Assembly: GCA_946402905.1 (NCBI GenBank)
Contig: CAMIYC010000017.1
Span: forward strand, 1-57,662
Direction: 5' to 3'
Origin: an uncultured Prevotellaceae bacterium
Lineage (GTDB): Bacteria > Bacteroidota > Bacteroidia > Bacteroidales > Bacteroidaceae
DNA: 57,662 nucleotides
The notes beneath the pieces were generated by a model. That model was not told the origin of the DNA and searched no databases. It saw only the letters and a list, made by a program, of their open reading frames with translations. The translations under genes and the position numbers were made by a program. Positions 1 to 57,662 of the stretch are shown in pieces (the first letter of the stretch is position 1; each line of letters begins with the position of its first letter).

Positions 1-709
1 GTATGGTGCGGAACTGCATCGACTTGGCTTCGAAGGTGAGCAGACGGTTGGTGAGAAGCTCGCCTACGCCGGTGAAATACTTCAGCGTCTCGGCTGCCTG
101 GATGGTGCCAAGCATGCCGGCGATGGCTCCGAGCACTCCGGCCTGCGAGCAGGTGGGCACTGCTCCGGCGGGTGGTGGCTCCTTGAACATGCAACGGTAG
201 CAGGCCGTGCCGGGCAGATGGGTGAACGTCTGGCCGTTGAAACGCAGTATGCCGCCGTGGGAGAATGGCTTGCCTGCCATGACGCATGCGTCGTTGATGA
301 GGAACTTCACGGGGAAGTTGTCGGTGCCGTCCACGATGAAGTCGTAATCCTTGATGATGTCGAGGGCATTCGTGGAGTCGAGGAATTCGTAGTAGGTGTC
401 CACAGTGACGTCGGGGTTGATGGCCTGGATTTTCTCCTTGGCACTCTCCACCTTCGGTCGGCCCACATCCTTTGTGAAATGGATGACCTGCCGCTGCAGG
501 TTGCTCAGGTCCACCACGTCGGCATCGATGATGCCTATGCGTCCGATGCCGGCAGCGGCAAGATAGAGTGATACGGGGGCACCGAGTCCTCCTGCTCCCA
601 CCACCAGCACGCGGGCGTTCAAGATTTTCTCCTGTCCCTCAACGCCCACGTCTTGCAGCAGTATATGTCGCGAATAGCGCAGTATCTGATCTTCTGTAAA
701 ATCTATCAT
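1..709 (-). CDS. ThiF/MoeB/HesA-family adenylyltransferase (E1-like), 3' end outside window
   Basis: Enzymes of this family use ATP to adenylate the C-terminal glycine of a ubiquitin-like sulfur carrier so that it can become a thiocarboxylate. I translated 236 residues from the ATG at 709. The Rossmann nucleotide loop GAGGLG is at 38-43, an R-Q pair lies near 73, a DGTDN motif is near 127-131, a CxxC half zinc site is at C170/C173, and C187 sits at the place of the conserved family cysteine. The second CxxC expected near the C-terminus lies beyond the window. The start overlaps the stop of the ThiS-like gene (ATGA), and a GGAGGAGG Shine-Dalgarno lies six bases upstream, so the pair should be translationally coupled. 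Whether its role is thiamine, molybdopterin or amino-acid sulfur transfer cannot be told from this protein alone. The context, with a cysteine desulfurase and homocysteine/cysteine synthases, favours sulfur-amino-acid or general sulfur trafficking. Confidence 0.9.
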   Translation of the reverse strand, partial: MIDFTEDQILRYSRHILLQDVGVEGQEKILNARVLVVGAGGLGAPVSLYLAAAGIGRIGIIDADVVDLSNLQRQVIHFTKDVGRPKVESAKEKIQAINPDVTVDTYYEFLDSTNALDIIKDYDFIVDGTDNFPVKFLINDACVMAGKPFSHGGILRFNGQTFTHLPGTACYRCMFKEPPPAGAVPTCSQAGVLGAIAGMLGTIQAAETLKYFTGVGELLTNRLLTFEAKSMQFRTI

Positions 710-918
710 AGTGAGCCTCCTCCCATGAAGTACAGGAAATCTACCACGTCGCCTTCTTTTATCTCCAGCGCGTCCCACTCTGAGCGATCCACGAAGTCGT
801 CGTTCACTTGCACCGAAACCATTTCGGGCTGTTCCACATTGTTCTGTCTGATAAGTTCTGTGAGGCTGAGGCCTGACTCCACCTCCTGCACCTCGCCGTT
901 TACTGTAATCTTTGCCAT
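706..918 (-). CDS. ThiS/MoaD-like sulfur carrier protein with two extra C-terminal residues
   Basis: This 70-residue beta-grasp protein matches the size and pattern of ThiS-like sulfur carriers: it starts MAKITVNGE, has a central helix, and ends GDVVDFLYFMGGGSL. In working carriers the terminal Gly-Gly must be free so that the adjacent ThiF-like enzyme can activate it. Here Ser-Leu follows the glycines, so a protease would have to trim it, as reported for HcyS, QbsE and CysO-type carriers. No JAMM-type protease gene is in the window. The GGA GGA GGC codons of the glycines also form the Shine-Dalgarno of the next gene. It lies 17 nt downstream of the cysteine desulfurase, the plausible sulfur source. 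A role in thiamine synthesis is possible, but no thiazole genes are nearby. Confidence 0.88.
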   Translation of the reverse strand: MAKITVNGEVQEVESGLSLTELIRQNNVEQPEMVSVQVNDDFVDRSEWDALEIKEGDVVDFLYFMGGGSL

Positions 919-935
919 AGTTTTATTTCACAATT

Positions 936-2501
936 TTACGATCTGCCTATTATCTTCTTGATTGCTATCACTAATTTGTCTACGTCGTCACGGGTATTGT
1001 AGAGTGCGAACGTGGGGCGCACGCTCATCTCGTAGCCGAGGGCACGCAGGGCGGGCTGGGCACAGTGGTGACCGGCACGCACGGCAATGCCTTCCTTGTC
1101 GAGCAAGGTGCCCACTTCGGGCACGGGGATGCCGTCGAGTACGAAGCTGACTACTGAGACGCGTTGTTTGGGATTGCCGATGAGTGTCAGTCCGGGTATC
1201 TGGCCTAATTGCTCGCGGGCGTATTCCGTCAGCTGGTGCTCGTGGTGCTCAATGTTGCGGATGCCGATATGGCTCACGTAGTCGAGGGCTTCACCGAGTC
1301 CGATGGCGTCGGCCACATTGGGTGTGCCGGCCTCGAAGCGTGCCGGCGGCACATTGTATTCCGTGCGCTCTATGGTGACGTCCTTGATCATGTTGCCGCC
1401 GCCCTGCCAGGGTTGCATCTTGTCGAGCAGTTCCTTGCGGCCATAGACCACACCGATGCCGTTGGGGCCGTAGATTTTGTGGTCGCTGAACACGAAGAAG
1501 TCGGCTCCCAGCTGTTGCACGTCGACGGGCGTGTGTGCTATCGACTGTGCGCCGTCGATAAGCACCGGGATCTGGTGGGAGTGGGCGATATCGATGATAC
1601 GCTGCACGTCGTTGATGGTGCCGAACGTGTTGTTGACATGGCCTACAGAGACGAAGCGCGTGCGCGGGGTGATGAGCCGCTCCAGTTCCGAGAGAATCAG
1701 GTCGCCGTTCTGGTCGGTGGGGATGGCTCTGAGTGTGGCACCACGCTCCTGGCAGACACGCTGCCAGGGCACGATGTTGGCATGATGGTCCAGCTCCGAC
1801 ACTATGACTTCGTCGCCTGGCGTGAGGTATTGCCGTCCGTAGGTCTGCGCCACGAGATTGATGCCCTCGGTGGTGCCGCGCACGAAGATGATTTCCTCGA
1901 TTGTGGCGGCATTGATGAACCGCTGCACCTTTTCGCGGGCCTCCTCGTAGGCATCCGTGGCACGGGCGGCCAGCGTGTGGGCCCCGCGGTGAATGTTCGA
2001 ATTATACGTCTTGTAGTAATCCGAAATCTTGTCAATCACCTGGATGGGCTTCTGCGTTGTGGCACCGTTGTCGAGCCATACCAGGTCGTGGCCGTTCACC
2101 CGCTGGTTGAGCACGGGGAAGTCTTTCTTGATCTGCTCCGAGTTCAGCGTGTCGGCCTCTTCGTAGTGCAGGTCTCTGAGTTTCTGCGTCTCGGGGATGC
2201 CTATGCCGAAGCCGTCTTCCTGTGGGAGTGTCCGGGGCGTGGCGGCTTCGGTGTCGTCGATGTAGGGCAGCTCCTCGAATCCGTTGCCGCCCACCAGCAA
2301 CTGCTGGAATCCAGCCTTGAGCCTGTCGAGGTTCAGGGGGGTGCCCAGCCATTGGCCTGCCGAGAGCAGCTGCCCGTCGGGCAATACCTGCCGTCGGGCA
2401 TCCTGCCACTCTTCGGGACAATATTTCCGGGCGATTTCCTTCAGCAGTGCCAGCGAGTTGTCTTGACCGGGAAAGCTGTTGAGTTCTGATAGGTTGATCA
2501 T
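936..2501 (-). CDS. SufS-type cysteine desulfurase with N-terminal extension, probable encapsulin cargo
   Basis: A PLP enzyme that removes sulfur from cysteine as a persulfide and leaves alanine. The catalytic domain starts near residue 122. D316 and Q319 (LIDGAQS) contact PLP, K342 in FSDHKIYGPNG is the Schiff-base lysine, and C480 in RAGHHCAQP is the persulfide cysteine. Ordinary SufS proteins have about 405 residues; this one has 521 because of a roughly 120-residue N-terminal part. That part has a helical segment (residues 5-70, including an LDRLKAGFQQLL stretch) followed by an acidic, proline-containing linker (about 80-118). Cysteine desulfurases paired with family 2 encapsulins carry such extensions for loading into the shell, so I infer the same here. 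Its ATG follows the shell gene's TAA with no gap, which predicts coupled synthesis of shell and cargo. Confidence 0.93.
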   Translation of the reverse strand: MINLSELNSFPGQDNSLALLKEIARKYCPEEWQDARRQVLPDGQLLSAGQWLGTPLNLDRLKAGFQQLLVGGNGFEELPYIDDTEAATPRTLPQEDGFGIGIPETQKLRDLHYEEADTLNSEQIKKDFPVLNQRVNGHDLVWLDNGATTQKPIQVIDKISDYYKTYNSNIHRGAHTLAARATDAYEEAREKVQRFINAATIEEIIFVRGTTEGINLVAQTYGRQYLTPGDEVIVSELDHHANIVPWQRVCQERGATLRAIPTDQNGDLILSELERLITPRTRFVSVGHVNNTFGTINDVQRIIDIAHSHQIPVLIDGAQSIAHTPVDVQQLGADFFVFSDHKIYGPNGIGVVYGRKELLDKMQPWQGGGNMIKDVTIERTEYNVPPARFEAGTPNVADAIGLGEALDYVSHIGIRNIEHHEHQLTEYAREQLGQIPGLTLIGNPKQRVSVVSFVLDGIPVPEVGTLLDKEGIAVRAGHHCAQPALRALGYEMSVRPTFALYNTRDDVDKLVIAIKKIIGRS

Positions 2502-3941
2502 TTATTTCTCCACTTTATTACGGTGCTGATAGTCGTGATAGTAGCCTACTTCTACATTTTCCAGTACAGCGATGGCATCATCGGTCAGTGTGGCCAGCGA
2601 GAAGTATTTGGTGAGCAGATAGGAAGCCACGCCGAACTTGTCGAGCCCCATCAGACGGGCCGAGAGCGAGGGGCCTATCTCGCCGGGAATGCCGCTTTGG
2701 TGAAGTCCGATGACCCCCTGGCTCTTCTCGCCGACACGTACAAGGATAATCTTTGTGGTGCCTACGCCGCGGCCTGTCAGGTACTGGCCTTCCACTTCCA
2801 CCTTGTCGGATGGGATGATGGGTACGCCGCGCCAAAGGATGACTTTCGTGCCAAAGAGGTCGGTGGTCACGGGCGGAACGCCGCGCCAAGTGCACTCGCG
2901 CTCGAAGGCGGCGATGGCACGCGGATGGGCAATGAAGAAGGCGGGTTCCTTCCACACCAGCGAGAGCAGTTCGTCGAGGTCATCGGGCGTGGGCGAGCCG
3001 TAGCGGGTGGTGATGCGGTAGGCAGGGTTCACGGCCGAGAGCAGGCCGAACTTCTTGTTGTTGATGAGTTCCCACTCCTGGCGTTCCTTAATGCTCTCTA
3101 TCGAGAGGCGCAGCTGCTCTTCCAGCTGGTTGTAGGGATTGTTGTATAGGTCGCTGACGCGGGTATGTACGCGTACCACGGTCTGCAGCGTGTTAAGCGA
3201 GTATTCCGTGGGCTGCTCCTCGTAGTCGATATAGGTTTCGGGAATGATGTTGTCCTCCTCGTGTCCGCTCACCAGGTCGATGTGCTTCTCGCCGTGGTCG
3301 TTCACTGTGGCTTTCAGGCGCAGCTGCTTGTCGACGGCCTTGGTGAAGGTCTCGCGGAAGTCGGGCACCTCCTTGATGAACGTCTCCAGTTCCTTCAGTT
3401 TCAGACCCAGAAAGACGGTGGGCGTGATGGCACGCACCGAGACGGTGGACTCGGCATCGTCGAGCAGGTCGGTCTCGCCGAAATACTCACCGTCGCCCAG
3501 CAGGGCTATGCGCAGTTCCTCGCCGTGGGGTCCCTTGCTGATGACCTCGGCCTGACCGTTGGCTACGATAAAGAATTTCTGCTTGTCCTTGCCTTCCTCT
3601 ACGAAGAGCTGGCCTATTTCCACTTCCTTTGTCTCAAACGAGCGGGCCAGGCGGTTCACTATCTCGTCGTCGAACTCCGAGAAAAGCGGGATGGCCTTCA
3701 GGCTCTTGGCCGAGAACGATGGCACGCCGTTGAGATACTGTATCGGCAGGCGTTCGCTCTTGCGTAGCTCTACCTTTGTGCGGTTCACACGGAATGTGCC
3801 GCCGCTTACCTGCACCCACGGCAGCAGTTTCAGCAATAGCCTTGGGGTAATACTGCCCATCTGAGGGGCGGTCTTGGTTGTCGTTGCCAGTCTTCTGGCG
3901 GTGGCAGTGGTCACACTGCGCTGGAGATTTGAATCTGCCAT
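2502..3941 (-). CDS. Family 2B encapsulin shell protein with inserted cNMP-binding domain
   Basis: This 479-residue protein has the layout of family 2B encapsulins, HK97-fold proteins that self-assemble into protein nanocompartments. It has an N-terminal arm (1-75) and a CRP-like cyclic-nucleotide-binding fold at about 78-205, including the phosphate-cassette region GDGEYFGETDLLDD near 149-162. The HK97 core follows (about 240-479), with TTRYGSP near 311-317 and GLDKFGVASYLLTKYFSLA near 432-450. The Arg-Ala/Ser pair that holds cyclic-nucleotide phosphate in classical CRP domains is not obvious (ESTVSVRA here), so the ligand may not be cAMP. It directly precedes a cysteine desulfurase with a cargo-like extension. 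Recognition rests on family memory, not a search; a simple CRP-type regulator is unlikely because there is no helix-turn-helix and the C-terminal 240 residues are capsid-like. Confidence 0.87.
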   Translation of the reverse strand: MADSNLQRSVTTATARRLATTTKTAPQMGSITPRLLLKLLPWVQVSGGTFRVNRTKVELRKSERLPIQYLNGVPSFSAKSLKAIPLFSEFDDEIVNRLARSFETKEVEIGQLFVEEGKDKQKFFIVANGQAEVISKGPHGEELRIALLGDGEYFGETDLLDDAESTVSVRAITPTVFLGLKLKELETFIKEVPDFRETFTKAVDKQLRLKATVNDHGEKHIDLVSGHEEDNIIPETYIDYEEQPTEYSLNTLQTVVRVHTRVSDLYNNPYNQLEEQLRLSIESIKERQEWELINNKKFGLLSAVNPAYRITTRYGSPTPDDLDELLSLVWKEPAFFIAHPRAIAAFERECTWRGVPPVTTDLFGTKVILWRGVPIIPSDKVEVEGQYLTGRGVGTTKIILVRVGEKSQGVIGLHQSGIPGEIGPSLSARLMGLDKFGVASYLLTKYFSLATLTDDAIAVLENVEVGYYHDYQHRNKVEK

Positions 3942-4532
3942 AGTCTTAATCTTGTTTATTGTTATACATTTTCTTTATTCAAACTTCGCATTCGCTTAAT
4001 TTCTTTGGAGTTATGAAGTTAAGGTGTGTTCTATTAATTCTGTTTGATATATAGGCATTATTCTGCTCAATCTGTTTCGGTCGCTTTTTGTTTTTATTCG
4101 GTGCATAGTGTCAAGTCTCATCGGTCGTATAGCCCGCTATACTCCCTCTTCAACTTACACTCTGCACTCGAATAAAAAGCAAAAATCGCCTCGACATAAT
4201 TAATAGAACCCACCTTAAAGAAGTCACCGCTTCGCTCGTCCTTCGGACAGTAGTTAAGCCATTACCTTGATGGCGCAGTGGTGTGACATGTTGCATTTGG
4301 CTTAACTTCTTTAACTACTGAATTCTTAACTACTTCAGAAAGTGGAAATTTCTATTATTTAACTTCCGCAAGCTCCAGTTATCAGGTTATCAGGTCGTTA
4401 GGTCGCTACGCTTAGAGGTTTTTGGTGAGATATGCATAACTACAGAGCATTCCTTGGTCATTTCACCTTATTACCTCATAACCTTAAAACCTTGAAAACC
4501 GACAAGTGAAGCAAATGCGGAACTTGTATCTA
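3942..4532. other. 591-bp intergenic region between tusA-like gene and encapsulin gene
   Basis: No credible ORF lies here. The region holds the imperfect inverted-repeat element described at 4019-4218. It also has a second stretch (about 4250-4340) with repeated TTAACT/AGTTAA words in both directions, and short CAGGTTAT/CAGGTCGTTAGGTCG repeats near 4384-4408. I see no good TAnnTTTG promoter with a correctly spaced TTTG upstream of the encapsulin gene; the nearest weak match on the minus strand is around 3981. Whether the encapsulin half is transcribed from its own promoter or by read-through from the upstream genes cannot be decided by eye. Confidence 0.6.
4019..4218. repeat. Imperfect long inverted repeat, MITE-like or cruciform-forming
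   Basis: The outer arms TTAAGGTGTGTTCTATTAATT (from 4019) and AATTAATAGAACCCACCTTAA (to 4218) are inverted copies. The inner arms at about 4076-4104 and 4163-4194 pair around GCTTTTTGTTTTTATTCG and CGAATAAAAAGCAAAAATCGC. A perfect 7-bp-arm palindrome, GTATAGCCCGCTATAC (4128-4143), is in the middle. The arms are spaced unequally: an extra 33 bp lies only on the left. There is no transposase inside. It could be a non-autonomous transposable element or a large hairpin in the transcript. Confidence 0.65.
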
Positions 4533-4814
4533 TTATTTCTTGATGATTACTTTGTAGGTCGTACCTTCCACATGCTCCACGCCAATGACGTTGTAGCCCT
4601 GGTCTTTGGCATTGCGCGGAACGTTGTCGAGGGGTTCGCCCTCCGTGAGAAGTACCTCCAGAATGTCGCCCGGCTGAAGCTTTGATAGTTCGATTTTGGT
4701 CTTGACGAATGTCATCGGACAGTGCTCTTTTGTGATGTCCAATACGTGGGGCTTGCCACTATCCTCTTCTGAATGAATGGCTGGCTGGGTGCTTTTTTTC
4801 TTGAATAATCCCAT
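4533..4814 (-). CDS. tusA: TusA-like sulfurtransferase
   Basis: TusA-family proteins are small sulfur carriers that take a persulfide from a cysteine desulfurase or DsrE-type protein on the cysteine of a CPxx motif. This 93-residue protein has the motif as C32-P33 in EHCPMTFVKTK, inside the usual beta-alpha-beta-alpha-beta-beta pattern (LDITKE..., LSKLQPGDILEVLL, VIGVEHVEGTTYKVIIKK). A lysine-rich N-terminus of about 22 residues precedes the core. It lies 62 nt downstream of the DsrE-like gene, in the same orientation. TusA and DsrE partners often occur together and pass sulfur to each other, so here they probably link the desulfurase to later acceptors. The symbol is a family name; the exact partner is inferred. 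Confidence 0.87.
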   Translation of the reverse strand: MGLFKKKSTQPAIHSEEDSGKPHVLDITKEHCPMTFVKTKIELSKLQPGDILEVLLTEGEPLDNVPRNAKDQGYNVIGVEHVEGTTYKVIIKK

Positions 4815-4876
4815 AACTCTTATATTTTTTGTTGATGTATCATGTCATACTTGTCTTTAGAAGGGGTGGTGGGCTG

Positions 4877-5356
4877 CTAAATAAACAGTGTCTGGCCGCC
4901 TTCGCTCAGTTTCAGGAATGACGCCACGCCGAGCACATCCTTCACTTCGGGAATGAAGTCCTCCTTCCTCAGCCCGAGCACGTGCATGGCCATCTCGCAG
5001 GCATAGAGGTTGATGCCGAGTGCCTTGGCGGCTTCCACCAGCTCCTCCAGCGTGGCCACATTGTTCTTGCGCATCAGATGGCGGAAAATCTTTGGTCCGG
5101 CACCGAGGAAGTTGAAGCGGCTTGTCGGCGTGACGCTGAGCCCGCCCATCATGAAGCCGAAGAGCTTTGTCAGCCAGTTGCCGCCGGTAAATGAGCGTCC
5201 CTTCTTCTGCTTGATGGCGTCAAGTCCCCAGAAGGTGAAGAAGATGTTCACCTCGTAGCCCACGGCGGCTGCTCCCGTGCCGAGTGTGAACACAGCCGTC
5301 AGTTTGTCGAAATCGCCACTGAAGGCGATGATGGATAGTTTCTTTGTCTCTGCCAT
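4877..5356 (-). CDS. DsrE/DsrF/DrsH-like sulfur relay protein (COG2210-type)
   Basis: This protein has 159 residues from the ATG at 5356. A longer frame runs into cysK and is not used, because the short start leaves a tidy 4-nt gap after the cysK stop. The protein begins KKLSIIAFSGDFDKLTAVFTLGTGAAAVG, as in DsrE-like proteins. A hydrophobic region FFTFWGLDAI and a Gly/Met-rich segment (FGFMMGGLSV) follow, with a cysteine at position 120 in LYACEMAMHVLG where relay proteins carry their sulfur-accepting cysteine. Members are thought to bind and transfer persulfide sulfur, often next to TusA or rhodaneses. Neighbouring cysK, tusA-like and cysteine desulfurase genes support such a role. The precise donor and acceptor are not visible. 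Confidence 0.85.
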   Translation of the reverse strand: MAETKKLSIIAFSGDFDKLTAVFTLGTGAAAVGYEVNIFFTFWGLDAIKQKKGRSFTGGNWLTKLFGFMMGGLSVTPTSRFNFLGAGPKIFRHLMRKNNVATLEELVEAAKALGINLYACEMAMHVLGLRKEDFIPEVKDVLGVASFLKLSEGGQTLFI

Positions 5357-5360
5357 AGTC

Positions 5361-6296
5361 TTATTCGTGATTAAACATTTGAGTGGAGAGGTAACGCTCA
5401 CCCGTGTCGGGCAGCAACACCACAATGGTCTTGCCTTCGTTTTCGGGGCGGCGGGCCAGTTTGATGGCGGCGGCAGTGGCTGCACCGCTCGATATGCCGG
5501 CCAGCACTCCGTCTTTCGTGGCCAAAAGGCGGCCCACAGCAAATGCCTCGTTGTCCTTGATGCGTATCATCTCATCGTAAACAGTGGTGCAGAGCACCTT
5601 TGGCTGGAATCCTGCTCCGATGCCCTGCAATTTGTGCGGTCCGGGCTTCTCGCCGCTGAGCACCGACGAGCCGTAGGGCTCCACGCCCACAATCTTCACC
5701 TTCGGGTTGTATTGTTTCAGCACCTGACCCACGCCCGTGATGGTGCCGCCCGTTCCGATGCCGGCCACGAAGATGTCCACCTTGCCGTCGGTGTCGCGCA
5801 GGATTTCCTCGGCTGTGGTCAGTCGGTGTATTTCGGGATTGGCGGGGTTCTCAAACTGCTGTGGGATATAGGCATTGCCGATTTCCTCTTTCAGTTCCTG
5901 CGCCTTGCGGATGGCGCCTGCCATTCCCTCGTAGGCCGGAGTGAGCACCAGTTCGGCTCCGAGCGACCGCAGCAGCTGGCGGCGCTCCACCGACATGGCG
6001 TCGGGCATGGTCAGTATGAGGCGGTAGCCGCGGATGGCGGCAATGAAAGCCAAGCCGATGCCGGTGTTGCCGCTTGTCGGTTCTATGATGGTTGTACCGG
6101 GACCCGCGAGTCCCTTGCGCTCAGCCCGGTCAATGAGTGCCAGCGCTGTGCGGTCTTTCACGCTGCGTGCAGGATTCAGGTATTCCAACTTGACCACCAC
6201 CCTTGCCTTGAGTTTCAGTTCACGTTCCGTTCCCGTCAGTTCCAGCAGCGGCGTGTTGCCGATCAATTCTATCAAGTTTTTTGCTATCTTTGCCAT
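5361..6296 (-). CDS. cysK: Cysteine synthase (O-acetylserine sulfhydrylase)
   Basis: This enzyme joins O-acetylserine and sulfide (or a sulfur donor) to make cysteine, using PLP in the cytoplasm. The 311-residue protein is full length for CysK. It shows [10 protein letters not shown] near the start, PLP lysine K47 in NPARSVKDR, the substrate loop [11 protein letters not shown] (about 73-83), the glycine-rich phosphate loop [12 protein letters not shown] (about 178-189), and SSGAATAAA near the C-terminus. It sits between the trans-sulfuration enzyme (27 nt upstream) and the DsrE-like gene (4 nt downstream) in one probable operon. CysM or a cystathionine beta-synthase homologue are the alternatives, but the loop sequences suit CysK better. 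A serine acetyltransferase gene is not present nearby. Confidence 0.93.
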
Positions 6297-6323
6297 GTTT
6301 CCTTTTTGTTAGTTTGTTTCTTC

Positions 6324-7520
6324 TCAGATGTCGTCTGTCAGCAGTGCTTGCTTGATGTCGTGCAGCAGGTCGAGTGGGTCCTCAAGGCCAATAGACAAAC
6401 GGATGGTGGTCTGCCTGACGTCCATCTGCTCCAGCTGCCTTTCGGGGAAGAGGCCGAAGATGGTCGAGGCGGGGTGGATGGCCAGTGTGCGGCTGTCGAA
6501 AAGATTTGTGGCACGGTGGATGAGCTTCAGACGGTTGAGGAAACAGAAGCATTTCTCCCTCGAATCCAGGTCGATGGTCATCATGGCTCCTGCACTGGGG
6601 CCAAACTGCCGTTGGGCCAGGGCGTGGAATGGGTTGTCGGGCAGTCCGATATAGTTCACTGAGTTGATTACCCCCACGTCCTTCAATTCCTTTGCCAGCC
6701 AGAGTGCATTGGCGGCCTGACGCTGGTAGCGTACGTCGAGGGTTTCAAGTCCGAGTGTCTGCAGATAGGCCACCTTTGGGGTCATGTAGGCTCCCAGATT
6801 CACCAGCAATTCATATTTCACTCGTTGGTTGAACACAGGGTAGTTGCCGTAGTCGATAATAAGTCCGCCAAGCGATGTGCCACCGCCGGAGATGTATTTT
6901 GTGCTTGATACCACTTCGATGTCAACACCAAGGTCTTTTAATGATGTTTCCGTGAAAGGGATAACTGTTGAGTCGGCTATCACGGGTACGCCTTTGCGGT
7001 GGGCTATTTCGGAAATAGCCTTCAGGTCGGCTACTTCCTGCTGGGGATTGGTAACAATTTCCAGAAATACGCAACAGGTCGTCTCGTCGATGGCTCCTTC
7101 CACGGCTTCCAGGTCGGTAAGGTCGCGCAGACGAGACTTCACGCCAAACCGCAGCAATGTGCCCGAAATCAGCGACAGTGTATTGCCGAAAAGATGGCGC
7201 GATGTGACAATGGTGCGGCCTTGGGCACTCACAGCAAGCAGTGCATTGCTGATGGCGGCCATGCCAGAGTTGAAGGCTGTCACATGGGCTGCTCCTGTCA
7301 GTGCTTTCACCCTTTGCTCGAAGTTGGTCACTGTGGGATTTTCCATACGGGCATAGTCGGGGGCGCTGATGCGGTTGCAGAAAGCATCCGACATCTCTTC
7401 GGCGTCGCCAAACTCGTATGCCACATTGTTGTATACTGGTACTGCCAGCGCACCATAGGCATCGGGTCTGACATAAGGCGTATGTATTGCTATCGTCTGT
7501 CTTTTCAGCATTCTCTTCAT
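6324..7520 (-). CDS. Cys/Met-metabolism PLP enzyme, probably O-acyl-homoserine sulfhydrylase
   Basis: A fold-type I PLP enzyme of the family that includes MetB, MetC, MetY, MetZ and methionine gamma-lyase. The protein has 398 residues. YARMENPTVTNFEQRVKAL (about 56-74), the GM pair in AFNSGMAAISNALL, the PLP aspartate in IADSTVIPF (D183) and the Schiff-base lysine K208 in SSTKYISGGG are all clear. Synthesis of homocysteine from acylated homoserine and a sulfur donor is the best guess from the sulfur-carrier context; lyase activity cannot be excluded. It is the first gene of the cluster. Its promoter implies a leader of only about ten bases with no Shine-Dalgarno, and a second ATG at 7511 is an alternative start. 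Confidence 0.85.
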   Translation of the reverse strand: MKRMLKRQTIAIHTPYVRPDAYGALAVPVYNNVAYEFGDAEEMSDAFCNRISAPDYARMENPTVTNFEQRVKALTGAAHVTAFNSGMAAISNALLAVSAQGRTIVTSRHLFGNTLSLISGTLLRFGVKSRLRDLTDLEAVEGAIDETTCCVFLEIVTNPQQEVADLKAISEIAHRKGVPVIADSTVIPFTETSLKDLGVDIEVVSSTKYISGGGTSLGGLIIDYGNYPVFNQRVKYELLVNLGAYMTPKVAYLQTLGLETLDVRYQRQAANALWLAKELKDVGVINSVNYIGLPDNPFHALAQRQFGPSAGAMMTIDLDSREKCFCFLNRLKLIHRATNLFDSRTLAIHPASTIFGLFPERQLEQMDVRQTTIRLSIGLEDPLDLLHDIKQALLTDDI

Positions 7521-7536
7521 TATTTGATTTCGCTTG

Positions 7537-7567
7537 CAAAGTTACACGGTTTGGTAATATCTTCCAA
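7537..7567 (-). promoter_or_regulatory. Bacteroidota-type promoter of the sulfur cluster
   Basis: On the minus strand, TAACTTTG (7544-7537) fits the TAnnTTTG -7 box, and TTTG (7567-7564) lies 19 bp upstream as the -33 box. Transcription should start near 7530, leaving only about ten bases before the ATG at 7520. That leaves no room for a leader riboswitch. The -33 box lies inside the 7557-7592 palindrome, so a protein bound there would block RNA polymerase. Confidence 0.75.
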
Positions 7568-7592
7568 ATATCTTGCATATTTCGGAAAATAT
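7557..7592. promoter_or_regulatory. Imperfect palindrome between divergent lrp-like and sulfur-cluster genes
   Basis: ATATCTTCCAAATAT (7557-7571) and ATATTTCGGAAAATAT (7577-7592) are near-perfect inverted copies around CTTGC. The palindrome overlaps the -33 regions of both divergent promoters. AT-rich palindromes of this form suit Lrp/AsnC binding. I infer that the adjacent Lrp-type protein binds here and controls itself and the cluster. Confidence 0.6.
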
Positions 7593-7603
7593 CACTAAAT
7601 TTG
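7572..7603 (+). promoter_or_regulatory. Promoter of the Lrp-type regulator gene
   Basis: TAAATTTG (7596-7603) fits the -7 box exactly, and CTTG (7572-7575) lies 20 bp upstream with one mismatch to TTTG. The predicted start is near 7609, giving a leader of about 65 bases to the ATG at 7674. Confidence 0.6.
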
Positions 7604-7673
7604 CATCGAAGAAAGAAAATGCTTCTAAATAGTGTAAGTAAAATATTTACAAAATAGAAAAATAATCCGAAAG

Positions 7674-8138
7674 ATGGCTGATACGTTAGACCAAACCGAC
7701 TTGCAGATACTGAAAACGCTGCAGAAAAACGCGAAACTCACCACCAAGGAACTGGCCGATGCGGTGCATCTCACGCCGACACCGGTCTTTGAGAGGCAGA
7801 AACGCTTAGAGCGTCAGGGGTACATAAAGAAATATGTGGCTGTGCTCAATCCGGAGAAGCTCGGACTGGGATTGCTGGTGTTCTGCAAGGTGAAGCTCAA
7901 GCAGATAAATCATGAGATTGCTGATACATTCACATTCCGAATATTGCGCATACCTGAGGTGACTGAGTGCTACAACACAAGTGGTGCATACGATTATCTG
8001 CTAAAAGTGCGCGTGCGCGACATGAAGCAGTATCAGGAGTTTGTGCTCACCAAACTGGGCGACATCGACTCGGTGTCTTCTATCGAGAGCACTTTCGTGA
8101 TGAGCGAAATAAAGCAAAACTACGGCATCAACTTGTAG
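7674..8138 (+). CDS. Lrp/AsnC-family transcriptional regulator
   Basis: The protein has 154 residues. An N-terminal helix-turn-helix (about 5-60: LDQTDLQILKTLQKNAKLTTKELADAV followed by TPTPVFERQKRLERQGYI) is joined to an AsnC-type ligand-binding/oligomerisation domain (about 68-150). That domain includes RIPEVTECYNTSGAYDYLLKVRVRD, the usual effector-pocket region. Lrp-family proteins sense amino acids and often regulate the divergently transcribed gene. This one faces the sulfur cluster across a 153-bp gap with an inverted repeat, so it is the prime candidate for control by methionine, cysteine or a related amino acid. The effector is inferred from context only. Confidence 0.93.
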   Translation: MADTLDQTDLQILKTLQKNAKLTTKELADAVHLTPTPVFERQKRLERQGYIKKYVAVLNPEKLGLGLLVFCKVKLKQINHEIADTFTFRILRIPEVTECYNTSGAYDYLLKVRVRDMKQYQEFVLTKLGDIDSVSSIESTFVMSEIKQNYGINL

Positions 8139-8263
8139 GGGCTGCAAAATCAGTGATTAAGCTAAAGGTGTGCTGACTCTGGATTCAATATGAGATGGCA
8201 GCAACTTGTCTACTATTCTTATTGCGAAAAAATGCGAAAAGAGCGAAAGAATGCGAAAGCTGA

Positions 8264-8296
8264 ATGGATGCCAGGGCATCCATGAGGTGTTTTTTT
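8264..8296 (+). terminator. Hairpin with T-tract downstream of the lrp-like gene
   Basis: ATGGATGCC (8264-8272) pairs perfectly with GGCATCCAT (8275-8283), and a run of seven T follows at 8290-8296. The T-tract is six bases away from the stem, so terminator strength is uncertain. Confidence 0.45.
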
Positions 8297-8353
8297 CGTG
8301 AATTACCGTGAATTTTGGTCGTGAATTGGTCGTGAATTTCAATAGTGGTGGTA

Positions 8354-8452
8354 GCAACTTGTCTACTTGTCTACTCGTCAACTTGTCTACTTGTCTACTT
8401 GTCTACTTGTCTACTTGTCTACTCGTCAACTTGTCTACTTGTCTACTTGTCC
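8354..8452. repeat. Tandem array of the 8-bp unit WACTYGTC
   Basis: About twelve head-to-tail copies of an 8-bp unit are present, mostly TACTTGTC with AACTTGTC and TACTCGTC variants. Related AACTYGTC arrays occur at 10062-10190 and, in the opposite orientation, at 34545-34677. There are no spacers, so it is not a CRISPR array. Confidence 0.85.
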
Positions 8453-8478
8453 AAAGCCTAAATCCTTAACGGTGGGAT

Positions 8479-8502
8479 GGTCGGCCTGTCGGCCTCAAAA
8501 TC
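8479..8502 (+). repeat. 24-bp dispersed repeat, copy 1
   Basis: The 24 bases starting GGTCGGCCTGTCGGCC and ending TCAAAATC recur as an exact reverse complement at 22166-22189. Both copies are intergenic. The first part is itself built of GGTCGGCC/GTCGGCC half-repeats. Confidence 0.8.
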
Positions 8503-8630
8503 TCACAAAATCTTTTTCATAATCTCACATTCACAGATTGTATTAAGGAAGAAAAAAAGGTGGAAGTTGAAATCTTTGATTAAAAATCGAAGATAAGAGG
8601 CACCTCGGCAAAAAAAATAAATACATTTAT

Positions 8631-8661
8631 TTTGTATTGCTCTCAGTTTTCATTATCTTTG
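8631..8661 (+). promoter_or_regulatory. hflX promoter placed so that the mRNA is nearly leaderless
   Basis: TTTG (8631-8634), 19 bp, then TATCTTTG (8654-8661) is a perfect Bacteroidota vegetative promoter. The ATG of hflX starts at 8668, only six bases after the -7 box, so the predicted transcription start falls at or within three bases of the start codon. Confidence 0.8.
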
Positions 8662-8667
8662 TGCCTT

Positions 8668-9918
8668 ATGAAAGAATTTGTTATATCAGAAGTGAAGGCA
8701 GAGACCGCCATTTTGGTGGGTCTGATCACCCAAGAACAAGACGAGGCAAAGACCAAAGAATATCTCGACGAGCTGGAATTCCTGGCCGATACGGCCGGAG
8801 CCGTCACCGTGAAACGATTCACACAAAAGGTGGCCGGCCCCAGCTCTGTGACCTACGTAGGCAAAGGAAAACTACAGGAAATTAAGGAATACATCAAATC
8901 CGAAGAGGACGCAGAGCGCGAGATCGGTATGGTGATCTTCGACGATGAACTGACGGCCAAACAGATGCGCAACATCGAGGCTGAGCTGAAAGTGAAAATC
9001 CTCGACCGCACCTCGCTCATTCTGGATATCTTCGCCATGAGGGCACAGACAGCCAATGCCAAGACCCAGGTGGAACTGGCACAGTATCGGTATATGCTGC
9101 CACGGCTGCAAAGACTGTGGACACACCTCGAGCGCCAGGGTGGCGGTTCGGGCTCAGGCGGCGGAAAAGGCTCGGTGGGCTTGCGCGGTCCGGGTGAGAC
9201 ACAGTTGGAGATGGACCGCCGTATCATCCTGCACCGTATCACGCTGCTCAAGCAACGGCTCATAGAGATAGACAAGCAGAAGACCACACAGCGTAAAAAC
9301 CGCGGGCGCCTGATACGCGTGGCCTTGGTAGGATACACCAACGTGGGCAAGTCGACCATCATGAACCTGCTCTCAAAGAGCGATGTCTTCGCCGAAAACA
9401 AGCTCTTCGCCACACTCGATACCACCGTGCGCAAAGTGGTGGTAGACAATCTGCCCTTCCTGCTCGCTGACACCGTGGGATTCATCCGTAAGCTGCCCAC
9501 CGACCTGGTAGACTCGTTTAAGTCGACACTCGACGAGACACGCGAAGCCGACCTGCTCGTACACGTGGTGGACATCTCGCACCCCGACTTCGAAGAGCAG
9601 ATCAGCGTGGTGGAGAAGACACTGGGCGAGCTGGGATGCGCCGACAAGCCCACGATGATCGTATTCAACAAGATAGACGCCTATCACTGGATAGACAAGG
9701 AACCCGACGACCTGACGCCACCCACCAAGGAGAACGTGACACTCGACGAACTGAGACGCACCTGGATGGCTAAGCTCAACGACAACTGCCTCTTCATCTC
9801 CGCCAAGGAGAAGATCAACATCGAGGAGTTGCGCAGCACACTCTACAGTAAGGTGCGTGAGCTGCACGTACAGAAGTATCCCTACAACGACTTCCTGTAT
9901 GAAATGGAAGAAAAGTGA
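8668..9918 (+). CDS. hflX: GTPase HflX
   Basis: HflX is a ribosome-associated GTPase that helps split or rescue stalled 70S ribosomes. The 416 residues contain the N-terminal HflX domain (1-150, with VTYVGKGKLQEI), a glycine-rich linker (GGGSGSGGGKGS, about 158-169) before LRGPGETQLEMDRR, and the GTPase domain. Its motifs are G1 GYTNVGKST at 222-230, a threonine in the TTVRK switch region, G3 DTVGF, and G4 NKID. A start upstream at 8632 would lie inside the promoter, so the ATG at 8668 is chosen. There is no Shine-Dalgarno because the leader is almost absent. The gene appears monocistronic. Confidence 0.96.
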   Translation: MKEFVISEVKAETAILVGLITQEQDEAKTKEYLDELEFLADTAGAVTVKRFTQKVAGPSSVTYVGKGKLQEIKEYIKSEEDAEREIGMVIFDDELTAKQMRNIEAELKVKILDRTSLILDIFAMRAQTANAKTQVELAQYRYMLPRLQRLWTHLERQGGGSGSGGGKGSVGLRGPGETQLEMDRRIILHRITLLKQRLIEIDKQKTTQRKNRGRLIRVALVGYTNVGKSTIMNLLSKSDVFAENKLFATLDTTVRKVVVDNLPFLLADTVGFIRKLPTDLVDSFKSTLDETREADLLVHVVDISHPDFEEQISVVEKTLGELGCADKPTMIVFNKIDAYHWIDKEPDDLTPPTKENVTLDELRRTWMAKLNDNCLFISAKEKINIEELRSTLYSKVRELHVQKYPYNDFLYEMEEK

Positions 9919-10016
9919 AATAAATTAAAAATTAAAAAGTAAAAAGTAAAAATTTAAACTAACGACGAACACTTGACGACGAACACAGACAATTATCCGC
10001 AATCAGTGATGTAGGG

Positions 10017-10032
10017 ACGCGGCGTGCCGCGT
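10017..10032. repeat. Perfect GC-rich palindrome ACGCGGC-GT-GCCGCGT
   Basis: Two 7-bp arms are separated by two bases, inside GTAGGG...TACAATT. It lies between hflX and the DUF4954 gene and has no adjoining T-tract, so it looks like a dispersed extragenic hairpin and not a terminator. Confidence 0.6.
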
Positions 10033-10061
10033 TACAATTTCCCCATCATAAAAATGCCATC

Positions 10062-10190
10062 AACTTGTCAACTCGTTAACTTGTCAACTCGTCACTATTA
10101 AGTAACAACTTGTCAACTCGTCACGAAAAGTAACAACTTGTCAACTCGTCAACTTGTCAACTCGTCAACTTAAAAAAACAACTCGTCAAC
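10062..10190. repeat. Interrupted tandem array of the 8-bp unit AACTYGTC
   Basis: AACTTGTC and AACTCGTC alternate in three blocks separated by short A-rich or TAAGTAAC stretches. The last copy ends 14 bases before the ATG of the DUF4954 gene, so the array forms most of that gene's leader. It is related to the arrays at 8354 and 34545. Confidence 0.85.
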
Positions 10191-10204
10191 AAAATAAAAA
10201 AATC

Positions 10205-12061
10205 ATGGTAGAATACAGACAACTAACAGAAGCTGAGATCGACATCCTGGAAGAGAGAGGATGCAAGGCCGAAGACTGGGACCTCGTGATGGTACACCCA
10301 GAGTTTAATGCGAGTTATATTCGCAACACCTCATTTTATGGAGAAATCAGACTGGGAAAGTTTGAGAAAACCATTGAGGTGAGCAAAGGATTTTTCAAGC
10401 ATTCCGGGATTAAGAGCACTACACTGCGCAATGTGACCATGGGCGACAACTGTCTCATCGAAAACATTGGCAACTTCATCAACAACTATACGCTCGGCGA
10501 CGAATGCTATATCAGCAACGTCAACACCATAGAGACCACCGAGGGAGCCACATTCGGAGAGGGGAACCTCATCTCCGTGCTCAATGAGGTGGGCGACGGC
10601 AACGTCATCCTCTTCGACGGGCTGACCAGCCAGCTGGCCGCACTGATGGTGAACCACTATCGCGACAAAGAGCTGATGAAAGCACTCAAAGAGCTCATCA
10701 TGAAAGAGACGGAGGCCAGCGTGCCCGACCGGGGCACCATCGGCAACAATGTGAAGATCATCAACACATCGGAAATCACCAACACACATATCAACGACTG
10801 CTGCGAGATCATCGGTGCATGCCGGCTGAGCGACTGCTCCATCAAGAGCATACCTGAGGCCAGCGTGTATATCGGCTCTGGGGTGATCTGCGAAAACTCC
10901 ATCATCTACGACGGCAGTTCGATTCTCAACAGCGTGAAACTGGAAAACTGCTTCGTGGGAGAAGCATGCCAGATCACCAACGGATTTGCAGCTGAGAGCA
11001 GCATCTTCTTCGCCAACAGCTTCATGTCAAACGGCGAGGCTTGCGCTGCATTCTGCGGACCTTTCTCCGCCAGCCACCACAAGAGTTCGCTGCTTATCGG
11101 AGGAATGTTCTCATTCTACAACGCAGGGTCGGCCACCAACTTCTCCAACCATGCCTACAAGATGGGACCGATGCACTACGGCATACTCGAGCGCGGTGTG
11201 AAAACTGCCAGCGGGGCATACATCCTCATGCCTGCACACATCGGCACCTTCTCCGTATGCTTCGGCAAGCTGATGTATCATCCCGACACCAGAAACCTGC
11301 CTTTCTCCTACCTCATCGCCTACGGCGACACCATGTATCTCAACCCGGGACGCAACCTCACCACTGTGGGTCTCTACCGTGACATCCGCAAATGGCCCAA
11401 GCGTGACATGAGACCACGCAACGGACAGAAGAGCATCGTCAACTTCGACTGGCTCAGCCCATTCTCCGTGGGAGAGATACTCGAAGGCAAAAAAATACTC
11501 GAACAGCTCCGTGCCGCATCGGGCGACCGCGTATCGCTATACAACTACCATGAATATGTGATCAAGGCCAATCATCTGCGTCTGGGCATCAAGCTCTACG
11601 ACATGGCCATACGCATCTTCATGGGTGCAGTGCTCAAGCGCCACGAGCTGGAGCTGCCCAAGAGCCCCATCGGCACCGGCAAGTGGAACGACCTCTCCGG
11701 ACTGCTACTGCCCGAGACCGAGGAACTGCGGCTGATCGAGGATATCAAGAGCGGGCAAATCGTTGACATCTACGAGGTGCTCGACAGATTCACCGAGATA
11801 CACAACAATTACAAGGAGTATCGCTGGACATGGGCCTACCGTCTCATCCTCGACTACTACGGACTGGAGACGCTGACCGAGGAAGACGCCAACCGCATAC
11901 GCCGCGACTATATCACATCGCGCCGCGAGTGGATAGCCGAGATACGCAAGGACGCCGAGAAGGAATTCACCCTGGGCGACGTCGACATCGAGGTGCTCGA
12001 AAACTTCCTCAGCCAGCTCGACAAGGAAGTGGAGTTTGAGAATGACAAAAAAGAAATCTGA
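10205..12061 (+). CDS. DUF4954-family protein with left-handed beta-helix
   Basis: This 618-residue protein starts at the ATG at 10205 (MVEYRQLTEAEI); an upstream in-frame start would fall inside the repeat array and is rejected. The N-terminal half contains many imperfect hexapeptide-like turns (for example GDNCLIENIGNFINNYTLGDECYISNVNTIE and CEIIGACRLSDCSIKSIPEASVYIGSGVICENSIIYDG), typical of left-handed beta-helices in sugar-nucleotide transferases and acyltransferases. The C-terminal 200 residues are helical and charged. DUF4954 proteins are widespread in Bacteroidota; some are annotated as glucose-1-phosphate nucleotidyltransferase-like, but I see no nucleotidyl-transfer domain and assign no reaction. 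Confidence 0.85.
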   Translation: MVEYRQLTEAEIDILEERGCKAEDWDLVMVHPEFNASYIRNTSFYGEIRLGKFEKTIEVSKGFFKHSGIKSTTLRNVTMGDNCLIENIGNFINNYTLGDECYISNVNTIETTEGATFGEGNLISVLNEVGDGNVILFDGLTSQLAALMVNHYRDKELMKALKELIMKETEASVPDRGTIGNNVKIINTSEITNTHINDCCEIIGACRLSDCSIKSIPEASVYIGSGVICENSIIYDGSSILNSVKLENCFVGEACQITNGFAAESSIFFANSFMSNGEACAAFCGPFSASHHKSSLLIGGMFSFYNAGSATNFSNHAYKMGPMHYGILERGVKTASGAYILMPAHIGTFSVCFGKLMYHPDTRNLPFSYLIAYGDTMYLNPGRNLTTVGLYRDIRKWPKRDMRPRNGQKSIVNFDWLSPFSVGEILEGKKILEQLRAASGDRVSLYNYHEYVIKANHLRLGIKLYDMAIRIFMGAVLKRHELELPKSPIGTGKWNDLSGLLLPETEELRLIEDIKSGQIVDIYEVLDRFTEIHNNYKEYRWTWAYRLILDYYGLETLTEEDANRIRRDYITSRREWIAEIRKDAEKEFTLGDVDIEVLENFLSQLDKEVEFENDKKEI

Positions 12062-12118
12062 AAAGATAAAATGGTAAAATCGCCCTCATAAAACTCATAA
12101 AACCTCAAAACCTAAAAA

Positions 12119-15016
12119 ATGAGAAACTATTTAATTTTAATAATGTGTATGATAGCCTTGGCCACACAAGCCAAGGACTATCCATACACCACAGTGCCTG
12201 GCGACCTGACGCAGACACGCATCTACCGGCTTGACAACGGGCTGACTGTATACCTCTCCGTCAACAAAGAGGTGCCACGCCTGCAAGCCAACATCGCCGT
12301 GCGTACAGGCTCGCGCAACGACCCGCCGGAGACCACCGGCCTGGCTCACTATCTGGAGCACCTGATGTTTAAGGGCACACGACAGTTTGGAGTGACCGAC
12401 CCGGCAGCAGAGGCGCCTTATCTCGACGATATCGAAGCCCGATATGAGGTATACCGCACGCTGACCGACCCGGCTGAGCGCAAGAAAGCCTACCATGAGA
12501 TAGACAGTGTGTCGCAGTTGGCCGCACGCTATTTCATACCCAATGAATACGACAAACTGATGTCGGCCATCGGCAGCGAAGGTACCAATGCCTATACCAG
12601 CAACGACGTGACCTGCTACGTGGAAAACATCCCCTCCAACGAGATAGAAAACTGGGCACGAGTACAGTCAGACCGTTTTCAGAACATGGTGATACGCGGG
12701 TTTCACACCGAGCTGGAGGCTGTGTATGAGGAGAAAAACATCGGCATGGCACAGGACAACAGAAAGATTTGGGAAGCCCTCTATGCCAAGATGTTCCCCA
12801 CACATCCCTACGGCACACAAACCACCATCGGCACCCAGGAACACTTGAAAAACCCATCGATCACCAACATCAAGAACTACTTCAAGCGCTACTACGTGCC
12901 CAACAATGTGGCCGTCTGCATGGCCGGCGACTTCGATCCCGACCAGGTGATTGCCATCATCGACCGTTATTTCGGCTCGTGGAAGCCAAGCCCCGACCTG
13001 TCATTCCCGCAGTATGCGCCGATGGCACCCATCTCGGCCCCTGTCGACACCACCGTGTTGGGCAAGGAGGCGGAGTATTTGTTCTTGGGATGGCGTTTCG
13101 GAGCCGCCAACAACGGGCAGGCCGACACGCTCAACCTCATCAGCCAGATACTGGCCAACGGCAAATGCGGACTCTTCGAGATCGACCTGGAGCAGAAGAT
13201 GAAGCTCAACAGTGCAGGTGCCTTCGCCGACGAGATGGCCGAGTATACGCCTTTTGTGCTCTATGGTTATCCCAAAGACAAGCAGACCCTGGAGGAGGTC
13301 AAGGCTTTGCTGCTCGAAGAACTGGCCAAGTTGAAGCGAGGCGAATTTGACGACGACCTGATACCTGCCGTCATCAACAATGCCAAGCTCTCGTTCTACC
13401 GCAGCATCCAGAACAACAACAACCGGGCCAGCATGATGGTCGACGCCTTCATCAACGGCCAGCAGTGGGAAGACGTGGCACACTACGTGGAGCGTATCTC
13501 CAAAATCAGCAAGCAGGATGTAGTCAGCTTTGCCAACAAATACCTCAACGACAATTATGTGTGCGTATACAAGAAGACCGGCGACGACCCTTCGCTGGTG
13601 AAAATCGAAAAACCAGAGATCACAGCCATACCCACCAACAGGGATCTGAGCAGCCAGTTTCTCAATGAGATCAAAAATTCCTACGTCAAGCCGATCGAGC
13701 CACGTTTCCTCGACTTTGAGAAAGACCTCACTGTGAGCAAGACCAAGAAAGGGCTGCCACTCTACTACAAGCACAACGACGAGGACGGACTATTCACACT
13801 CGCCTTCGTCTACGACTTCGGCGAGGAGAGCGACATCAACCTCTCCTACGGCCCTGATTACCTGGAGTATATCGGCACCGACAAAATGACGGTGAGCCAG
13901 GTGAAGCAGGAGTTCTACAAACTGGCCTGCAACTATAGAATCAGTGTGGGAGCCTACAACACCACTGTGAGCATCACCGGACTCGACGAGAACATGCCCC
14001 AGGCCCTCGCCCTGCTCGAAAACTTCATGCAGAACGCCAAGGCCGACCACGACACCTACTCGCAGTATGTAGACCTGATCGTGAAAAACCGGGAGGACAG
14101 CAAGAAAAACCAGCGAAGCAACTTCAGTGCACTGACCAACTATGTGGAGTACGGACCCTACAACCCGGTGCGCAACATGCTCAGCGAGCAACAGCTGCGC
14201 GCTGCCGACCCGCAACACTTCATCGACCTGCTCGCCGGACTGAAAAACTATGAGCACACCGTGATGTATTACGGGCCGATGAGTGAGAAAGAACTGAGCA
14301 AGCTCATCTCCAAGACACACAAGACCGGCAAGAAACTTGTCCCCGCACCTGCAGGCAAAGAATATACAGAGCAGCCCACACCGCGCAACGAGGTATACAT
14401 CGCGCCCTACGAGGCCAAGAACATCTACATGAGGCAGTATCACAACGACGGCAAGCCATTCAGTCTCGAAGAGGCGCCGGTGCGCACGATGTTCAACGAA
14501 TATTTCGGAGGCGGAATGAACACCATCGTCTTCCAGGAGCTGCGCGAGAGCCGCGGACTGGCCTACAGCGCGATGGCACGCTACAACACACCTGCACGCC
14601 TGAACCATCCAGAGAGTTTTTACACCAATATCATCTCACAGAACGACAAGATGACAGACTGCATCAGTGTCTTCAACGAGATACTCGACACGATACCGCA
14701 GAGCCAGTCGGCTTTCGAGATTGCCAGGCAGAGCGCCGTCAAGAGCCTGCAGACCATGCGCGTCACCAAGTTTGGAGTGCTCAACGCATACTACCGGGCC
14801 AAGAAGCGCGGCTTCGACTTCGACATCAACGAGCGCATCTACCGTGCGCTGCCGTCGGTGACGCTGCAGGACATCGTAGACTTCGAACAGAAAAACGTAG
14901 CACACAAGACCTATAAATACATCATCCTGGGCGACGAGAAAGAACTCGACATGAAAGCACTGGAAAAAATAGGTCCTGTGCACAGGTTGTCGACAGAAGA
15001 TATTTTCGGATATTAA
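12119..15016 (+). CDS. M16 (pitrilysin-type) zinc metallopeptidase, exported
   Basis: The protein has 965 residues, with a short hydrophobic signal sequence (about 1-18, LILIMCMIALATQA) and then two M16 halves. The inverted zinc motif H77-Y-L-E80-H81 is in GLAHYLEHLMFKGT. The third ligand should be a glutamate in ELEAVYEEKN (about 198-206), further away than usual because of a charged helical insert at about 95-135. The second half (about 530-965) has the RESRGLAYSA signature expected for the inactive partner domain. Such enzymes degrade peptides in the periplasm. It follows the DUF4954 gene by 57 nt and precedes fumarase by 24 nt, all on the plus strand. Confidence 0.93.
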   Translation: MRNYLILIMCMIALATQAKDYPYTTVPGDLTQTRIYRLDNGLTVYLSVNKEVPRLQANIAVRTGSRNDPPETTGLAHYLEHLMFKGTRQFGVTDPAAEAPYLDDIEARYEVYRTLTDPAERKKAYHEIDSVSQLAARYFIPNEYDKLMSAIGSEGTNAYTSNDVTCYVENIPSNEIENWARVQSDRFQNMVIRGFHTELEAVYEEKNIGMAQDNRKIWEALYAKMFPTHPYGTQTTIGTQEHLKNPSITNIKNYFKRYYVPNNVAVCMAGDFDPDQVIAIIDRYFGSWKPSPDLSFPQYAPMAPISAPVDTTVLGKEAEYLFLGWRFGAANNGQADTLNLISQILANGKCGLFEIDLEQKMKLNSAGAFADEMAEYTPFVLYGYPKDKQTLEEVKALLLEELAKLKRGEFDDDLIPAVINNAKLSFYRSIQNNNNRASMMVDAFINGQQWEDVAHYVERISKISKQDVVSFANKYLNDNYVCVYKKTGDDPSLVKIEKPEITAIPTNRDLSSQFLNEIKNSYVKPIEPRFLDFEKDLTVSKTKKGLPLYYKHNDEDGLFTLAFVYDFGEESDINLSYGPDYLEYIGTDKMTVSQVKQEFYKLACNYRISVGAYNTTVSITGLDENMPQALALLENFMQNAKADHDTYSQYVDLIVKNREDSKKNQRSNFSALTNYVEYGPYNPVRNMLSEQQLRAADPQHFIDLLAGLKNYEHTVMYYGPMSEKELSKLISKTHKTGKKLVPAPAGKEYTEQPTPRNEVYIAPYEAKNIYMRQYHNDGKPFSLEEAPVRTMFNEYFGGGMNTIVFQELRESRGLAYSAMARYNTPARLNHPESFYTNIISQNDKMTDCISVFNEILDTIPQSQSAFEIARQSAVKSLQTMRVTKFGVLNAYYRAKKRGFDFDINERIYRALPSVTLQDIVDFEQKNVAHKTYKYIILGDEKELDMKALEKIGPVHRLSTEDIFGY

Positions 15017-15040
15017 ATATTAACATTAAATCAAAACATT

Positions 15041-16690
15041 ATGGCAAAAACACCAGAATTTAAGTATGCGCCCATGTTTCAGCTGGGCAAAGACGACACC
15101 GAATACCGGCTGCTCACCAAAGAGGGAGTCAGCATGGGAGAGTTTGAGGGCAAACCGATCCTCAAAGTGAGCAAGGAAGCACTGACACTGCTCGCACAGC
15201 AGGCTTTCCACGATGTGGAATTCATGCTCCGTCGCAAGCACAATGAGCAAGTGGCAGAGATACTGCGCGACCCAGAGGCCAGCGAAAACGACAAATACGT
15301 GGCCCTGCAGTTCCTGCGCAATGCCGAGGTGGCATGCAAGGGAATACTGCCCTTCTGCCAGGACACAGGTACAGCCATCATCCATGGCGAGAAAGGACAG
15401 CAAGTGTGGACCGGATTCTGCGACGAAGAGGCACTGAGCCTGGGTGTATACAACACCTTCACCCAGGACAACCTGCGCTACTCGCAGAATGCACCGCTCA
15501 ACATGTATGACGAGGTGAACACACGCTGCAACCTGCCCGCACAGATCGACATCGAGGCCACAGAGGGATGCGAATACCGCTTTGTCATGGTAGCCAAGGG
15601 GGGAGGCTCGGCCAACAAGACCTACTTCTACCCCATGACCAAAGCCACCATCCAGAACGAGGGTACGCTCCTGCCCTTCCTGGTAGAGAAGATGAAGTCG
15701 CTCGGCACCGCCGCCTGTCCGCCCTACCACATCGCATTCGTCATCGGCGGCACATCGGCAGAGAAGAACCTGCTCGCCGTGAAGATGGCCTCTATCCACT
15801 ACTACGACAACATGCCCACCACGGGCGACGAGACAGGGCGCGCATTCCGCGACATCGACCTGGAGAACAAGCTGCTCGACGAGGCACACAAGATCGGACT
15901 CGGAGCACAGTTTGGCGGCAAAGCCCTGGCTCATGACATCCGTGTCATACGTCTGCCACGCCATGGAGCCTCCTGCCCCATCGGCATGGGCGTAAGTTGC
16001 TCTGCCGACCGCAACATCAAGGCCAAGATCAATGCCGACGGTATCTGGTTGGAGAAGATGGACGACAATCCTACAGAGCTCATCCCCGAAGAGATGCGTC
16101 TGCCCGGAGAGGGTGGCGAAAGCATCGTCATCGACCTCGACAAAGGCATCGACTCTGTACGTGCCGAACTCACCAAATATCCTGTGAGCACACGTGTCAA
16201 CCTGAAAGGCACCATCATCGTGGCACGCGATATCGCACACGCAAAGCTCAAGGCGCGACTCGACGCCGGAGAGGAGATGCCCGCCTACTTCAAAGACCAT
16301 CCCATACTCTACGCCGGACCAGCCAAGACACCAGAGGGTTATCCCTGCGGCTCGATGGGTCCCACCACGGCCAACCGTATGGATCCCTACGTAGACGAGT
16401 TCCAGGATCATGGCGCATCGCTGGTGATGATAGCCAAGGGCAACCGCACACAGGCCGTGACCGACGCCTGCCAGAAGCACGGAGGATTCTATCTCGGAAG
16501 CATCGGCGGAGTGGCTGCTGTGCTCTCACAGTCGAGCATCAAGTCGATCGAGTGTGTGGAATATCCCGAGCTGGGCATGGAGGCCATCTGGAAGATTGTG
16601 GTGGAAGACTTCCCCGCATTCATTCTGGTCGACGACAAGGGCAACGACTTCTTCAAGCAGCTGAAGCCCTGGACGCCATGTGGGAAATAA
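15041..16690 (+). CDS. Fumarate hydratase, class I (iron-sulfur)
   Basis: It interconverts fumarate and malate in the cytoplasm; in Prevotella-like anaerobes this step belongs to the reductive branch that makes succinate. The 549-residue length matches single-chain class I fumarases such as FumA/FumB. The [4Fe-4S] cysteines are C106 (FCQDTG), C226 (AACPPYH) and C320 (GMGVSCSAD). [24 protein letters not shown] and [13 protein letters not shown] are further family signatures. The start has an A-rich leader with no clear Shine-Dalgarno. A strong hairpin terminator follows at 16871. Confidence 0.95.
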
Positions 16691-16713
16691 TCTTCTGTGA
16701 TAGGCTGTCCTAT

Positions 16714-16826
16714 TATCAAGAATTATAGAGATTTGTCGAAGACTCACGAGGAACGCAGTAATTAAAGAATTCTCCTTGAGAGCAGCCACGGATAACTATA
16801 ATTCATAAATTCTATAATTCTTGATA
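16714..16826. repeat. Perfect 16-bp inverted repeat flanking 81 bp
   Basis: TATCAAGAATTATAGA (16714-16729) and TCTATAATTCTTGATA (16811-16826) are exact reverse complements. The 81 bases between them carry no ORF. It is either a small non-autonomous element or a structured 3' UTR of the fumarase transcript. Confidence 0.6.
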
Positions 16827-16870
16827 AAAAGATATAGGAAAGTATACTTCTAAAAACAATGTAATTCTAT

Positions 16871-16906
16871 AAAGACATCCCCCGAAGTTTTTCGGGGGAT
16901 GTCTTT
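16871..16906. terminator. Strong terminator between fumarase and purN (convergent)
   Basis: AAAGACATCCCCCGAA (16871-16886) pairs perfectly with TTCGGGGGATGTCTTT (16891-16906) around GTTT, and T continues to 16907. The genes converge here and the stem ends at the purN stop codon, so it can stop transcription from the plus side and possibly from both sides. Confidence 0.9.
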
Positions 16907-17490
16907 TAGTCCTCATCTTTCATCTTCATGATGACTTGCTCTATCACCTGGGGGAAGTACTTCATTTCGAGCACATGCTCCTTGGCTGCGATATCATCGG
17001 GCGTGTCGTCGGGAGAGATGGGCGTGCGGAACTGGGCGATGATTTCGCCGCCGTCGCACACCTCGCTCACATAGTGAACGGTCATTCCAGTCTCTGTCTT
17101 GCCGGCGGCTTTGACGGCCTCATGCACATGATGCCCCCACATGCCCTTACCTCCAAACTCAGGCAGCAATGCCGGATGGATGTTGATGATGCGGCGTGGG
17201 TAGGCATCGATGAGAAAGTTGGGAGCCATCAGTAGGAATCCGGCCAGCACGACAAAATCGACCTGATGCTCACGCATCACACCCATCAGATAGGCTTCGT
17301 CGTTGAGTTGCTGCTTGGAGATCACCATGGTTTTCACATGCAACCGTTCTGCCCTCACCAGTGCATAGGCGTCGCTGCGGTTGCTGATCACGAGAGCGAC
17401 ATTCACTGTGTCGGAATGTTCGAAGTATCGGATGATATTCTCACAGTTGGTGCCGCCGCCCGATACAAAAATTGCAAGATTAACTCTCAT
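16906..17490 (-). CDS. purN: Phosphoribosylglycinamide formyltransferase
   Basis: This enzyme transfers a formyl group from 10-formyl-tetrahydrofolate to GAR in purine synthesis. The 194-residue protein is full length. The phosphate-binding GGGTN is at 11-15, and the catalytic triad is visible as N103 and H105 in INIHPALLP and D146 in EVCDGGEII. The formyl-folate binding region includes GFLLMAPNFL. The stop codon is part of the shared terminator stem. It is divergent from the exported-protein gene at 17564, with a 73-bp gap. Confidence 0.95.
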   Translation of the reverse strand: MRVNLAIFVSGGGTNCENIIRYFEHSDTVNVALVISNRSDAYALVRAERLHVKTMVISKQQLNDEAYLMGVMREHQVDFVVLAGFLLMAPNFLIDAYPRRIINIHPALLPEFGGKGMWGHHVHEAVKAAGKTETGMTVHYVSEVCDGGEIIAQFRTPISPDDTPDDIAAKEHVLEMKYFPQVIEQVIMKMKDED

Positions 17491-17535
17491 ACAAAAAAAT
17501 TGTTTGTTATGGGTGCAAAATTACAAAAAAATTAC

Positions 17536-17543
17536 TAACTTTG
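17536..17543 (+). promoter_or_regulatory. -7 promoter box TAACTTTG upstream of the exported-protein gene
   Basis: TAACTTTG fits TAnnTTTG, 20 bases before the ATG at 17564. I see no TTTG at the usual 19-20 bp distance upstream. Confidence 0.5.
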
Positions 17544-17563
17544 TCACTATAACACAGAAGTCT

Positions 17564-18673
17564 ATGAAAAAAATACTGTTTTTATCCGCTCTGGCCATGG
17601 TCAGCATGTACGCTCTGGCAGCCAACGAATACACGCTCGAAGAAATTCGCGACCAATGGCAGACACGCAACATAAAAGTGGCCGGTGCGAGCGCCCAGCC
17701 CGGCATCATACAATTGCTCACCGCTTTTCAGAATGTATGGGGTGCCTATGTCATCGACCCCGTGCTGCAAAAGGCAAAAGATCCCAAGTTCACCAAATGG
17801 GAAGACGACGAATACGGCGGAGGCATCACCGTAGACCGCAAGAACGGGTACGTGTGCCTGGACAGCGGTGGCGGCGACGGCGGCTTCATGGAGGCGTGTG
17901 TATGGCGGCGTGACAATGGGCACCGTCTGCTGGCCCTCGTCCTGGGGCAACCCGTCGACCCGGAGATAGAGTTCGTATGCTTTTACGACTACGACCCCAA
18001 GACCTCGACCCTGTATCCTGAGAAATGGGCCGAAGAGGAATTTCAACCGCTCGACCGGAGCCACCACGTCAGTTACAATCTGCCTCAGAAAGGAAAGGAC
18101 TTCATCGTCAGCGAATATGACATCGATTTGCAAACCAGCATCAATCACGTCTTCACCTGGGACGGCAACAAGCATCATTTCTCACATCTCAGCATCAACG
18201 AGCTGAAATATGGATACCGCTGGTTTAGCAGTAAGGAGACACAATACCTCACCGAGCTGACCCACATCGCCCTGGTGACCTTGCCTGGCCAGACAGAAAC
18301 CTTCTACGTGCTGGGCGACGACGACAAGGAGGAGGGCATGGTGGCCATCGCCTGCTATAAAGGCAACATAGAGCTGGTGGGCATCAACGACGACATCACC
18401 GGCCATAAATTAAGCTTCTATCCCAATGTGATCGTGACGCATGCCGAAATCAACGACTACACCAGCTACGCTTTTCTTAAAGACGGAGGCGTGGATGTGA
18501 TGATCACAGAGTATCCCACACTGGGCGCCAACGGCCAGCCCAAAATCACTATTGACGGCTGGGATAACCTGACCGAGGAAGAGGCCCGGCAGAAAATCAA
18601 GTCACTGGGACAGCCTGTGCAGATCAAACCGCAATGGAGAAAAGTGAAGATATGGACGCAGAACGACCTCTGA
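17564..18673 (+). CDS. Exported protein of unknown function
   Basis: I do not recognise this family. The ATG at 17564 is chosen because it gives a clean signal peptide (MKKILFLSALAMVSMYALA, cleavage near residue 19) and lies 20 bases after a -7 box; longer frames begin inside purN. The mature part (about 350 residues) is polar and rich in acidic residues and aromatics (ITVDRKNGYVCLDSGGGDGGFMEACVWRRDNG near 83-114, FYDYDPKTSTLYPEKW later). It suggests a beta-rich periplasmic domain and has no lipobox or membrane segment after the signal. The last 40 bases overlap the start of the BrkB-type gene, so the two are probably co-translated. Confidence 0.8.
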   Translation: MKKILFLSALAMVSMYALAANEYTLEEIRDQWQTRNIKVAGASAQPGIIQLLTAFQNVWGAYVIDPVLQKAKDPKFTKWEDDEYGGGITVDRKNGYVCLDSGGGDGGFMEACVWRRDNGHRLLALVLGQPVDPEIEFVCFYDYDPKTSTLYPEKWAEEEFQPLDRSHHVSYNLPQKGKDFIVSEYDIDLQTSINHVFTWDGNKHHFSHLSINELKYGYRWFSSKETQYLTELTHIALVTLPGQTETFYVLGDDDKEEGMVAIACYKGNIELVGINDDITGHKLSFYPNVIVTHAEINDYTSYAFLKDGGVDVMITEYPTLGANGQPKITIDGWDNLTEEEARQKIKSLGQPVQIKPQWRKVKIWTQNDL

Positions 18674-20001
18674 TACAACGTCTGATCGCACGCATACAGA
18701 AATTTCTCAATGAGGATATCTGGCTCGACGACAAAGAGACGAGCGGCATGATGAAGCACCTCAAAGGTGCTTCGAGCAAGATATACCTGGCCGTCAGCCT
18801 GTTCATACAGAAAGAGCTGCTCTTCTACGCGGCATCGCTCGCCTTCAATACTGTGCTGGCCATCGTGCCGCTGGTGGCTTTGTTTTTTGCCATCTCACGC
18901 GGATTCGGCTATTCGGGCATCATCGAAGACATGATCAACAGTCTGCTCTCGAGCCAGCCTGAGGCAGCAAGGTATATCATACAGTTTGCCAACTCCTATC
19001 TCTCCAACGCCAAGAGCAGTGCCATCATCGGATTTGGCGTAGTGGTGATGCTCTACTCCGTGATCAGCTTGATCAACAATATCGAGACGGTGTTCAACTC
19101 TATCTGGAATGTGAAGGAGAGCAGGCAGTTCACACGCAAGGTGATGAATTATCTGTCGATGTTTTTCATGGTGCCCATCACCATCGTCATCGTCTCGGGT
19201 ATCAACCTCGCCGTCAACACCTACATCAACGAGGCGAGCAGCTTCGAGTTTCTCGCTCCACTGCTCAAGACCCTCATACGGCTCATCCCCATCGCCGTCA
19301 CCACCATCGTATTCACCGTCATCTTCGTCACCGTGCCCAATACTAAGGTGAGGGTCAGGGCCGCCATCATACCAGGACTGCTCACGGCCATCTTCATGCA
19401 GATGCTCCAGCAGGCATACGTCTTCGGCCAGACATTCCTCTCCAGCTATAATGCCATCTACGGCTCACTGGCAGCACTGCCTCTGTTTATGCTGTGGGTA
19501 CAGTTTTCGTGGTACATCATCCTCTTCTTCGCAGAGCTCAGCTATACCAGCCAGAATCGCGACTTCTTCGTGCTGCGCATGAACAAAGACGACCTCTCTC
19601 AAGATGAGCAAGTGCTGCTCAGCGCACTGCTGCTGAGCCTGATTTTCAGGAAGTTCAGCCGGGGAGAAGACCACTACACAGCACTGATGCTCAAAAAGGA
19701 GACTGGCATACCCGTAAGACTGATTGCAGAGATGCTCAACGACCTCTGCGACGCCAGGATACTGCAGGAACTCAATGAGCCCGACATAGAGGAGCCCACC
19801 TACACTCCTTACGAAGACATCGCCAACATCACACTGGGCAGGTTGATTCAGAAACTCGGCTCATACAGCCGGCACAGTTCGCATGACATCGACCTGCTCT
19901 CCAGACTCCACCCACAAGCGCTGGCAGACATCCGGCGAATACACGAAGAATATATCAAGTCGATGGGAAAGATCAAGATCGAAGACCTCTGGAACGGCTG
20001 A
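18634..20001 (+). CDS. YihY/BrkB-family inner-membrane protein
   Basis: This 455-residue membrane protein has the UPF0761 pattern: an amphipathic start, ELLFYAASLAFNTVLAIVPLVALFFAIS as the first membrane span, then about five more spans up to residue 310 (including SAIIGFGVVVMLYSVISLINNIETVFNSIWNV, VMNYLSMFFMVPITIVIVSG and LPLFMLWVQFSWYIILFFAELSY). A cytoplasmic tail of about 140 residues (DEQVLLSALLLSLIFRKFSRGE...) could form a winged-helix fold. Its cellular role is unknown; the old RNase BN label is wrong for this family. The start overlaps the upstream gene; a second ATG at 18652 is possible because a GGAGAAAAG stretch precedes it. Confidence 0.9.
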   Translation: MEKSEDMDAERPLIQRLIARIQKFLNEDIWLDDKETSGMMKHLKGASSKIYLAVSLFIQKELLFYAASLAFNTVLAIVPLVALFFAISRGFGYSGIIEDMINSLLSSQPEAARYIIQFANSYLSNAKSSAIIGFGVVVMLYSVISLINNIETVFNSIWNVKESRQFTRKVMNYLSMFFMVPITIVIVSGINLAVNTYINEASSFEFLAPLLKTLIRLIPIAVTTIVFTVIFVTVPNTKVRVRAAIIPGLLTAIFMQMLQQAYVFGQTFLSSYNAIYGSLAALPLFMLWVQFSWYIILFFAELSYTSQNRDFFVLRMNKDDLSQDEQVLLSALLLSLIFRKFSRGEDHYTALMLKKETGIPVRLIAEMLNDLCDARILQELNEPDIEEPTYTPYEDIANITLGRLIQKLGSYSRHSSHDIDLLSRLHPQALADIRRIHEEYIKSMGKIKIEDLWNG

Positions 20002-20012
20002 CAAGATAAGGG

Positions 20013-21830
20013 TCAACGTCCTGACCTCGATTTCTTTTCCGCCAGGGCTGCGTCCACCTGCCGGGGATCATAGTCTTTACCTGGGATGCCATAAAGTCCG
20101 TGTCCGAATCTGACAAACAGCTCCCTGGACTGTGACACCACGGCCGAGAAATCGTTTTTCGACAGATGGGCATTGTAAGCATACTGCCCAAGCACCGCTA
20201 TCACCTCATCGGCGGTCATAGGCCGCTCGCTGGCGGAAAGCACCTCTCTCACGATCTCGGCATTCGACCCGAAATAAGGCAAATGCCACTCTCTCAGAGC
20301 GAACATACCCGTTTTGCCCTTATTGACAAACCGGCTGTCCCTGTTGAGTGCCAGGGAGACCGACGAACGTACGTATTCACGGCCGCCGTCAGAATTGACC
20401 ATTTTTGTCAGCTGGTCAAGGGATGCCGGTTGCTGACATTCCATAAGTATCTTGTAGAGCCGGTCGGAGAGCGACCGTGCCAGACGCATCGGCAGCACGA
20501 CATGGCCCTGCTGGTCTTCCTCCAGTGAAAGCTCTTCTCTCAAGAGGATCTTCAGAACCATGGAGACAGGGGCGATGAGTTCGGCCTGATGAGACGCGAA
20601 AGGACGGGAGGCGATGTAAGCGCCGAGGTCAAAGGAGCGGGAGTCCATATTGGTGTCATAGACATGACGGCAGAAATAGTCAAATTCGCCTATGAAGTCC
20701 ACACGCTGCGACAGGTTCCTGGGCACCAGGTAAAGATGGCGCAGCGTATTGCCCCCCGGCATTTTGCGATGCCAGATATCACGTCCTGTCAGCACAACCT
20801 CTTCCGACAATACCTTCCCAAGCACAGCCAAGACAAAATCCGGCAGGAGCGACAGGTGCTCCTCGCGTATCAAGTGCTGGAAGGCTGACGACTGGGTGGA
20901 AAGCACCTCATCCCGACAGAGGCCATGGAGATACAGCCAGTAAGCGTCATGGTCGTACAAGGCCGACAGAAGACTGCCCAGCACGGTTGTGTCGGCACCC
21001 GGCAGAAAGAGAGCATCCGACACTTTGTCTGCATAGGTTTTGACCGTATATTCTGATTTGCCCAGCGGGGTGAGCACCAGTCTCTCCTGCCCTTCGACAA
21101 TGTCATACCGGCGCAAGAAGGCATTGATCTCGTCGCGGTCTTTACTGGCGATGAGCATGCGCTGCAGCGCATAAAGCACCGGAGGATGCTGATACCGGTC
21201 GAAATAGTCTCTGGCAAATGAGTCGCTCTGGAAAATATTGCAATACTGCTTGTTGAACAATCGCAGGGAGAGGTTCTCGGCACCTTGTGTAATCACGTCT
21301 ATCTCATCGAAAAGGGCTTTCTTCACCTGAGTGATAATAGGCAGAGACATACGGCCCACATCCTTCACCATCATCATCTTCTGATTGTCCTCGAAAAGAA
21401 AATACCTGATGAAATCCTCGCAGTCTATACCGCTCAGCACATTGGCCAGTCGTGTGAAATTGGCACCATGTGTCTGATAAAGGTGCCTGATCTGTTCTTG
21501 ATAGGTCACCTTGAGCAACATCATCTTGACAGGGTCAAGACCGTCGAGCAGCATCTCTGATTTTGACGGGCTGGGGTCGACTACAGGGAAAAGGCCCATC
21601 GTGACAAGAGGCAACATGTCTTTCTCTCTCACTTCCTCCAACAACTGGTCTATCTCCTTCAGTCCCGAAGAGGTAGTACGGAAGAGTCTCCGTAGACTGT
21701 GGTGATATTTATGGAGGTCGGACAGAGAGCGCATTCTTGCCTTGACGAGAATATGATAGGTCTTCCTGCTGACTTTCCCGCTGCGGAGAAGTTCCTCAAC
21801 AGAGATGGATTTCATTTGCAGATCAGTCAT
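20013..21830 (-). CDS. Large uncharacterised protein with HARE-HTH-like segments
   Basis: The family is not recognised. A GTG frame begins at 21869, but the predicted transcription start (near 21866) is downstream of it, so I use the ATG at 21830 (605 residues). The N-terminal 60 residues (SVEELLRSGKVSRKTYHILVKARM...LSDL) resemble a helix-hairpin-helix of the RNA-polymerase alpha-tail type. The middle is helical with no catalytic motif I can name. Near the C-terminus, SSVSLALNRDSRFVNKGKTGMFALREW resembles the HARE-HTH/RpoE-delta winged helix, and ADEVIAVLGQ...VVSQSRELFVRFGHGLYGI looks like a second related unit. I infer a nucleic-acid-binding protein; confidence in that role is low. It converges with the BrkB-type gene across 11 bases. 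Confidence 0.75.
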   Translation of the reverse strand: MTDLQMKSISVEELLRSGKVSRKTYHILVKARMRSLSDLHKYHHSLRRLFRTTSSGLKEIDQLLEEVREKDMLPLVTMGLFPVVDPSPSKSEMLLDGLDPVKMMLLKVTYQEQIRHLYQTHGANFTRLANVLSGIDCEDFIRYFLFEDNQKMMMVKDVGRMSLPIITQVKKALFDEIDVITQGAENLSLRLFNKQYCNIFQSDSFARDYFDRYQHPPVLYALQRMLIASKDRDEINAFLRRYDIVEGQERLVLTPLGKSEYTVKTYADKVSDALFLPGADTTVLGSLLSALYDHDAYWLYLHGLCRDEVLSTQSSAFQHLIREEHLSLLPDFVLAVLGKVLSEEVVLTGRDIWHRKMPGGNTLRHLYLVPRNLSQRVDFIGEFDYFCRHVYDTNMDSRSFDLGAYIASRPFASHQAELIAPVSMVLKILLREELSLEEDQQGHVVLPMRLARSLSDRLYKILMECQQPASLDQLTKMVNSDGGREYVRSSVSLALNRDSRFVNKGKTGMFALREWHLPYFGSNAEIVREVLSASERPMTADEVIAVLGQYAYNAHLSKNDFSAVVSQSRELFVRFGHGLYGIPGKDYDPRQVDAALAEKKSRSGR

Positions 21831-21871
21831 GGTGAAAAGACAGATGGTTTTAAGCACTTTAGAAAGCACTG

Positions 21872-21903
21872 CAAATATATATATTTTTTATTTACTTCAC
21901 AAC
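21872..21903 (-). promoter_or_regulatory. Promoter of the 605-residue protein gene
   Basis: On the minus strand TATATTTG (21879-21872) fits the -7 box, and GTTG (21903-21900) is 20 bp upstream with one mismatch to TTTG. The predicted start near 21866 decides the choice of ATG at 21830 over the upstream GTG. Confidence 0.55.
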
Positions 21904-22020
21904 AGTCATCGTTTTTTTTAACAGAAAATTAATAAACTCCAACTTTTGCGGTAACAGCTCAGTCATAGCTCATTTTTAGGGTCGCTTCTATATAACTAAG
22001 CTGTTATTTCACTACTTTGC

Positions 22021-22079
22021 CTGGGAACGTGGGCGTCCTCGCCCGCCGCAGATGCGGGCGAGGACGCCCGCGTTCCCAG
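22021..22079. repeat. GC-rich 26-bp-stem extragenic hairpin
   Basis: The left arm 22021-22046 (starts CTGGGAACG) pairs with 22054-22079 (ends CGTTCCCAG) with a single G-T pair and a 7-base loop. It stands out against AT-rich surroundings and has no T-tract. It resembles repetitive extragenic palindromes. Confidence 0.75.
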
Positions 22080-22165
22080 AGTTGACTACGCTCAAATTCT
22101 TTCAAAATTGAATATAAAATCTTTCACTTTGCTTCTATTTTGGTCGATTTTAAAATCATTTTTTT

Positions 22166-22189
22166 GATTTTGAGGCCGACAGGCCGACC
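22166..22189 (-). repeat. 24-bp dispersed repeat, copy 2 (inverted)
   Basis: Exact reverse complement of 8479-8502, lying in the gap between the 605-residue protein gene and the small transcription unit. Confidence 0.8.
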
Positions 22190-22316
22190 TTTGAAGGATG
22201 ACTGAGTAGTTATCTTTTGCGAATTCATATTGCTTCAGGATCAGCTGCTTTCAGTGTATCGATGAAGTACATTCTGATTCATCCAGCCCAAAACGAAAAG
22301 CTGATAGCGAAAAACG

Positions 22317-22347
22317 AAAAAACCGCAATCCCCAAAAGGGATTACGG
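22317..22347 (-). terminator. Intrinsic terminator of the small transcription unit
   Basis: On the minus strand CCGTAATCCC pairs with GGGATTGCGG (one T-G pair, loop TTTTG) and six T follow at 22322-22317. It lies about 60 bases after the stop codon of the 27-codon gene. Confidence 0.8.
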
Positions 22348-22404
22348 CCATTCTTCTATAACCATTAATCTTATGAAAACACTTCTCTCAGTTCACATCT
22401 GGTC

Positions 22405-22488
22405 TTATTTGCCAAATACCATCTGTGTCTTTTCTTTCATTTCTGCCATGACGCCCAGGATGCGTATAGCCATTAAAAACATATCCAT
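22405..22488 (-). CDS. 27-residue small protein with its own promoter and terminator
   Basis: The ATG at 22488 is followed by 27 codons and TAA at 22405. The peptide begins MDMFLMAIRILGVMAEM and ends QMVFGK: a short hydrophobic or amphipathic N-terminal helix with a basic tail and five methionines. A purine-rich AAAGAGATAAAG stretch precedes the ATG. A full promoter (22532-22562) and an intrinsic terminator (22317-22347) bracket it exactly, giving a transcript of about 210 bases. No function is known to me. The unit could equally be a regulatory RNA in which the ORF is incidental, but the start, spacing and clean frame favour a small protein. Confidence 0.55.
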   Translation of the reverse strand: MDMFLMAIRILGVMAEMKEKTQMVFGK

Positions 22489-22531
22489 AACTTTATCTCT
22501 TTAAAACCTTAAATCTTTTCTTTTGACACTG

Positions 22532-22562
22532 CAAAATTACTACTGTGTGGGCACACAGCAAA
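22532..22562 (-). promoter_or_regulatory. Promoter with a perfect palindrome in its spacer
   Basis: On the minus strand TTTG (22562-22559), 19 bp, then TAATTTTG (22539-22532) is a full match to the Bacteroidota consensus. The spacer contains CTGTGTG-GG-CACACAG (22543-22558), a perfect 7-bp-arm inverted repeat ideally placed for an operator that would block RNA polymerase. Confidence 0.8.
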
Positions 22563-22670
22563 AGAAAATAAGGATTTTATGCAAAAAAAGCACTATTTCT
22601 TGATATGGGTCAAAGCGAATAGACATCATCTGCAAAAATGATCGGATGAGGAGCCGCATATATATAAAAA

Positions 22671-22722
22671 GCGCACCCGCATAAGGTGGAAGAATCAGCT
22701 CTTCATCCTTATGCGGGCGTGA
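22671..22722 (-). terminator. Terminator of the isochorismatase-like gene
   Basis: CGCACCCGCATAAGG (22672-22686) pairs with CCTTATGCGGGCGTG (22707-22721); inside, GAAGA/TCTTC also pair. On the minus strand the stem is followed by CTTTTTAT. It lies about 55 bases downstream of the gene at 22778. Confidence 0.75.
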
Positions 22723-22777
22723 TATAATAAGGGCAAGGCCATCACATGCCTCGTTCAGCCGTGCATGAAAACCGGCA

Positions 22778-23335
22778 TCAGTTCTGCTTAAAAGCGGCTA
22801 TCAGTTCTGCATTGCTATAAGCGTCGGCTCCATAGCAGGTCTTCAGATAAGCGAGACCGATCTGGTAATCCTCCTCTGTGAAAGAGTCGGTAGCCTCTTT
22901 TGCCACTACCACATCATAGCCTAAGCAGAAAGCGTCGGCAGAAGTATGGCGCACGCACATATGCGCATGCAAGCCTGTCATCACCACGGTCTTGACGCCA
23001 AGTTCCTTGAGCAGGATGTCAAGGTCTGTCTGGAAGAAACCACTATAACGACGTTTGGGCACTACATAATCTTTCTCAGAAAGGTTCAGTTCGGGGATTA
23101 CCTTGGCACCTTCAGTACCGGCAATGGCATGGTCGCCCCAGATCTTCAACTCACGGTCAATGCCGGGGATATGAGCGTCATTGCAGAAGATAACAGGGAT
23201 GCCTGCCTCGCGGGCGGCGTCCAGAAGTTCAGCCGTAGCTGGAACGATAGCTCTACCACGGTCGCATCCCAGTGCGCCGGTCACAAAGTCATTGAGCATG
23301 TCAACGACAAGAATAGCGGGACTTTCTAATTTCAT
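22778..23335 (-). CDS. Isochorismatase-family cysteine hydrolase
   Basis: This 185-residue protein of the nicotinamidase/isochorismatase fold has the hydrolase triad D12 (ILVVDMLNDF), K94 (VVPKRRYSGF) and C127 (LHAHMCVRHTSADAF), and a cis-peptide-like VMTGL-H region before the cysteine. Likely reactions are hydrolysis of an amide such as nicotinamide or a related carbamoyl compound. The metal-binding D-x-H set typical of nicotinamidase is only partly recognisable (CNDAHIPG), so the substrate is left open. It appears to be monocistronic and is followed by its own terminator. Confidence 0.88.
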   Translation of the reverse strand: MKLESPAILVVDMLNDFVTGALGCDRGRAIVPATAELLDAAREAGIPVIFCNDAHIPGIDRELKIWGDHAIAGTEGAKVIPELNLSEKDYVVPKRRYSGFFQTDLDILLKELGVKTVVMTGLHAHMCVRHTSADAFCLGYDVVVAKEATDSFTEEDYQIGLAYLKTCYGADAYSNAELIAAFKQN

Positions 23336-23436
23336 CTTTTTTGATATACTATATTAATAAGGCTGCAAAAATATGAATTTTCTCTTTTTGTGCAAAACTT
23401 TTTGGAAGATTTCTTTCAAAGTGTGGCGAATTATAG

Positions 23437-23444
23437 TAATTTTG
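23437..23444 (+). promoter_or_regulatory. -7 box TAATTTTG of the GH9 gene
   Basis: A perfect TAnnTTTG match 30 bases before the ATG at 23475. No clear TTTG lies 19-20 bp upstream. It supports the downstream start over a longer frame beginning at 23373. Confidence 0.55.
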
Positions 23445-23474
23445 TACAAAATATTAATCATAATCTTTAATAAC

Positions 23475-25196
23475 ATGAGAAAAAATGTCATCTATCTCGC
23501 TATGACGCTATGCGTCATGACGGCACACACCCATGCACAAGGTCTCCGTCTTAATCAGCTGGGCTACTTCTCCAACCAGGAGAAAGTCATCGTGCTCGAC
23601 AATGTACAACCCAAAGGAAGTGTCGTGGTTTACGACGAAAAAGGCAAAAAAGTGAAAAGTGTCAGGGCAAAAAGTTCGGTGCAGTCACCATGGTCGGGCA
23701 AGACGCGCTATCTCTTCAACCTCTCAGCCCTTACACAGCCGGGTGACTACCGTATAAAATACAACGGTGAGACGGTGAACATGCATGTAGGAGATCAGGT
23801 GCTGCGCGGCATCTCCATCGCATCACTCAAAGCACTGTATATGATGCGCTCCGGAGTGGCTATCGACGAGAGATACGCAGGACGCTACGCCCGCGAGCTG
23901 GGACACCCCGACACCGAAGTCTACATCCACCCGTCGGCAGAGTCTGAAGGCAGGCCTGCAGGTTCGGTCATCTCATCGCCGCTGGGATGGTATGATGCTG
24001 GCGACTACAATAAATACATCACCAATTCTGCCTTCACCATCGGACTGCTGCTCTCCGTTTATGAGCAGATACCGGAATATTTTGAGAAGCTCAACACTAA
24101 CATACCAGAGAGCGGAAACACTACTCCCGACATTCTCGACGAGATGATGTTCAACCTCAAATGGATGCTCACCATGCAAGATCCGGCCGACGGCGGCGTG
24201 TATCACAAACTCACCACACCGTCATTTGAAGGATTTGTCATGCCACGCGACTGCCATCAGAAAAGGTATGTAGTGGCAAAAAGTGTCACTGCCACATACG
24301 ATTTCGCGGCGGTGATGGCACAGGCGGCAAGACTGCTGAAAGACAACGCCGACTATCCCGAATTCAGCACCCAGGCCACAGCAGCTGCCCAGAAAGCTTA
24401 CGAATGGGCCGTGGCACACCCTGAGGCATTCTACTCTCAGCGTATCATGAACAGCCAATATGAACCGATGGTGTTCACCGGGGAGTATGGCGACGAAAAC
24501 AGCGACGACGAGCGCTTCTGGGCTGCCACCGAGCTCTATCTGCTGACCCAGGCTCCGCAATACAAGATCGACGCGGCCAAATACATACCCTCAGCATGGG
24601 AGACCCCTGTATGGGGACAAGTCTCGGCACTTGGTTCGCTGGCATGGCTCGACACCAGAGACAATTTCATGTATGAGCCTCTCATCCGCCAGCTCAAAGA
24701 ATACAGCGACACACTGGTGGCCAGGGTCAACGGGTCGTGCTTCTACGCTCCCTTCGGCAATGTGAAAAGCGACTTCGGATGGGGATCGCTGGCAGAGCAT
24801 TGCTGCGCACCGGGCATCATTCTGCTCTATGCCGACAAGCATATCAAAAAAGACGCCTATGCCAAATATGCGCTTGAGAACGCCAACTATCTGCTCGGAC
24901 GCAACCCATTGGGCTACTGCTACGTCACCGGATGGGGCACAAAGAGTCCGCTACATCCCCACCAGAGGCTCTCTGCCGCCGACGGCATAGAAGCACCTAT
25001 GCCAGGACTGCTCGTAGGAGGCCCCAATCCTGGACAGCAAGACAAGAACGACATGAAAGACCAATATCAGTCCAGCCTACCCGACGAGTCGTATCTCGAC
25101 GTGGAAGGCTCGTACGCCTCCAACGAGATTGCCATCAACTGGAATGCTTCTCTGGCAGGACTGCTTTGCTGGCTCGACGCTATTTACGGACGATAA
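23475..25196 (+). CDS. GH9 glycoside hydrolase (endoglucanase type), exported
   Basis: The protein has 573 residues from the ATG at 23475, which opens a signal peptide (MRKNVIYLAMTLCVMTAHTHAQ). An N-terminal Ig-like CelD_N domain (about 24-110, LRLNQLGYFSNQEKVIVL) is followed by the GH9 alpha-toroid. The catalytic-base pair lies in GWYDAGDYNKY (D174/D177) and the acid glutamate in GSYASNEIAINWNA (E551). NANYLLGRNPLGYCYVTGWG is a standard GH9 signature. These enzymes cut beta-1,4-glucans (cellulose, mixed-linkage glucan, xyloglucan) or remove short units. There is no carbohydrate-binding module or lipobox, so it is likely periplasmic or secreted. It is followed by a GH10 xylanase in the same direction. 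Confidence 0.94.
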   Translation: MRKNVIYLAMTLCVMTAHTHAQGLRLNQLGYFSNQEKVIVLDNVQPKGSVVVYDEKGKKVKSVRAKSSVQSPWSGKTRYLFNLSALTQPGDYRIKYNGETVNMHVGDQVLRGISIASLKALYMMRSGVAIDERYAGRYARELGHPDTEVYIHPSAESEGRPAGSVISSPLGWYDAGDYNKYITNSAFTIGLLLSVYEQIPEYFEKLNTNIPESGNTTPDILDEMMFNLKWMLTMQDPADGGVYHKLTTPSFEGFVMPRDCHQKRYVVAKSVTATYDFAAVMAQAARLLKDNADYPEFSTQATAAAQKAYEWAVAHPEAFYSQRIMNSQYEPMVFTGEYGDENSDDERFWAATELYLLTQAPQYKIDAAKYIPSAWETPVWGQVSALGSLAWLDTRDNFMYEPLIRQLKEYSDTLVARVNGSCFYAPFGNVKSDFGWGSLAEHCCAPGIILLYADKHIKKDAYAKYALENANYLLGRNPLGYCYVTGWGTKSPLHPHQRLSAADGIEAPMPGLLVGGPNPGQQDKNDMKDQYQSSLPDESYLDVEGSYASNEIAINWNASLAGLLCWLDAIYGR

Positions 25197-25457
25197 TCTC
25201 ACAGCCTCCGCGGCTCAGCATCATCCTTCCGGCTGACGAAAGGGCGTTTTTACAGAACATGTAACACCAGAAAAAGAATTGGGGATTCATGCGAAAAGGA
25301 TAATAACAGCCCTTTTGTAACTTTACAGCCCGAAACAAACTGCCTGAAGAAAGCCCGATGGCCGTGTAAAAAAGGAAAGGCCAGAGGCAGGATGGAGTCT
25401 GTGAAATCACGTCAGCAAGTATCAACAATTAGAGAAATGATTAGTTCAAGAAAAACG

Positions 25458-27563
25458 ATGCAACGCATCATCAAAAAAAGTCTTTTGCTCACGGCGCTAA
25501 TGCTGCCGGCAGCAACGTCTGCACAACTTTCCTCCAACCCCGACAAATTTCTGGGAAACATCACCACCCGGTCGAATGTGGATGCAGGAGGCGGAGTGCC
25601 CTCTTATTATACGCTCTGGAATCAGATCACCTGCGAGAACGAGTCGAAATGGGCCTCGGTGGAAGGGACTCAGGGTGTCTTCAACTGGGGGTGTGACCGT
25701 GCGTTCAACTATGCCAAGCAGCACGACTTCACCTACAAGTACCACGCCCTCTTGTGGGGTGCACAGTATCCCAACTGGCTGGAGAGCCTCTCTCCGAAGG
25801 ATCGGTACGCAGCCATCACCAACTGGTTTGACAAGGTAAAGGAAAAATACAACACGCTGCCCATGATCGACGTGGTCAACGAGGCAGTGGGCATGCACCA
25901 AGCGGGCAACCCCATGATGAAGGAGTCGCTGGGCGGCGGCGGCAAGACGGGCTACGACTGGCTCATCAAGGCTTTCGACATGGCTGGACAGCGTTGGCCG
26001 GATGCCATCCTCATTTACAACGACTACAACTCCATACGGTGGGATGTAGACAACTACATCACACTGGTGCAGACCCTGAGAGATGCCGGCGCACCTATTG
26101 ACGCTTACGGCAATCAGTCTCACGAACTGAGCGACATCAGTACCAACGAATTGACCACTGTGCTCAAAAAACAGCAGGACGCGCTGAAAATGCCGATGTA
26201 TATCACTGAGCTGGATATCGACAAGGCCAATGACAATCAGCAGAAGACACAGTACGAAAAGATCTTGCCGCTGATGTGGGAGGCACCTTATTGCGCGGGA
26301 GTCACTCTCTGGGGATATATCCACGGCAGCACATGGGTCGACAATTCCGGTCTTTACAAGAACGGGAAAGAGAGGCCGGCTATGACCTGGATCAAGGAGT
26401 ATATGGCTACCGATGCCGCCAAGAACGCGGTGAGTCCCTACCCTGGCATGAAGAAAGAGGCTTCTATCTATATCCGTCCTGCTGCACTGAAAGTGGTCAG
26501 GGGCGACGTGCTGCCTATCAAGGTACATGCACGGCTGGCCACCAAGACCATCGAGAAGGTGGAACTGTACGTAGGCAACGAACTGATAGCCACAATGACC
26601 GAGGCGCCCTATGTCACGGAGTTTGCCGTGCCCTCCGACTTCTCGGCAGGCTGGAAAGAGACCAAGGCTGTGGTGACAGCCACCGACGGTTCGACCTATG
26701 AGCGTTATGGCCGCTTCAGCGTAGTGAGCGGCAGCACCAAGCGCCAGCCTTACGGCGAGGTGCCCCAACTGCCAGGTACCATCAAGATGGATGAGTATGA
26801 CAAGGGTGTATCAGGAATAACGTATCACAATGCCTCACGCAACACCAGCACATCCGTGAAGACCGACCAATGGATGGACTACACCGTCGACGTCGCGGAA
26901 GACGGATACTATTCATTCGATGCCACAGTGGCCTCAGCTTCGTCCAACGGCAGATTCCACTTGGCGGAATATGGGCTCGACAGCCTCTCTTTCCTCACCG
27001 AGCTTATGGAGGTGCCCATGACTGGAGGAAACGACGAATGGAAAACGCTGCACGGAAACCTGCTGACTAAATTGACGGCGGGCCGTCATGTGCTCACCTT
27101 GCTCATCGACCAGGGCGGCTTCTACATCAAGGATATCACTCTCAATCGCTTTGAGGAAGGCGACGGATCGTGCCTGGTGAGAGCATTCGACGAAAAATAT
27201 GGTGTCGGTGATAATATCACTGTTGCTGTCAAAGCTACATCGAAAACCAGCACCATCAGCCAAGTGAACTTTTATGCCGACAATCTGCTGATTGGCAGCG
27301 ACACCGAATCGCCATACGAATGTGTATTCACCCCTACCGAGAAACGCACTTATGGCATCACAGCCATCTCCATCAATGCAGAAGGCAAGCAGAAAGTATC
27401 CAAGGTGCGCTATCTGGATGTCACCAGCGACACTCCATTAGCCATCCATTCTGTCGAAATCGACCAGCCTGAGACACCAGCCTACAACCTCATGGGTATG
27501 CCTGTCGGCGAGGGCTATCGTGGCATTGTCATCAAGAACGGCAAAAAATTCGTAGTCAAGTGA
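25458..27563 (+). CDS. GH10 endo-1,4-beta-xylanase with Ig-like and CBM-like domains
   Basis: The start at 25458 gives a signal peptide (MQRIIKKSLLLTALMLPAATSAQ). The GH10 barrel covers about 25-355, with acid/base E142 in DVVNEAV and nucleophile E251 in ITELDID. The domain is slightly short at its front. It is followed by an Ig-like domain (about 370-450), a CBM6/35-like module (about 470-590, with TYHNASRNTSTSVKTDQWMDY), a second Ig-like domain (about 595-670) and a C-terminal stretch (YNLMGMPVGEGYRGIVIKNGKK) like Bacteroidota secretion/sorting tails. It cuts xylan chains, probably outside the cell. The total of 701 residues is larger than plain GH10 enzymes because of the accessory modules. 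Earlier ATGs at 25392 and 25437 are less likely starts. Confidence 0.93.
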   Translation: MQRIIKKSLLLTALMLPAATSAQLSSNPDKFLGNITTRSNVDAGGGVPSYYTLWNQITCENESKWASVEGTQGVFNWGCDRAFNYAKQHDFTYKYHALLWGAQYPNWLESLSPKDRYAAITNWFDKVKEKYNTLPMIDVVNEAVGMHQAGNPMMKESLGGGGKTGYDWLIKAFDMAGQRWPDAILIYNDYNSIRWDVDNYITLVQTLRDAGAPIDAYGNQSHELSDISTNELTTVLKKQQDALKMPMYITELDIDKANDNQQKTQYEKILPLMWEAPYCAGVTLWGYIHGSTWVDNSGLYKNGKERPAMTWIKEYMATDAAKNAVSPYPGMKKEASIYIRPAALKVVRGDVLPIKVHARLATKTIEKVELYVGNELIATMTEAPYVTEFAVPSDFSAGWKETKAVVTATDGSTYERYGRFSVVSGSTKRQPYGEVPQLPGTIKMDEYDKGVSGITYHNASRNTSTSVKTDQWMDYTVDVAEDGYYSFDATVASASSNGRFHLAEYGLDSLSFLTELMEVPMTGGNDEWKTLHGNLLTKLTAGRHVLTLLIDQGGFYIKDITLNRFEEGDGSCLVRAFDEKYGVGDNITVAVKATSKTSTISQVNFYADNLLIGSDTESPYECVFTPTEKRTYGITAISINAEGKQKVSKVRYLDVTSDTPLAIHSVEIDQPETPAYNLMGMPVGEGYRGIVIKNGKKFVVK

Positions 27564-27597
27564 CTATGGTAATAAACTCAGAACTTGGATTGTTCAG

Positions 27598-27627
27598 AAA
27601 AAGCAGGTCTCACGACCTGCTTTTTTT
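27598..27627 (+). terminator. Terminator of the GH10 gene
   Basis: AAAAAGCAGGTC (27598-27609) pairs perfectly with GACCTGCTTTTT (27614-27625) and T continues. It lies 35 bases after the stop. Confidence 0.9.
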
Positions 27628-27681
27628 GCGTAGGATTCTGGCCACAATAATCTTTTCATCTACCTAATTTACCTTGTAATA

Positions 27682-27713
27682 TTTGGCTGATTCTATAAAA
27701 ATGACTACATTTG
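27682..27713 (+). promoter_or_regulatory. Promoter of the flavodoxin-like gene
   Basis: TTTG (27682-27685), 20 bp, TACATTTG (27706-27713) is a full consensus match. The predicted start near 27719 gives a 50-base leader. Confidence 0.75.
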
Positions 27714-27769
27714 CTGACGAGAAAGAATAGTTTGTTCCTTTAGAAACCTATAACTAATAGCAATTATTT

Positions 27770-28285
27770 ATGAACATTTTAATTTTACAGGCCTCCCCTC
27801 GCGCCAAAGGAAATACGGCATGGATGGCAGAAGAGTATAAGAAAGCTGCTGAGGCAGCAGGTCATCAGGTGACGTTGGTCAACGTGTCGAAGAAAAAGAT
27901 TGCAGGCTGTCTGGCTTGCGAGTACTGCCACAACAAAGGTAATGGCAATTGCATCCAGAAGGATGACATGCAGGAGCTCTACCCTCTGATGGCCGAAGCC
28001 GAAGTACTGGTACTGGCTGCACCGATCTATTACTTTACGCTCTGCGCCCAGATTCAGGCTCCCATCCAACGTATGTACTGCGTCAACGCCCCTGCCAAGG
28101 TAAAGAAGATGGCCCTGCTTATGTCATCCTACTCTCCTGGAGTATATAATGGCGCAACGGCAGAGTATCACGATATCTGCAACTACTGGCACGCCGAGGA
28201 CAGCGGCATCGTGACTGCCAAGATCGATGAACAAAAGACAGACGAGACGAAGCAAAAGATTCAGGCTATCGTGAATAATCTTTAA
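27770..28285 (+). CDS. Flavodoxin-fold FMN-dependent oxidoreductase
   Basis: This 171-residue protein begins MNILILQASPRAKGNTAWMAEEYKKAAE, the FMN-phosphate loop (SPRxxGNT) of the NADPH-dependent FMN reductase/flavodoxin family. A cysteine cluster C47-x2-C50-x2-C53 (CLACEYCHNKGNGNC, with a further Cys at 61) follows, as in iron-sulfur flavoprotein-like members. APIYYFTLCAQIQAPIQRM is the typical substrate-side loop. It probably reduces quinones or other small acceptors, or handles electrons in the cytoplasm. It is monocistronic with its own promoter and sits just outside the tRNA-linked element. Confidence 0.88.
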   Translation: MNILILQASPRAKGNTAWMAEEYKKAAEAAGHQVTLVNVSKKKIAGCLACEYCHNKGNGNCIQKDDMQELYPLMAEAEVLVLAAPIYYFTLCAQIQAPIQRMYCVNAPAKVKKMALLMSSYSPGVYNGATAEYHDICNYWHAEDSGIVTAKIDEQKTDETKQKIQAIVNNL

Positions 28286-28298
28286 ATCGACTTGAAGG

Positions 28299-28332
28299 TT
28301 TGGGGAACGCGCCAACGCGTTCCTTCCCCTAA
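28299..28332. repeat. Hairpin GGGGAACGCG...CGCGTTCC..CCCC
   Basis: GGAACGCG and CGCGTTCC pair around CCAA, extended by GG/CC after two unpaired T. A second small CCCCT/AGGGG hairpin follows. There is no T-tract, so it is an extragenic palindrome and not an obvious terminator. Confidence 0.6.
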
Positions 28333-28381
28333 CAGGGGCGGTCAAAAGCTACTCGTCATCGTTGTTACTGATTATCAGTAC

Positions 28382-28433
28382 AAAAAAATAGGAAACCCCT
28401 TGCAAGGTTTCCTATCTTTTGCGGAAAGTGAGG
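28382..28433 (-). other. Displaced tRNA-Ser 3' end and terminator (far attachment site)
   Basis: TTTGCGGAAAGTGAGG (28418-28433) is an exact copy of the tRNA-Ser 3' end at 32496-32511. Beyond it on the minus strand, ATAGGAAACC pairs with GGTTTCCTAT (28415-28388) and a seven-T run follows. This is a tRNA-type terminator in the same relation to the tRNA end as the one found after the intact tRNA. It is best read as the original 3' end, displaced when an element inserted. Confidence 0.75.
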
Positions 28434-29427
28434 TACCCCAGGCCGTGCGTGAGAGCGTAAAAGAGGACGCACGTATCAAGGCTTTCGACCTGCGCAAAAG
28501 GATGCTCAACGACATCAAGGAATTCGCCGAGTATGAGGAAACTGAAGACTCATCGACATCCTTACTCCGGAACATGTGGAGCGTCTCTTCAACGGCACTC
28601 TGGAACTGCACGAGTTTTTGAAGTCGGTGCTTGGCATGCGTCCGGGACTGCGACGCGACCTGCGTTTCTATGTGGCCTTCGGCGAAGAGCACAAGTTCCG
28701 GGGCACGCTCTCCGGCGAGGCTGCCTACGACTGCCGTGAGCTCACCACACTCGACCCAGACGCAGAGCTCGACGGTGGCATGGACTTCGGCAACATGCTC
28801 TCGCTCATCATCGGGCACACCTCCGGCGGCGTGTGCCGGGTTCACAAGAGCATGTATGAGCTTCCGCCCAGATGGTTGTCAGACCTGGCAGGACAGTTCC
28901 GCTCCTTCTTCAGTCATCACCGCAACAAAGTGCTCAACCTATGGTATGACCGTGCCGGCAACAATTTCCAGCGTCAGGGCGAAGATTACGCCCACCGCAT
29001 CAAGCTGGCCATCGAGCACGACGAGAACGGATACCGCACCGGCTGGACCGTCAACCTGATGAGCCGCAAACAAGCCACCATCCCCCAGGAGGCAGAGTAT
29101 GACTTCATGCAGGAGATGATGGGAGGCAAGGTGCCCGGACTTCCCCGCCTGCTCATCGACGAGTGCAACTGTCGCGAACTGCTGTCAAGCATAGAGAAAG
29201 CCCGCGCCGACATACGCTATGTGGGGCGCTCGAAACAGGTGTTCAAGATCAAGAAGGGCGAAAAGCTGGAGCCGAGGAAGCTGCCCATGTGGTCGACCAA
29301 CTTCAGCGATGCTTTCAAATACTATCTCATACGCAAGCAGTGGCGTGAGCTGGTGCGCCGCAAGCAGAGCCGCACCGCCGATGCCGCCGTCGATGTCTGG
29401 CTGCAACGCAAGGACAGCCGCACGTGA
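28434..29427 (+). pseudogene. Phage terminase large subunit, 5'-truncated and frameshifted
   Basis: The protein frame opens directly at the attachment repeat (VPQAVRESVKEDARIKAFD...) with no start codon of its own. It shifts by one base near 28548: EYEETED ends one frame and IDILTPEHVERLFNG continues in another, consistent with loss of a single base. The remaining 283-residue frame (from 28576) looks like the C-terminal RNase H-like nuclease of a terminase. It has acidic GGMDFGNMLSLIIG, a second aspartate in NLWYDRAGNN, TGWTVNLMSRKQATIPQEAEYDFM, and a third in STNFSDAFKYY. The N-terminal ATPase half is missing. The family call is by motif recognition; it is certainly broken. Confidence 0.7.
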
Positions 29428-29517
29428 AAGGCTGGATGGGCAGAGCCTAAAATGTTAAATCTTTCATCCCCAGCGATAATAATCAAAAAATTATTCAAGT
29501 AATTTGCAAAAGATTAT

Positions 29518-29525
29518 TATCTTTG
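29518..29525 (+). promoter_or_regulatory. -7 box TATCTTTG upstream of the 51-residue protein gene
   Basis: A perfect TAnnTTTG match 38 bases before the ATG at 29564. A TTTG at 29503 is only 11 bp away, so the -33 box is unclear. The preceding ATTATTCAAGT is also found before the promoter box at 31746. Confidence 0.5.
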
Positions 29526-29563
29526 CATTGTCAATTAGAAACATAGCCTAAATCCAGAACAAC

Positions 29564-29719
29564 ATGGCAACAAGAGAAGAATGGAACGAATACTTCAATG
29601 AGCTGAAGGAGATGCTCAGACGGATTCAGGAGTCAGATTTACCTGCAGACATCAAGGAGGAACTGACCGACAAGTATCTTGAGAAACTGAATATCGTATC
29701 AAAGTATTTCTTAGATTGA
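29564..29719 (+). CDS. 51-residue acidic helical protein
   Basis: The ATG at 29564 opens 51 codons to a TGA at 29717-29719, too short for ordinary ORF cut-offs. The peptide (MATREEWNEYFNELKEMLR... ending NIVSKYFLD) is strongly helical and charged. It has a -7 promoter box upstream and lies 43 bases before the DUF5053 gene, so the pair is likely one operon. Function is unknown; small helical proteins in this position on prophage-like elements may be regulators or partner proteins. Confidence 0.65.
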   Translation: MATREEWNEYFNELKEMLRRIQESDLPADIKEELTDKYLEKLNIVSKYFLD

Positions 29720-29762
29720 CAAACAAGAGCTCCATCAGGGGCTCACAAACCCAAAAAATGAC

Positions 29763-30143
29763 ATGGAACAGACAACAGGAAGGATGACAGACAAGCATGT
29801 GAGAGCCATTCATTCAGTGAGGGAGAAAATGACCCCACAAGAGCGAGAGGCTTTCAACGAGGCGCTGATTGCTGAGGCGCGCGAGTTGCTTGACAAGGGA
29901 GACAGAATGATGGAGACAGAGATAGTGGACGTGCGTCAGAGGCTTGGTGACATCCCCCAGGCTGTCAGCATGAGTTATATTGCCTCGCATTACTTCGGCA
30001 AGTCGCGCACCTGGCTCTACCAGCGCATCAATGGAAACGTGGTGAACGGCAAGCCGGTGTTCTTCACAAAAGCAGAGCGCAGGCAGTTGCAGGAAGCGCT
30101 GCATGACATTGGAAAAAAGCTCTCTGAAGCCACCTTGGTATGA
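29763..30143 (+). CDS. DUF5053-family protein
   Basis: The 126 residues match what I recall of DUF5053, a Bacteroidota family of unknown role often found near mobile elements. The first 60 residues are helical and acidic. The second half, VSMSYIASHYFGKSRTWLYQRINGNVVNGKPVFFTKAERRQLQEAL, reads like a helix-turn-helix with a recognition helix (SRTWLYQRING), so DNA binding is plausible. It is followed by a clear terminator at 30184. Its GC content is like the chromosome and unlike the AT-rich stretch that follows. Confidence 0.8.
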   Translation: MEQTTGRMTDKHVRAIHSVREKMTPQEREAFNEALIAEARELLDKGDRMMETEIVDVRQRLGDIPQAVSMSYIASHYFGKSRTWLYQRINGNVVNGKPVFFTKAERRQLQEALHDIGKKLSEATLV

Positions 30144-30183
30144 TGGCAGACTGTTTCTAATTGACAATCGAAACATCGAGAGC

Positions 30184-30215
30184 AAGCGGTAGTCCCATCG
30201 GGTCTGCCGCTTTTT
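30184..30215 (+). terminator. Terminator after the DUF5053 gene
   Basis: AAGCGGTAG (30184-30192) pairs with CTGCCGCTT (30204-30212), with one T-G pair, and T continues to 30215. Confidence 0.85.
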
Positions 30216-30783
30216 CGTGTTGTGGAGTGAGTGTATTCCTGATGTGGTCATCCCCCATCAGCAACAGCCGGCCAGACCACGGATTTACGCCACCGGGAGG
30301 GGTCATATTTCACTATGGGAGCGGCGGTAATTGCCAGACGGCTTCTGAGCGGCACGGTCTGCGCAGTGAGGCAAAAAGTGAGTTTTACGTGATTTCCAAA
30401 AAATCTGCTGATTTTCAATCTCTTAATCGAAAACAGACCAAAATTTTGGCCTGAAAAATGCAGATTTTGACGTTTTTTTGTGTCATTTTCGGGCGCTAAT
30501 CACCGCTTTTTAGGTGTAAAACGGGTGGTAATTGAAAGTTTTCCCCCATTCTTAGCTATTTTAGCAACTTTAAAATTTGGAGACAGCAGTATAAAATATT
30601 ATTTTTGCAGTTGCAATAACAAGATCAATGTCAGGCTTATTACGCAACATAACAGCTTTTTCCTGTACTTTCATCGTAATATCTACATTCACGATGTTTT
30701 TTTTACAAGCGTGCATTTATTTGATATCTCGCAATAGTTATAGCTATTGCGGCTTTGCTGTCACCTTTTTATTATCTGCCTAA
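30216..30783. other. 568-bp stretch with no supportable gene inside the element
   Basis: The first part (to about 30380) is GC-rich and may be a remnant of old coding sequence, but every frame is short. The rest is very AT-rich with T-runs and short frames only (for example 30480-30737) that lack a start context. I see no RNA gene in it. Confidence 0.5.
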
Positions 30784-31213
30784 TTAGTGTTTCTCTCTTG
30801 TTTCATTCTGTACTTTCAATAGTTCTATGACTGCCTTTTGAAAATCTTCAGGGGTGTCAGTCTGCAATGAATCTAATTTCTCCTTCATAGAGTTTCTCAT
30901 ATCTCTGTCTGTACTTCTGTCTAAAAAATCACTGCACGATTGAATAAGACCAGGTGTCGACAGATCAAAATTGCCCCACTTCAGACCACCTCCATTAACA
31001 AGCAAAATAAAGAAGCCAACAGCAAAAAGAATGTTTTTGTTTCTTGATATAAAATGAACAAATCCAGGGGATTCCATTTGTGTTTTTATCACAACATCAC
31101 TCTCACTTGCCTCCATTTCATTATCATTATAATACTGAACAGCTAACTTTAAAAACTCTAAAAGGCAAGCGTATTGGTCTACTGTCACATCTGAATTTGT
31201 GTTAACCTTGAGA
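30784..31213 (-). pseudogene. AT-rich ORF with one membrane segment, N-terminus lost at a junction
   Basis: The frame ends at 30784 and reads on through 31213 into the antisense strand of the M15 peptidase gene, so its true N-terminus is missing. The authentic part (about 140 residues, from NTNSDVTVDQYACLLEFLKLAVQYYND) has one hydrophobic span (ILFAVGFFILLVNGGG) and a charged helical C-terminus (DFQKAVIELLKVQNETREKH). I do not recognise the family. It is clearly lower in GC than the peptidase it abuts, which suggests a separate origin. Confidence 0.5.
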
Positions 31214-31612
31214 ATGGGCATCAACAACACTCCCACGCCAAAGATCATCGACAACCTGCAACTGCTCGTAGACAACGTGCTCGACCCGCTGCGCATGCAC
31301 TGGGGCCGGCCGATGATCGTGACCAGCGGCTACAGGTCGCAAAGGCTCAACACCGTGGTGCATGGTGCCACACAGAGCCAGCACCTCACCGGCCAGGCGG
31401 CCGACATCCGCACGGTGAGTGACGACCGTGATGAGAACATGAAGCTGCTGCGTATGCTGGTGAGCCTGAAGCTGCCCTTCGACAAGCTGATAGCGGAGTA
31501 TGTCGACGGGCAGGGGCGGCCCGACTGGATACACGTGTCGTTCTCACCACTCAAGAGAGGCATTAAACTCACCTGTAAGAACGGAAAGTATCTGCATGGC
31601 ATAAGATGCTGA
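31214..31612 (+). CDS. Peptidase M15-type (D-Ala-D-Ala carboxypeptidase/endolysin-like) protein, 5' end probably lost
   Basis: From the ATG at 31214 there are 132 residues. The zinc-peptidase pattern is intact: SGYRS, SQHLTGQAADI (His and Asp ligands) and DWIHVSF (His ligand). These proteins trim peptidoglycan peptides and serve as phage lysins in this phylum. Relatives start about 20 residues earlier with an F-x-x-x-E-L segment; here that part is replaced by the AT-rich sequence of the opposite-strand ORF, so the gene looks cut by recombination. The catalytic core could still be made if a start signal exists, but no Shine-Dalgarno or promoter is apparent. Confidence 0.75.
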   Translation: MGINNTPTPKIIDNLQLLVDNVLDPLRMHWGRPMIVTSGYRSQRLNTVVHGATQSQHLTGQAADIRTVSDDRDENMKLLRMLVSLKLPFDKLIAEYVDGQGRPDWIHVSFSPLKRGIKLTCKNGKYLHGIRC

Positions 31613-31745
31613 ACCATAGGCGCGTGAGCGTCGCACTGTTTTTAAATGCCCCGACAGCCATCAATCTGCCTATTTATGCCTGGCAACGGTACTGAATATT
31701 CTAAAAAAATAATGCTTTTTCTTGTATTATTCAAGTTAATTGACT

Positions 31746-31753
31746 ATCTTTGA
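31746..31753 (+). promoter_or_regulatory. -7 box TATCTTTG of the small membrane-protein gene
   Basis: A perfect -7 match 24 bases before the ATG at 31777. The upstream ATTATTCAAGT is shared with the promoter region at about 29490, suggesting a common control element inside the integrated segment. Confidence 0.5.
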
Positions 31754-31776
31754 GGTGAACATAATATCGGGAGATT

Positions 31777-32211
31777 ATGAACACCATGATGAGCGACTTC
31801 TTAGATCACATAGCATGGACATTTCTATTCATTTGGATGGGAATATGCTTCAAAAGGATGTTTTTAGATAAAGAGCCATATCGGAAAAAAACATTCAAGC
31901 AAGCCTGGAGAGATGACTCTAAAAAGACCAAGCCATACATTCTGCCATCCGTGCTGCTTGCTGTAGGTCTCAATGTACCTTTCATCGATCCTGCATTCAC
32001 GTTCTGTGATGGATGGCTTATGCTTGCGTACACTTTTGTCATTTATTTCCTGTACTTGGCCTTTGCCACTGAGACGCGTCCCCACAATCTACTGGAGTGG
32101 ATGTACTTCACGGCACTATGCCTGATGCTCACCCCGGTACCGGTCGTTCTCGCCTGGTGGTTCTGGAGAAAAAAAATATACATTCCCATCGACTACCCCA
32201 TGGATCCTTGA
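31777..32211 (+). CDS. Small multi-span membrane protein, unknown
   Basis: The 144 residues carry four hydrophobic segments: IAWTFLFIWMGICF (about 12-25), PYILPSVLLAVGLNVPFI (about 53-70), WLMLAYTFVIYFLYLAFA (about 80-97) and MYFTALCLMLTPVPVVLAWWFW (about 109-130). A basic KKTFKQAWRDDSKKTK loop lies between the first two. There is no recognised domain. It has its own promoter box and a terminator behind it, so it is a self-contained cargo gene of the element. Confidence 0.7.
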   Translation: MNTMMSDFLDHIAWTFLFIWMGICFKRMFLDKEPYRKKTFKQAWRDDSKKTKPYILPSVLLAVGLNVPFIDPAFTFCDGWLMLAYTFVIYFLYLAFATETRPHNLLEWMYFTALCLMLTPVPVVLAWWFWRKKIYIPIDYPMDP

Positions 32212-32227
32212 TGTATCAACAGAAAAT

Positions 32228-32259
32228 AAACGCCCTCCTTGAGCAGGTCGGCGTTTTTT
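32228..32259 (+). terminator. Terminator after the small membrane-protein gene
   Basis: AACGCC (32229-32234) pairs with GGCGTT (32250-32255), followed by T to 32259. The stem is short but GC-rich. Confidence 0.7.
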
Positions 32260-32288
32260 GTACTTTCCCATCCCGTTTTTAACACTTA

Positions 32289-32476
32289 GGGAACCACGTC
32301 GAGCGCACTGTCATTCGACTACCTGAACAACGCGCTGGCCACTGTAGGGCCTGTAGCCAGCTTTTTCGGTTTCACCATAGCCGGACACACAGCCCTCTTC
32401 ATATATAAGGCATTTATTATCAGGATTATGGTCTCCCAACTATCTCACAATCTACAAGATACGAAAAACAGGAAAC
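32289..32476 (+). pseudogene. Start-less coding relic, possibly a phage structural gene
   Basis: One frame stays open for about 60 codons and reads ALSFDYLNNALATVGPVAS, then FFGFTIAGHTALFIYK, with codon-like GC bias at first and AT-rich sequence later. There is no start codon and no complete domain. It looks like the broken end of a gene that belonged to the integrated element. The product is not identified. Confidence 0.35.
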
Positions 32477-32499
32477 CCTAACGGTTCCCTGTTCCTTTG

Positions 32500-32587
32500 C
32501 GGAAAGTGAGGGATTCAAACCCCCGATACCCGTAATGGGTATACCGGATTTCGAGTCCAGCGCATTCGATCACTCTGCCAACTTTCC
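32500..32587 (-). tRNA. tRNA-Ser (anticodon CGA)
   Basis: The 88-nt minus-strand sequence begins GGAAAGTTGGCAGAGTG and ends ACTTTCC plus discriminator G. The anticodon stem-loop CTGGA-CTCGAAA-TCCGG carries CGA (codon UCG). A long variable arm (TATACCCATTACGGGTAT) is typical of serine tRNAs, and the T-loop GGTTTGAATCC is clear. CCA is not encoded. A hairpin with T-tract follows at about 32467-32490. The 3' 11 bases are duplicated at 28421 (element integration site). Confidence 0.96.
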
Positions 32588-32645
32588 TTTTTCGACTGCA
32601 AAAGTAATCATTTATTTTGAAAGGACAAAGGCTTTGCCCAAAAAA

Positions 32646-33239
32646 TTACCCGAAAGAGAGTTTATTCAGCCGATTTCTCAATTGTTCGGCTTCTGAGCGA
32701 CGTATAGACAGGGTGATGCTACACGTATTGTCAAACTGTTGCGATACGATACGTGGCGACATTTCCTTGACCACACGCATCACATCATTCATCATGACAT
32801 ACGGATAGTCATACGTAATGGTCTCCTCGATCAAAGCCGACACCACCTGACTATGGGCCAGTGCGTCGGCAGCCGCCGTGCGATAAGCCACGATCAGCCC
32901 CCCCGTACCCAGATTGACACCACCATAATAGCGCACCACCACGACAAGCACATCGGTCAGTTCCAAGCTGTTGATCTGCCCGAGTATGGGTTTTCCGGCC
33001 GTACTGCTGGGTTCGCCGTCGTCGTTGGCGCGATAGTCCAGGCGCTCAGCTCCCAGCATATAGGCATAGCATACATGCCGGGCGTCATAATACCGGCGAC
33101 GGTATGTCGCTATCAGGTCTTTCACCTCTTCGACAGTAGTCACATGATGAGCAAAGGCAAGGAACTTGCTGCGTTTCTCAGTATAATATCCCTCGCCCAC
33201 CCTGTCCGTGATGGTTTTAAAAAAGTCGTTGTCCTGCAT
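32646..33239 (-). CDS. YigZ/IMPACT-family protein
   Basis: The 197-residue protein has the UPF0029 N-terminal domain with the signature KFLAFAHHV, DARHVCYAYMLG, DDGEPSSTAGKPILGQI and VVRYYGGVNLGTGGLIVAYRTAAADAL (about 25-125), followed by a short C-terminal ferredoxin-like domain (about 135-195). IMPACT proteins are conserved across life; the eukaryotic member counters Gcn2 activation, while the bacterial role is unclear (binding to translation factors or nucleotides has been proposed). Its ATG is immediately preceded by the T-tract of the DUF1015-gene terminator, so it seems to lack a Shine-Dalgarno. Confidence 0.93.
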   Translation of the reverse strand: MQDNDFFKTITDRVGEGYYTEKRSKFLAFAHHVTTVEEVKDLIATYRRRYYDARHVCYAYMLGAERLDYRANDDGEPSSTAGKPILGQINSLELTDVLVVVVRYYGGVNLGTGGLIVAYRTAAADALAHSQVVSALIEETITYDYPYVMMNDVMRVVKEMSPRIVSQQFDNTCSITLSIRRSEAEQLRNRLNKLSFG

Positions 33240-33277
33240 AAAAAAAGCATAGAGACACCGGCGCCGGTGTCCCTATG
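33240..33277 (-). terminator. Terminator of the ser operon whose T-tract touches the yigZ-like start codon
   Basis: The perfect palindrome GACACCGGCGCCGGTGTC (33254-33271), extended by CATAG/CTATG, is followed on the minus strand by seven T ending at the base before the ATG at 33239. Only six bases separate it from the end of the DUF1015 gene. Confidence 0.85.
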
Positions 33278-33283
33278 GTCATA

Positions 33284-34531
33284 TTATGATAATTTATGAA
33301 TGACTAATCCTGAGCGCAGTTTGGGTTCAAACCATGTAGCTTTAGGAGGCATGATCTTACCACTATCCGCTATGTCCATGATCTGCTGCATCGACACAGG
33401 GTAGAGGGCGAGCGCCATACGCATCTCACCGCTGTCCACGCGCCGGCGCAACTCCTCCAATCCGCGCAGGCCACCGACGAAATCTATTCTCTTACTGCTT
33501 CTGAGATCCTTGATATCCAGTATTTTGTCAAGTATCAGGCGACTGGAGATATCCACGTCGAGCACCCCGATCGGATCGTTGTCGTCGAAAGTGCCGGGCC
33601 GGGCCGTAAGACAATACCAATGGCCGTCGAGATAGAGAGAGAATTCGTGCAAGCGCTGCGGCTTATAAATGTCGGTACCCATATCCCGCACTTCGAAGTC
33701 TTGACTCAAAGCCTCGACAAACTGTTCAGACGTCAGGCCGTTGAGGTCTTTGACCACTCTGTTGTAATCAAGGATAGTCAACTGTGAAGCCTGGAAGCAG
33801 ACTGCCATGAAATAATTGTACTCCTCGTCGCCTTTATGATCAGGATTCTGCTTTTGCTTCTCAGCGCCCACGAGAGCGGCTGCAGCTGAACGATGGTGAC
33901 CGTCGGCGATATACAGGCTCGGCATGGCGGCGAACTCACGTGTGATGGTATCCATATCCTCCTGACTGGAAATCACCCAGAACTGGTGACGGAAACCGTC
34001 TACAGGAGCGATGAAGTCGTATTCGGGTGCGGTAGAAGCATATCTGAGGATGAGCTGATCGAGCACCTGATTGTCGGGATAGGCGAAGAACACAGGTTCG
34101 ATGTTGGCATTGTTGACACGTACATGCTTCATGCGGTCCTCTTCCTTGTCACGACGCGTGAGTTCATGTTTTTTGATGACACCGTTCATGTAGTCATCGA
34201 CATAAGCGCACACCACCAGGCCATACTGAGTCTTGCCATTCATGGTCTGGGCATAGATATAATAATGCTCATCGGCATCCTGCAAGAGCCAGCCTTTGTC
34301 CTGGAACTTCTGGAAGTTCTGTGCTGCCCTCTCATACACTTTAGGGTCGTACTCGCTGGTGCCTGGAGCGAAATCGATTTCGGGTTTGATAATATGATAG
34401 AGGCTCATCTCATTATCCCCTGCCTCGGCGCGGGCCTCCTCTGAGTCGAGCACGTCGTAGGGTCTTGACTCCACCTGCTCCACATATTGACGGGGCGGGC
34501 GGATTCCTCTAAAAGGTTTGATTGTTGCCAT
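33284..34531 (-). CDS. DUF1015-family protein of the serine operon
   Basis: This 415-residue protein shows the DUF1015 pattern: IKPFRGIRPP at the start, RPYDVLDSEEARA, SLYHIIKPEIDF, and ADGHHRSAAAALVG near residue 210-223. The family is common beside serA and serC in anaerobes and is thought to be linked to serine metabolism, though no reaction is established to my knowledge. Here it is the last gene behind serC and serA, separated from serA by a 184-bp gap filled with the 8-bp repeat array. The HH in ADGHHRS and the conserved acidic residues would suit a metal- or phosphate-binding site, but that is inference. Confidence 0.9.
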   Translation of the reverse strand: MATIKPFRGIRPPRQYVEQVESRPYDVLDSEEARAEAGDNEMSLYHIIKPEIDFAPGTSEYDPKVYERAAQNFQKFQDKGWLLQDADEHYYIYAQTMNGKTQYGLVVCAYVDDYMNGVIKKHELTRRDKEEDRMKHVRVNNANIEPVFFAYPDNQVLDQLILRYASTAPEYDFIAPVDGFRHQFWVISSQEDMDTITREFAAMPSLYIADGHHRSAAAALVGAEKQKQNPDHKGDEEYNYFMAVCFQASQLTILDYNRVVKDLNGLTSEQFVEALSQDFEVRDMGTDIYKPQRLHEFSLYLDGHWYCLTARPGTFDDNDPIGVLDVDISSRLILDKILDIKDLRSSKRIDFVGGLRGLEELRRRVDSGEMRMALALYPVSMQQIMDIADSGKIMPPKATWFEPKLRSGLVIHKLS

Positions 34532-34544
34532 AGTTTTTTAAGTT

Positions 34545-34677
34545 AACAAGTTGACGAGTTGACAAGTTGACAAGTTGATAGTTGACGAGTTGACAAGTTG
34601 ATAGTTGACGAGTTGACAAGTTGATAGTTGACGAGTTGACAAGTTGATAGTTGACGAGTTGATAGCTGACGAGTTGA
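34545..34677. repeat. Tandem array of AGTTGACR/AGTTGATA units inside the ser operon
   Basis: About seventeen units of 7-8 bp alternate (AGTTGACA, AGTTGACG, AGTTGATA). They are the reverse complement of the AACTYGTC unit found at 10062 and 8354. The array fills the gap between serA and the DUF1015 gene. Confidence 0.85.
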
Positions 34678-34715
34678 AATCCGTTGCCATCAAATGATGG
34701 CAACGGAAAGTCCTG

Positions 34716-35633
34716 TTATTTATTCACCTGGAATTTGGTGCATCCGTCTGCGAAGAAAGCATTGATCTGCTTGGCGGCAGCGATGCCGGCATTGATATTG
34801 GCTTCTGCGGTCTGTGCTCCCATCTTCTTAGGTGTGCTGAAATAGCGTCCCTCAAACTTGGCAAACTCTGCATCGGCGTCGGGCTTGATATCCGTTACGA
34901 ATTTCAGGTCTTGTCTTTCCTCCATGAGTTTGAGCAGCTGAGCCTCGTCAACGACCTCCTTGCGGGCGGTGTTGACCAGAATACCCCCCTTCGGCAGTTG
35001 ATTGACCACTGCATAGTTGATGCTCTGTTTGGTTTCGGGGGTGGCTGGAATATGCAGGCTCACGACATCGCAAGTCTGGAAGAGTTCATCCTGGCTGGCC
35101 ACGGCATGTACGCCGGCCTCTTCGATGACACTGGCCGGGCAATAGGCATCATAGGCATAGATGTCCATGCCGAAGCCTTTGGCGATACGCGCCACGTTGC
35201 GTCCCACATTGCCGAAGGCGAGCAGTCCCAGGCGTTTGCCCTTGAGCTCTGTACCGGCCTTACCGTTATAGAAGTTGCGTACTGCGAAGACGAGAAGTCC
35301 GAAAACCAGTTCGGCCACTGCATTGGCGTTCTGTCCCGGAGTATTCTCCACCACCACATTTTTCTCTTTGGCATAAGCCGTGTCGATGGAATCGTAGCCT
35401 GCACCTGCGCGCACCACGATTTTCAGATTGGCAGCAGCGTCGAGCACTTCTGGTGTGATTTTGTCAGAGCGCACGATCATGGCGTCAGCGTCCTTGACGG
35501 CCTCCAGGAGCTGAGCTTTGTCGGTATATTTCTCCAGCAGCACCAGCTCATGGCCGGCGGCCTCGGTTTCTTTTCTGATGCCCTCGATGGCAACGGGTGC
35601 AAAGGGCTTTTCTGTTGCGACTAATACTTTCAT
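34716..35633 (-). CDS. serA: D-3-phosphoglycerate dehydrogenase, short lysine-type
   Basis: It oxidises 3-phosphoglycerate to 3-phosphohydroxypyruvate with NAD, the first step of serine synthesis. The 305-residue protein has only the substrate and NAD domains, with no ACT or regulatory domain. The NAD loop is GLLAFGNVGRN (136-146), and the catalytic arginine is R224 in NTARKEVVDE. The usual catalytic His segment (PHIGAxT) reads STPKKMGAQTAEAN, so lysine (K269/K270) replaces histidine, as in the Entamoeba-type enzymes. It follows serC by 6 nt. With no regulatory domain, serine feedback is not expected. Confidence 0.93.
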   Translation of the reverse strand: MKVLVATEKPFAPVAIEGIRKETEAAGHELVLLEKYTDKAQLLEAVKDADAMIVRSDKITPEVLDAAANLKIVVRAGAGYDSIDTAYAKEKNVVVENTPGQNANAVAELVFGLLVFAVRNFYNGKAGTELKGKRLGLLAFGNVGRNVARIAKGFGMDIYAYDAYCPASVIEEAGVHAVASQDELFQTCDVVSLHIPATPETKQSINYAVVNQLPKGGILVNTARKEVVDEAQLLKLMEERQDLKFVTDIKPDADAEFAKFEGRYFSTPKKMGAQTAEANINAGIAAAKQINAFFADGCTKFQVNK

Positions 35634-35639
35634 GTCAAA

Positions 35640-36707
35640 TTAGTTTTTGGCCTCAAATTCTTTCATACATTTCACGAGAGCTTCTACGCCTTCTATGGTC
35701 TGGGCGTTGTAGCAGCTGGCACGGAATCCGCCCACCGAGCGGTGTCCCTTGATGCCCACCATACCCTGAGCGGTGGCGAAGTCGAAGAACGGTTTCTCCA
35801 GCTCCTTGTACTCGTCGTTCATGACGAAGCAGATATTCATGAGCGAGCGGTCCTCCTCTGCTACAGTGCCGCGGAAGAGACGGTTTCGGTCGATCTCGCT
35901 ATACAGGATTTCTGCACGCTGCTTAGCCAGGCGATCCATAGCCTCCAGACCGCCCTGTGCCTTGAGCCAGCGGAGGGTCTCGAGTGCACTGTAGATAGGC
36001 ACCACAGGAGGAGTATTGAACATGGAGCCTTTCTCCACGTGAGTGCGATAGTCGAGCATGGTTGGAATAGGCCGCGGAGCCTTGCCCAGTGTGTCGTCTT
36101 TCACAATGACGAGGGTGACACCTGCCATGGCGAGGTTTTTCTGTGCGCCGCCATAGATGCAGTCATACTTAGACACGTCGACGGGACGGCTGAAGATGTC
36201 AGACGACATATCAGCAATCAGGCGCACATTGACATCGAGGTCTTTGCGGATCTCCGTACCGTAGATGGTATTGTTGGTAGTGATGTGCAGATAGTCGACA
36301 TCGTCGGGACATGTCCATCCTTTCGGAATGAATGTATAGTTGGCATCAGCAGAAGAAGCCACCTCTACCACTTCGCCAAAGAGTTTGGCTTCCTTCATGG
36401 CTTTCTTGGCCCATGTGCCTGTGTTGAGATAAGCAGCTTTCTTGATCAGGAAGTTGTAAGGGATCATACAGAACTCCAGAGATGCACCACCACCGAGGAA
36501 AATGACGGAATAGCCCTCAGGAATCTGTAGCAACTCCTTGACCAGAGCTACAGCCTCATCGACGACAGGCTGGAAGTCTTTGGCCCGATGGCTGATCTCG
36601 GCCAGGGAGAGTCCGCTGCCATTGAAGTCTAAGATTTGCTTTGCGGTGTTCTCAATCACCTCACGGGGGAGGATAGACGGACCTGCATTAAAATTGTACT
36701 TCTTCAT
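35640..36707 (-). CDS. serC: Phosphoserine aminotransferase
   Basis: It converts 3-phosphohydroxypyruvate and glutamate to phosphoserine and 2-oxoglutarate, using PLP. The 355-residue length is normal for SerC. The protein starts [14 protein letters not shown] and has [23 protein letters not shown], and the PLP lysine K190 in [23 protein letters not shown] near the C-terminus supplies the phosphate-binding arginines. It is the first gene of the serC-serA-DUF1015 operon and has a good promoter at 36763-36794. Phosphoserine phosphatase is not in the window. Confidence 0.96.
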
Positions 36708-36762
36708 TTGATTTAAAAATTTAAAGTTTATAAAAGGTCATAATGAACTATCATTACGACTG

Positions 36763-36794
36763 CGAAATTAATCTATTCTTTTGAAAATTGCAAA
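36763..36794 (-). promoter_or_regulatory. Promoter of the serC-serA-DUF1015 operon
   Basis: On the minus strand TTTG (36794-36791), 20 bp, TAATTTCG (36770-36763; one mismatch to TAnnTTTG). The predicted start near 36757 leaves a 50-base leader. Confidence 0.65.
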
Positions 36795-36854
36795 TATCGA
36801 ACAATGTTTTTTGTTAAAAAATCGCCCATCTGCTTACATTTTGTCATCTCAGAG

Positions 36855-38174
36855 CTATTTGACGGGTTCAACAATAGTGCGTAGACCTTTGATTTTCTCG
36901 TCCTTCACCCTGGTGAGCACCTGTCGCATCCGATTGTAGGCCACTGCGGCATAAGCGTATCTGTCCATTACGTCGATGCGCCCTATCTCGTCTTTCTCCA
37001 ATCCGCCCTTTTTGCAGAGGAATCCCACGATATCACCTTTGCTGATTTTGTCTTTTTTCCCTTTGCCTATATAGATAGTGGCCATTCTTGGCCTTGAGGG
37101 CAGGGGCAAGTCTTGCGGTATGACATGCGGCTCGGTTTCTGCCGTCACATAGCCGGGCAGATACTCCTCCGGCCCCAGGATGAAGAACGACTTTCCAGAA
37201 GCCTGCCAACGGGCAGTGCGCCCGACGCGATGGATATATTCCTCCTCACCCAGAGGCAAGTGATAATGTATGATATTGTCTACGTCGGGGATATCCAGTC
37301 CCCTTGATGCCAGGTCGGTGGCAACAAAGACATTGGCCGAGCCGTTGCTGAACTTATACAGTGCGTCCTCCCTTTGTTTTTGGTCGAGACCGCCATGGAA
37401 AGCGCTGGTGTAAAAGCCCTGTTCCCGCAGATACTCATCGGTCCGCTCCACGCTGTCACGGAAGTTGAGGAATACGATGCTGCTCTGCTGCCCGACCTCT
37501 CTCAGCAGTTTGGAGAGTGTTTCGAGCTTGTCTTTTTCCGGACTTTTGACGATGTAGACACGCACTCGGTCGGGCACCTGTTCGTCCTTGTCGAGATAGT
37601 CCACCTTGACGCTTCTCCCCATATTGACAAAATGAGGTATCGACTCAGCGTCTGTAGCAGACAGAAGCACGCGCCTGCGTACATGGTCCAGCCGGCTGAC
37701 GGCAGCCCTCATCTCATCCTGGAATCCCATGGCAAGACACTTGTCGAACTCGTCGATCACGAGACAGACGACCTGTTCCGTGAGCAGGTTGCCCTTGTCT
37801 ATATGATCATTGAGCCGTCCCGGTGTGGCGAAGACCACCTGTGGTCTCACCTGTCGCATCATCCTGTGCTCCTCCATCGCCGGTCTCCCGCCATAGAGAC
37901 ACATCGCGCGCACTCCGCACCCCATATCCTTGACGACCGTGGCCGACTGCAAAGCCAGCTCACGGCCTGGTACGATGACCACCATCTGCACATCGTCACG
38001 TGTGGTGTCGATGCGCTGCAGCAAAGGCAGCAGATAGGCCAGAGTCTTCCCACTGCCGGTGGGCGACAAGACAACCACATCCTTGTCGGTATGGGACACT
38101 GCGTGGTCCACATCCAGCTGCATCTGGTTGAGGGCTTCTATTTTCAGTTTCGACAATATATCTTGTATATTCAT
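36855..38174 (-). CDS. DEAD-box RNA helicase, DbpA type
   Basis: This ATP-dependent RNA helicase has 439 residues. Motif I is SPTGSGKT (37-44), motif II is VIDEFD (DEFD instead of DEAD), motif III is SAT, and motif VI is HRVGRTAR. The Q-motif region is short. The last 75 residues (MATIYIGKGKKDKISKGDIVGFLCKKGG...) match the DbpA RNA-binding domain that docks on 23S rRNA, so a role in large-subunit ribosome assembly is likely. The DEFD change keeps the essential D and E. It is the last gene of a minus-strand run that starts at gyrA, though gaps suggest separate control. Confidence 0.92.
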   Translation of the reverse strand: MNIQDILSKLKIEALNQMQLDVDHAVSHTDKDVVVLSPTGSGKTLAYLLPLLQRIDTTRDDVQMVVIVPGRELALQSATVVKDMGCGVRAMCLYGGRPAMEEHRMMRQVRPQVVFATPGRLNDHIDKGNLLTEQVVCLVIDEFDKCLAMGFQDEMRAAVSRLDHVRRRVLLSATDAESIPHFVNMGRSVKVDYLDKDEQVPDRVRVYIVKSPEKDKLETLSKLLREVGQQSSIVFLNFRDSVERTDEYLREQGFYTSAFHGGLDQKQREDALYKFSNGSANVFVATDLASRGLDIPDVDNIIHYHLPLGEEEYIHRVGRTARWQASGKSFFILGPEEYLPGYVTAETEPHVIPQDLPLPSRPRMATIYIGKGKKDKISKGDIVGFLCKKGGLEKDEIGRIDVMDRYAYAAVAYNRMRQVLTRVKDEKIKGLRTIVEPVK

Positions 38175-38226
38175 TTTCGCTGTCCTATATTCAATGTCCG
38201 GTATTCGAAGTTGACGTTCAGGATTG

Positions 38227-39426
38227 CTATTTGCTCCTCAGTTTGTCGATTTCATCAAACTCTTTCCCCATATTGAGATTGAGATAGATGGTATATAAAG
38301 CCGGGAGCCATTTAGCGCGTTGCTCAGGTGCCATGGCCCTGTATTTCTCCATATAGGGTCTTGCCTTCTCATACATCTCATTGGCGGCTTTCCGGCGTTT
38401 CCTCCCGCGCGGGGTGGCTTTCTCCAGTTTTAAAGCCTGGTTGTAGTAAGCGAGTCCCATATTGCAATTGGCCTCAGGCAGACTGTCGTTGATCTGCAGT
38501 AGTTTTCTCGTCACCTCGACGCACTGCTCATACTGTCCTGAATTGAGCAGTGCTGAACTTTTTGCGAAGAGGTAGAGTTGACTGACACTGTCGTGCTCCA
38601 GAGCTTTGTCGATGACCATCATGGCCGTGTCAACCTCTCCTCTTCCATTATAATAGTCGATAAGTCTTGGGAAGAAAAAGGCATGGGTCGGGTTGTTGCG
38701 GAACCCTCTCTTCAACTCGCTGACATATCGTAGGGTGTCTTTTTGTGCCAGGCTGGTCTCAGCGACATACTGTATGATATTGTCGAGCCTGGAAGAGTCT
38801 TTCTCGGCCAGATCCTGATATTTGGACACCTTTCCGGCATCCTTGAGCCGATAAGCTGCGTAGAGCGCATAGAAGGCGGCCGATGGTATCACGGTATCAT
38901 TCTTCAGGTAATTGTACTTTTCGAAGAGAGGCTGTCGTGCACAATCGATATAAGCATCGAAAAAGGTAAACGCTTCCTGGAAGTTGACTTTGTGCAGATG
39001 GTATGTCCCCGCGTTGTATAGATTTGGACGGAACGTATTGAGAAACTCCGCATGTCGTTCTCTGTATTTCGGCATCACCACCCCCTTTTTATTGGGCATG
39101 GCATCGAGGCTGTCGAAAGCCTCGAGTATGGTAAACATTTTCCGGGCCGTCGTGAAAAGAGAAGCGGTATCGTATTTCTGCTTGAGATACAGTTTCTCAT
39201 TTCCCTGTTCATATTGTTTCTTCACGGCTTCAAACCATGTCAGCCAGATCTTTTCGTTCGTCCTGTTGGCGGAGTCTTTGAGCAAGTCGCTCATCATCTT
39301 TTCAGCCTTGGCCAGTTCTTTCCCGCTTTTGACATAAGTACGTGCCTGACTGATCGCCTTCTTCTGCGCAAAAGCCAGATGATGAAAGCAAATCAGGGCA
39401 GCAAGTATCAAAAACAATCTTTTCAT
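38227..39426 (-). CDS. Exported TPR-repeat protein (paralogue 1)
   Basis: The 399-residue protein has a signal peptide (MKRLFLILAALICFHHLAFAQ) and helical repeats through most of its length, with TPR-like pairs at about 140-180 and 255-330. It shares order and motifs with the next gene upstream: MPNKKGVVMPKYRERHAEFLNTFRPNLYNAGTYHL here against MPNEKGKVKPKFHDANRDRLYPLRGNLINGGITYQ there. The two are tandem duplicates that have diverged. A periplasmic scaffold role is likely; partners are unknown. The gap to the paralogue is 49 bases. Confidence 0.85.
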   Translation of the reverse strand: MKRLFLILAALICFHHLAFAQKKAISQARTYVKSGKELAKAEKMMSDLLKDSANRTNEKIWLTWFEAVKKQYEQGNEKLYLKQKYDTASLFTTARKMFTILEAFDSLDAMPNKKGVVMPKYRERHAEFLNTFRPNLYNAGTYHLHKVNFQEAFTFFDAYIDCARQPLFEKYNYLKNDTVIPSAAFYALYAAYRLKDAGKVSKYQDLAEKDSSRLDNIIQYVAETSLAQKDTLRYVSELKRGFRNNPTHAFFFPRLIDYYNGRGEVDTAMMVIDKALEHDSVSQLYLFAKSSALLNSGQYEQCVEVTRKLLQINDSLPEANCNMGLAYYNQALKLEKATPRGRKRRKAANEMYEKARPYMEKYRAMAPEQRAKWLPALYTIYLNLNMGKEFDEIDKLRSK

Positions 39427-39475
39427 CCTTTAAAAAGAGGGGGAGAGCACTTCCCTCCCCCGTTTTGAGTCGATT

Positions 39476-40741
39476 TTATTTCTGTGTGTCGGCCTCGGCA
39501 GCCTTCGTGCGTGCGTCTTCAGCACCATAGAGCTGGTAGCAGCATCTGTAGAGCGGATATGCCCAGTTGGCTCTTTCCTTTGCAGGGTCAAGGCTCTTTG
39601 CTTTCTGGAGATGGGTCATAGCCTCTTCGAAGATGGGCTTGATCTGGTCCATGGCCTCTTTTGGCACGCGTCCAGTCTTACCGGCGGCACGGTTTTCAGC
39701 CTCAGCTCCACGGTCGAGCAGACATGCTCCGAGATATGTGAGGATCTGAGCGTTGTCGGGCTGCTGTACGAGCGCTTTCTTGAAGCAGTTGACAGCTTCG
39801 TCGAGTTTCTGTGCGATCATGGCGTTCTGTCCCCTGATGGCCCATACGGTGAAGTTGTCGGGGTCTGTAGCCAGTTTCTTATCAAAGAGTGCGTTCATCT
39901 CTGTATCCATTTTCAGGCCGGAGTACATATTGACCAGTGTGCCGAAGACCACCTCGTTCTTGGGGTCGGCAGCATAGTCAGCCTCAAGAGTCTTGACATA
40001 AGCGACAGAGTCCTCACGTGTCTTCAGTCCCTCCTGGATGGCAGCCAGTTTGAGGTTGTTGGCATCGGTAGCAAACTTCTCCTCCTTGGCAGCGATGTCA
40101 GCATATTTTGACACGTTCTTCATGTCTTTGTTCTGATAAGCGAAGAGAGCTGCGTAATAGGCGATCTGTGTGAGGTTTTCATCCGGAGTCTTGGCTGCGG
40201 CCTCAGCGAAGAGAGGAGCGTCATGTGTATCCACATATTGTGCGAGATACTGATAAGCCTTCTTCATGTCACCTTTGTCCTGATAGGTGATACCACCATT
40301 GATGAGATTGCCACGCAGTGGGTAGAGGCGGTCGCGGTTGGCATCATGAAATTTTGGCTTCACTTTGCCTTTCTCGTTGGGCATCTGGTCATATTTCTCA
40401 CACTCCTCAGCAGCGGCGTAAGCCTGTCCGAGAGCGGTATAGAAGCCGATGGTGTCGTAAGCCTCCACTTTGCCCTGCTTCATCTGCTCAGCCACCTGAT
40501 TGGCGTTCATCACAGCCTGCACCTCAGTCACCTTTGCCATGGCCAGGTCGACGAGTTTGTTATAAGCGCGTGCTTTCTCAGCCGCGTTGGTCAGTTGTCC
40601 GAGACTCGACTTGACAAGACTCTCAGCCTCGGCATAAGTCTTGGCTTTCAAGATTGACTTGAGGGCGTCGGAGTCGCCCGCAAAGGCTGTTGAGGCAGCT
40701 GCTGCCATCAAAGCCATGATCATCATTTTTTTCATAATCAT
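39476..40741 (-). CDS. Exported TPR-repeat protein (paralogue 2)
   Basis: The 421-residue protein has a signal peptide ending near AASTAFA (start at 40741 or, two codons later, 40735). Alanine-rich helical repeats follow; the clearest TPRs are NFTVWAIRGQNAMIAQKLDEAVNCFKKALVQQPDNAQILTYLGACLLDRGAE (about 290-345) and YQDKGDMKKAYQYLAQYVDTHDAPLF (about 150-175). It lies 71 bases downstream of gyrA and upstream of its paralogue, so all three may be cotranscribed. No enzymatic domain is present. Confidence 0.87.
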   Translation of the reverse strand: MIMKKMMIMALMAAAASTAFAGDSDALKSILKAKTYAEAESLVKSSLGQLTNAAEKARAYNKLVDLAMAKVTEVQAVMNANQVAEQMKQGKVEAYDTIGFYTALGQAYAAAEECEKYDQMPNEKGKVKPKFHDANRDRLYPLRGNLINGGITYQDKGDMKKAYQYLAQYVDTHDAPLFAEAAAKTPDENLTQIAYYAALFAYQNKDMKNVSKYADIAAKEEKFATDANNLKLAAIQEGLKTREDSVAYVKTLEADYAADPKNEVVFGTLVNMYSGLKMDTEMNALFDKKLATDPDNFTVWAIRGQNAMIAQKLDEAVNCFKKALVQQPDNAQILTYLGACLLDRGAEAENRAAGKTGRVPKEAMDQIKPIFEEAMTHLQKAKSLDPAKERANWAYPLYRCCYQLYGAEDARTKAAEADTQK

Positions 40742-40812
40742 TAATATTAAAAAGGTTTATATTACTTCGATTTGGTTCTGGACTAATCGTTTAATATCAT
40801 TAAATAATTGGT

Positions 40813-43476
40813 TTAATCCAATGTAGTATCATTCTCTCCCTCAGTAGTTTCACCATCAAGAACATCGCCATCCACGATTTCATCATCCACGATTTCATCA
40901 TCGACTGCATCTTCATCGGCAGGCTCATTGTTGTATTCAGCCGTGGCATCGCTCTTGAAGTTGTCGGTTTTCTGAGTCCATTCTGCCCTGCTCATCTGCT
41001 CGACAGTGGCCTCGAGGTCGGCTCCCATCACCTTGCAGACGCTGGCAATCACATCATTTTTCTTGGTGAGGTTGATCAGTCTGACGCCCTGTGTGGCCCT
41101 TCCCATGATGCGACACTCAGCCACCGCGAGCCGGATGGTGATGCCGCTCTTGTTGATGATCATCAGGTCGTTTTCATCGGTCACGTTCTTGATAGATACG
41201 AGTCGTCCTGTCTTTTCTGTGATATTCAGTGTCTTCACACCTTTTACGCCACGCGAGGTCTTTCGGTAGTCCTCCACCTGCGAACGCTTACCATATCCGT
41301 TCTCACTGACCACCATGATCGACTCTTTCTCTGCGTGGTTGACCACGATCATGCCTACCACTTCATCATCGCCCTCGTCGAGTTTCATGCCTCTCACACC
41401 GGTGGCGATTCTTCCCATCTCTCTCACGGCACTCTCCTCGAATCTTACGGCACGTCCGTTTCTGTTGGCCAGCACCAGTTCGTTGTGCCCGTTGGTCAGT
41501 CTCACGTCTACCACCTCGTCTCCCTCGAGTATATTGATGGCATTGACGCCGTTTGCCCTTGGCCGGCTATATGCCTTGAGACAGGTTTTCTTTACGATAC
41601 CATGCTTGGTGGCGAATACGACATAGTGAGAGTTGAGGAAGTTTTCGTCATCCAGTCCTCTGAGTCTGAGGAATGCGTTGACAGAGTCGTCCGACTCGAT
41701 GTTGAGCAGGTTCTGTATGGCCCTGCCTTTGGAGTCTTTCCCTCCCTCTGGTATTTCGTAGCATTTGAGCCAGTAGCATCTTCCTTTTCGTGTGAAGAAG
41801 AGCATGGTATTGTGCATGGTGGCAGGATAAATAAACTCCGTGAAATCCTGTTCACGTGTCCTTGCCCCCTTGCTGCCGACTCCGCCTCTTGCCTGTCCGC
41901 GGAATTCGCTTAGCGGTGTGCGCTTGATATACCCCAGATGGCTGACGGTGATGACGACAGGATCGTTGGGATAGAAGTCTTCGGGGTTGAACTCCTCAGA
42001 TGAGAACTTGATTTCGGTACGGCGCTCGTCGCCATACTTTTCTTTCACTTCCTGCAGTTCGTCTTTCATCACTTTCTTACAGAGCTCAGGATCGTCGAGT
42101 ATCTGCTGCAGGTAGGCGATGAGTTTTTCCAGTTCCTCGTATTCAGCATGCAGTTGCTCCATACGCAATCCTGTGAGCTGCGAGAGTCTCATGTCTACGA
42201 TGGCTTTCGACTGTAGTTCGTCAAGCTCAAATCTTTGTTCGAGGTTTCGCTGTGCATCGACAGGTGTCTTCGATGCCCTGATGATGTGCACCACCTCGTC
42301 GATATTGTCGCATGCGATGATCAGTCCTTCGAGGATGTGTGCCCTCTCCTGAGCTTTTCTCAACTCGAATTTGGTGCGTCTGATGGTCACGTCGTGCCTG
42401 TGGTCTACGAAGTAGCCCACACATTGTTTCAATGTGAGGAGCCGTGGTCTTCCTTTAACCAACGCGATACAATTAACTGAGAAAGAGCTCTGTAGGGCAG
42501 TCATCTTAAACAGTTTGTTGAGTATCACATTAGCGTTTGCGTCTTTTTTCACGTCTACGACAATACGCATGCCCTGACGTCCCGACTCATCGTTGACATT
42601 CGAGATGCCTTCTATTTTGCCTTCTTTCACGAGGTCGGCTATATACTCGATGAGCTGAGCCTTATTGACACCATAGGGTATTTCCGTCACGACGATTTTG
42701 TCATGGTTTTCGTCGCTTTCTATTTCAGCTTTTGCCCTGATGACGATGCGTCCCCTTCCCGTCTCATAGGCATCTTTTACGCCTTGGATTCCATAGATGA
42801 ATGCTCCGGTCGGGAAATCCGGGGCTTTGATATACTGCATCAGTCCGTCAGTGTCGATGTCAGGGTTGTCGATATATGCACAACATCCGTCTATGACCTC
42901 TCCGAGGTTGTGTGTAGGTATATTGGTGGCCATTCCCACTGCGATACCGTTTCCTCCGTTGACGAGCAGATTGGGCACTTTTGTGGGCATGACAGAAGGC
43001 TCTGTGAGTGAGTCGTCGAAGTTGTTGACCATATCCACGGTGTCTTTCTCCAGGTCGTCCATGATGTGCTCGCCCATTTTGGAGAGTCTGCACTCAGTAT
43101 ATCGCATGGCAGCGGGAGAGTCACCATCTACGCTTCCGAAATTTCCCTGTCCGTCGACCAGGGTATATCTCATGTTCCAGTTTTGCGCCATTCTCACCAG
43201 GGCCCCGTACACCGAGCTGTCTCCATGAGGATGGTACTTTCCGAGGACCTCACCTACGACACGTGCACATTTTTTGTACGGTTTGTCGCTGGTGTTTCCT
43301 ATTCCCATCATTCCATAAAGTATCCTGCGGTGCACAGGTTTAAATCCATCTCTCACATCCGGCAGGGCACGAGCCACGATAACCGACATGGAATAGTCGA
43401 TATACGAAGACTTCATCTCCTCCTCGATGTTGATTTTGATGATTCTGTCTTGGTCAAAAGTCTGATTCTCGTCCAT
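40813..43476 (-). CDS. gyrA: DNA gyrase subunit A
   Basis: This is the DNA-cleaving subunit of gyrase, which puts negative supercoils into DNA with GyrB and ATP. The protein has 887 residues. The catalytic tyrosine is Y126 in AAMRYTE. The quinolone region reads [17 protein letters not shown], with serine (S87) at the position of E. coli S83 and glycine at that of D87. Six C-terminal beta-pinwheel blades follow from about 500, including the GyrA-box-like [10 protein letters not shown] near 541-550. The tail (about 850-887) is very acidic and contains the direct repeat [12 protein letters not shown]. No quinolone-resistance change is evident at S87. gyrB is not in the window. Confidence 0.97.
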
Positions 43477-43645
43477 TTCTTATTGTCAAGTTTAATGTTG
43501 TTTTCTCCGATGGCAGATAGCCTTCGCTTTTTGCGGACCATTTTATCGGTTTGCGATATGCGATGCCACCTGCGTTTTTTCAACAGAAATCGCTTCTAAG
43601 GGCATTTAAACGCGTTCTGAGCGATTTTGCGCAAATTTCAAGGTG

Positions 43646-43676
43646 TAAAATTACTACTATTTGACGATACGCGAAA
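43646..43676 (-). promoter_or_regulatory. Possible gyrA promoter
   Basis: On the minus strand TTTC (43676-43673), 19 bp, TAATTTTA (43653-43646); each box has one mismatch to consensus. The predicted leader is about 165 bases long. Confidence 0.45.
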
Positions 43677-43724
43677 ATAAAAGCTTCAAAAACTAAGAAA
43701 AATTAAGTATTATTAGGGTTTTGA

Positions 43725-43797
43725 GGTGGGAGGTGATTAGGTGGGAGGTGATTAGGTGGAAGGTGGTTAGGTGGAAGGTGATTAGGTGGAGTGCTTG
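43725..43797. repeat. 15-bp tandem repeat, about five copies
   Basis: The unit is approximately GGTGGGAGGTGATTA, with later copies changed to GGTGGAAGGTGRTTA. It has strong strand bias (G on plus), lies between two divergent-from-centre minus-strand units, and is not in any frame. Confidence 0.8.
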
Positions 43798-43856
43798 TCG
43801 AATTGATAATGAGTGCCATCATGAGAGATAGCCTTTTCTATGGAGGGCACAGCTAT

Positions 43857-43886
43857 GAAAAAAGGCAGATATACTATCTGCCTTTT
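43857..43886 (-). terminator. Terminator of the sigma-factor operon
   Basis: AAAAGGCAGATA (43860-43871) pairs perfectly with TATCTGCCTTTT (43875-43886), with further T on the minus strand. It lies 45 bases past the last gene. Confidence 0.9.
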
Positions 43887-43930
43887 GGGGTTGGTGTGGG
43901 TATGTGACGTTTACAGATTGTTGTCGACGC

Positions 43931-44359
43931 TCATCTATGGTGGGCAGCTTTTCTCATGGCCTGTCGGTGGAATTTCTCTTCAGCCCTGATGACATTGTAG
44001 AGTTTCTCAGCAGAAATGATTTTCAGGGCCTTGTTGTGATAGTTAGACTGTATCTGCTTGATTTCCAGTTCATACCTATCCATGTCCGAGATGGCCTTTT
44101 TGTATTCTTTCTCGCCCGATGGTTTAGAGAACTTCGTAGTCCTTATTTTATTGTAGAGCACTCTCTGTTTTTCTCCCATCTCATGATATATCGGGAAGAA
44201 AGCCGCGGCTTCACCGGCAGAGAGCCCGGCCTCATTGGTGATAAATTTTTCGAGGTCGGCTTTGAATTTGGCGGGGTTGAATTGAGGTTTCCCCTGAGCC
44301 ATGCCGTATGCGGCGCACATCAGCATGGCGATGATCATCATACATTTAGTTTTCATCAT
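43931..44359 (-). CDS. Small periplasmic protein of a sigma-factor operon (Spy/CpxP-like layout)
   Basis: About 142 residues from ATG 44359 (or the next codon). An AGGAGA Shine-Dalgarno six bases upstream supports this start over longer frames that run into the anti-sigma gene. A signal peptide (MMKTKCMMIIAMLMCAAYGMA) precedes a fully helical, highly charged mature part (FITNEAGLSAGEAAAFFPIYHEMGEKQRVLYNKI..., ...EEKFHRQAMRKAAHHR). The pattern resembles small periplasmic stress proteins of the Spy type, but without the LTxxQ motifs. The stop of the anti-sigma gene is one base away, so the genes are coupled. The likely role is an envelope-stress sensor or chaperone; this is inference. Confidence 0.75.
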   Translation of the reverse strand: MMKTKCMMIIAMLMCAAYGMAQGKPQFNPAKFKADLEKFITNEAGLSAGEAAAFFPIYHEMGEKQRVLYNKIRTTKFSKPSGEKEYKKAISDMDRYELEIKQIQSNYHNKALKIISAEKLYNVIRAEEKFHRQAMRKAAHHR

Positions 44360-44360
44360 A

Positions 44361-44726
44361 TCATTCTCCTGATAAATAAGCGTAAAGGTCGTGATTATCG
44401 CACATAATATAGTCGGCCACCTGGTCGATGGCTTCAGCCGACTGCCCATTGGTCTGTTTTTCAGCTACGGCAGCAGTCTGTTGCCGTGGCTCGTAAGTTT
44501 CATTTTTCTGGAAGAGGCTGTATGTTCCTATTCCTATTACGACAAGCGCCACAGCTGCTGCAGCCCTGAAGCTATAGCGTCTCCACATATTCACGCTGAC
44601 AGCTTTTTCCGAAGCGCTTTCCTCAGGTATTTTTTCCATGATTCTTTCAGTGAGGGTGTCAAAATAGCCATCCGGCACTTTAAAGGAGTCTTGGAATGGT
44701 GGCAATTTATAATCTTCGTTAGGCAT
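44361..44726 (-). CDS. Probable anti-sigma factor (single-span membrane protein)
   Basis: The 121 residues comprise a cytoplasmic N-terminal part (LPPFQDSFKVPDGYFDTLTERIMEKIPEES, about 9-38), one membrane span (AAAAVALVVIGIGTYSLF, about 55-72) and a short periplasmic tail ending in DQVADYIMCDNHDLYAYLSGE. The FKVPDGYFDTL segment is common in small membrane proteins encoded behind ECF sigma factors in Bacteroidota. It is the second gene of a three-gene operon, so it should hold the sigma factor in check and release it on an envelope signal. No protease-cleavage domain is visible. Confidence 0.75.
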   Translation of the reverse strand: MPNEDYKLPPFQDSFKVPDGYFDTLTERIMEKIPEESASEKAVSVNMWRRYSFRAAAAVALVVIGIGTYSLFQKNETYEPRQQTAAVAEKQTNGQSAEAIDQVADYIMCDNHDLYAYLSGE

Positions 44727-44796
44727 GTTGTTTGTTTTTTATATTTGACGTATAAACATAAGAAAAGTTTAATCCTGAGTAAAAAAAAACACAAGA

Positions 44797-45342
44797 TTAT
44801 TCTCTCAGTTTAACATACGTGGCTACTTTTTGCGCTGCGATGTGATAGGATGCCTTCAATGCTCCCTCTGAAGTCTTCAGCATCTGGCTCATCTCGCTGT
44901 ATTTCATATTGTCGAAATATCTCAGGCTGAAGACCATCCGCTGCACATCGGGTAGCGACGCCACCGCCTCGTGGAGCAGTGCCATGGTTTTGTCTCCGTC
45001 GAAATAAGTGTCGGCCTGGAGCATATTAGCCACACCTATGTTTCCGTCTGCAATCGTGTTTTTCTTGTTTTTCTGTTTTCTGAGGAAATCAAGCGACTCA
45101 TTCACAGCGATGCTATAGAGCCATGTTGATATTTTGGATAGGTTTCTGAAGTCAGACAAGTTGACCCATGCTTTGACAAATGTGTTCTGCAGTACGTCGT
45201 CGGCATCTTCGTGTACGAGCACGAAGCGTCGTATTTTCCAGTATAGCTGTGGACCATAGTGTCGCACCACAGCCTCGAAAGCTTTTCTCCGTGTCTGTGG
45301 GTCGGCGAGTTGCTCCACTATTAATTTTTCGTCATACTGCAT
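44797..45342 (-). CDS. ECF-type RNA polymerase sigma factor
   Basis: From the ATG at 45342 there are 181 residues (a GTG two codons upstream is also possible). Region 2 is at about 18-85 (AFEAVVRHYGPQLYWKIRRFV, DADDVLQNTFVKAWVNL, ISTWLYSIAVNESLDFLRK) and region 4 at about 118-175 (LPDVQRMVFSLRYFDNMKYSEMSQMLKTSEGALKASYHIAAQKV), with no region 1 or 3 domain. It directs polymerase to a small set of promoters. The downstream anti-sigma and periplasmic genes indicate an envelope-linked signal. Such operons are usually self-activating, but I cannot identify the sigma-specific promoter by eye. Confidence 0.94.
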   Translation of the reverse strand: MQYDEKLIVEQLADPQTRRKAFEAVVRHYGPQLYWKIRRFVLVHEDADDVLQNTFVKAWVNLSDFRNLSKISTWLYSIAVNESLDFLRKQKNKKNTIADGNIGVANMLQADTYFDGDKTMALLHEAVASLPDVQRMVFSLRYFDNMKYSEMSQMLKTSEGALKASYHIAAQKVATYVKLRE

Positions 45343-45368
45343 GACCACTGCTGCTATTTTAAGATTGT

Positions 45369-45424
45369 AAAAAAAATAGCATCGTCTCCTTTTCTTGTAG
45401 CTAACAAAAGGAAACTATGCTATT
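45369..45424 (-). terminator. Terminator between the tail-domain protein gene and the sigma-factor gene
   Basis: AATAGCAT...CTCCTTTT (45375-45393) pairs with AAAAGGA...ATGCTATT (45406-45424) with small internal mismatches, and on the minus strand a run of T follows (45376-45369). It separates the upstream gene from the sigma operon. Confidence 0.8.
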
Positions 45425-45447
45425 GAATATTGCCAGCTTGAAAGAAT

Positions 45448-45756
45448 CTACTTAATGGATATCTTCCTTACGAATTTGCCCACTTTCACCATGTAGCATC
45501 CTTTGGGCAGATTGAGCTCTATACGCTTGTCCTGCCCTTCTATCTTGATACTCATCACCCTTACGCCAGCCACATTATAGATATGCAGCACCTGCCCGTT
45601 GGCCCCAGTGATGTGTAGCACCGACTCTGAAACAGATACCGCAATGGCCTGAAAATCATTGTCTATAATCTCTATAGACTGACTTGCCTGAGCCACCTGA
45701 GGCATTCCGAGCATCAGGGTCATACTGAATATTATGGTCAACAATCTTTTCATCAT
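45448..45756 (-). CDS. Small exported protein made mainly of a secretion-tail-like beta domain
   Basis: The 102 residues comprise a signal peptide (MMKRLLTIIFSMTLMLGMPQVAQA, cut near 24) followed by about 75 residues: VLHITGANGQVLHIYNVAGVRVMSIKIEG...LPKGCYMVKVGKFVRKISIK. This is the pattern of the type IX secretion (Por) C-terminal sorting domain, normally appended to large exported enzymes. Here it stands alone with almost no passenger. It may be a remnant of a larger gene or a real small protein. It has its own terminator and lies upstream of the sigma operon. Confidence 0.7.
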   Translation of the reverse strand: MMKRLLTIIFSMTLMLGMPQVAQASQSIEIIDNDFQAIAVSVSESVLHITGANGQVLHIYNVAGVRVMSIKIEGQDKRIELNLPKGCYMVKVGKFVRKISIK

Positions 45757-45957
45757 ATTCGAATATACATTTGTTTGTCATGCAAAAATATGAAAAAATA
45801 TCGAGTTGGCAACTTTAATATTGCATTCTTATTGTACAATTAACATGATTTAACACGAAAATTGATATTTATTACCAATAGCGCCAATCTGGATTGGATA
45901 AAAAAACAAAGGGCAAGCAAGTGCTCATGACCCTTTATTACAATGTGTATAGGCTGC

Positions 45958-46032
45958 GATGGCATCGCAGCATACGGAACGAGGGGGATGAGCACCGCTT
46001 CAGATGGCATCGCAGCATACGGAACGAGGGGG
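45958..46032. repeat. 30-bp direct repeat (45-bp period) with a perfect hairpin
   Basis: The 30 bases starting GATGGCATCGCAGCATACGG occur at 45958-45987 and 46003-46032. The left copy is part of GCTGCGATG-G-CATCGCAGC (45954-45972), a perfect hairpin. On the minus strand the repeats follow the rnz stop, whose last codons (GATGTCATCTGA) resemble the repeat itself. Confidence 0.75.
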
Positions 46033-46041
46033 GCGTCCTTC

Positions 46042-46959
46042 TCAGATGACATCAACGACCATGCCCTCGTCGGAAAGTGACGTATTGGGAAAGATTTGTG
46101 TGGCCTCCTCGAGCAGCACATCCTCGTTATTATACCTGGCGCTATAATGCCCGAGCAGGAGATGGCCAGCCTGCGCATCCCGTGCCACCATAGCAGCCTG
46201 CGCCGCCGTGGAGTGGTGATATTTTTCTGCGTTCTTTATTTTTTCCTCACAATAGGTGCTTTCATGATAGAGCAGATTGACGCCCTGTATCTGTCGGTGC
46301 AGCCCAGGCAGGTATTTGGTGTCGGAGCAGTAGGCATAGCTTCTCACGGGATCGGGCGGTGTGACGAGTCTCGCATTGGGTATGGTTTCGCCTTCTTCCG
46401 TCACCCAGTCAGCACCGTTCTTGATGTTCATGATCTGACTCACGGGGATATGGAGGAAATCGATCATATCTCTTCTGATATGTGGCAATGTAGGCTTCTC
46501 TGTGATGAGAAACCCCGCGCACGGCGTGCGGTGATCCAGAGGTATGGTCTTGACGGTGAAGCTTCTGTCCTCGTAGATGACTTGAGCGGCGGTGGTGTCG
46601 ACCGGATGAAACACCACCTCGTACTCCAATCCGTAGCAAAACATACTTATCTGCGCTTTGAGCATGGGCTCAAAATCCGCCGGTGCGTAGACATGCAACG
46701 GAGCAGTGCGCCCCAGCATCCCCATTGAACTGATCATTCCGATCAATCCGAAGCAGTGGTCTCCATGGAGGTGCGAGATGAAGACCTGGTGTATTTTTGT
46801 ATGGTTGATGTGGTATCGCAGCAGCTGCACCTGTGTGCCCTCGGCACAGTCTATCATGAGCAGTTTTCCTCTGATTTCCACGACCTGTGCCGATGCGCTA
46901 TGCCTGAGTGTGGGTTTTGCGCTTCCACATCCGAGGATATGTACTCTGAAAGGCTCCAT
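46042..46959 (-). CDS. rnz: Ribonuclease Z
   Basis: RNase Z removes 3' trailers from tRNA precursors, needed where CCA is not encoded, as in the tRNA-Ser of this window. The ATG at 46959 (305 residues) is chosen; a TTG three codons upstream overlaps the previous stop. The metallo-beta-lactamase zinc motif is HLHGDH (residues 63-68 of this start), with further ligands in the YCSDTKY region, HESTY and HSTAAQAA (flexible-arm and C-terminal His motifs). It lies five bases after a lipoprotein gene, in the same operon. Confidence 0.95.
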   Translation of the reverse strand: MEPFRVHILGCGSAKPTLRHSASAQVVEIRGKLLMIDCAEGTQVQLLRYHINHTKIHQVFISHLHGDHCFGLIGMISSMGMLGRTAPLHVYAPADFEPMLKAQISMFCYGLEYEVVFHPVDTTAAQVIYEDRSFTVKTIPLDHRTPCAGFLITEKPTLPHIRRDMIDFLHIPVSQIMNIKNGADWVTEEGETIPNARLVTPPDPVRSYAYCSDTKYLPGLHRQIQGVNLLYHESTYCEEKIKNAEKYHHSTAAQAAMVARDAQAGHLLLGHYSARYNNEDVLLEEATQIFPNTSLSDEGMVVDVI

Positions 46960-46964
46960 ACAGT

Positions 46965-47555
46965 TCAATTCTGTCTTTTGAACTCAAATATCCCGTTTTG
47001 ATTTTCCAGATACATCGAGTCGGGTCCGAGTGTGAGCACTTCGAAGGTATCAGGCGCGAGGATCAGTTTGCCATTGTGTATTTTCCAGGAAGTATAGGGT
47101 CTCGACTCCGCGGAGACATGCGACTCCACTACCCCACCGTCCTTGATTTCAAAATTTTTGTCCAGGCTGGTCCACCGTCCGAGCAACGTAGTGAGGTTGA
47201 GCACTTTCCTGGCCACATCCTCTCCGTCCACCTGGTATGCGATGACGGCCAGTTTGTCACCGTCGAGCAGTCCTCCCAGCACAGCCGATGGCGGCACATC
47301 AGCGTCGGCCCCTTCTTCCATGGCGTTGTAGTCACCCTGGTCGAGCAGATAGGCGATGGTATCGCCGCTGTTGGTGACGAGCGAGAAAGAGTTCATCGCC
47401 GCATCATAGCAGTTGCCATATACAGTAGAGTCGGTCTCCTCTACCACCTGTTCGTCGAGCTGCAGCTTTGCCACGTTCGACTTTTTCTCCTCCTTACATC
47501 CTGCGACCAGCACAAGTGTTGCGGCAAAAAGCAGTAAGTATTTCAGATGTCTCAT
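46965..47555 (-). CDS. Lipoprotein of unknown function
   Basis: The 196 residues start with a lipoprotein signal (MRHLKYLLLFAATLVLVAGC, lipid cysteine C20) followed by EEKK, a charged start typical of surface or inner-leaflet lipoproteins in this phylum. The mature part has SLVTNSGDTIAYLLDQGD, LLDGDKLAVIAYQVDGE and LLGRWTSLD...FEIKDGGVVESH...YTSWKIHNGKLIL, resembling lipocalin-like DUF families of Bacteroidales. No enzyme motif is seen. It is encoded directly before rnz and 33 bases after mazG. Confidence 0.85.
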   Translation of the reverse strand: MRHLKYLLLFAATLVLVAGCKEEKKSNVAKLQLDEQVVEETDSTVYGNCYDAAMNSFSLVTNSGDTIAYLLDQGDYNAMEEGADADVPPSAVLGGLLDGDKLAVIAYQVDGEDVARKVLNLTTLLGRWTSLDKNFEIKDGGVVESHVSAESRPYTSWKIHNGKLILAPDTFEVLTLGPDSMYLENQNGIFEFKRQN

Positions 47556-47588
47556 TTTATTATTTATTGAAAGTCGATAACAACATTG

Positions 47589-48377
47589 TCAATTATTCTC
47601 CAGTTTCTTGGCCTCGTTCCACAGTTGGTCCATCTCTGCGAGGGTCATCTCTGTGAGCGGTTTTCCAGCCCTGATAGAGTGCTGCTCGATATAGTTGAAG
47701 CGTCGTATGAACTTCTGGTTGGTGTGTTCGAGTGCGTTATCTGGATTGAGATGGTAAAGCCTTGCTGCGTTGATGACACTGAAGAGGAAGTCGCCGAGCT
47801 CTTCTGTCGACTTTTGTTTGTCATCATGCTTCAGTTCAGCCTCCAGTTCGTCGAGTTCCTCCCTCACTTTGTCCCACACGTCCTCTCTCTGCTGCCAGTC
47901 GAAGCCCACATTGCGTGCTTTGTCCTGTATGCGATAAGCCTTGATGAGACTGGGCAGTGCGTCGGGCACACCAGAGAGCACGGTCTTGTTGCCGTCTTTC
48001 TCCTTGAGTTTGATTTGCTCCCAGTTTTCAAGCACTTGTTCTGCGGTCTCGGCTTTCTCCTTCCCATAGACATGCGGGTGTCGGAATATCAGTTTGTCAG
48101 CTTGCTTGTTGCAAACATCAGCAATGTCGAAAGCCTCTTTTTCCTGTCCGATAAGGGCATAAAAACATACGTGCATGAGTACGTCTCCCAGTTCCTTGCA
48201 GATATTCTTATCATCCTGCTTCATGAGGGCGTCGCAGAGTTCAAACGTCTCCTCTATGGTATTGGGGCGCAGGCTCTCGTTTGTTTGTTTCCGGTCCCAG
48301 GGACATTCTTTGCGCAGTCTGTCGAGCACGTCGAGCAGCCTGCCGAAAGCTTCTATTTTTTCTTGTTTTATGTGCAT
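47589..48377 (-). CDS. mazG: Nucleoside triphosphate pyrophosphohydrolase MazG
   Basis: It hydrolyses (d)NTPs to NMP and pyrophosphate, limiting abnormal nucleotides and affecting ppGpp levels. The 262-residue protein has two MazG repeats. The first is at about 10-110 (CPWDRKQTNESLRPNTIEETFELCDAL, KELGDVLMHVCFYALI) and the second at about 160-230 (GFDWQQREDVWDKVREELDELEAEL, EELGDFLFSVINAARL). The metal-binding EExxE and ExxD residues are present in both. It is the first gene of a mazG-lipoprotein-rnz run, divergent from valS. Confidence 0.94.
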   Translation of the reverse strand: MHIKQEKIEAFGRLLDVLDRLRKECPWDRKQTNESLRPNTIEETFELCDALMKQDDKNICKELGDVLMHVCFYALIGQEKEAFDIADVCNKQADKLIFRHPHVYGKEKAETAEQVLENWEQIKLKEKDGNKTVLSGVPDALPSLIKAYRIQDKARNVGFDWQQREDVWDKVREELDELEAELKHDDKQKSTEELGDFLFSVINAARLYHLNPDNALEHTNQKFIRRFNYIEQHSIRAGKPLTEMTLAEMDQLWNEAKKLENN

Positions 48378-48550
48378 TTATTTTTTTGAGTGCAAATATA
48401 ATCAATAATCTTCTAAAGGCATCGCATTTTCCAGTGATTTAACATCATTTTTTGGGAAAAGCGCCAAGACTCGCGGCAGTCTTTGCCCCACAATGTGCCA
48501 AAGAAAATGAAAAACTTAGCCCGACAGAGAGATAAGTTGGATTTTTTATG

Positions 48551-48558
48551 TAATTTTG
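48551..48558 (+). promoter_or_regulatory. -7 box TAATTTTG of valS
   Basis: A perfect -7 match 42 bases before the ATG at 48600. No TTTG is found at the standard upstream distance. Confidence 0.5.
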
Positions 48559-48599
48559 CACCCAAAAATTATAAAAGAGGTAACAAGATACATCAAAAC

Positions 48600-51302
48600 A
48601 TGGAATTAGCGAGCAAATACACTCCTCAGGATGTGGAGTCGAAATGGTATCAGTATTGGCTTGACAACAAGCTTTTCAGTTCTCAACCCGACGGCCGTGA
48701 GCCTTACACCATCGTCATCCCTCCCCCCAATGTGACGGGCGTGCTCCACATGGGCCACATGCTCAACAACACGATTCAGGACATTCTCGTGCGTCGTGCC
48801 CGCATGGAGGGCAAGAACGCGTGCTGGGTGCCAGGCACCGACCATGCCTCCATCGCCACCGAAGCCAAAGTGGTGAAGAAATTATCCACTGAGGGTATCA
48901 AGAAGAGCGATCTGACACGTGAGGAGTTTCTGAAACACGCCTGGGACTGGACCCACGAGCACGGCGGCATCATCCTGAAGCAGTTGCGCCGTCTTGGTGC
49001 CAGTTGCGACTGGGACCGTACCGCCTTTACTATGGACGAGACGCGCAGCAAGAGTGTCATCAAGGTATTTGTAGACCTCTACAACAAGGGTCTGATCTAC
49101 CGTGGTCTCCGCATGGTGAACTGGGATCCGAAGGCGCTCACCGCCCTTTCCACCGAGGAGGTCGTATATAAGGAAGAGCAGAGTCATCTTTTCCACCTGA
49201 AGTATTACCTGTCCGACCAGACTCCACTCAGCAACGAAGACGAACTACTCGCCCAGGGCAATATCATCCATAAAGACTCCAAGGGCTACTATGCCGTGGT
49301 GGCCACCACCCGCCCGGAGACCATCATGGGCGACACTGCGATGTGCGTGAACCCCAAGGATCCGAAGAACCAGTGGTTGCGAGGCAAGAAAGTGATTGTG
49401 CCTCTGGTGGGTCGTGTGATTCCAGTTATTGAAGACCGCTATGTGGACATCGAGTTTGGTACGGGCTGTCTGAAAGTGACCCCAGCCCACGACACCAACG
49501 ACTATATGCTGGGCAAGACCCACTCGCTGGAGACGATCGACATTTTCAATGCCGACGGCACTATCTCAGAGCAGTCGCCCCTCTATGTGGGCATGGACCG
49601 TTTCGACTGTCGCAAGCAGATAGTCAAAGACCTGAGTGCTGCCGGTCTGATGGAGCGCATCGAAGACTACACCAACAAGGTGGGCTACTCCGAGCGCAAT
49701 CCCGACACTGCCATCGAGCCCCGTCTGTCGCTGCAATGGTTCCTTCGCATGCAGCACTTCGCCGACATCGCCCTTCCCCCTGTGATGAACGGCGAGATGC
49801 AGTTCTATCCCTCGAAATACAAGAACACCTATAAGAACTGGCTGGAGAACATCCAGGACTGGTGTATCTCCCGCCAGCTGTGGTGGGGTCATCGCATCCC
49901 CGCCTACTACTACGACAGCGACGATCACTTTGTCGTGGCCGAGACGGCTGACCAAGCCCTCGAGCTGGCCCGTAAGGCATCGGGCAATGCCGAGCTGCAG
50001 CTCAGCGACCTGCGTCAGGACGAGGATGCGCTCGACACCTGGTTCTCCTCGTGGTTATGGCCCATCTCCCTTTTCGACGGCATCAACAACCCCGGCAATG
50101 AGGAGATCAACTACTACTACCCCACGAGCGACCTGGTGACAGCCCCCGACATCATCTTCTTCTGGGTGGCCCGCATGATCATGGCCGGTGAGGAATACAT
50201 GGGCAAGTTCCCCTTCAAGAATGTCTATTTCACCGGTATCGTGCGCGACAAGCTCGGGCGCAAGATGTCGAAGAGCCTTGGCAACTCTCCCGATCCCATC
50301 ATGCTGATCGACAAATACGGTGCCGACGGCGTGCGTATGGGTATGATGCTCTCGGCTCCCGCCGGCAATGACATACTCTTCGACGAGACGCTCTGCGAGC
50401 AGGGCCGCAACTTCAACAACAAGATATGGAATGCCTTCCGCCTGGTGAAAGGCTGGGAGGTGGCCGACATCGACCAGCCCTCAGGCAGCAAGACCGCCAC
50501 GGAGTGGTTTGACGCCAAGATCCGCCAGACCAACGCCGAGATCGACGACCTGTTTAAGAAATACCGCATCTCCGAGGCATTGATGTGCGTCTACCGCCTG
50601 TTCTGGGACGAGTTCTCCAGCTGGTATCTGGAGATGATCAAGCCAGCCTACGGTTCGCCCATCGACCGTGCCACCTACGACTCCACGCTCCGTTTCTTCG
50701 ACACGCTTCTGAAGATGCTGCATCCCTTCATGCCCTTCATCACCGAAGAGCTGTGGCAGCACCTCTACGACCGTAACGACGGCGACAGCATCATGCGCGA
50801 GCGTCTGGAGGTCGGTGCCCCCACGGCTGCCGACGAGCAGTTGTCTGCCGATATCGAGCAAGTGAAGCAAGTGGTGTCGGGTGTGCGCATGGTGCGCAAC
50901 CAGAAAAACATCGCTCCCAAAGAGCAGCTCGACCTGCTGGTGGTGTCGACTGACAAGTACCACCGCTACGCCGACATCATCCAGAAGATGGCCAACCTGA
51001 AGACCTTCACCGTGGCTGAGAGCAAGCCCGGCGACGCCTCTCAGTTCATGGTAGGCACCGACGAGTTTGCCGTTCCTCTTGGCAACCTGATCGACGTATC
51101 GGCCGAGATAGAGAAGCAAGAAGCCCAGCTGAAGCACCTCGAGGGATTCCTTGCCGGCATTGAGAAGAAGCTCGCCAACGAGAAATTCGTGGCTCATGCC
51201 CCCGAAGCCGTAGTGGCCCTGGAGCGCAAGAAGCAGAGCGACTCGATAGAGAAGATCGCCGCGTTGAAGGTATCGCTTGCCGCCCTGAGAGCCAGGCAAT
51301 AA
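48600..51302 (+). CDS. valS: Valyl-tRNA synthetase
   Basis: It attaches valine to tRNA-Val. From the ATG at 48600 ([20 protein letters not shown]) there are 900 residues; an earlier frame start at 48483 would precede the promoter. The HIGH-type motif is HMGH (50-53) in [15 protein letters not shown], and the KMSKS motif begins near residue 555. [24 protein letters not shown] and the editing domain (about 200-340, with [11 protein letters not shown]) are standard. The C-terminal coiled coil (about 830-895) is present. A perfect terminator follows at 51311. Confidence 0.97.
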
Positions 51303-51310
51303 CACCTATA

Positions 51311-51341
51311 GAGACGCATGGGTCATGCGTCTCTTTTTTTT
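51311..51341 (+). terminator. valS terminator
   Basis: GAGACGCATG (51311-51320) pairs perfectly with CATGCGTCTC (51324-51333), followed by eight T. It ends 15 bases before the GH43 start codon, which shows the next gene's longer frame (from 51318) is not its start. Confidence 0.93.
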
Positions 51342-51356
51342 AAAAAAACAAGCAAG

Positions 51357-52388
51357 ATGAAGAAGACGTTTTTACTATCCATCGCCATAGCCCTGTCGGC
51401 TGTGGTTCAGGCACAGAACCTGCAGAAAGGCACCTACGGCTACCTGTATTGCCACATGAGCGACCTGGGCGAATATACGGCCTATGCTTTGAGCCGTGAC
51501 GGCTATCATTACGAAGACGTGAACGGGGGCCGTGCCATCTTTGACCCCGAGGTACACGCGCGCATCGAGGGTGGCACGCGCGACGCTTACATCACGCGCA
51601 CCCACGACGGCAAAGGATACATCATGGTGACCACAGACATGTGCGTACGCAAGTCTAAGGTGTGGGACAACTACGGCATCGACCTGCTTCGGAGCAAGGA
51701 CCTGATCCACTGGGAGTCGGTGACGTTTGACTTCCGCCGAGGAGCCTCTATCTTCTGCGACCCCGCTTCGCCAGATCCCTACAAGGACTACAGCACAATC
51801 AACCGCGTCTGGGCACCCCAGATTTTCTGGGATCCCCACTATGTATGGAGCGACGGCCGGCATGGCGGCTACTTCATCTACTACTCTCTCTGGAACCGTG
51901 CCGAAGAAGCCTACGACCGCATGTATTATTCCTATGCCGATGAGAGTTTCACTCGTCTGACCAAGCCCCGCCTTCTATTCGACTGGGGCTACGCCACGAT
52001 CGATGCCGACATCAACTATCTGCCCTCCGACGGCCTTTACCACATGCTCATCAAGAAAGAGGGCGGCAAGCCCGGCATCTACACCGCCACGTCGCAGTCG
52101 CTGACAGGCCCCTGGGGGGAGCCTGTCGAAGATGACTACGTGAGTTTTGAGGGCAAGAAGAAATGCGAGGGTTCATCAGCCTTCCAGCTGATCGGCGACG
52201 ACACCTGGCGTGTGGCCTACATCGAATACTCGTCCAAGCCTAAGCACTACCGCATCTGCAAGGCCGACCGTCACCTGCGCAACTTCTCCGACCCTGTCGA
52301 CATTGAGGGTGTGACAGGTCCTCAGCACGGCTCCTTCATGCGGCTGACGAAGAAAGAGTACAAGCGTCTTCAGAAAGCCTTCAAGTAA
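51357..52388 (+). CDS. GH43-type glycoside hydrolase (arabinosidase/xylosidase-like), exported
   Basis: The 343 residues from the ATG at 51357 have a signal peptide (MKKTFLLSIAIALSAVVQAQ) and then a five-bladed beta-propeller. The repeated blade pattern reads GTYGYLYCHMSDLGEYTAYALSRDG, TRDAYITRTHDGKGYIMVTTD, RVWAPQIFWDPHY and TIDADINYLPSDGLYHMLIKKEGG. An aspartate and glutamates at the usual places (for example D in ATIDADI, E in CEGSSAF) fit the inverting GH43 mechanism. It probably releases arabinose or xylose from plant side chains. It starts just behind the valS terminator, so it needs its own promoter, which I could not find. Its stop overlaps the stop of the convergent ald gene. Confidence 0.85.
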   Translation: MKKTFLLSIAIALSAVVQAQNLQKGTYGYLYCHMSDLGEYTAYALSRDGYHYEDVNGGRAIFDPEVHARIEGGTRDAYITRTHDGKGYIMVTTDMCVRKSKVWDNYGIDLLRSKDLIHWESVTFDFRRGASIFCDPASPDPYKDYSTINRVWAPQIFWDPHYVWSDGRHGGYFIYYSLWNRAEEAYDRMYYSYADESFTRLTKPRLLFDWGYATIDADINYLPSDGLYHMLIKKEGGKPGIYTATSQSLTGPWGEPVEDDYVSFEGKKKCEGSSAFQLIGDDTWRVAYIEYSSKPKHYRICKADRHLRNFSDPVDIEGVTGPQHGSFMRLTKKEYKRLQKAFK

Positions 52389-53490
52389 GGTCTGCCGGCT
52401 CATAGGGCAGTCCGAAGACATCTGCCACTGCCTTGAACGTGACTTTTCCCTCCACCACATTGAGCCCGAGGTAGAGTGCGTGGTCTTCCTTGCACGCCCT
52501 CTTCCATCCTTTGTCGGCCAGAGCCAGCGCATATTTCAGCGTGGCGTTGGTCAGTGCGATGGTTGATGTGTTGGGCACAGCTCCGGGTATATTGGCCACG
52601 GCATAATGTACGATACCGTCAACGGTATACACGGGGTCTGAATGTGTGGTGGGATGTGACGTTTCGAAGCATCCCCCCTGGTCGATGGCCACATCCACGA
52701 GCACGCTCCCCGGCTCCATCATCCGGAGCATGTCACGTGTGATGAGATGCGGGGCCTTGTCACCCGGTATGAGTACGGACCCCACCACGATATCCACCTC
52801 ATGCAGTTCGCGCTCGATGTTATGTCTGTTGGAATAGACCGGCGTGACATTGGCCGGCATTTCTGCCGAGAGGGTGCGCAGCAGCGGCAGCGAGATATCC
52901 GTGATGATGACCTGAGCCCCCATGCCAGCCGCCACTCTTGCCGCAGCCTGTCCCACGGTGCCGCCTCCGAGCACCAGCACCTTCGCCGGCTTCACGCCCG
53001 GCACACCGCAGATCAGTTTGCCCTTACCGCCTTTTGTCTTCTGCAGATAGTGGGCGCCGTTGATCGTGGCCATCCGTCCTGCCACTTCGCTCATGGGTAT
53101 GAGCAGCGGCAGTGAGCGGTCGGCCAGCTGCACGGTCTCATAGGCCACACACACCGCCCCGCTTCGTATCATGGCCTCTGTCAGTTCTTTCTCACATGCG
53201 AAATGGAAGTAAGTGAAGACCACCTGTCCTTTCTGCACGAGTTCATACTCCGGCTCTATGGGCTCCTTCACTTTGATGATCATCTCCGCCATGCGGTAAG
53301 TCTCCTTGATGCCGGGCAGTATCCTGGCGCCCGCTTTGACGTAGGCTTCATCAGTGAATCCGCTCCCCTCGCCTGCTGTATGCTGCACATACACTTCGTG
53401 TCCGTGGCGCACCAGTTCTGCCACTCCCGATGGTGTCATTCCCACACGGTTTTCATTGTTTTTGATTTCTTTTGGAATACCTATTCTCAT
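52381..53490 (-). CDS. ald: Alanine dehydrogenase
   Basis: It interconverts alanine and pyruvate with NAD and ammonia. The 369-residue protein has MRIGIPKEIKNNENRVGMTPSGV at the start (pyruvate-binding R15 and K74 region IIKVKEP), the catalytic H and D areas (YFHFA, VDVAIDQGGCFETSHPTTHSDP), and the NAD loop VLVLGGGTVGQAAARVAAGMGA (about 170-191). Length and motifs are typical. The 3' end overlaps the GH43 gene by 8 bases on the other strand, so no terminator fits between them. Alanine made from cysteine desulfurase activity could feed it, but the genes are far apart and this is only a remark. Confidence 0.95.
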   Translation of the reverse strand: MRIGIPKEIKNNENRVGMTPSGVAELVRHGHEVYVQHTAGEGSGFTDEAYVKAGARILPGIKETYRMAEMIIKVKEPIEPEYELVQKGQVVFTYFHFACEKELTEAMIRSGAVCVAYETVQLADRSLPLLIPMSEVAGRMATINGAHYLQKTKGGKGKLICGVPGVKPAKVLVLGGGTVGQAAARVAAGMGAQVIITDISLPLLRTLSAEMPANVTPVYSNRHNIERELHEVDIVVGSVLIPGDKAPHLITRDMLRMMEPGSVLVDVAIDQGGCFETSHPTTHSDPVYTVDGIVHYAVANIPGAVPNTSTIALTNATLKYALALADKGWKRACKEDHALYLGLNVVEGKVTFKAVADVFGLPYEPADLT

Positions 53491-53598
53491 AGCTCAAGTT
53501 TTTAAGGTGGTTATACAAATTCTCACAGATTAGATGTCGCAAATATATAAAAAAAAGGGGAATGTTGTATCCCCTGTTACAGTATTTTAAAAAAATTT

Positions 53599-54297
53599 TT
53601 ACTCGTAGTCATCGATGACACGGTTCATGAAGTCCATCATAGGTTTGGCAGTGGCCAGTATCTCCGCCATGCTGTCAAGCCACTGGTCTCCCTCGAAGAA
53701 GTCGTCGTCTACTTTTCTCCAGCAGCAATAGTCTTTCATGCGCAAGTATTCGATGTATGGGTAGTCTTTGGGGAATCCCGCCGGGCACGTCTTGAGCAGT
53801 GCGAGACCAAATCCTCGTTTGTCTTTTTCGAAGTCGCCTCCGGGCTTTCCGAAGAGTCTCAGGAAGGCCTTGTTGTTGACACACTTGAGCCATTCCTCCT
53901 CGTTGGTCATGATTTCGTTGCGACAGGCTGTGAGGATATTGGTGGGCAAGTAATAGTCGCCGCATGCCAGCATGCAGTTTCCTGGTTCGAGGTGGATATA
54001 ATAACCGCCATGCAAGGACTTCTTGCCATGTGCGGCGATGTAGGCACCCAGATGACGTTTATAGGGTGACTTGTCGGGTGAGAAGCGTGTATCCCGGTAA
54101 AATCTGTATACGGCGTCGCGTACGCTGACGCGTGCGATGGAGTCGTCGAACACTGCGATCCGGGCGATGGCCTGCCTGATTCCTTCCTCGAAGGATTCTT
54201 TTGCTTCCAGGTATTCTGCTTTGTGTTCCTGAAACCAGGGGCGATTGTTGTTCTGGGCTACTGCCGTGAGAAAGGATAATATTTTTTTGGTGTCCAT
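53599..54297 (-). CDS. DUF2461-family protein
   Basis: The 232 residues from the ATG at 54297 (MDTKKILSFLTAVAQNNNRPWFQEHKAEY); the longer frame from 54450 runs into the nth gene and is rejected. Family features are clear: FLxxLxxNNxRxWF at the start, YRFYRDTRFSPDKSPYKRHLGAYIAAHG (about 64-91), and GGYYIHLEPGNCMLACGDYYLP (about 97-118). DUF2461 proteins are widespread and uncharacterised. The next gene upstream is nth, 76 bases away on the same strand. Confidence 0.88.
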   Translation of the reverse strand: MDTKKILSFLTAVAQNNNRPWFQEHKAEYLEAKESFEEGIRQAIARIAVFDDSIARVSVRDAVYRFYRDTRFSPDKSPYKRHLGAYIAAHGKKSLHGGYYIHLEPGNCMLACGDYYLPTNILTACRNEIMTNEEEWLKCVNNKAFLRLFGKPGGDFEKDKRGFGLALLKTCPAGFPKDYPYIEYLRMKDYCCWRKVDDDFFEGDQWLDSMAEILATAKPMMDFMNRVIDDYE

Positions 54298-54373
54298 GAC
54301 GTGGGAAGGGTTTGAGGTGGTGAGGATGATTGTGAATGATGTTTGCGGTGTCGAGGTGACTGGAAAGCCGATG

Positions 54374-55012
54374 CTACTTTTGAATGATTTTGGGGCAGAT
54401 TTCGGAGAAGTCACATCGGTCGCAATGCGGTGCGCGGCTGGTGCAGACATACCTGCCGTGCAGCAAGATCCAGTGATGCGCTTTGGGGATATCGTCAGTG
54501 GGTATGTTACGCACGAGACACTGCTCCACCTTGTAGGGAGTGTTGGCGTCGCGGGGCACCAGTCCCATCCTGTGGCTCACCCTGTAGACATGTGTGTCGA
54601 CCGCCATGGTAGCTTTTCCGAAGGCCACAGCCTGCACCACATTGGCCGTTTTCCGTCCCACTCCCGGCAGCTTCACCAGTTGTTCGGCGTTGTCCGGCAC
54701 CTTTCCGTCATACTCCCTCACGAGCATTTTTGCCATCTCGGCCAAGTGATGCGTCTTGGCGTTTGGATACGACACGCTTTTCACATATTCATAGATTTCG
54801 AACTCCTCGGCTTGCGCCATGGTTTCTGCGTCTGGATATTTCTCGAAGAGTGCCGGTGTGACCTCATTGATCCGCTTGTCCGTACACTGTGCGCTCAGTA
54901 TAGTGGCCACGAGCAACTGGAACGGCGAGTTGAAGTGCAGTTCGGTGGTCACCTCCGGCATTTCCCTGCGGAAGTAGTCGAGCAGATACTGATACCTTTG
55001 CTTACGTGTCAT
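54374..55012 (-). CDS. nth: Endonuclease III (DNA glycosylase/AP lyase)
   Basis: It removes oxidised pyrimidines and cuts the abasic strand in base-excision repair. The 212 residues have the helix-hairpin-helix LPGVGRKTANVV with catalytic lysine K121, the aspartate D139 in AVDTHVYR, and a [4Fe-4S] cluster C190-x6-C197-x2-C200-x5-C206. The length is normal. The upstream gene (55077) ends in a terminator before it, so nth has a separate start. Its promoter is not obvious in the 64-bp gap. Confidence 0.96.
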   Translation of the reverse strand: MTRKQRYQYLLDYFRREMPEVTTELHFNSPFQLLVATILSAQCTDKRINEVTPALFEKYPDAETMAQAEEFEIYEYVKSVSYPNAKTHHLAEMAKMLVREYDGKVPDNAEQLVKLPGVGRKTANVVQAVAFGKATMAVDTHVYRVSHRMGLVPRDANTPYKVEQCLVRNIPTDDIPKAHHWILLHGRYVCTSRAPHCDRCDFSEICPKIIQK

Positions 55013-55040
55013 TGTGAGTATGAATGAAGGGGGCTATTCC

Positions 55041-55069
55041 AAAAAGGCAGCCTGCTTAGGCTGCCTTTT
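55041..55069 (-). terminator. Terminator of the OmpH-like lipoprotein gene
   Basis: AAAAGGCAGCC (55042-55052) pairs perfectly with GGCTGCCTTTT (55059-55069), with T continuing on the minus strand. It is similar in sequence to the terminator at 43857. Confidence 0.9.
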
Positions 55070-55076
55070 AGATGAT

Positions 55077-55697
55077 TTATTTTTTCTCCTCTTTTGTCTC
55101 TGTGAGGGGTTTCGACTTATAAGCCTTGTTGAGTCCAGCCACCACCTCTTTGGTGATGTCCATCGACTTGTCGGCATACAGTATATTATCTCCCTGCTTG
55201 GTGAGGATCATAGAGAATTTCTTGTCCTTATTGTATTTTGCGAGGAAGTGCTCGAGGCTGTCATGGAGTGCGACATTGAATTTTTCGGTCTGCGACTGCA
55301 GTTCTCCTGCCAGTCTGTCACGTGATGCGAGATATTGGTCCTGCTGGCGCTGTATGGCAGCCTGCTGGCTCTCTGCCTCTGCTCTGCTGGAGAATCCGTT
55401 GTTCTGCAGTTTGTTTTGGAAATTCTGTGCCGCCTTCTGCAGGTTCTGCTCCTGTGATGCGAGTGCGTTTTGTATGTTCTGCCCTCTTTTCTCCAGCACT
55501 TTCTGATATTCCTTGCAGAAATTATACTGCGTCATGATCGAGTCTACCTCTACATAAGCTATTTTCAGTGTTGTGGAGCTTTGTGCCGGTGCGGCGGCTG
55601 GTGCGTCATCCATTTTGTTGGAGTCCTGGCATGCGGTGAGCGTCAGGGTTGCGCAAGCAGCCACAGCCATCGTACGAATCATTTTTTTTGTTGTCAT
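55077..55697 (-). CDS. OmpH/Skp-like periplasmic chaperone, lipoprotein form
   Basis: The 206 residues have a lipoprotein signal (TMAVAACATLTLTAC, lipid cysteine C23), an alanine/proline linker, and then the OmpH/Skp pattern. That pattern begins with TTLKIAYVEVDSIMTQYNF (about 42-60) and a long coiled coil (about 65-150, rich in Gln: QNIQNALASQEQNLQKAAQNFQ, AESQQAAIQRQQDQYLASRDRL), and closes with FSMILTKQGDNILYADKSMDIT. Skp-like proteins guide outer-membrane proteins through the periplasm. The lipid anchor would tether it to a membrane, unlike soluble Skp. It lies 18 bases downstream of the small membrane protein gene. Confidence 0.88.
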   Translation of the reverse strand: MTTKKMIRTMAVAACATLTLTACQDSNKMDDAPAAAPAQSSTTLKIAYVEVDSIMTQYNFCKEYQKVLEKRGQNIQNALASQEQNLQKAAQNFQNKLQNNGFSSRAEAESQQAAIQRQQDQYLASRDRLAGELQSQTEKFNVALHDSLEHFLAKYNKDKKFSMILTKQGDNILYADKSMDITKEVVAGLNKAYKSKPLTETKEEKK

Positions 55698-55715
55698 TTC
55701 TTGATTTTCAATTAT

Positions 55716-55928
55716 TTATTTATACTTTTCTTTCACAGCCGGTCGATGTTGTCTCATTTCCCTGTCCTGGTCCATCACACAGTGTATCCCCCTTTCCTTC
55801 ATGGCCTTGCTGTCGTGTATGTGCTGCGACTGGAAATGGCCGTTACGTCTGAGGATGACCTTCACGCACAGCAGAGCCATGGCTGCGGCCACGATGAGGA
55901 TGGTGACAAGAAGCGTTTTTAACATCAT
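55716..55928 (-). CDS. Small conserved single-span membrane protein
   Basis: The 70 residues have one N-terminal membrane span (TLLVTILIVAAAMALLCVKVIL, about 5-26) and a basic tail with the motif FQSQHIHDSKAMKERGIHCVMDQDREMR. I recall similar short proteins with the KxMRERGIxC motif in many Bacteroidales, without a known role. The conserved-looking cysteine at 50 may be functional. It is the first gene of a two-gene unit with the OmpH-like lipoprotein, with a promoter at 56008-56038. Confidence 0.75.
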   Translation of the reverse strand: MMLKTLLVTILIVAAAMALLCVKVILRRNGHFQSQHIHDSKAMKERGIHCVMDQDREMRQHRPAVKEKYK

Positions 55929-55964
55929 TTTATTCTGTTCTGCCTTCGATTTTCATTCTCATTT

Positions 55965-56038
55965 ATTGCAATGGGGAAATATTTTCACTACCTTTGCAAT
56001 TGAAATGCAAAGATAGTGCAATCTTGCGGCAAAACAAA
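55965..56038. promoter_or_regulatory. Two opposed promoters with facing -7 boxes
   Basis: The plus-strand promoter is ATTG (55965-55968, one mismatch), 20 bp, TACCTTTG (55989-55996), driving pepD. The minus-strand promoter is TTTG (56038-56035), 19 bp, TATCTTTG (56015-56008), driving the small membrane protein gene. The two -7 boxes form the inverted repeat CTTTGCA...TGCAAAG. Predicted starts fall within a few bases of each other (near 56001-56003). Confidence 0.7.
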
Positions 56039-56112
56039 ATAAAAAGTTAAGTTTTTAGTTTTTTTGCGAAATTGACATAGCAGTATACACCTTTACAATA
56101 AACAGAAGAAAT

Positions 56113-57573
56113 ATGAAAAATGCTGAATTGACACCCCGCTGTGTATTTGACCAGTTTGCCAAAATCAACACCATCCCCCGTCCTTCGAAGCATGAGGAGA
56201 AGATGATTGCCTATTTGGTAGATTTTGGCAAGAGTCATGGTTTTGAGACCCAAGTAGACGCCACTGGCAACGTACTGATCAAGAAGCCCGCCACTCCCGG
56301 ATATGAAGACCGCAAGACGGTGGTTCTTCAGAGTCACATGGACATGGTGTGCGACAAGTTGGTCGACATTGACTTCGACTTCATGAACGACGCTATCCAG
56401 ACCTATGTTGACGGTGAATGGCTTCGCGCCAAAGGCACCACCCTTGGTGCCGACGATGGTATCGGCGATGCCATCGAGCTGGCCATCCTCGACAGCACCG
56501 ACATTGAGCACGGTCCGATAGAGTGTCTTTTCACCGTCGACGAAGAGACGGGTCTGACCGGTGCATTCGGCCTTCAGTCGGGTTTTATGTCTGGCGACAT
56601 GCTCATCAACCTTGACTCCGAGGATGAGGGTCAGATATTTGTCTCCTGTGCCGGTGGCATCACCACGGAGGCTCGTTTCCACTTCACCCGTGAGGCTGCC
56701 CCTTCGGGCATGTTTTTCCTGAAAGCTTCCCTGAAGGGTCTCAATGGCGGTCACTCCGGCGATGACATCAACAAGAAGCGCGCCAATGCGATCAAGATAC
56801 TGTCACGTTTCCTCTACACGGTACAGGAGAAATACGGTCTTCGCCTGGCCCAGTTTAAATCGGGCAAGCTGCACAATGCCATCCCCCGCGACGGTGTGAT
56901 CGTGTTCTGCGTGCCGACGGACAAAAAAGAAGAGGTTCGTGCCGCCTGGAACATCTTCGCCTCAGAAGTGGAGGAAGAATATCATGTGACCGACACCGGC
57001 ATGGTGTTTGCGATGGAGAGTGCCGACGCTGAGCCTGTGCTCCCTGCCGATGTTTCCTGCCGTTTTATCCAGGCGATGCAGGCTCTTGACAACGGTGTGT
57101 TTGCGATGTGTCAGGACGAGGAGCTCTCCTGGCTTGTAGAGACGAGCAGCAACGTAGCCAGCGTGCAGCCCACCGACGATGGTCTGGCCGTGGTGGCCAG
57201 CCAGCGTTCGAACGTGATGAGCAACCTGCGCAACATGGCCAATACGGTGAAGGCTCTCTTCCAGTTGGCTGGTGCCGAGGTGATCCAGGGCGACGGCTAT
57301 CCTGCCTGGAAGATGAATCCCAACAGTGACCTGACCAAGATTGTAGTAGAGACCTACCGCCGTCTGTTTGGCAAGGATCCCAAGGTGCTTGGCATCCACG
57401 CCGGTCTGGAATGTGGTTTGTTCTCCGAGCGTTATCCGAATATGGACATGGTGTCATTCGGCCCCACGCTCCGTGGCGTGCATACTCCCGACGAATGCCT
57501 GCATATTCCTACTGTCCAGATGGTATGGGATCATCTGCTCGAGATTCTGAAGAATATACCGGCCAAGAGTTGA
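56113..57573 (+). CDS. pepD: Aminoacyl-histidine dipeptidase (M20 family)
   Basis: A two-zinc cytoplasmic dipeptidase that cleaves Xaa-His and other dipeptides. The 486-residue length fits PepD. Zinc and catalytic motifs: LQSHMDMVCDK (His ligand and catalytic Asp, about 74-84), LGADDGIGDA (bridging Asp, about 114-123), TVDEETGLTG (catalytic base and Glu ligand, about 147-156), LDSEDEG (Asp ligand) and a C-terminal His in HAGLECG or the VHTPDE region. GGHSGDDI marks the lid domain. The leader of about 110 bases is long for this window. The gene is followed by repeats at the window end. Confidence 0.95.
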   Translation: MKNAELTPRCVFDQFAKINTIPRPSKHEEKMIAYLVDFGKSHGFETQVDATGNVLIKKPATPGYEDRKTVVLQSHMDMVCDKLVDIDFDFMNDAIQTYVDGEWLRAKGTTLGADDGIGDAIELAILDSTDIEHGPIECLFTVDEETGLTGAFGLQSGFMSGDMLINLDSEDEGQIFVSCAGGITTEARFHFTREAAPSGMFFLKASLKGLNGGHSGDDINKKRANAIKILSRFLYTVQEKYGLRLAQFKSGKLHNAIPRDGVIVFCVPTDKKEEVRAAWNIFASEVEEEYHVTDTGMVFAMESADAEPVLPADVSCRFIQAMQALDNGVFAMCQDEELSWLVETSSNVASVQPTDDGLAVVASQRSNVMSNLRNMANTVKALFQLAGAEVIQGDGYPAWKMNPNSDLTKIVVETYRRLFGKDPKVLGIHAGLECGLFSERYPNMDMVSFGPTLRGVHTPDECLHIPTVQMVWDHLLEILKNIPAKS

Positions 57574-57589
57574 TAAGTCATTGCCTCTT

Positions 57590-57662
57590 CTAACTTAGGG
57601 GGGGAATGACACACTCCCCCTGGCCCCCTCTAACTTAGAGGGGGAAATGGCACACTCCCCCT
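57590..57662. repeat. 40-bp direct repeat at the window edge
   Basis: TAACTTAG followed by a G-run, AATGRCACACTCCCCCT and CCCC recurs with a 40-bp period (57591 and 57631). The array continues beyond the window. G-run and C-run parts of each unit can pair to form hairpins. It is a dispersed or tandem extragenic repeat type, with no ORF. Confidence 0.7.

What the first reader, a model, noticed from the sequence alone, without database searches (positions are those of the whole stretch)
1..8138. Encapsulin-centred sulfur-mobilisation and amino-acid sulfur-fixation cluster
Seen: eight same-strand genes and one divergent Lrp-type regulator place a family 2B encapsulin shell and a cysteine desulfurase with a long N-terminal extension beside TusA-like, DsrE-like, ThiS-like and ThiF-like relay proteins, CysK and a homocysteine-forming-type PLP enzyme. 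Known: family 2 encapsulins with cysteine desulfurase cargo have been described as sulfur compartments, and ThiS-like carriers can donate thiocarboxylate sulfur in amino-acid synthesis. Inference: a shell-enclosed desulfurase could store or shield sulfur and feed two relay routes into cysteine and homocysteine. I do not know of a described system that joins all these parts.
Basis: partly seen in the sequence, partly recalled or inferred. Interest (0 to 1): 0.93.

Follow-up and report, generated by a model that had tools for sequence, protein, structure and literature searches.

The report
Protein-shelled sulfur bank with withdrawal pathway
Rumen bacteria related to Prevotella carry a conserved gene cluster for a virus-like protein shell, an enzyme predicted to strip sulfur from cysteine inside it, and a chain of carrier proteins that would likely return that sulfur to make cysteine and a methionine precursor; if true, this would answer where sulfur goes after it enters such a shell.

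Summary
Eight same-strand genes (MetX, CysK, DsrE2, TusA, family 2B encapsulin, cysteine desulfurase CyD, ThiS, truncated ThiF) lie at 2-7520, with a divergent Lrp gene. In 33 long relatives, DsrE2, TusA and CyD accompany the shell gene in 33, ThiS-ThiF-JAMM in 31, a homocysteine-synthase-like enzyme in 32, in several gene orders. All 64 ThiS carriers read there continue past FMGGG, as expected of a JAMM-trimmed carrier. In encapsulin-free relatives the same ThiS-ThiF-JAMM set sits in a sulfate-assimilation operon with a sulfite reductase::TusA fusion, so the shell-desulfurase arm looks like an alternative sulfur donor to one thiocarboxylate relay. Best reading, untested by experiment: the shell deposits cysteine sulfur and the relay pays it back into cysteine and homocysteine. 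Against it: MetX homologues also occur without any relay, then with a PatB C-S lyase (29 of 29 genomes); DsrE2's role is unproven; JAMM is not found in this assembly. Shell and relay are each known; I found no paper joining them in the library searched.

The parts
2502..3941 (-). family 2B encapsulin shell protein, 479 aa, with a cNMP-like insert domain
   Evidence: NF041163 567.9 bits (cut-off 400), PF19307 375.5 bits; best solved chains 9bje, 6x8m (SrpI), 9bhu
936..2501 (-). CyD, SufS-type cysteine desulfurase with a 110-120-residue N-terminal extension; likely shell cargo
   Evidence: TIGR01979 558 bits (cut-off 475.1); NF041166 717 bits, below its cut-off 800, catalytic part only; GHHC active-site stretch in 74 of 75 relatives
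706..918 (-). ThiS-like sulfur carrier ending FMGGGSL (C-terminal tail beyond GG)
   Evidence: TIGR01683 67.6 bits; tail in 64 of 64 relatives
2..709 (-). ThiF/MoeB-type adenylyltransferase, cut by the contig end (236 of about 269 aa)
   Evidence: PF00899 272.2 bits; 267-273 aa in 58 of 63 relatives
4533..4814 (-). TusA-like sulfurtransferase, CPMTFVKTK motif
   Evidence: PF01206 74 bits; motif in 74 of 76 relatives
4877..5356 (-). DsrE2-like protein, 159 aa
   Evidence: PF13686 135.6 bits (scanned as 4877-5365); NF047629 DsrE2 69 bits, below its cut-off 210; start
5361..6296 (-). CysK-type cysteine synthase
   Evidence: TIGR01139 440.1 bits, cut-off 350.95
6324..7520 (-). MetX: Cys/Met-metabolism PLP enzyme, predicted homocysteine-forming
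   Evidence: PF01053 294.7 bits; best solved chain 3ri6 at 336.7 bits, next 226.8
7674..8138 (+). divergent Lrp/AsnC-type regulator
   Evidence: PF01037 79.2 bits, PF13412 61 bits; nearby in 12 of 80 relatives
3942..4532 (-). 591-nt stretch without a gene between TusA and the shell gene, holding a palindromic element (4019-4218)
   Evidence: the gap has a median of 45 nt in 77 relatives

Best explanation
The locus encodes a family 2B encapsulin with a cysteine desulfurase that is likely its cargo, whose sulfur would be handed by DsrE2 and TusA to a ThiF-activated, JAMM-trimmed ThiS carrier that is predicted to donate it as thiocarboxylate to CysK and MetX and so would return stored cysteine sulfur to cysteine and homocysteine. 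Shown by sequence: the gene set, its conservation in changing gene orders, the tail on the carrier, and the exchange of the shell-desulfurase arm for a sulfite reductase::TusA fusion in encapsulin-free relatives. Inferred: cargo loading, storage in the shell, direction of sulfur flow, trimming and thiocarboxylate formation, and which enzyme accepts the sulfur. The desulfurase would deposit sulfur when cysteine is plentiful, and the relay would withdraw it without free sulfide. In the window's genus the main output is likely homocysteine (methionine); in other families of the order it is likely cysteine.
For: Profiles of the parts. Linkage: of 33 relatives longer than 21 kb (among the best 80 of 347), CyD, TusA, DsrE2 in 33; ThiS, ThiF, JAMM in 31; MetX or MetXb in 32; CysK in 15, with ThiS-ThiF-JAMM in three different places and a fourth in L154, L188 and L189, where JAMM lies between TusA and the shell gene. 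In other families of the order L188 and L189 hold CysK-ThiS-ThiF-DsrE2-TusA-JAMM-shell-CyD on one strand (CysK split over two frames in L188), L190 holds the same eight genes in another order, L191 lacks ThiF and JAMM in the 18 kb fetched. Genus tally of 249 genomes: shell 61, JAMM 73, both 56; in the 5 shell-only genomes a contig end cuts the locus. Donor exchange: the sulfite reductase::TusA fusion is in 17 of 249 and all 17 have JAMM, 8 without a shell; L137 reads MetXb-ThiS-ThiF-JAMM-SiR::TusA, and in L140 the fusion is followed by NAD-binding, tetrapyrrole methylase, PAPS-reductase-type and EF-Tu-type genes. Carrier tails: 64 of 64 have 1 to 23 residues after FMGGG, while two thiamine-operon ThiS proteins of the same genus end exactly in GG. 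JAMM motif in 60 of 61. PatB pattern: MetX (at least 60% identical) goes with a strong PatB in 29 of 29 genomes without shell or JAMM, in 10 of 26 with either. MetX and MetXb have Wolinella MetY 3ri6 as best solved match (that 3ri6 is Wolinella's thiocarboxylate-dependent enzyme is recalled). A thiamine role is unlikely: a strong ThiG (over 350 bits) in 3 of 20 shell-positive genomes, only a 24.6-bit partial match in the window's own, whose assembly has this one ThiS-family match.
Against: JAMM is not found in the window's own assembly. MetX homologues of 62-79% identity occur in genomes with neither shell nor JAMM, so 3ri6-likeness does not prove use of a thiocarboxylate, and MetX may make cystathionine or use sulfide. 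CysK is missing from 18 of 33 long relatives. L070 and L073 lack ThiS-ThiF-JAMM within the 21 kb held. The genome has two further strong Cys/Met PLP enzymes, so other routes to homocysteine may exist. A DsrE2B homologue in Metallosphaera reacted with none of the sulfur compounds tested (passages of PMC4175335). In G335, another family of the class, shell and CyD stand without relay genes within the 17 kb read. In some genomes the relay lies 8 to 45 kb from the shell (L196, L198, G615). 11 of the 20 genomes have weak ThiG matches (up to 34.5 bits), most over Pfam's low cut-off, which I take for other enzymes. The CyD N-terminal extension was not matched by the cargo profile. Storage in this shell has not been shown. 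The Fisher values treat related species as independent.
Confidence: 0.6

Rival explanations
1. A conduit without storage: the shell only insulates CyD, and the relay moves sulfur at once from cysteine to homocysteine, doing the job of cystathionine synthase plus PatB lyase.
For: Strong PatB accompanies MetX in 29 of 29 genomes without shell or JAMM and in 10 of 26 with either, directly beside it in 11 of 11 such loci read; MetX or MetXb in 32 of 33 long relatives.
Against: CysK in the same cluster (15 of 33; 4 of 5 loci in other families) would rebuild the substrate of CyD, which makes little sense without a store; PatB, CysK and relay stand together in L192-L195.
Confidence: 0.2
2. A shared sulfur-trafficking hub: ThiS-ThiF-JAMM serves other thio-products (tRNA, cofactor or a natural product) and only happens to be encoded beside the amino-acid enzymes.
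For: Thiocarboxylate carriers serve many products (passages of PMC6225789); the relay is separable from the shell (L196, L198, G615).
Against: No strong ThiG in 17 of 20 shell-positive genomes; MetX or MetXb is in 32 of 33 long loci; the encapsulin-free form sits in a sulfate-assimilation operon, beside MetXb in L137.
Confidence: 0.1
3. Plain sulfide economy: CysK and MetX use free sulfide, the shell handles excess cysteine or oxidative stress, and ThiS is not their donor.
For: CysK and MetX families normally use sulfide (established enzymology, recalled); MetX homologues occur without relay.
Against: Does not explain why JAMM is present in 56 of 61 shell genomes with the five exceptions at contig ends, nor the tailed carriers.
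Confidence: 0.1

Closest known systems
SrpI-type family 2A encapsulin with CyD cargo (Synechococcus elongatus; passages of PMC8049743)
   Same: Shell of the same family beside a cysteine desulfurase with a long N-terminal extension; up-regulated on sulfur starvation there.
   Different: 2B shell here; the fate of the sulfur was left open there (sulfur carrier or store), while here a dedicated relay is encoded next to it.
Family 2B encapsulin operons with cysteine desulfurase (199 counted; passages of PMC8346489)
   Same: Same shell class and cargo type.
   Different: The accessory genes named in the passages read are serine acetyltransferase and rhodanese; TusA does not occur in the main text (0); DsrE2, JAMM and homocysteine enzymes were not searched for there. 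The supplement was not read.
Protein thiocarboxylate-dependent methionine synthesis of Wolinella succinogenes (HcyS/HcyF/HcyD/MetY; names recalled, paper not held; cited in passages of PMC6225789)
   Same: Tailed ThiS carrier, E1-like ThiF, JAMM protease, MetY-like enzyme whose best solved match is 3ri6.
   Different: Donor arm: shell, desulfurase, DsrE2 and free TusA instead of sulfite reductase (the Wolinella donor is recalled); JAMM seen only in relatives of the window.
CysO/Mec+/CysM cysteine synthesis of Mycobacterium tuberculosis (names recalled; thiocarboxylate-dependent cysteine synthesis cited in a passage of PMC6225789)
   Same: JAMM-trimmed carrier beside a cysteine synthase; resembles CysK-ThiS-ThiF-...-JAMM of L188 and L189.
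   Different: CysK-type rather than CysM-type by profile (440 against 285 bits); no shell there (recalled).

Membership tests
Family 2B encapsulin | HK97-type SrpI-like shell domain | tested here: met
   PF19307 375.5 bits; NF041163 567.9 against cut-off 400
Family 2B encapsulin | cNMP-binding-like domain inserted in the shell protein | tested here: met
   PF00027 54.3 bits at residues 105-190; such domains are reported not to bind cyclic nucleotides (passage of PMC12407261)
Family 2B encapsulin | assembles into an icosahedral particle | not testable with these tools
   needs expression and electron microscopy
NF041166 family 2A desulfurase cargo | whole-protein score over the curated cut-off, N-terminal targeting part included | tested here: not met
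   717.2 bits against 800; only residues 112-517 match
SufS-type cysteine desulfurase | SufS profile and active-site Cys | tested here: met
   TIGR01979 558 against 475.1; GHHC in 74 of 75 relatives
Thiocarboxylate-dependent homocysteine pathway (Wolinella type) | ThiS-like carrier with extra residues after GG | tested here: met
   window ends FMGGGSL; 64 of 64 relatives
Thiocarboxylate-dependent homocysteine pathway (Wolinella type) | JAMM protease | tested here: inconclusive
   31 of 33 long relatives; contig ends before it in the window; not found in G000
Thiocarboxylate-dependent homocysteine pathway (Wolinella type) | E1-like adenylyltransferase | tested here: met
   PF00899 272.2 bits
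Thiocarboxylate-dependent homocysteine pathway (Wolinella type) | MetY accepts sulfur from the carrier thiocarboxylate | not testable with these tools
   best solved match is 3ri6, but relay-free genomes hold MetX homologues too
Thiamine ThiS | ends in GG and works with ThiG | tested here: not met
   tails in 64 of 64; strong ThiG in 3 of 20 shell-positive genomes, a 24.6-bit partial match only in G000
DsrE2 (NF047629) | score over the curated cut-off | tested here: not met
   69 bits against 210; PF13686 over its cut-off, so DsrE2-like only

The most novel reading that the evidence does not exclude
A protein organelle with its own withdrawal pathway: the encapsulin banks sulfur taken from cysteine, and a JAMM-matured thiocarboxylate carrier pays it out into cysteine and methionine without free sulfide. 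In rumen Prevotella this bank is an interchangeable alternative to sulfate reduction as sulfur donor for amino-acid synthesis.
Probability: 0.5. Interest if true: 0.92.

Novelty: new variant of a known kind. Interest (0 to 1): 0.82.

Why it matters
The first paper on family 2 encapsulins left open where sulfur goes after the enclosed desulfurase releases it (passage of PMC8049743). This locus names the likely takers by genetics: DsrE2, TusA, and a tailed ThiS carrier with its E1 enzyme and protease, beside the amino-acid synthases. It turns the question into a reconstitution with eight or nine purified proteins. It also links a virus-derived compartment to methionine and cysteine supply in rumen bacteria; an isolate, Xylanibacter ruminicola D31d, carries MetX, DsrE2, TusA, shell, CyD, ThiS, ThiF and JAMM in one run (L108).

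Tried and rejected
Thiamine role for ThiS-ThiF: rejected (and the tails). Cyclic-nucleotide control of the shell: not supported; the insert lacks the usual arginine of the phosphate-binding motif (by eye on the A1 consensus, motif recalled) and PMC12407261 reports that family 2B insert domains do not bind cyclic nucleotides (passage). My idea that PatB takes CysK's slot was wrong: L192-L195 carry both. My idea that shell and SiR::TusA exclude each other was wrong: 9 of 17 SiR::TusA genomes have both. A CysK tree had only two outside sequences and settles nothing. A scan for RNA families at gathering scores found only the tRNA at 32500-32587, nothing in the 591-nt gap. No structure was predicted: profiles already settle the folds, and the tool folds no complexes. 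Paper searches for the joined system: encapsulin+Prevotella gave 2 papers, with one encapsulin mention each (search listing only); encapsulin+sulfurtransferase+homocysteine 0; encapsulin+'sulfur carrier protein' 0; encapsulin+cysteine desulfurase+sulfur 6, of which I read passages of three; the term HcyS met only the abbreviation for homocysteine in the 20 of 415 papers listed. The library holds open-licence papers only and no supplements could be read.
Full report
What is there. The window is contig 17 of a 3.66-Mb draft genome, read from its first base; its nearest named relatives are rumen Prevotella and, at 93% shell identity, Xylanibacter ruminicola. On the minus strand lie MetX, CysK, a DsrE2-like protein, TusA, a family 2B encapsulin, a SufS-type cysteine desulfurase (CyD), a ThiS-like carrier and ThiF, the last cut by the contig end; an Lrp gene diverges from MetX. 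Seven of the eight minus-strand genes are complete. CyD starts at the base after the shell stop codon. Between TusA and the shell lie 591 nt without a gene; in 77 relatives that gap has a median of 45 nt and exceeds 500 nt in two.

Is it conserved? A scan of one genome per species found 347 relatives of the shell; the tool kept the best 80 (shell identity 92-100%), so this set leans to close relatives. Reading all 80 with the window's proteins gives shell 80, CyD 78, TusA 77, DsrE2 76, ThiS 64, ThiF 63, JAMM 61, CysK 34, MetX 25, its sister MetXb 44. Many loci are cut by contig ends. In the 33 longer than 21 kb: CyD, TusA, DsrE2 33; ThiS, ThiF, JAMM 31; MetX or MetXb 32; CysK 15. L070 and L073 lack ThiS-ThiF-JAMM; L073 has only a fragment of MetX. 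Apart from the LuxR-type regulator (34 by clustering, 38 by translated search), the commonest other neighbour family is in 18 of 80 loci, which speaks against mere synteny, though short loci sample the flanks less. The order changes: of the 33, 15 have ThiS-ThiF-JAMM divergent upstream with MetXb downstream, 12 have MetX upstream and ThiS-ThiF-JAMM after CyD, 4 have ThiS-ThiF-JAMM upstream on the same strand, 2 lack it.

Outside the genus. A sample of 232 genomes of the order held the shell in 6, the window's own included; a sample of 395 of the class, searched with the 2A profile at E 1e-40, gave 5, of which the window's own and G335 have the 2B insert. L188 and L189 read CysK-ThiS-ThiF-DsrE2-TusA-JAMM-shell-CyD on one strand, with CysK split over two frames in L188; L190 has the same genes in another order; L191 lacks ThiF and JAMM in the 18 kb fetched; L187 is cut by a contig end and shows shell, CyD and MetXb. 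MetX is near in L188 only. G335 has shell and CyD without relay genes in the 17 kb read. So CysK and the relay mostly go with the shell outside the genus, and MetX or MetXb joins within it.

The missing protease. The protein next to ThiF in relatives matches Prok-JAB (84.1 bits, cut-off 25) and keeps the metal motif in 60 of 61. JAMM proteases free the diglycine end of tailed carriers in related systems (recalled). All 64 carriers read in the 80 loci end FMGGG plus 1 to 23 more residues of varied sequence; so do 13 of 13 further carriers from other arrangements and families. Two thiamine-operon ThiS proteins of the genus end exactly in GG. The protease was not found in the window's own assembly, whose contig stops in ThiF.

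Tallies in 249 genomes of the genus (same sample each time). Shell 61; JAMM 73; both 56, shell only 5, JAMM only 17, neither 171. In the 5 shell-only genomes a contig end cuts the locus (window, L074, L170-L173). Of the 17 JAMM-only genomes, 8 carry a sulfite reductase::TusA fusion; in the other 9 a contig end cuts the locus within about 3 kb of JAMM, and 3 of these show DsrE2, TusA or CyD pieces of the shell locus (L144, L146, L150). The fusion is in 17 of 249, all with JAMM, 9 also with a shell. In L137 the order is MetXb-ThiS-ThiF-JAMM-SiR::TusA, and in L140 the fusion is followed by NAD-binding, tetrapyrrole methylase, PAPS-reductase-type and EF-Tu-type genes, which I read as siroheme synthesis, CysD and CysN (names by family and context). 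In G615 the only JAMM match sits beside the fusion and the shell lies about 45 kb away. I take this as two donor arms, sulfate reduction or shell-housed desulfuration, for one relay.

MetX. Its best solved match is 3ri6 (336.7 bits; next 226.8), as for MetXb (360.4; next 272.2). This does not prove thiocarboxylate use: MetX at 62-79% identity is found in genomes without shell or JAMM. There it is paired with a PatB C-S lyase (469.2 bits, cut-off 340), within 271 nt in 11 of 11 such loci read. Counting MetX at 60% identity or more and PatB at 440 bits or more: PatB in 29 of 29 genomes without shell or JAMM, in 10 of 26 with either. So in this sample MetX stands without a strong PatB only where shell or JAMM is present. 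Weaker PatB paralogues of 34-47% exist in many genomes, the window's own included (36%; the weakest rows were not listed). The species are related, so the Fisher value (1.8e-7) overstates certainty.

Thiamine. Of 20 shell-positive genomes searched for ThiG, 3 have a strong match (over 350 bits); 11 others, the window's own among them (24.6 bits), have short weak matches of at most 34.5 bits, and 6 none. The window's assembly has one ThiS-family match, the one in the locus.

How it likely works. Known elsewhere: a cysteine desulfurase inside a family 2 shell (passages of PMC8049743), described as sulfur storage in later work (cited in a passage of PMC12407261; the storage paper itself is not held); TusA as partner of a cysteine desulfurase (title and abstract start of PMC11302665 in the listing); thiocarboxylate carriers in cysteine and methionine synthesis (passage of PMC6225789). 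Inferred here: CyD is the cargo through its N-terminal part, in which a short stretch around residues 20-31 is conserved; sulfur collects in the shell; DsrE2 and TusA draw it out; ThiF and JAMM ready the carrier; CysK and MetX take the sulfur. CysK in one cluster with CyD argues for a store rather than a one-way conduit, since the two would otherwise cancel.

Novelty. The shell-desulfurase pair and the thiocarboxylate relay are each known kinds. Their union was found in no paper of the searched library; the supplement of PMC8346489, which may list enriched neighbours, could not be read. I call it a new variant of a known kind.

Noticed in passing
window 4019-4218: A 200-nt palindromic element (25-nt arms, 92% complementary, with a second inner inverted repeat) sits between TusA and the shell gene; part of it recurs at 90% identity over 91 nt at a contig end of L078, so it may be a small mobile or repeat element.
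   Followed up: partly
L140:5773-8136: Sulfite reductase fused to a C-terminal TusA domain; relatives in 17 of 249 genomes of the genus, all 17 with a JAMM gene; a sulfur hand-over that would be built into one protein.
   Followed up: partly
L120:14269-14916 and similar: A LuxR-type regulator (GerE domain) lies near the locus in 38 of 80 relatives, and near MetX or JAMM in several encapsulin-free genomes; a possible regulator of this sulfur regulon.
   Followed up: no
L048 and L064; L072 and L074; G679: Some draft genomes carry two shell loci; true duplication or mixed bins cannot be told apart.
   Followed up: no
L077 and L084, between TusA and the shell gene: Gaps of about 0.9 and 1.6 kb at the same place as the window's long gap.
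   Followed up: no
L191:5367-6242: A gene reading like a nitrogenase iron protein (by eye) lies downstream of the shell operon in another family of the order.
   Followed up: no
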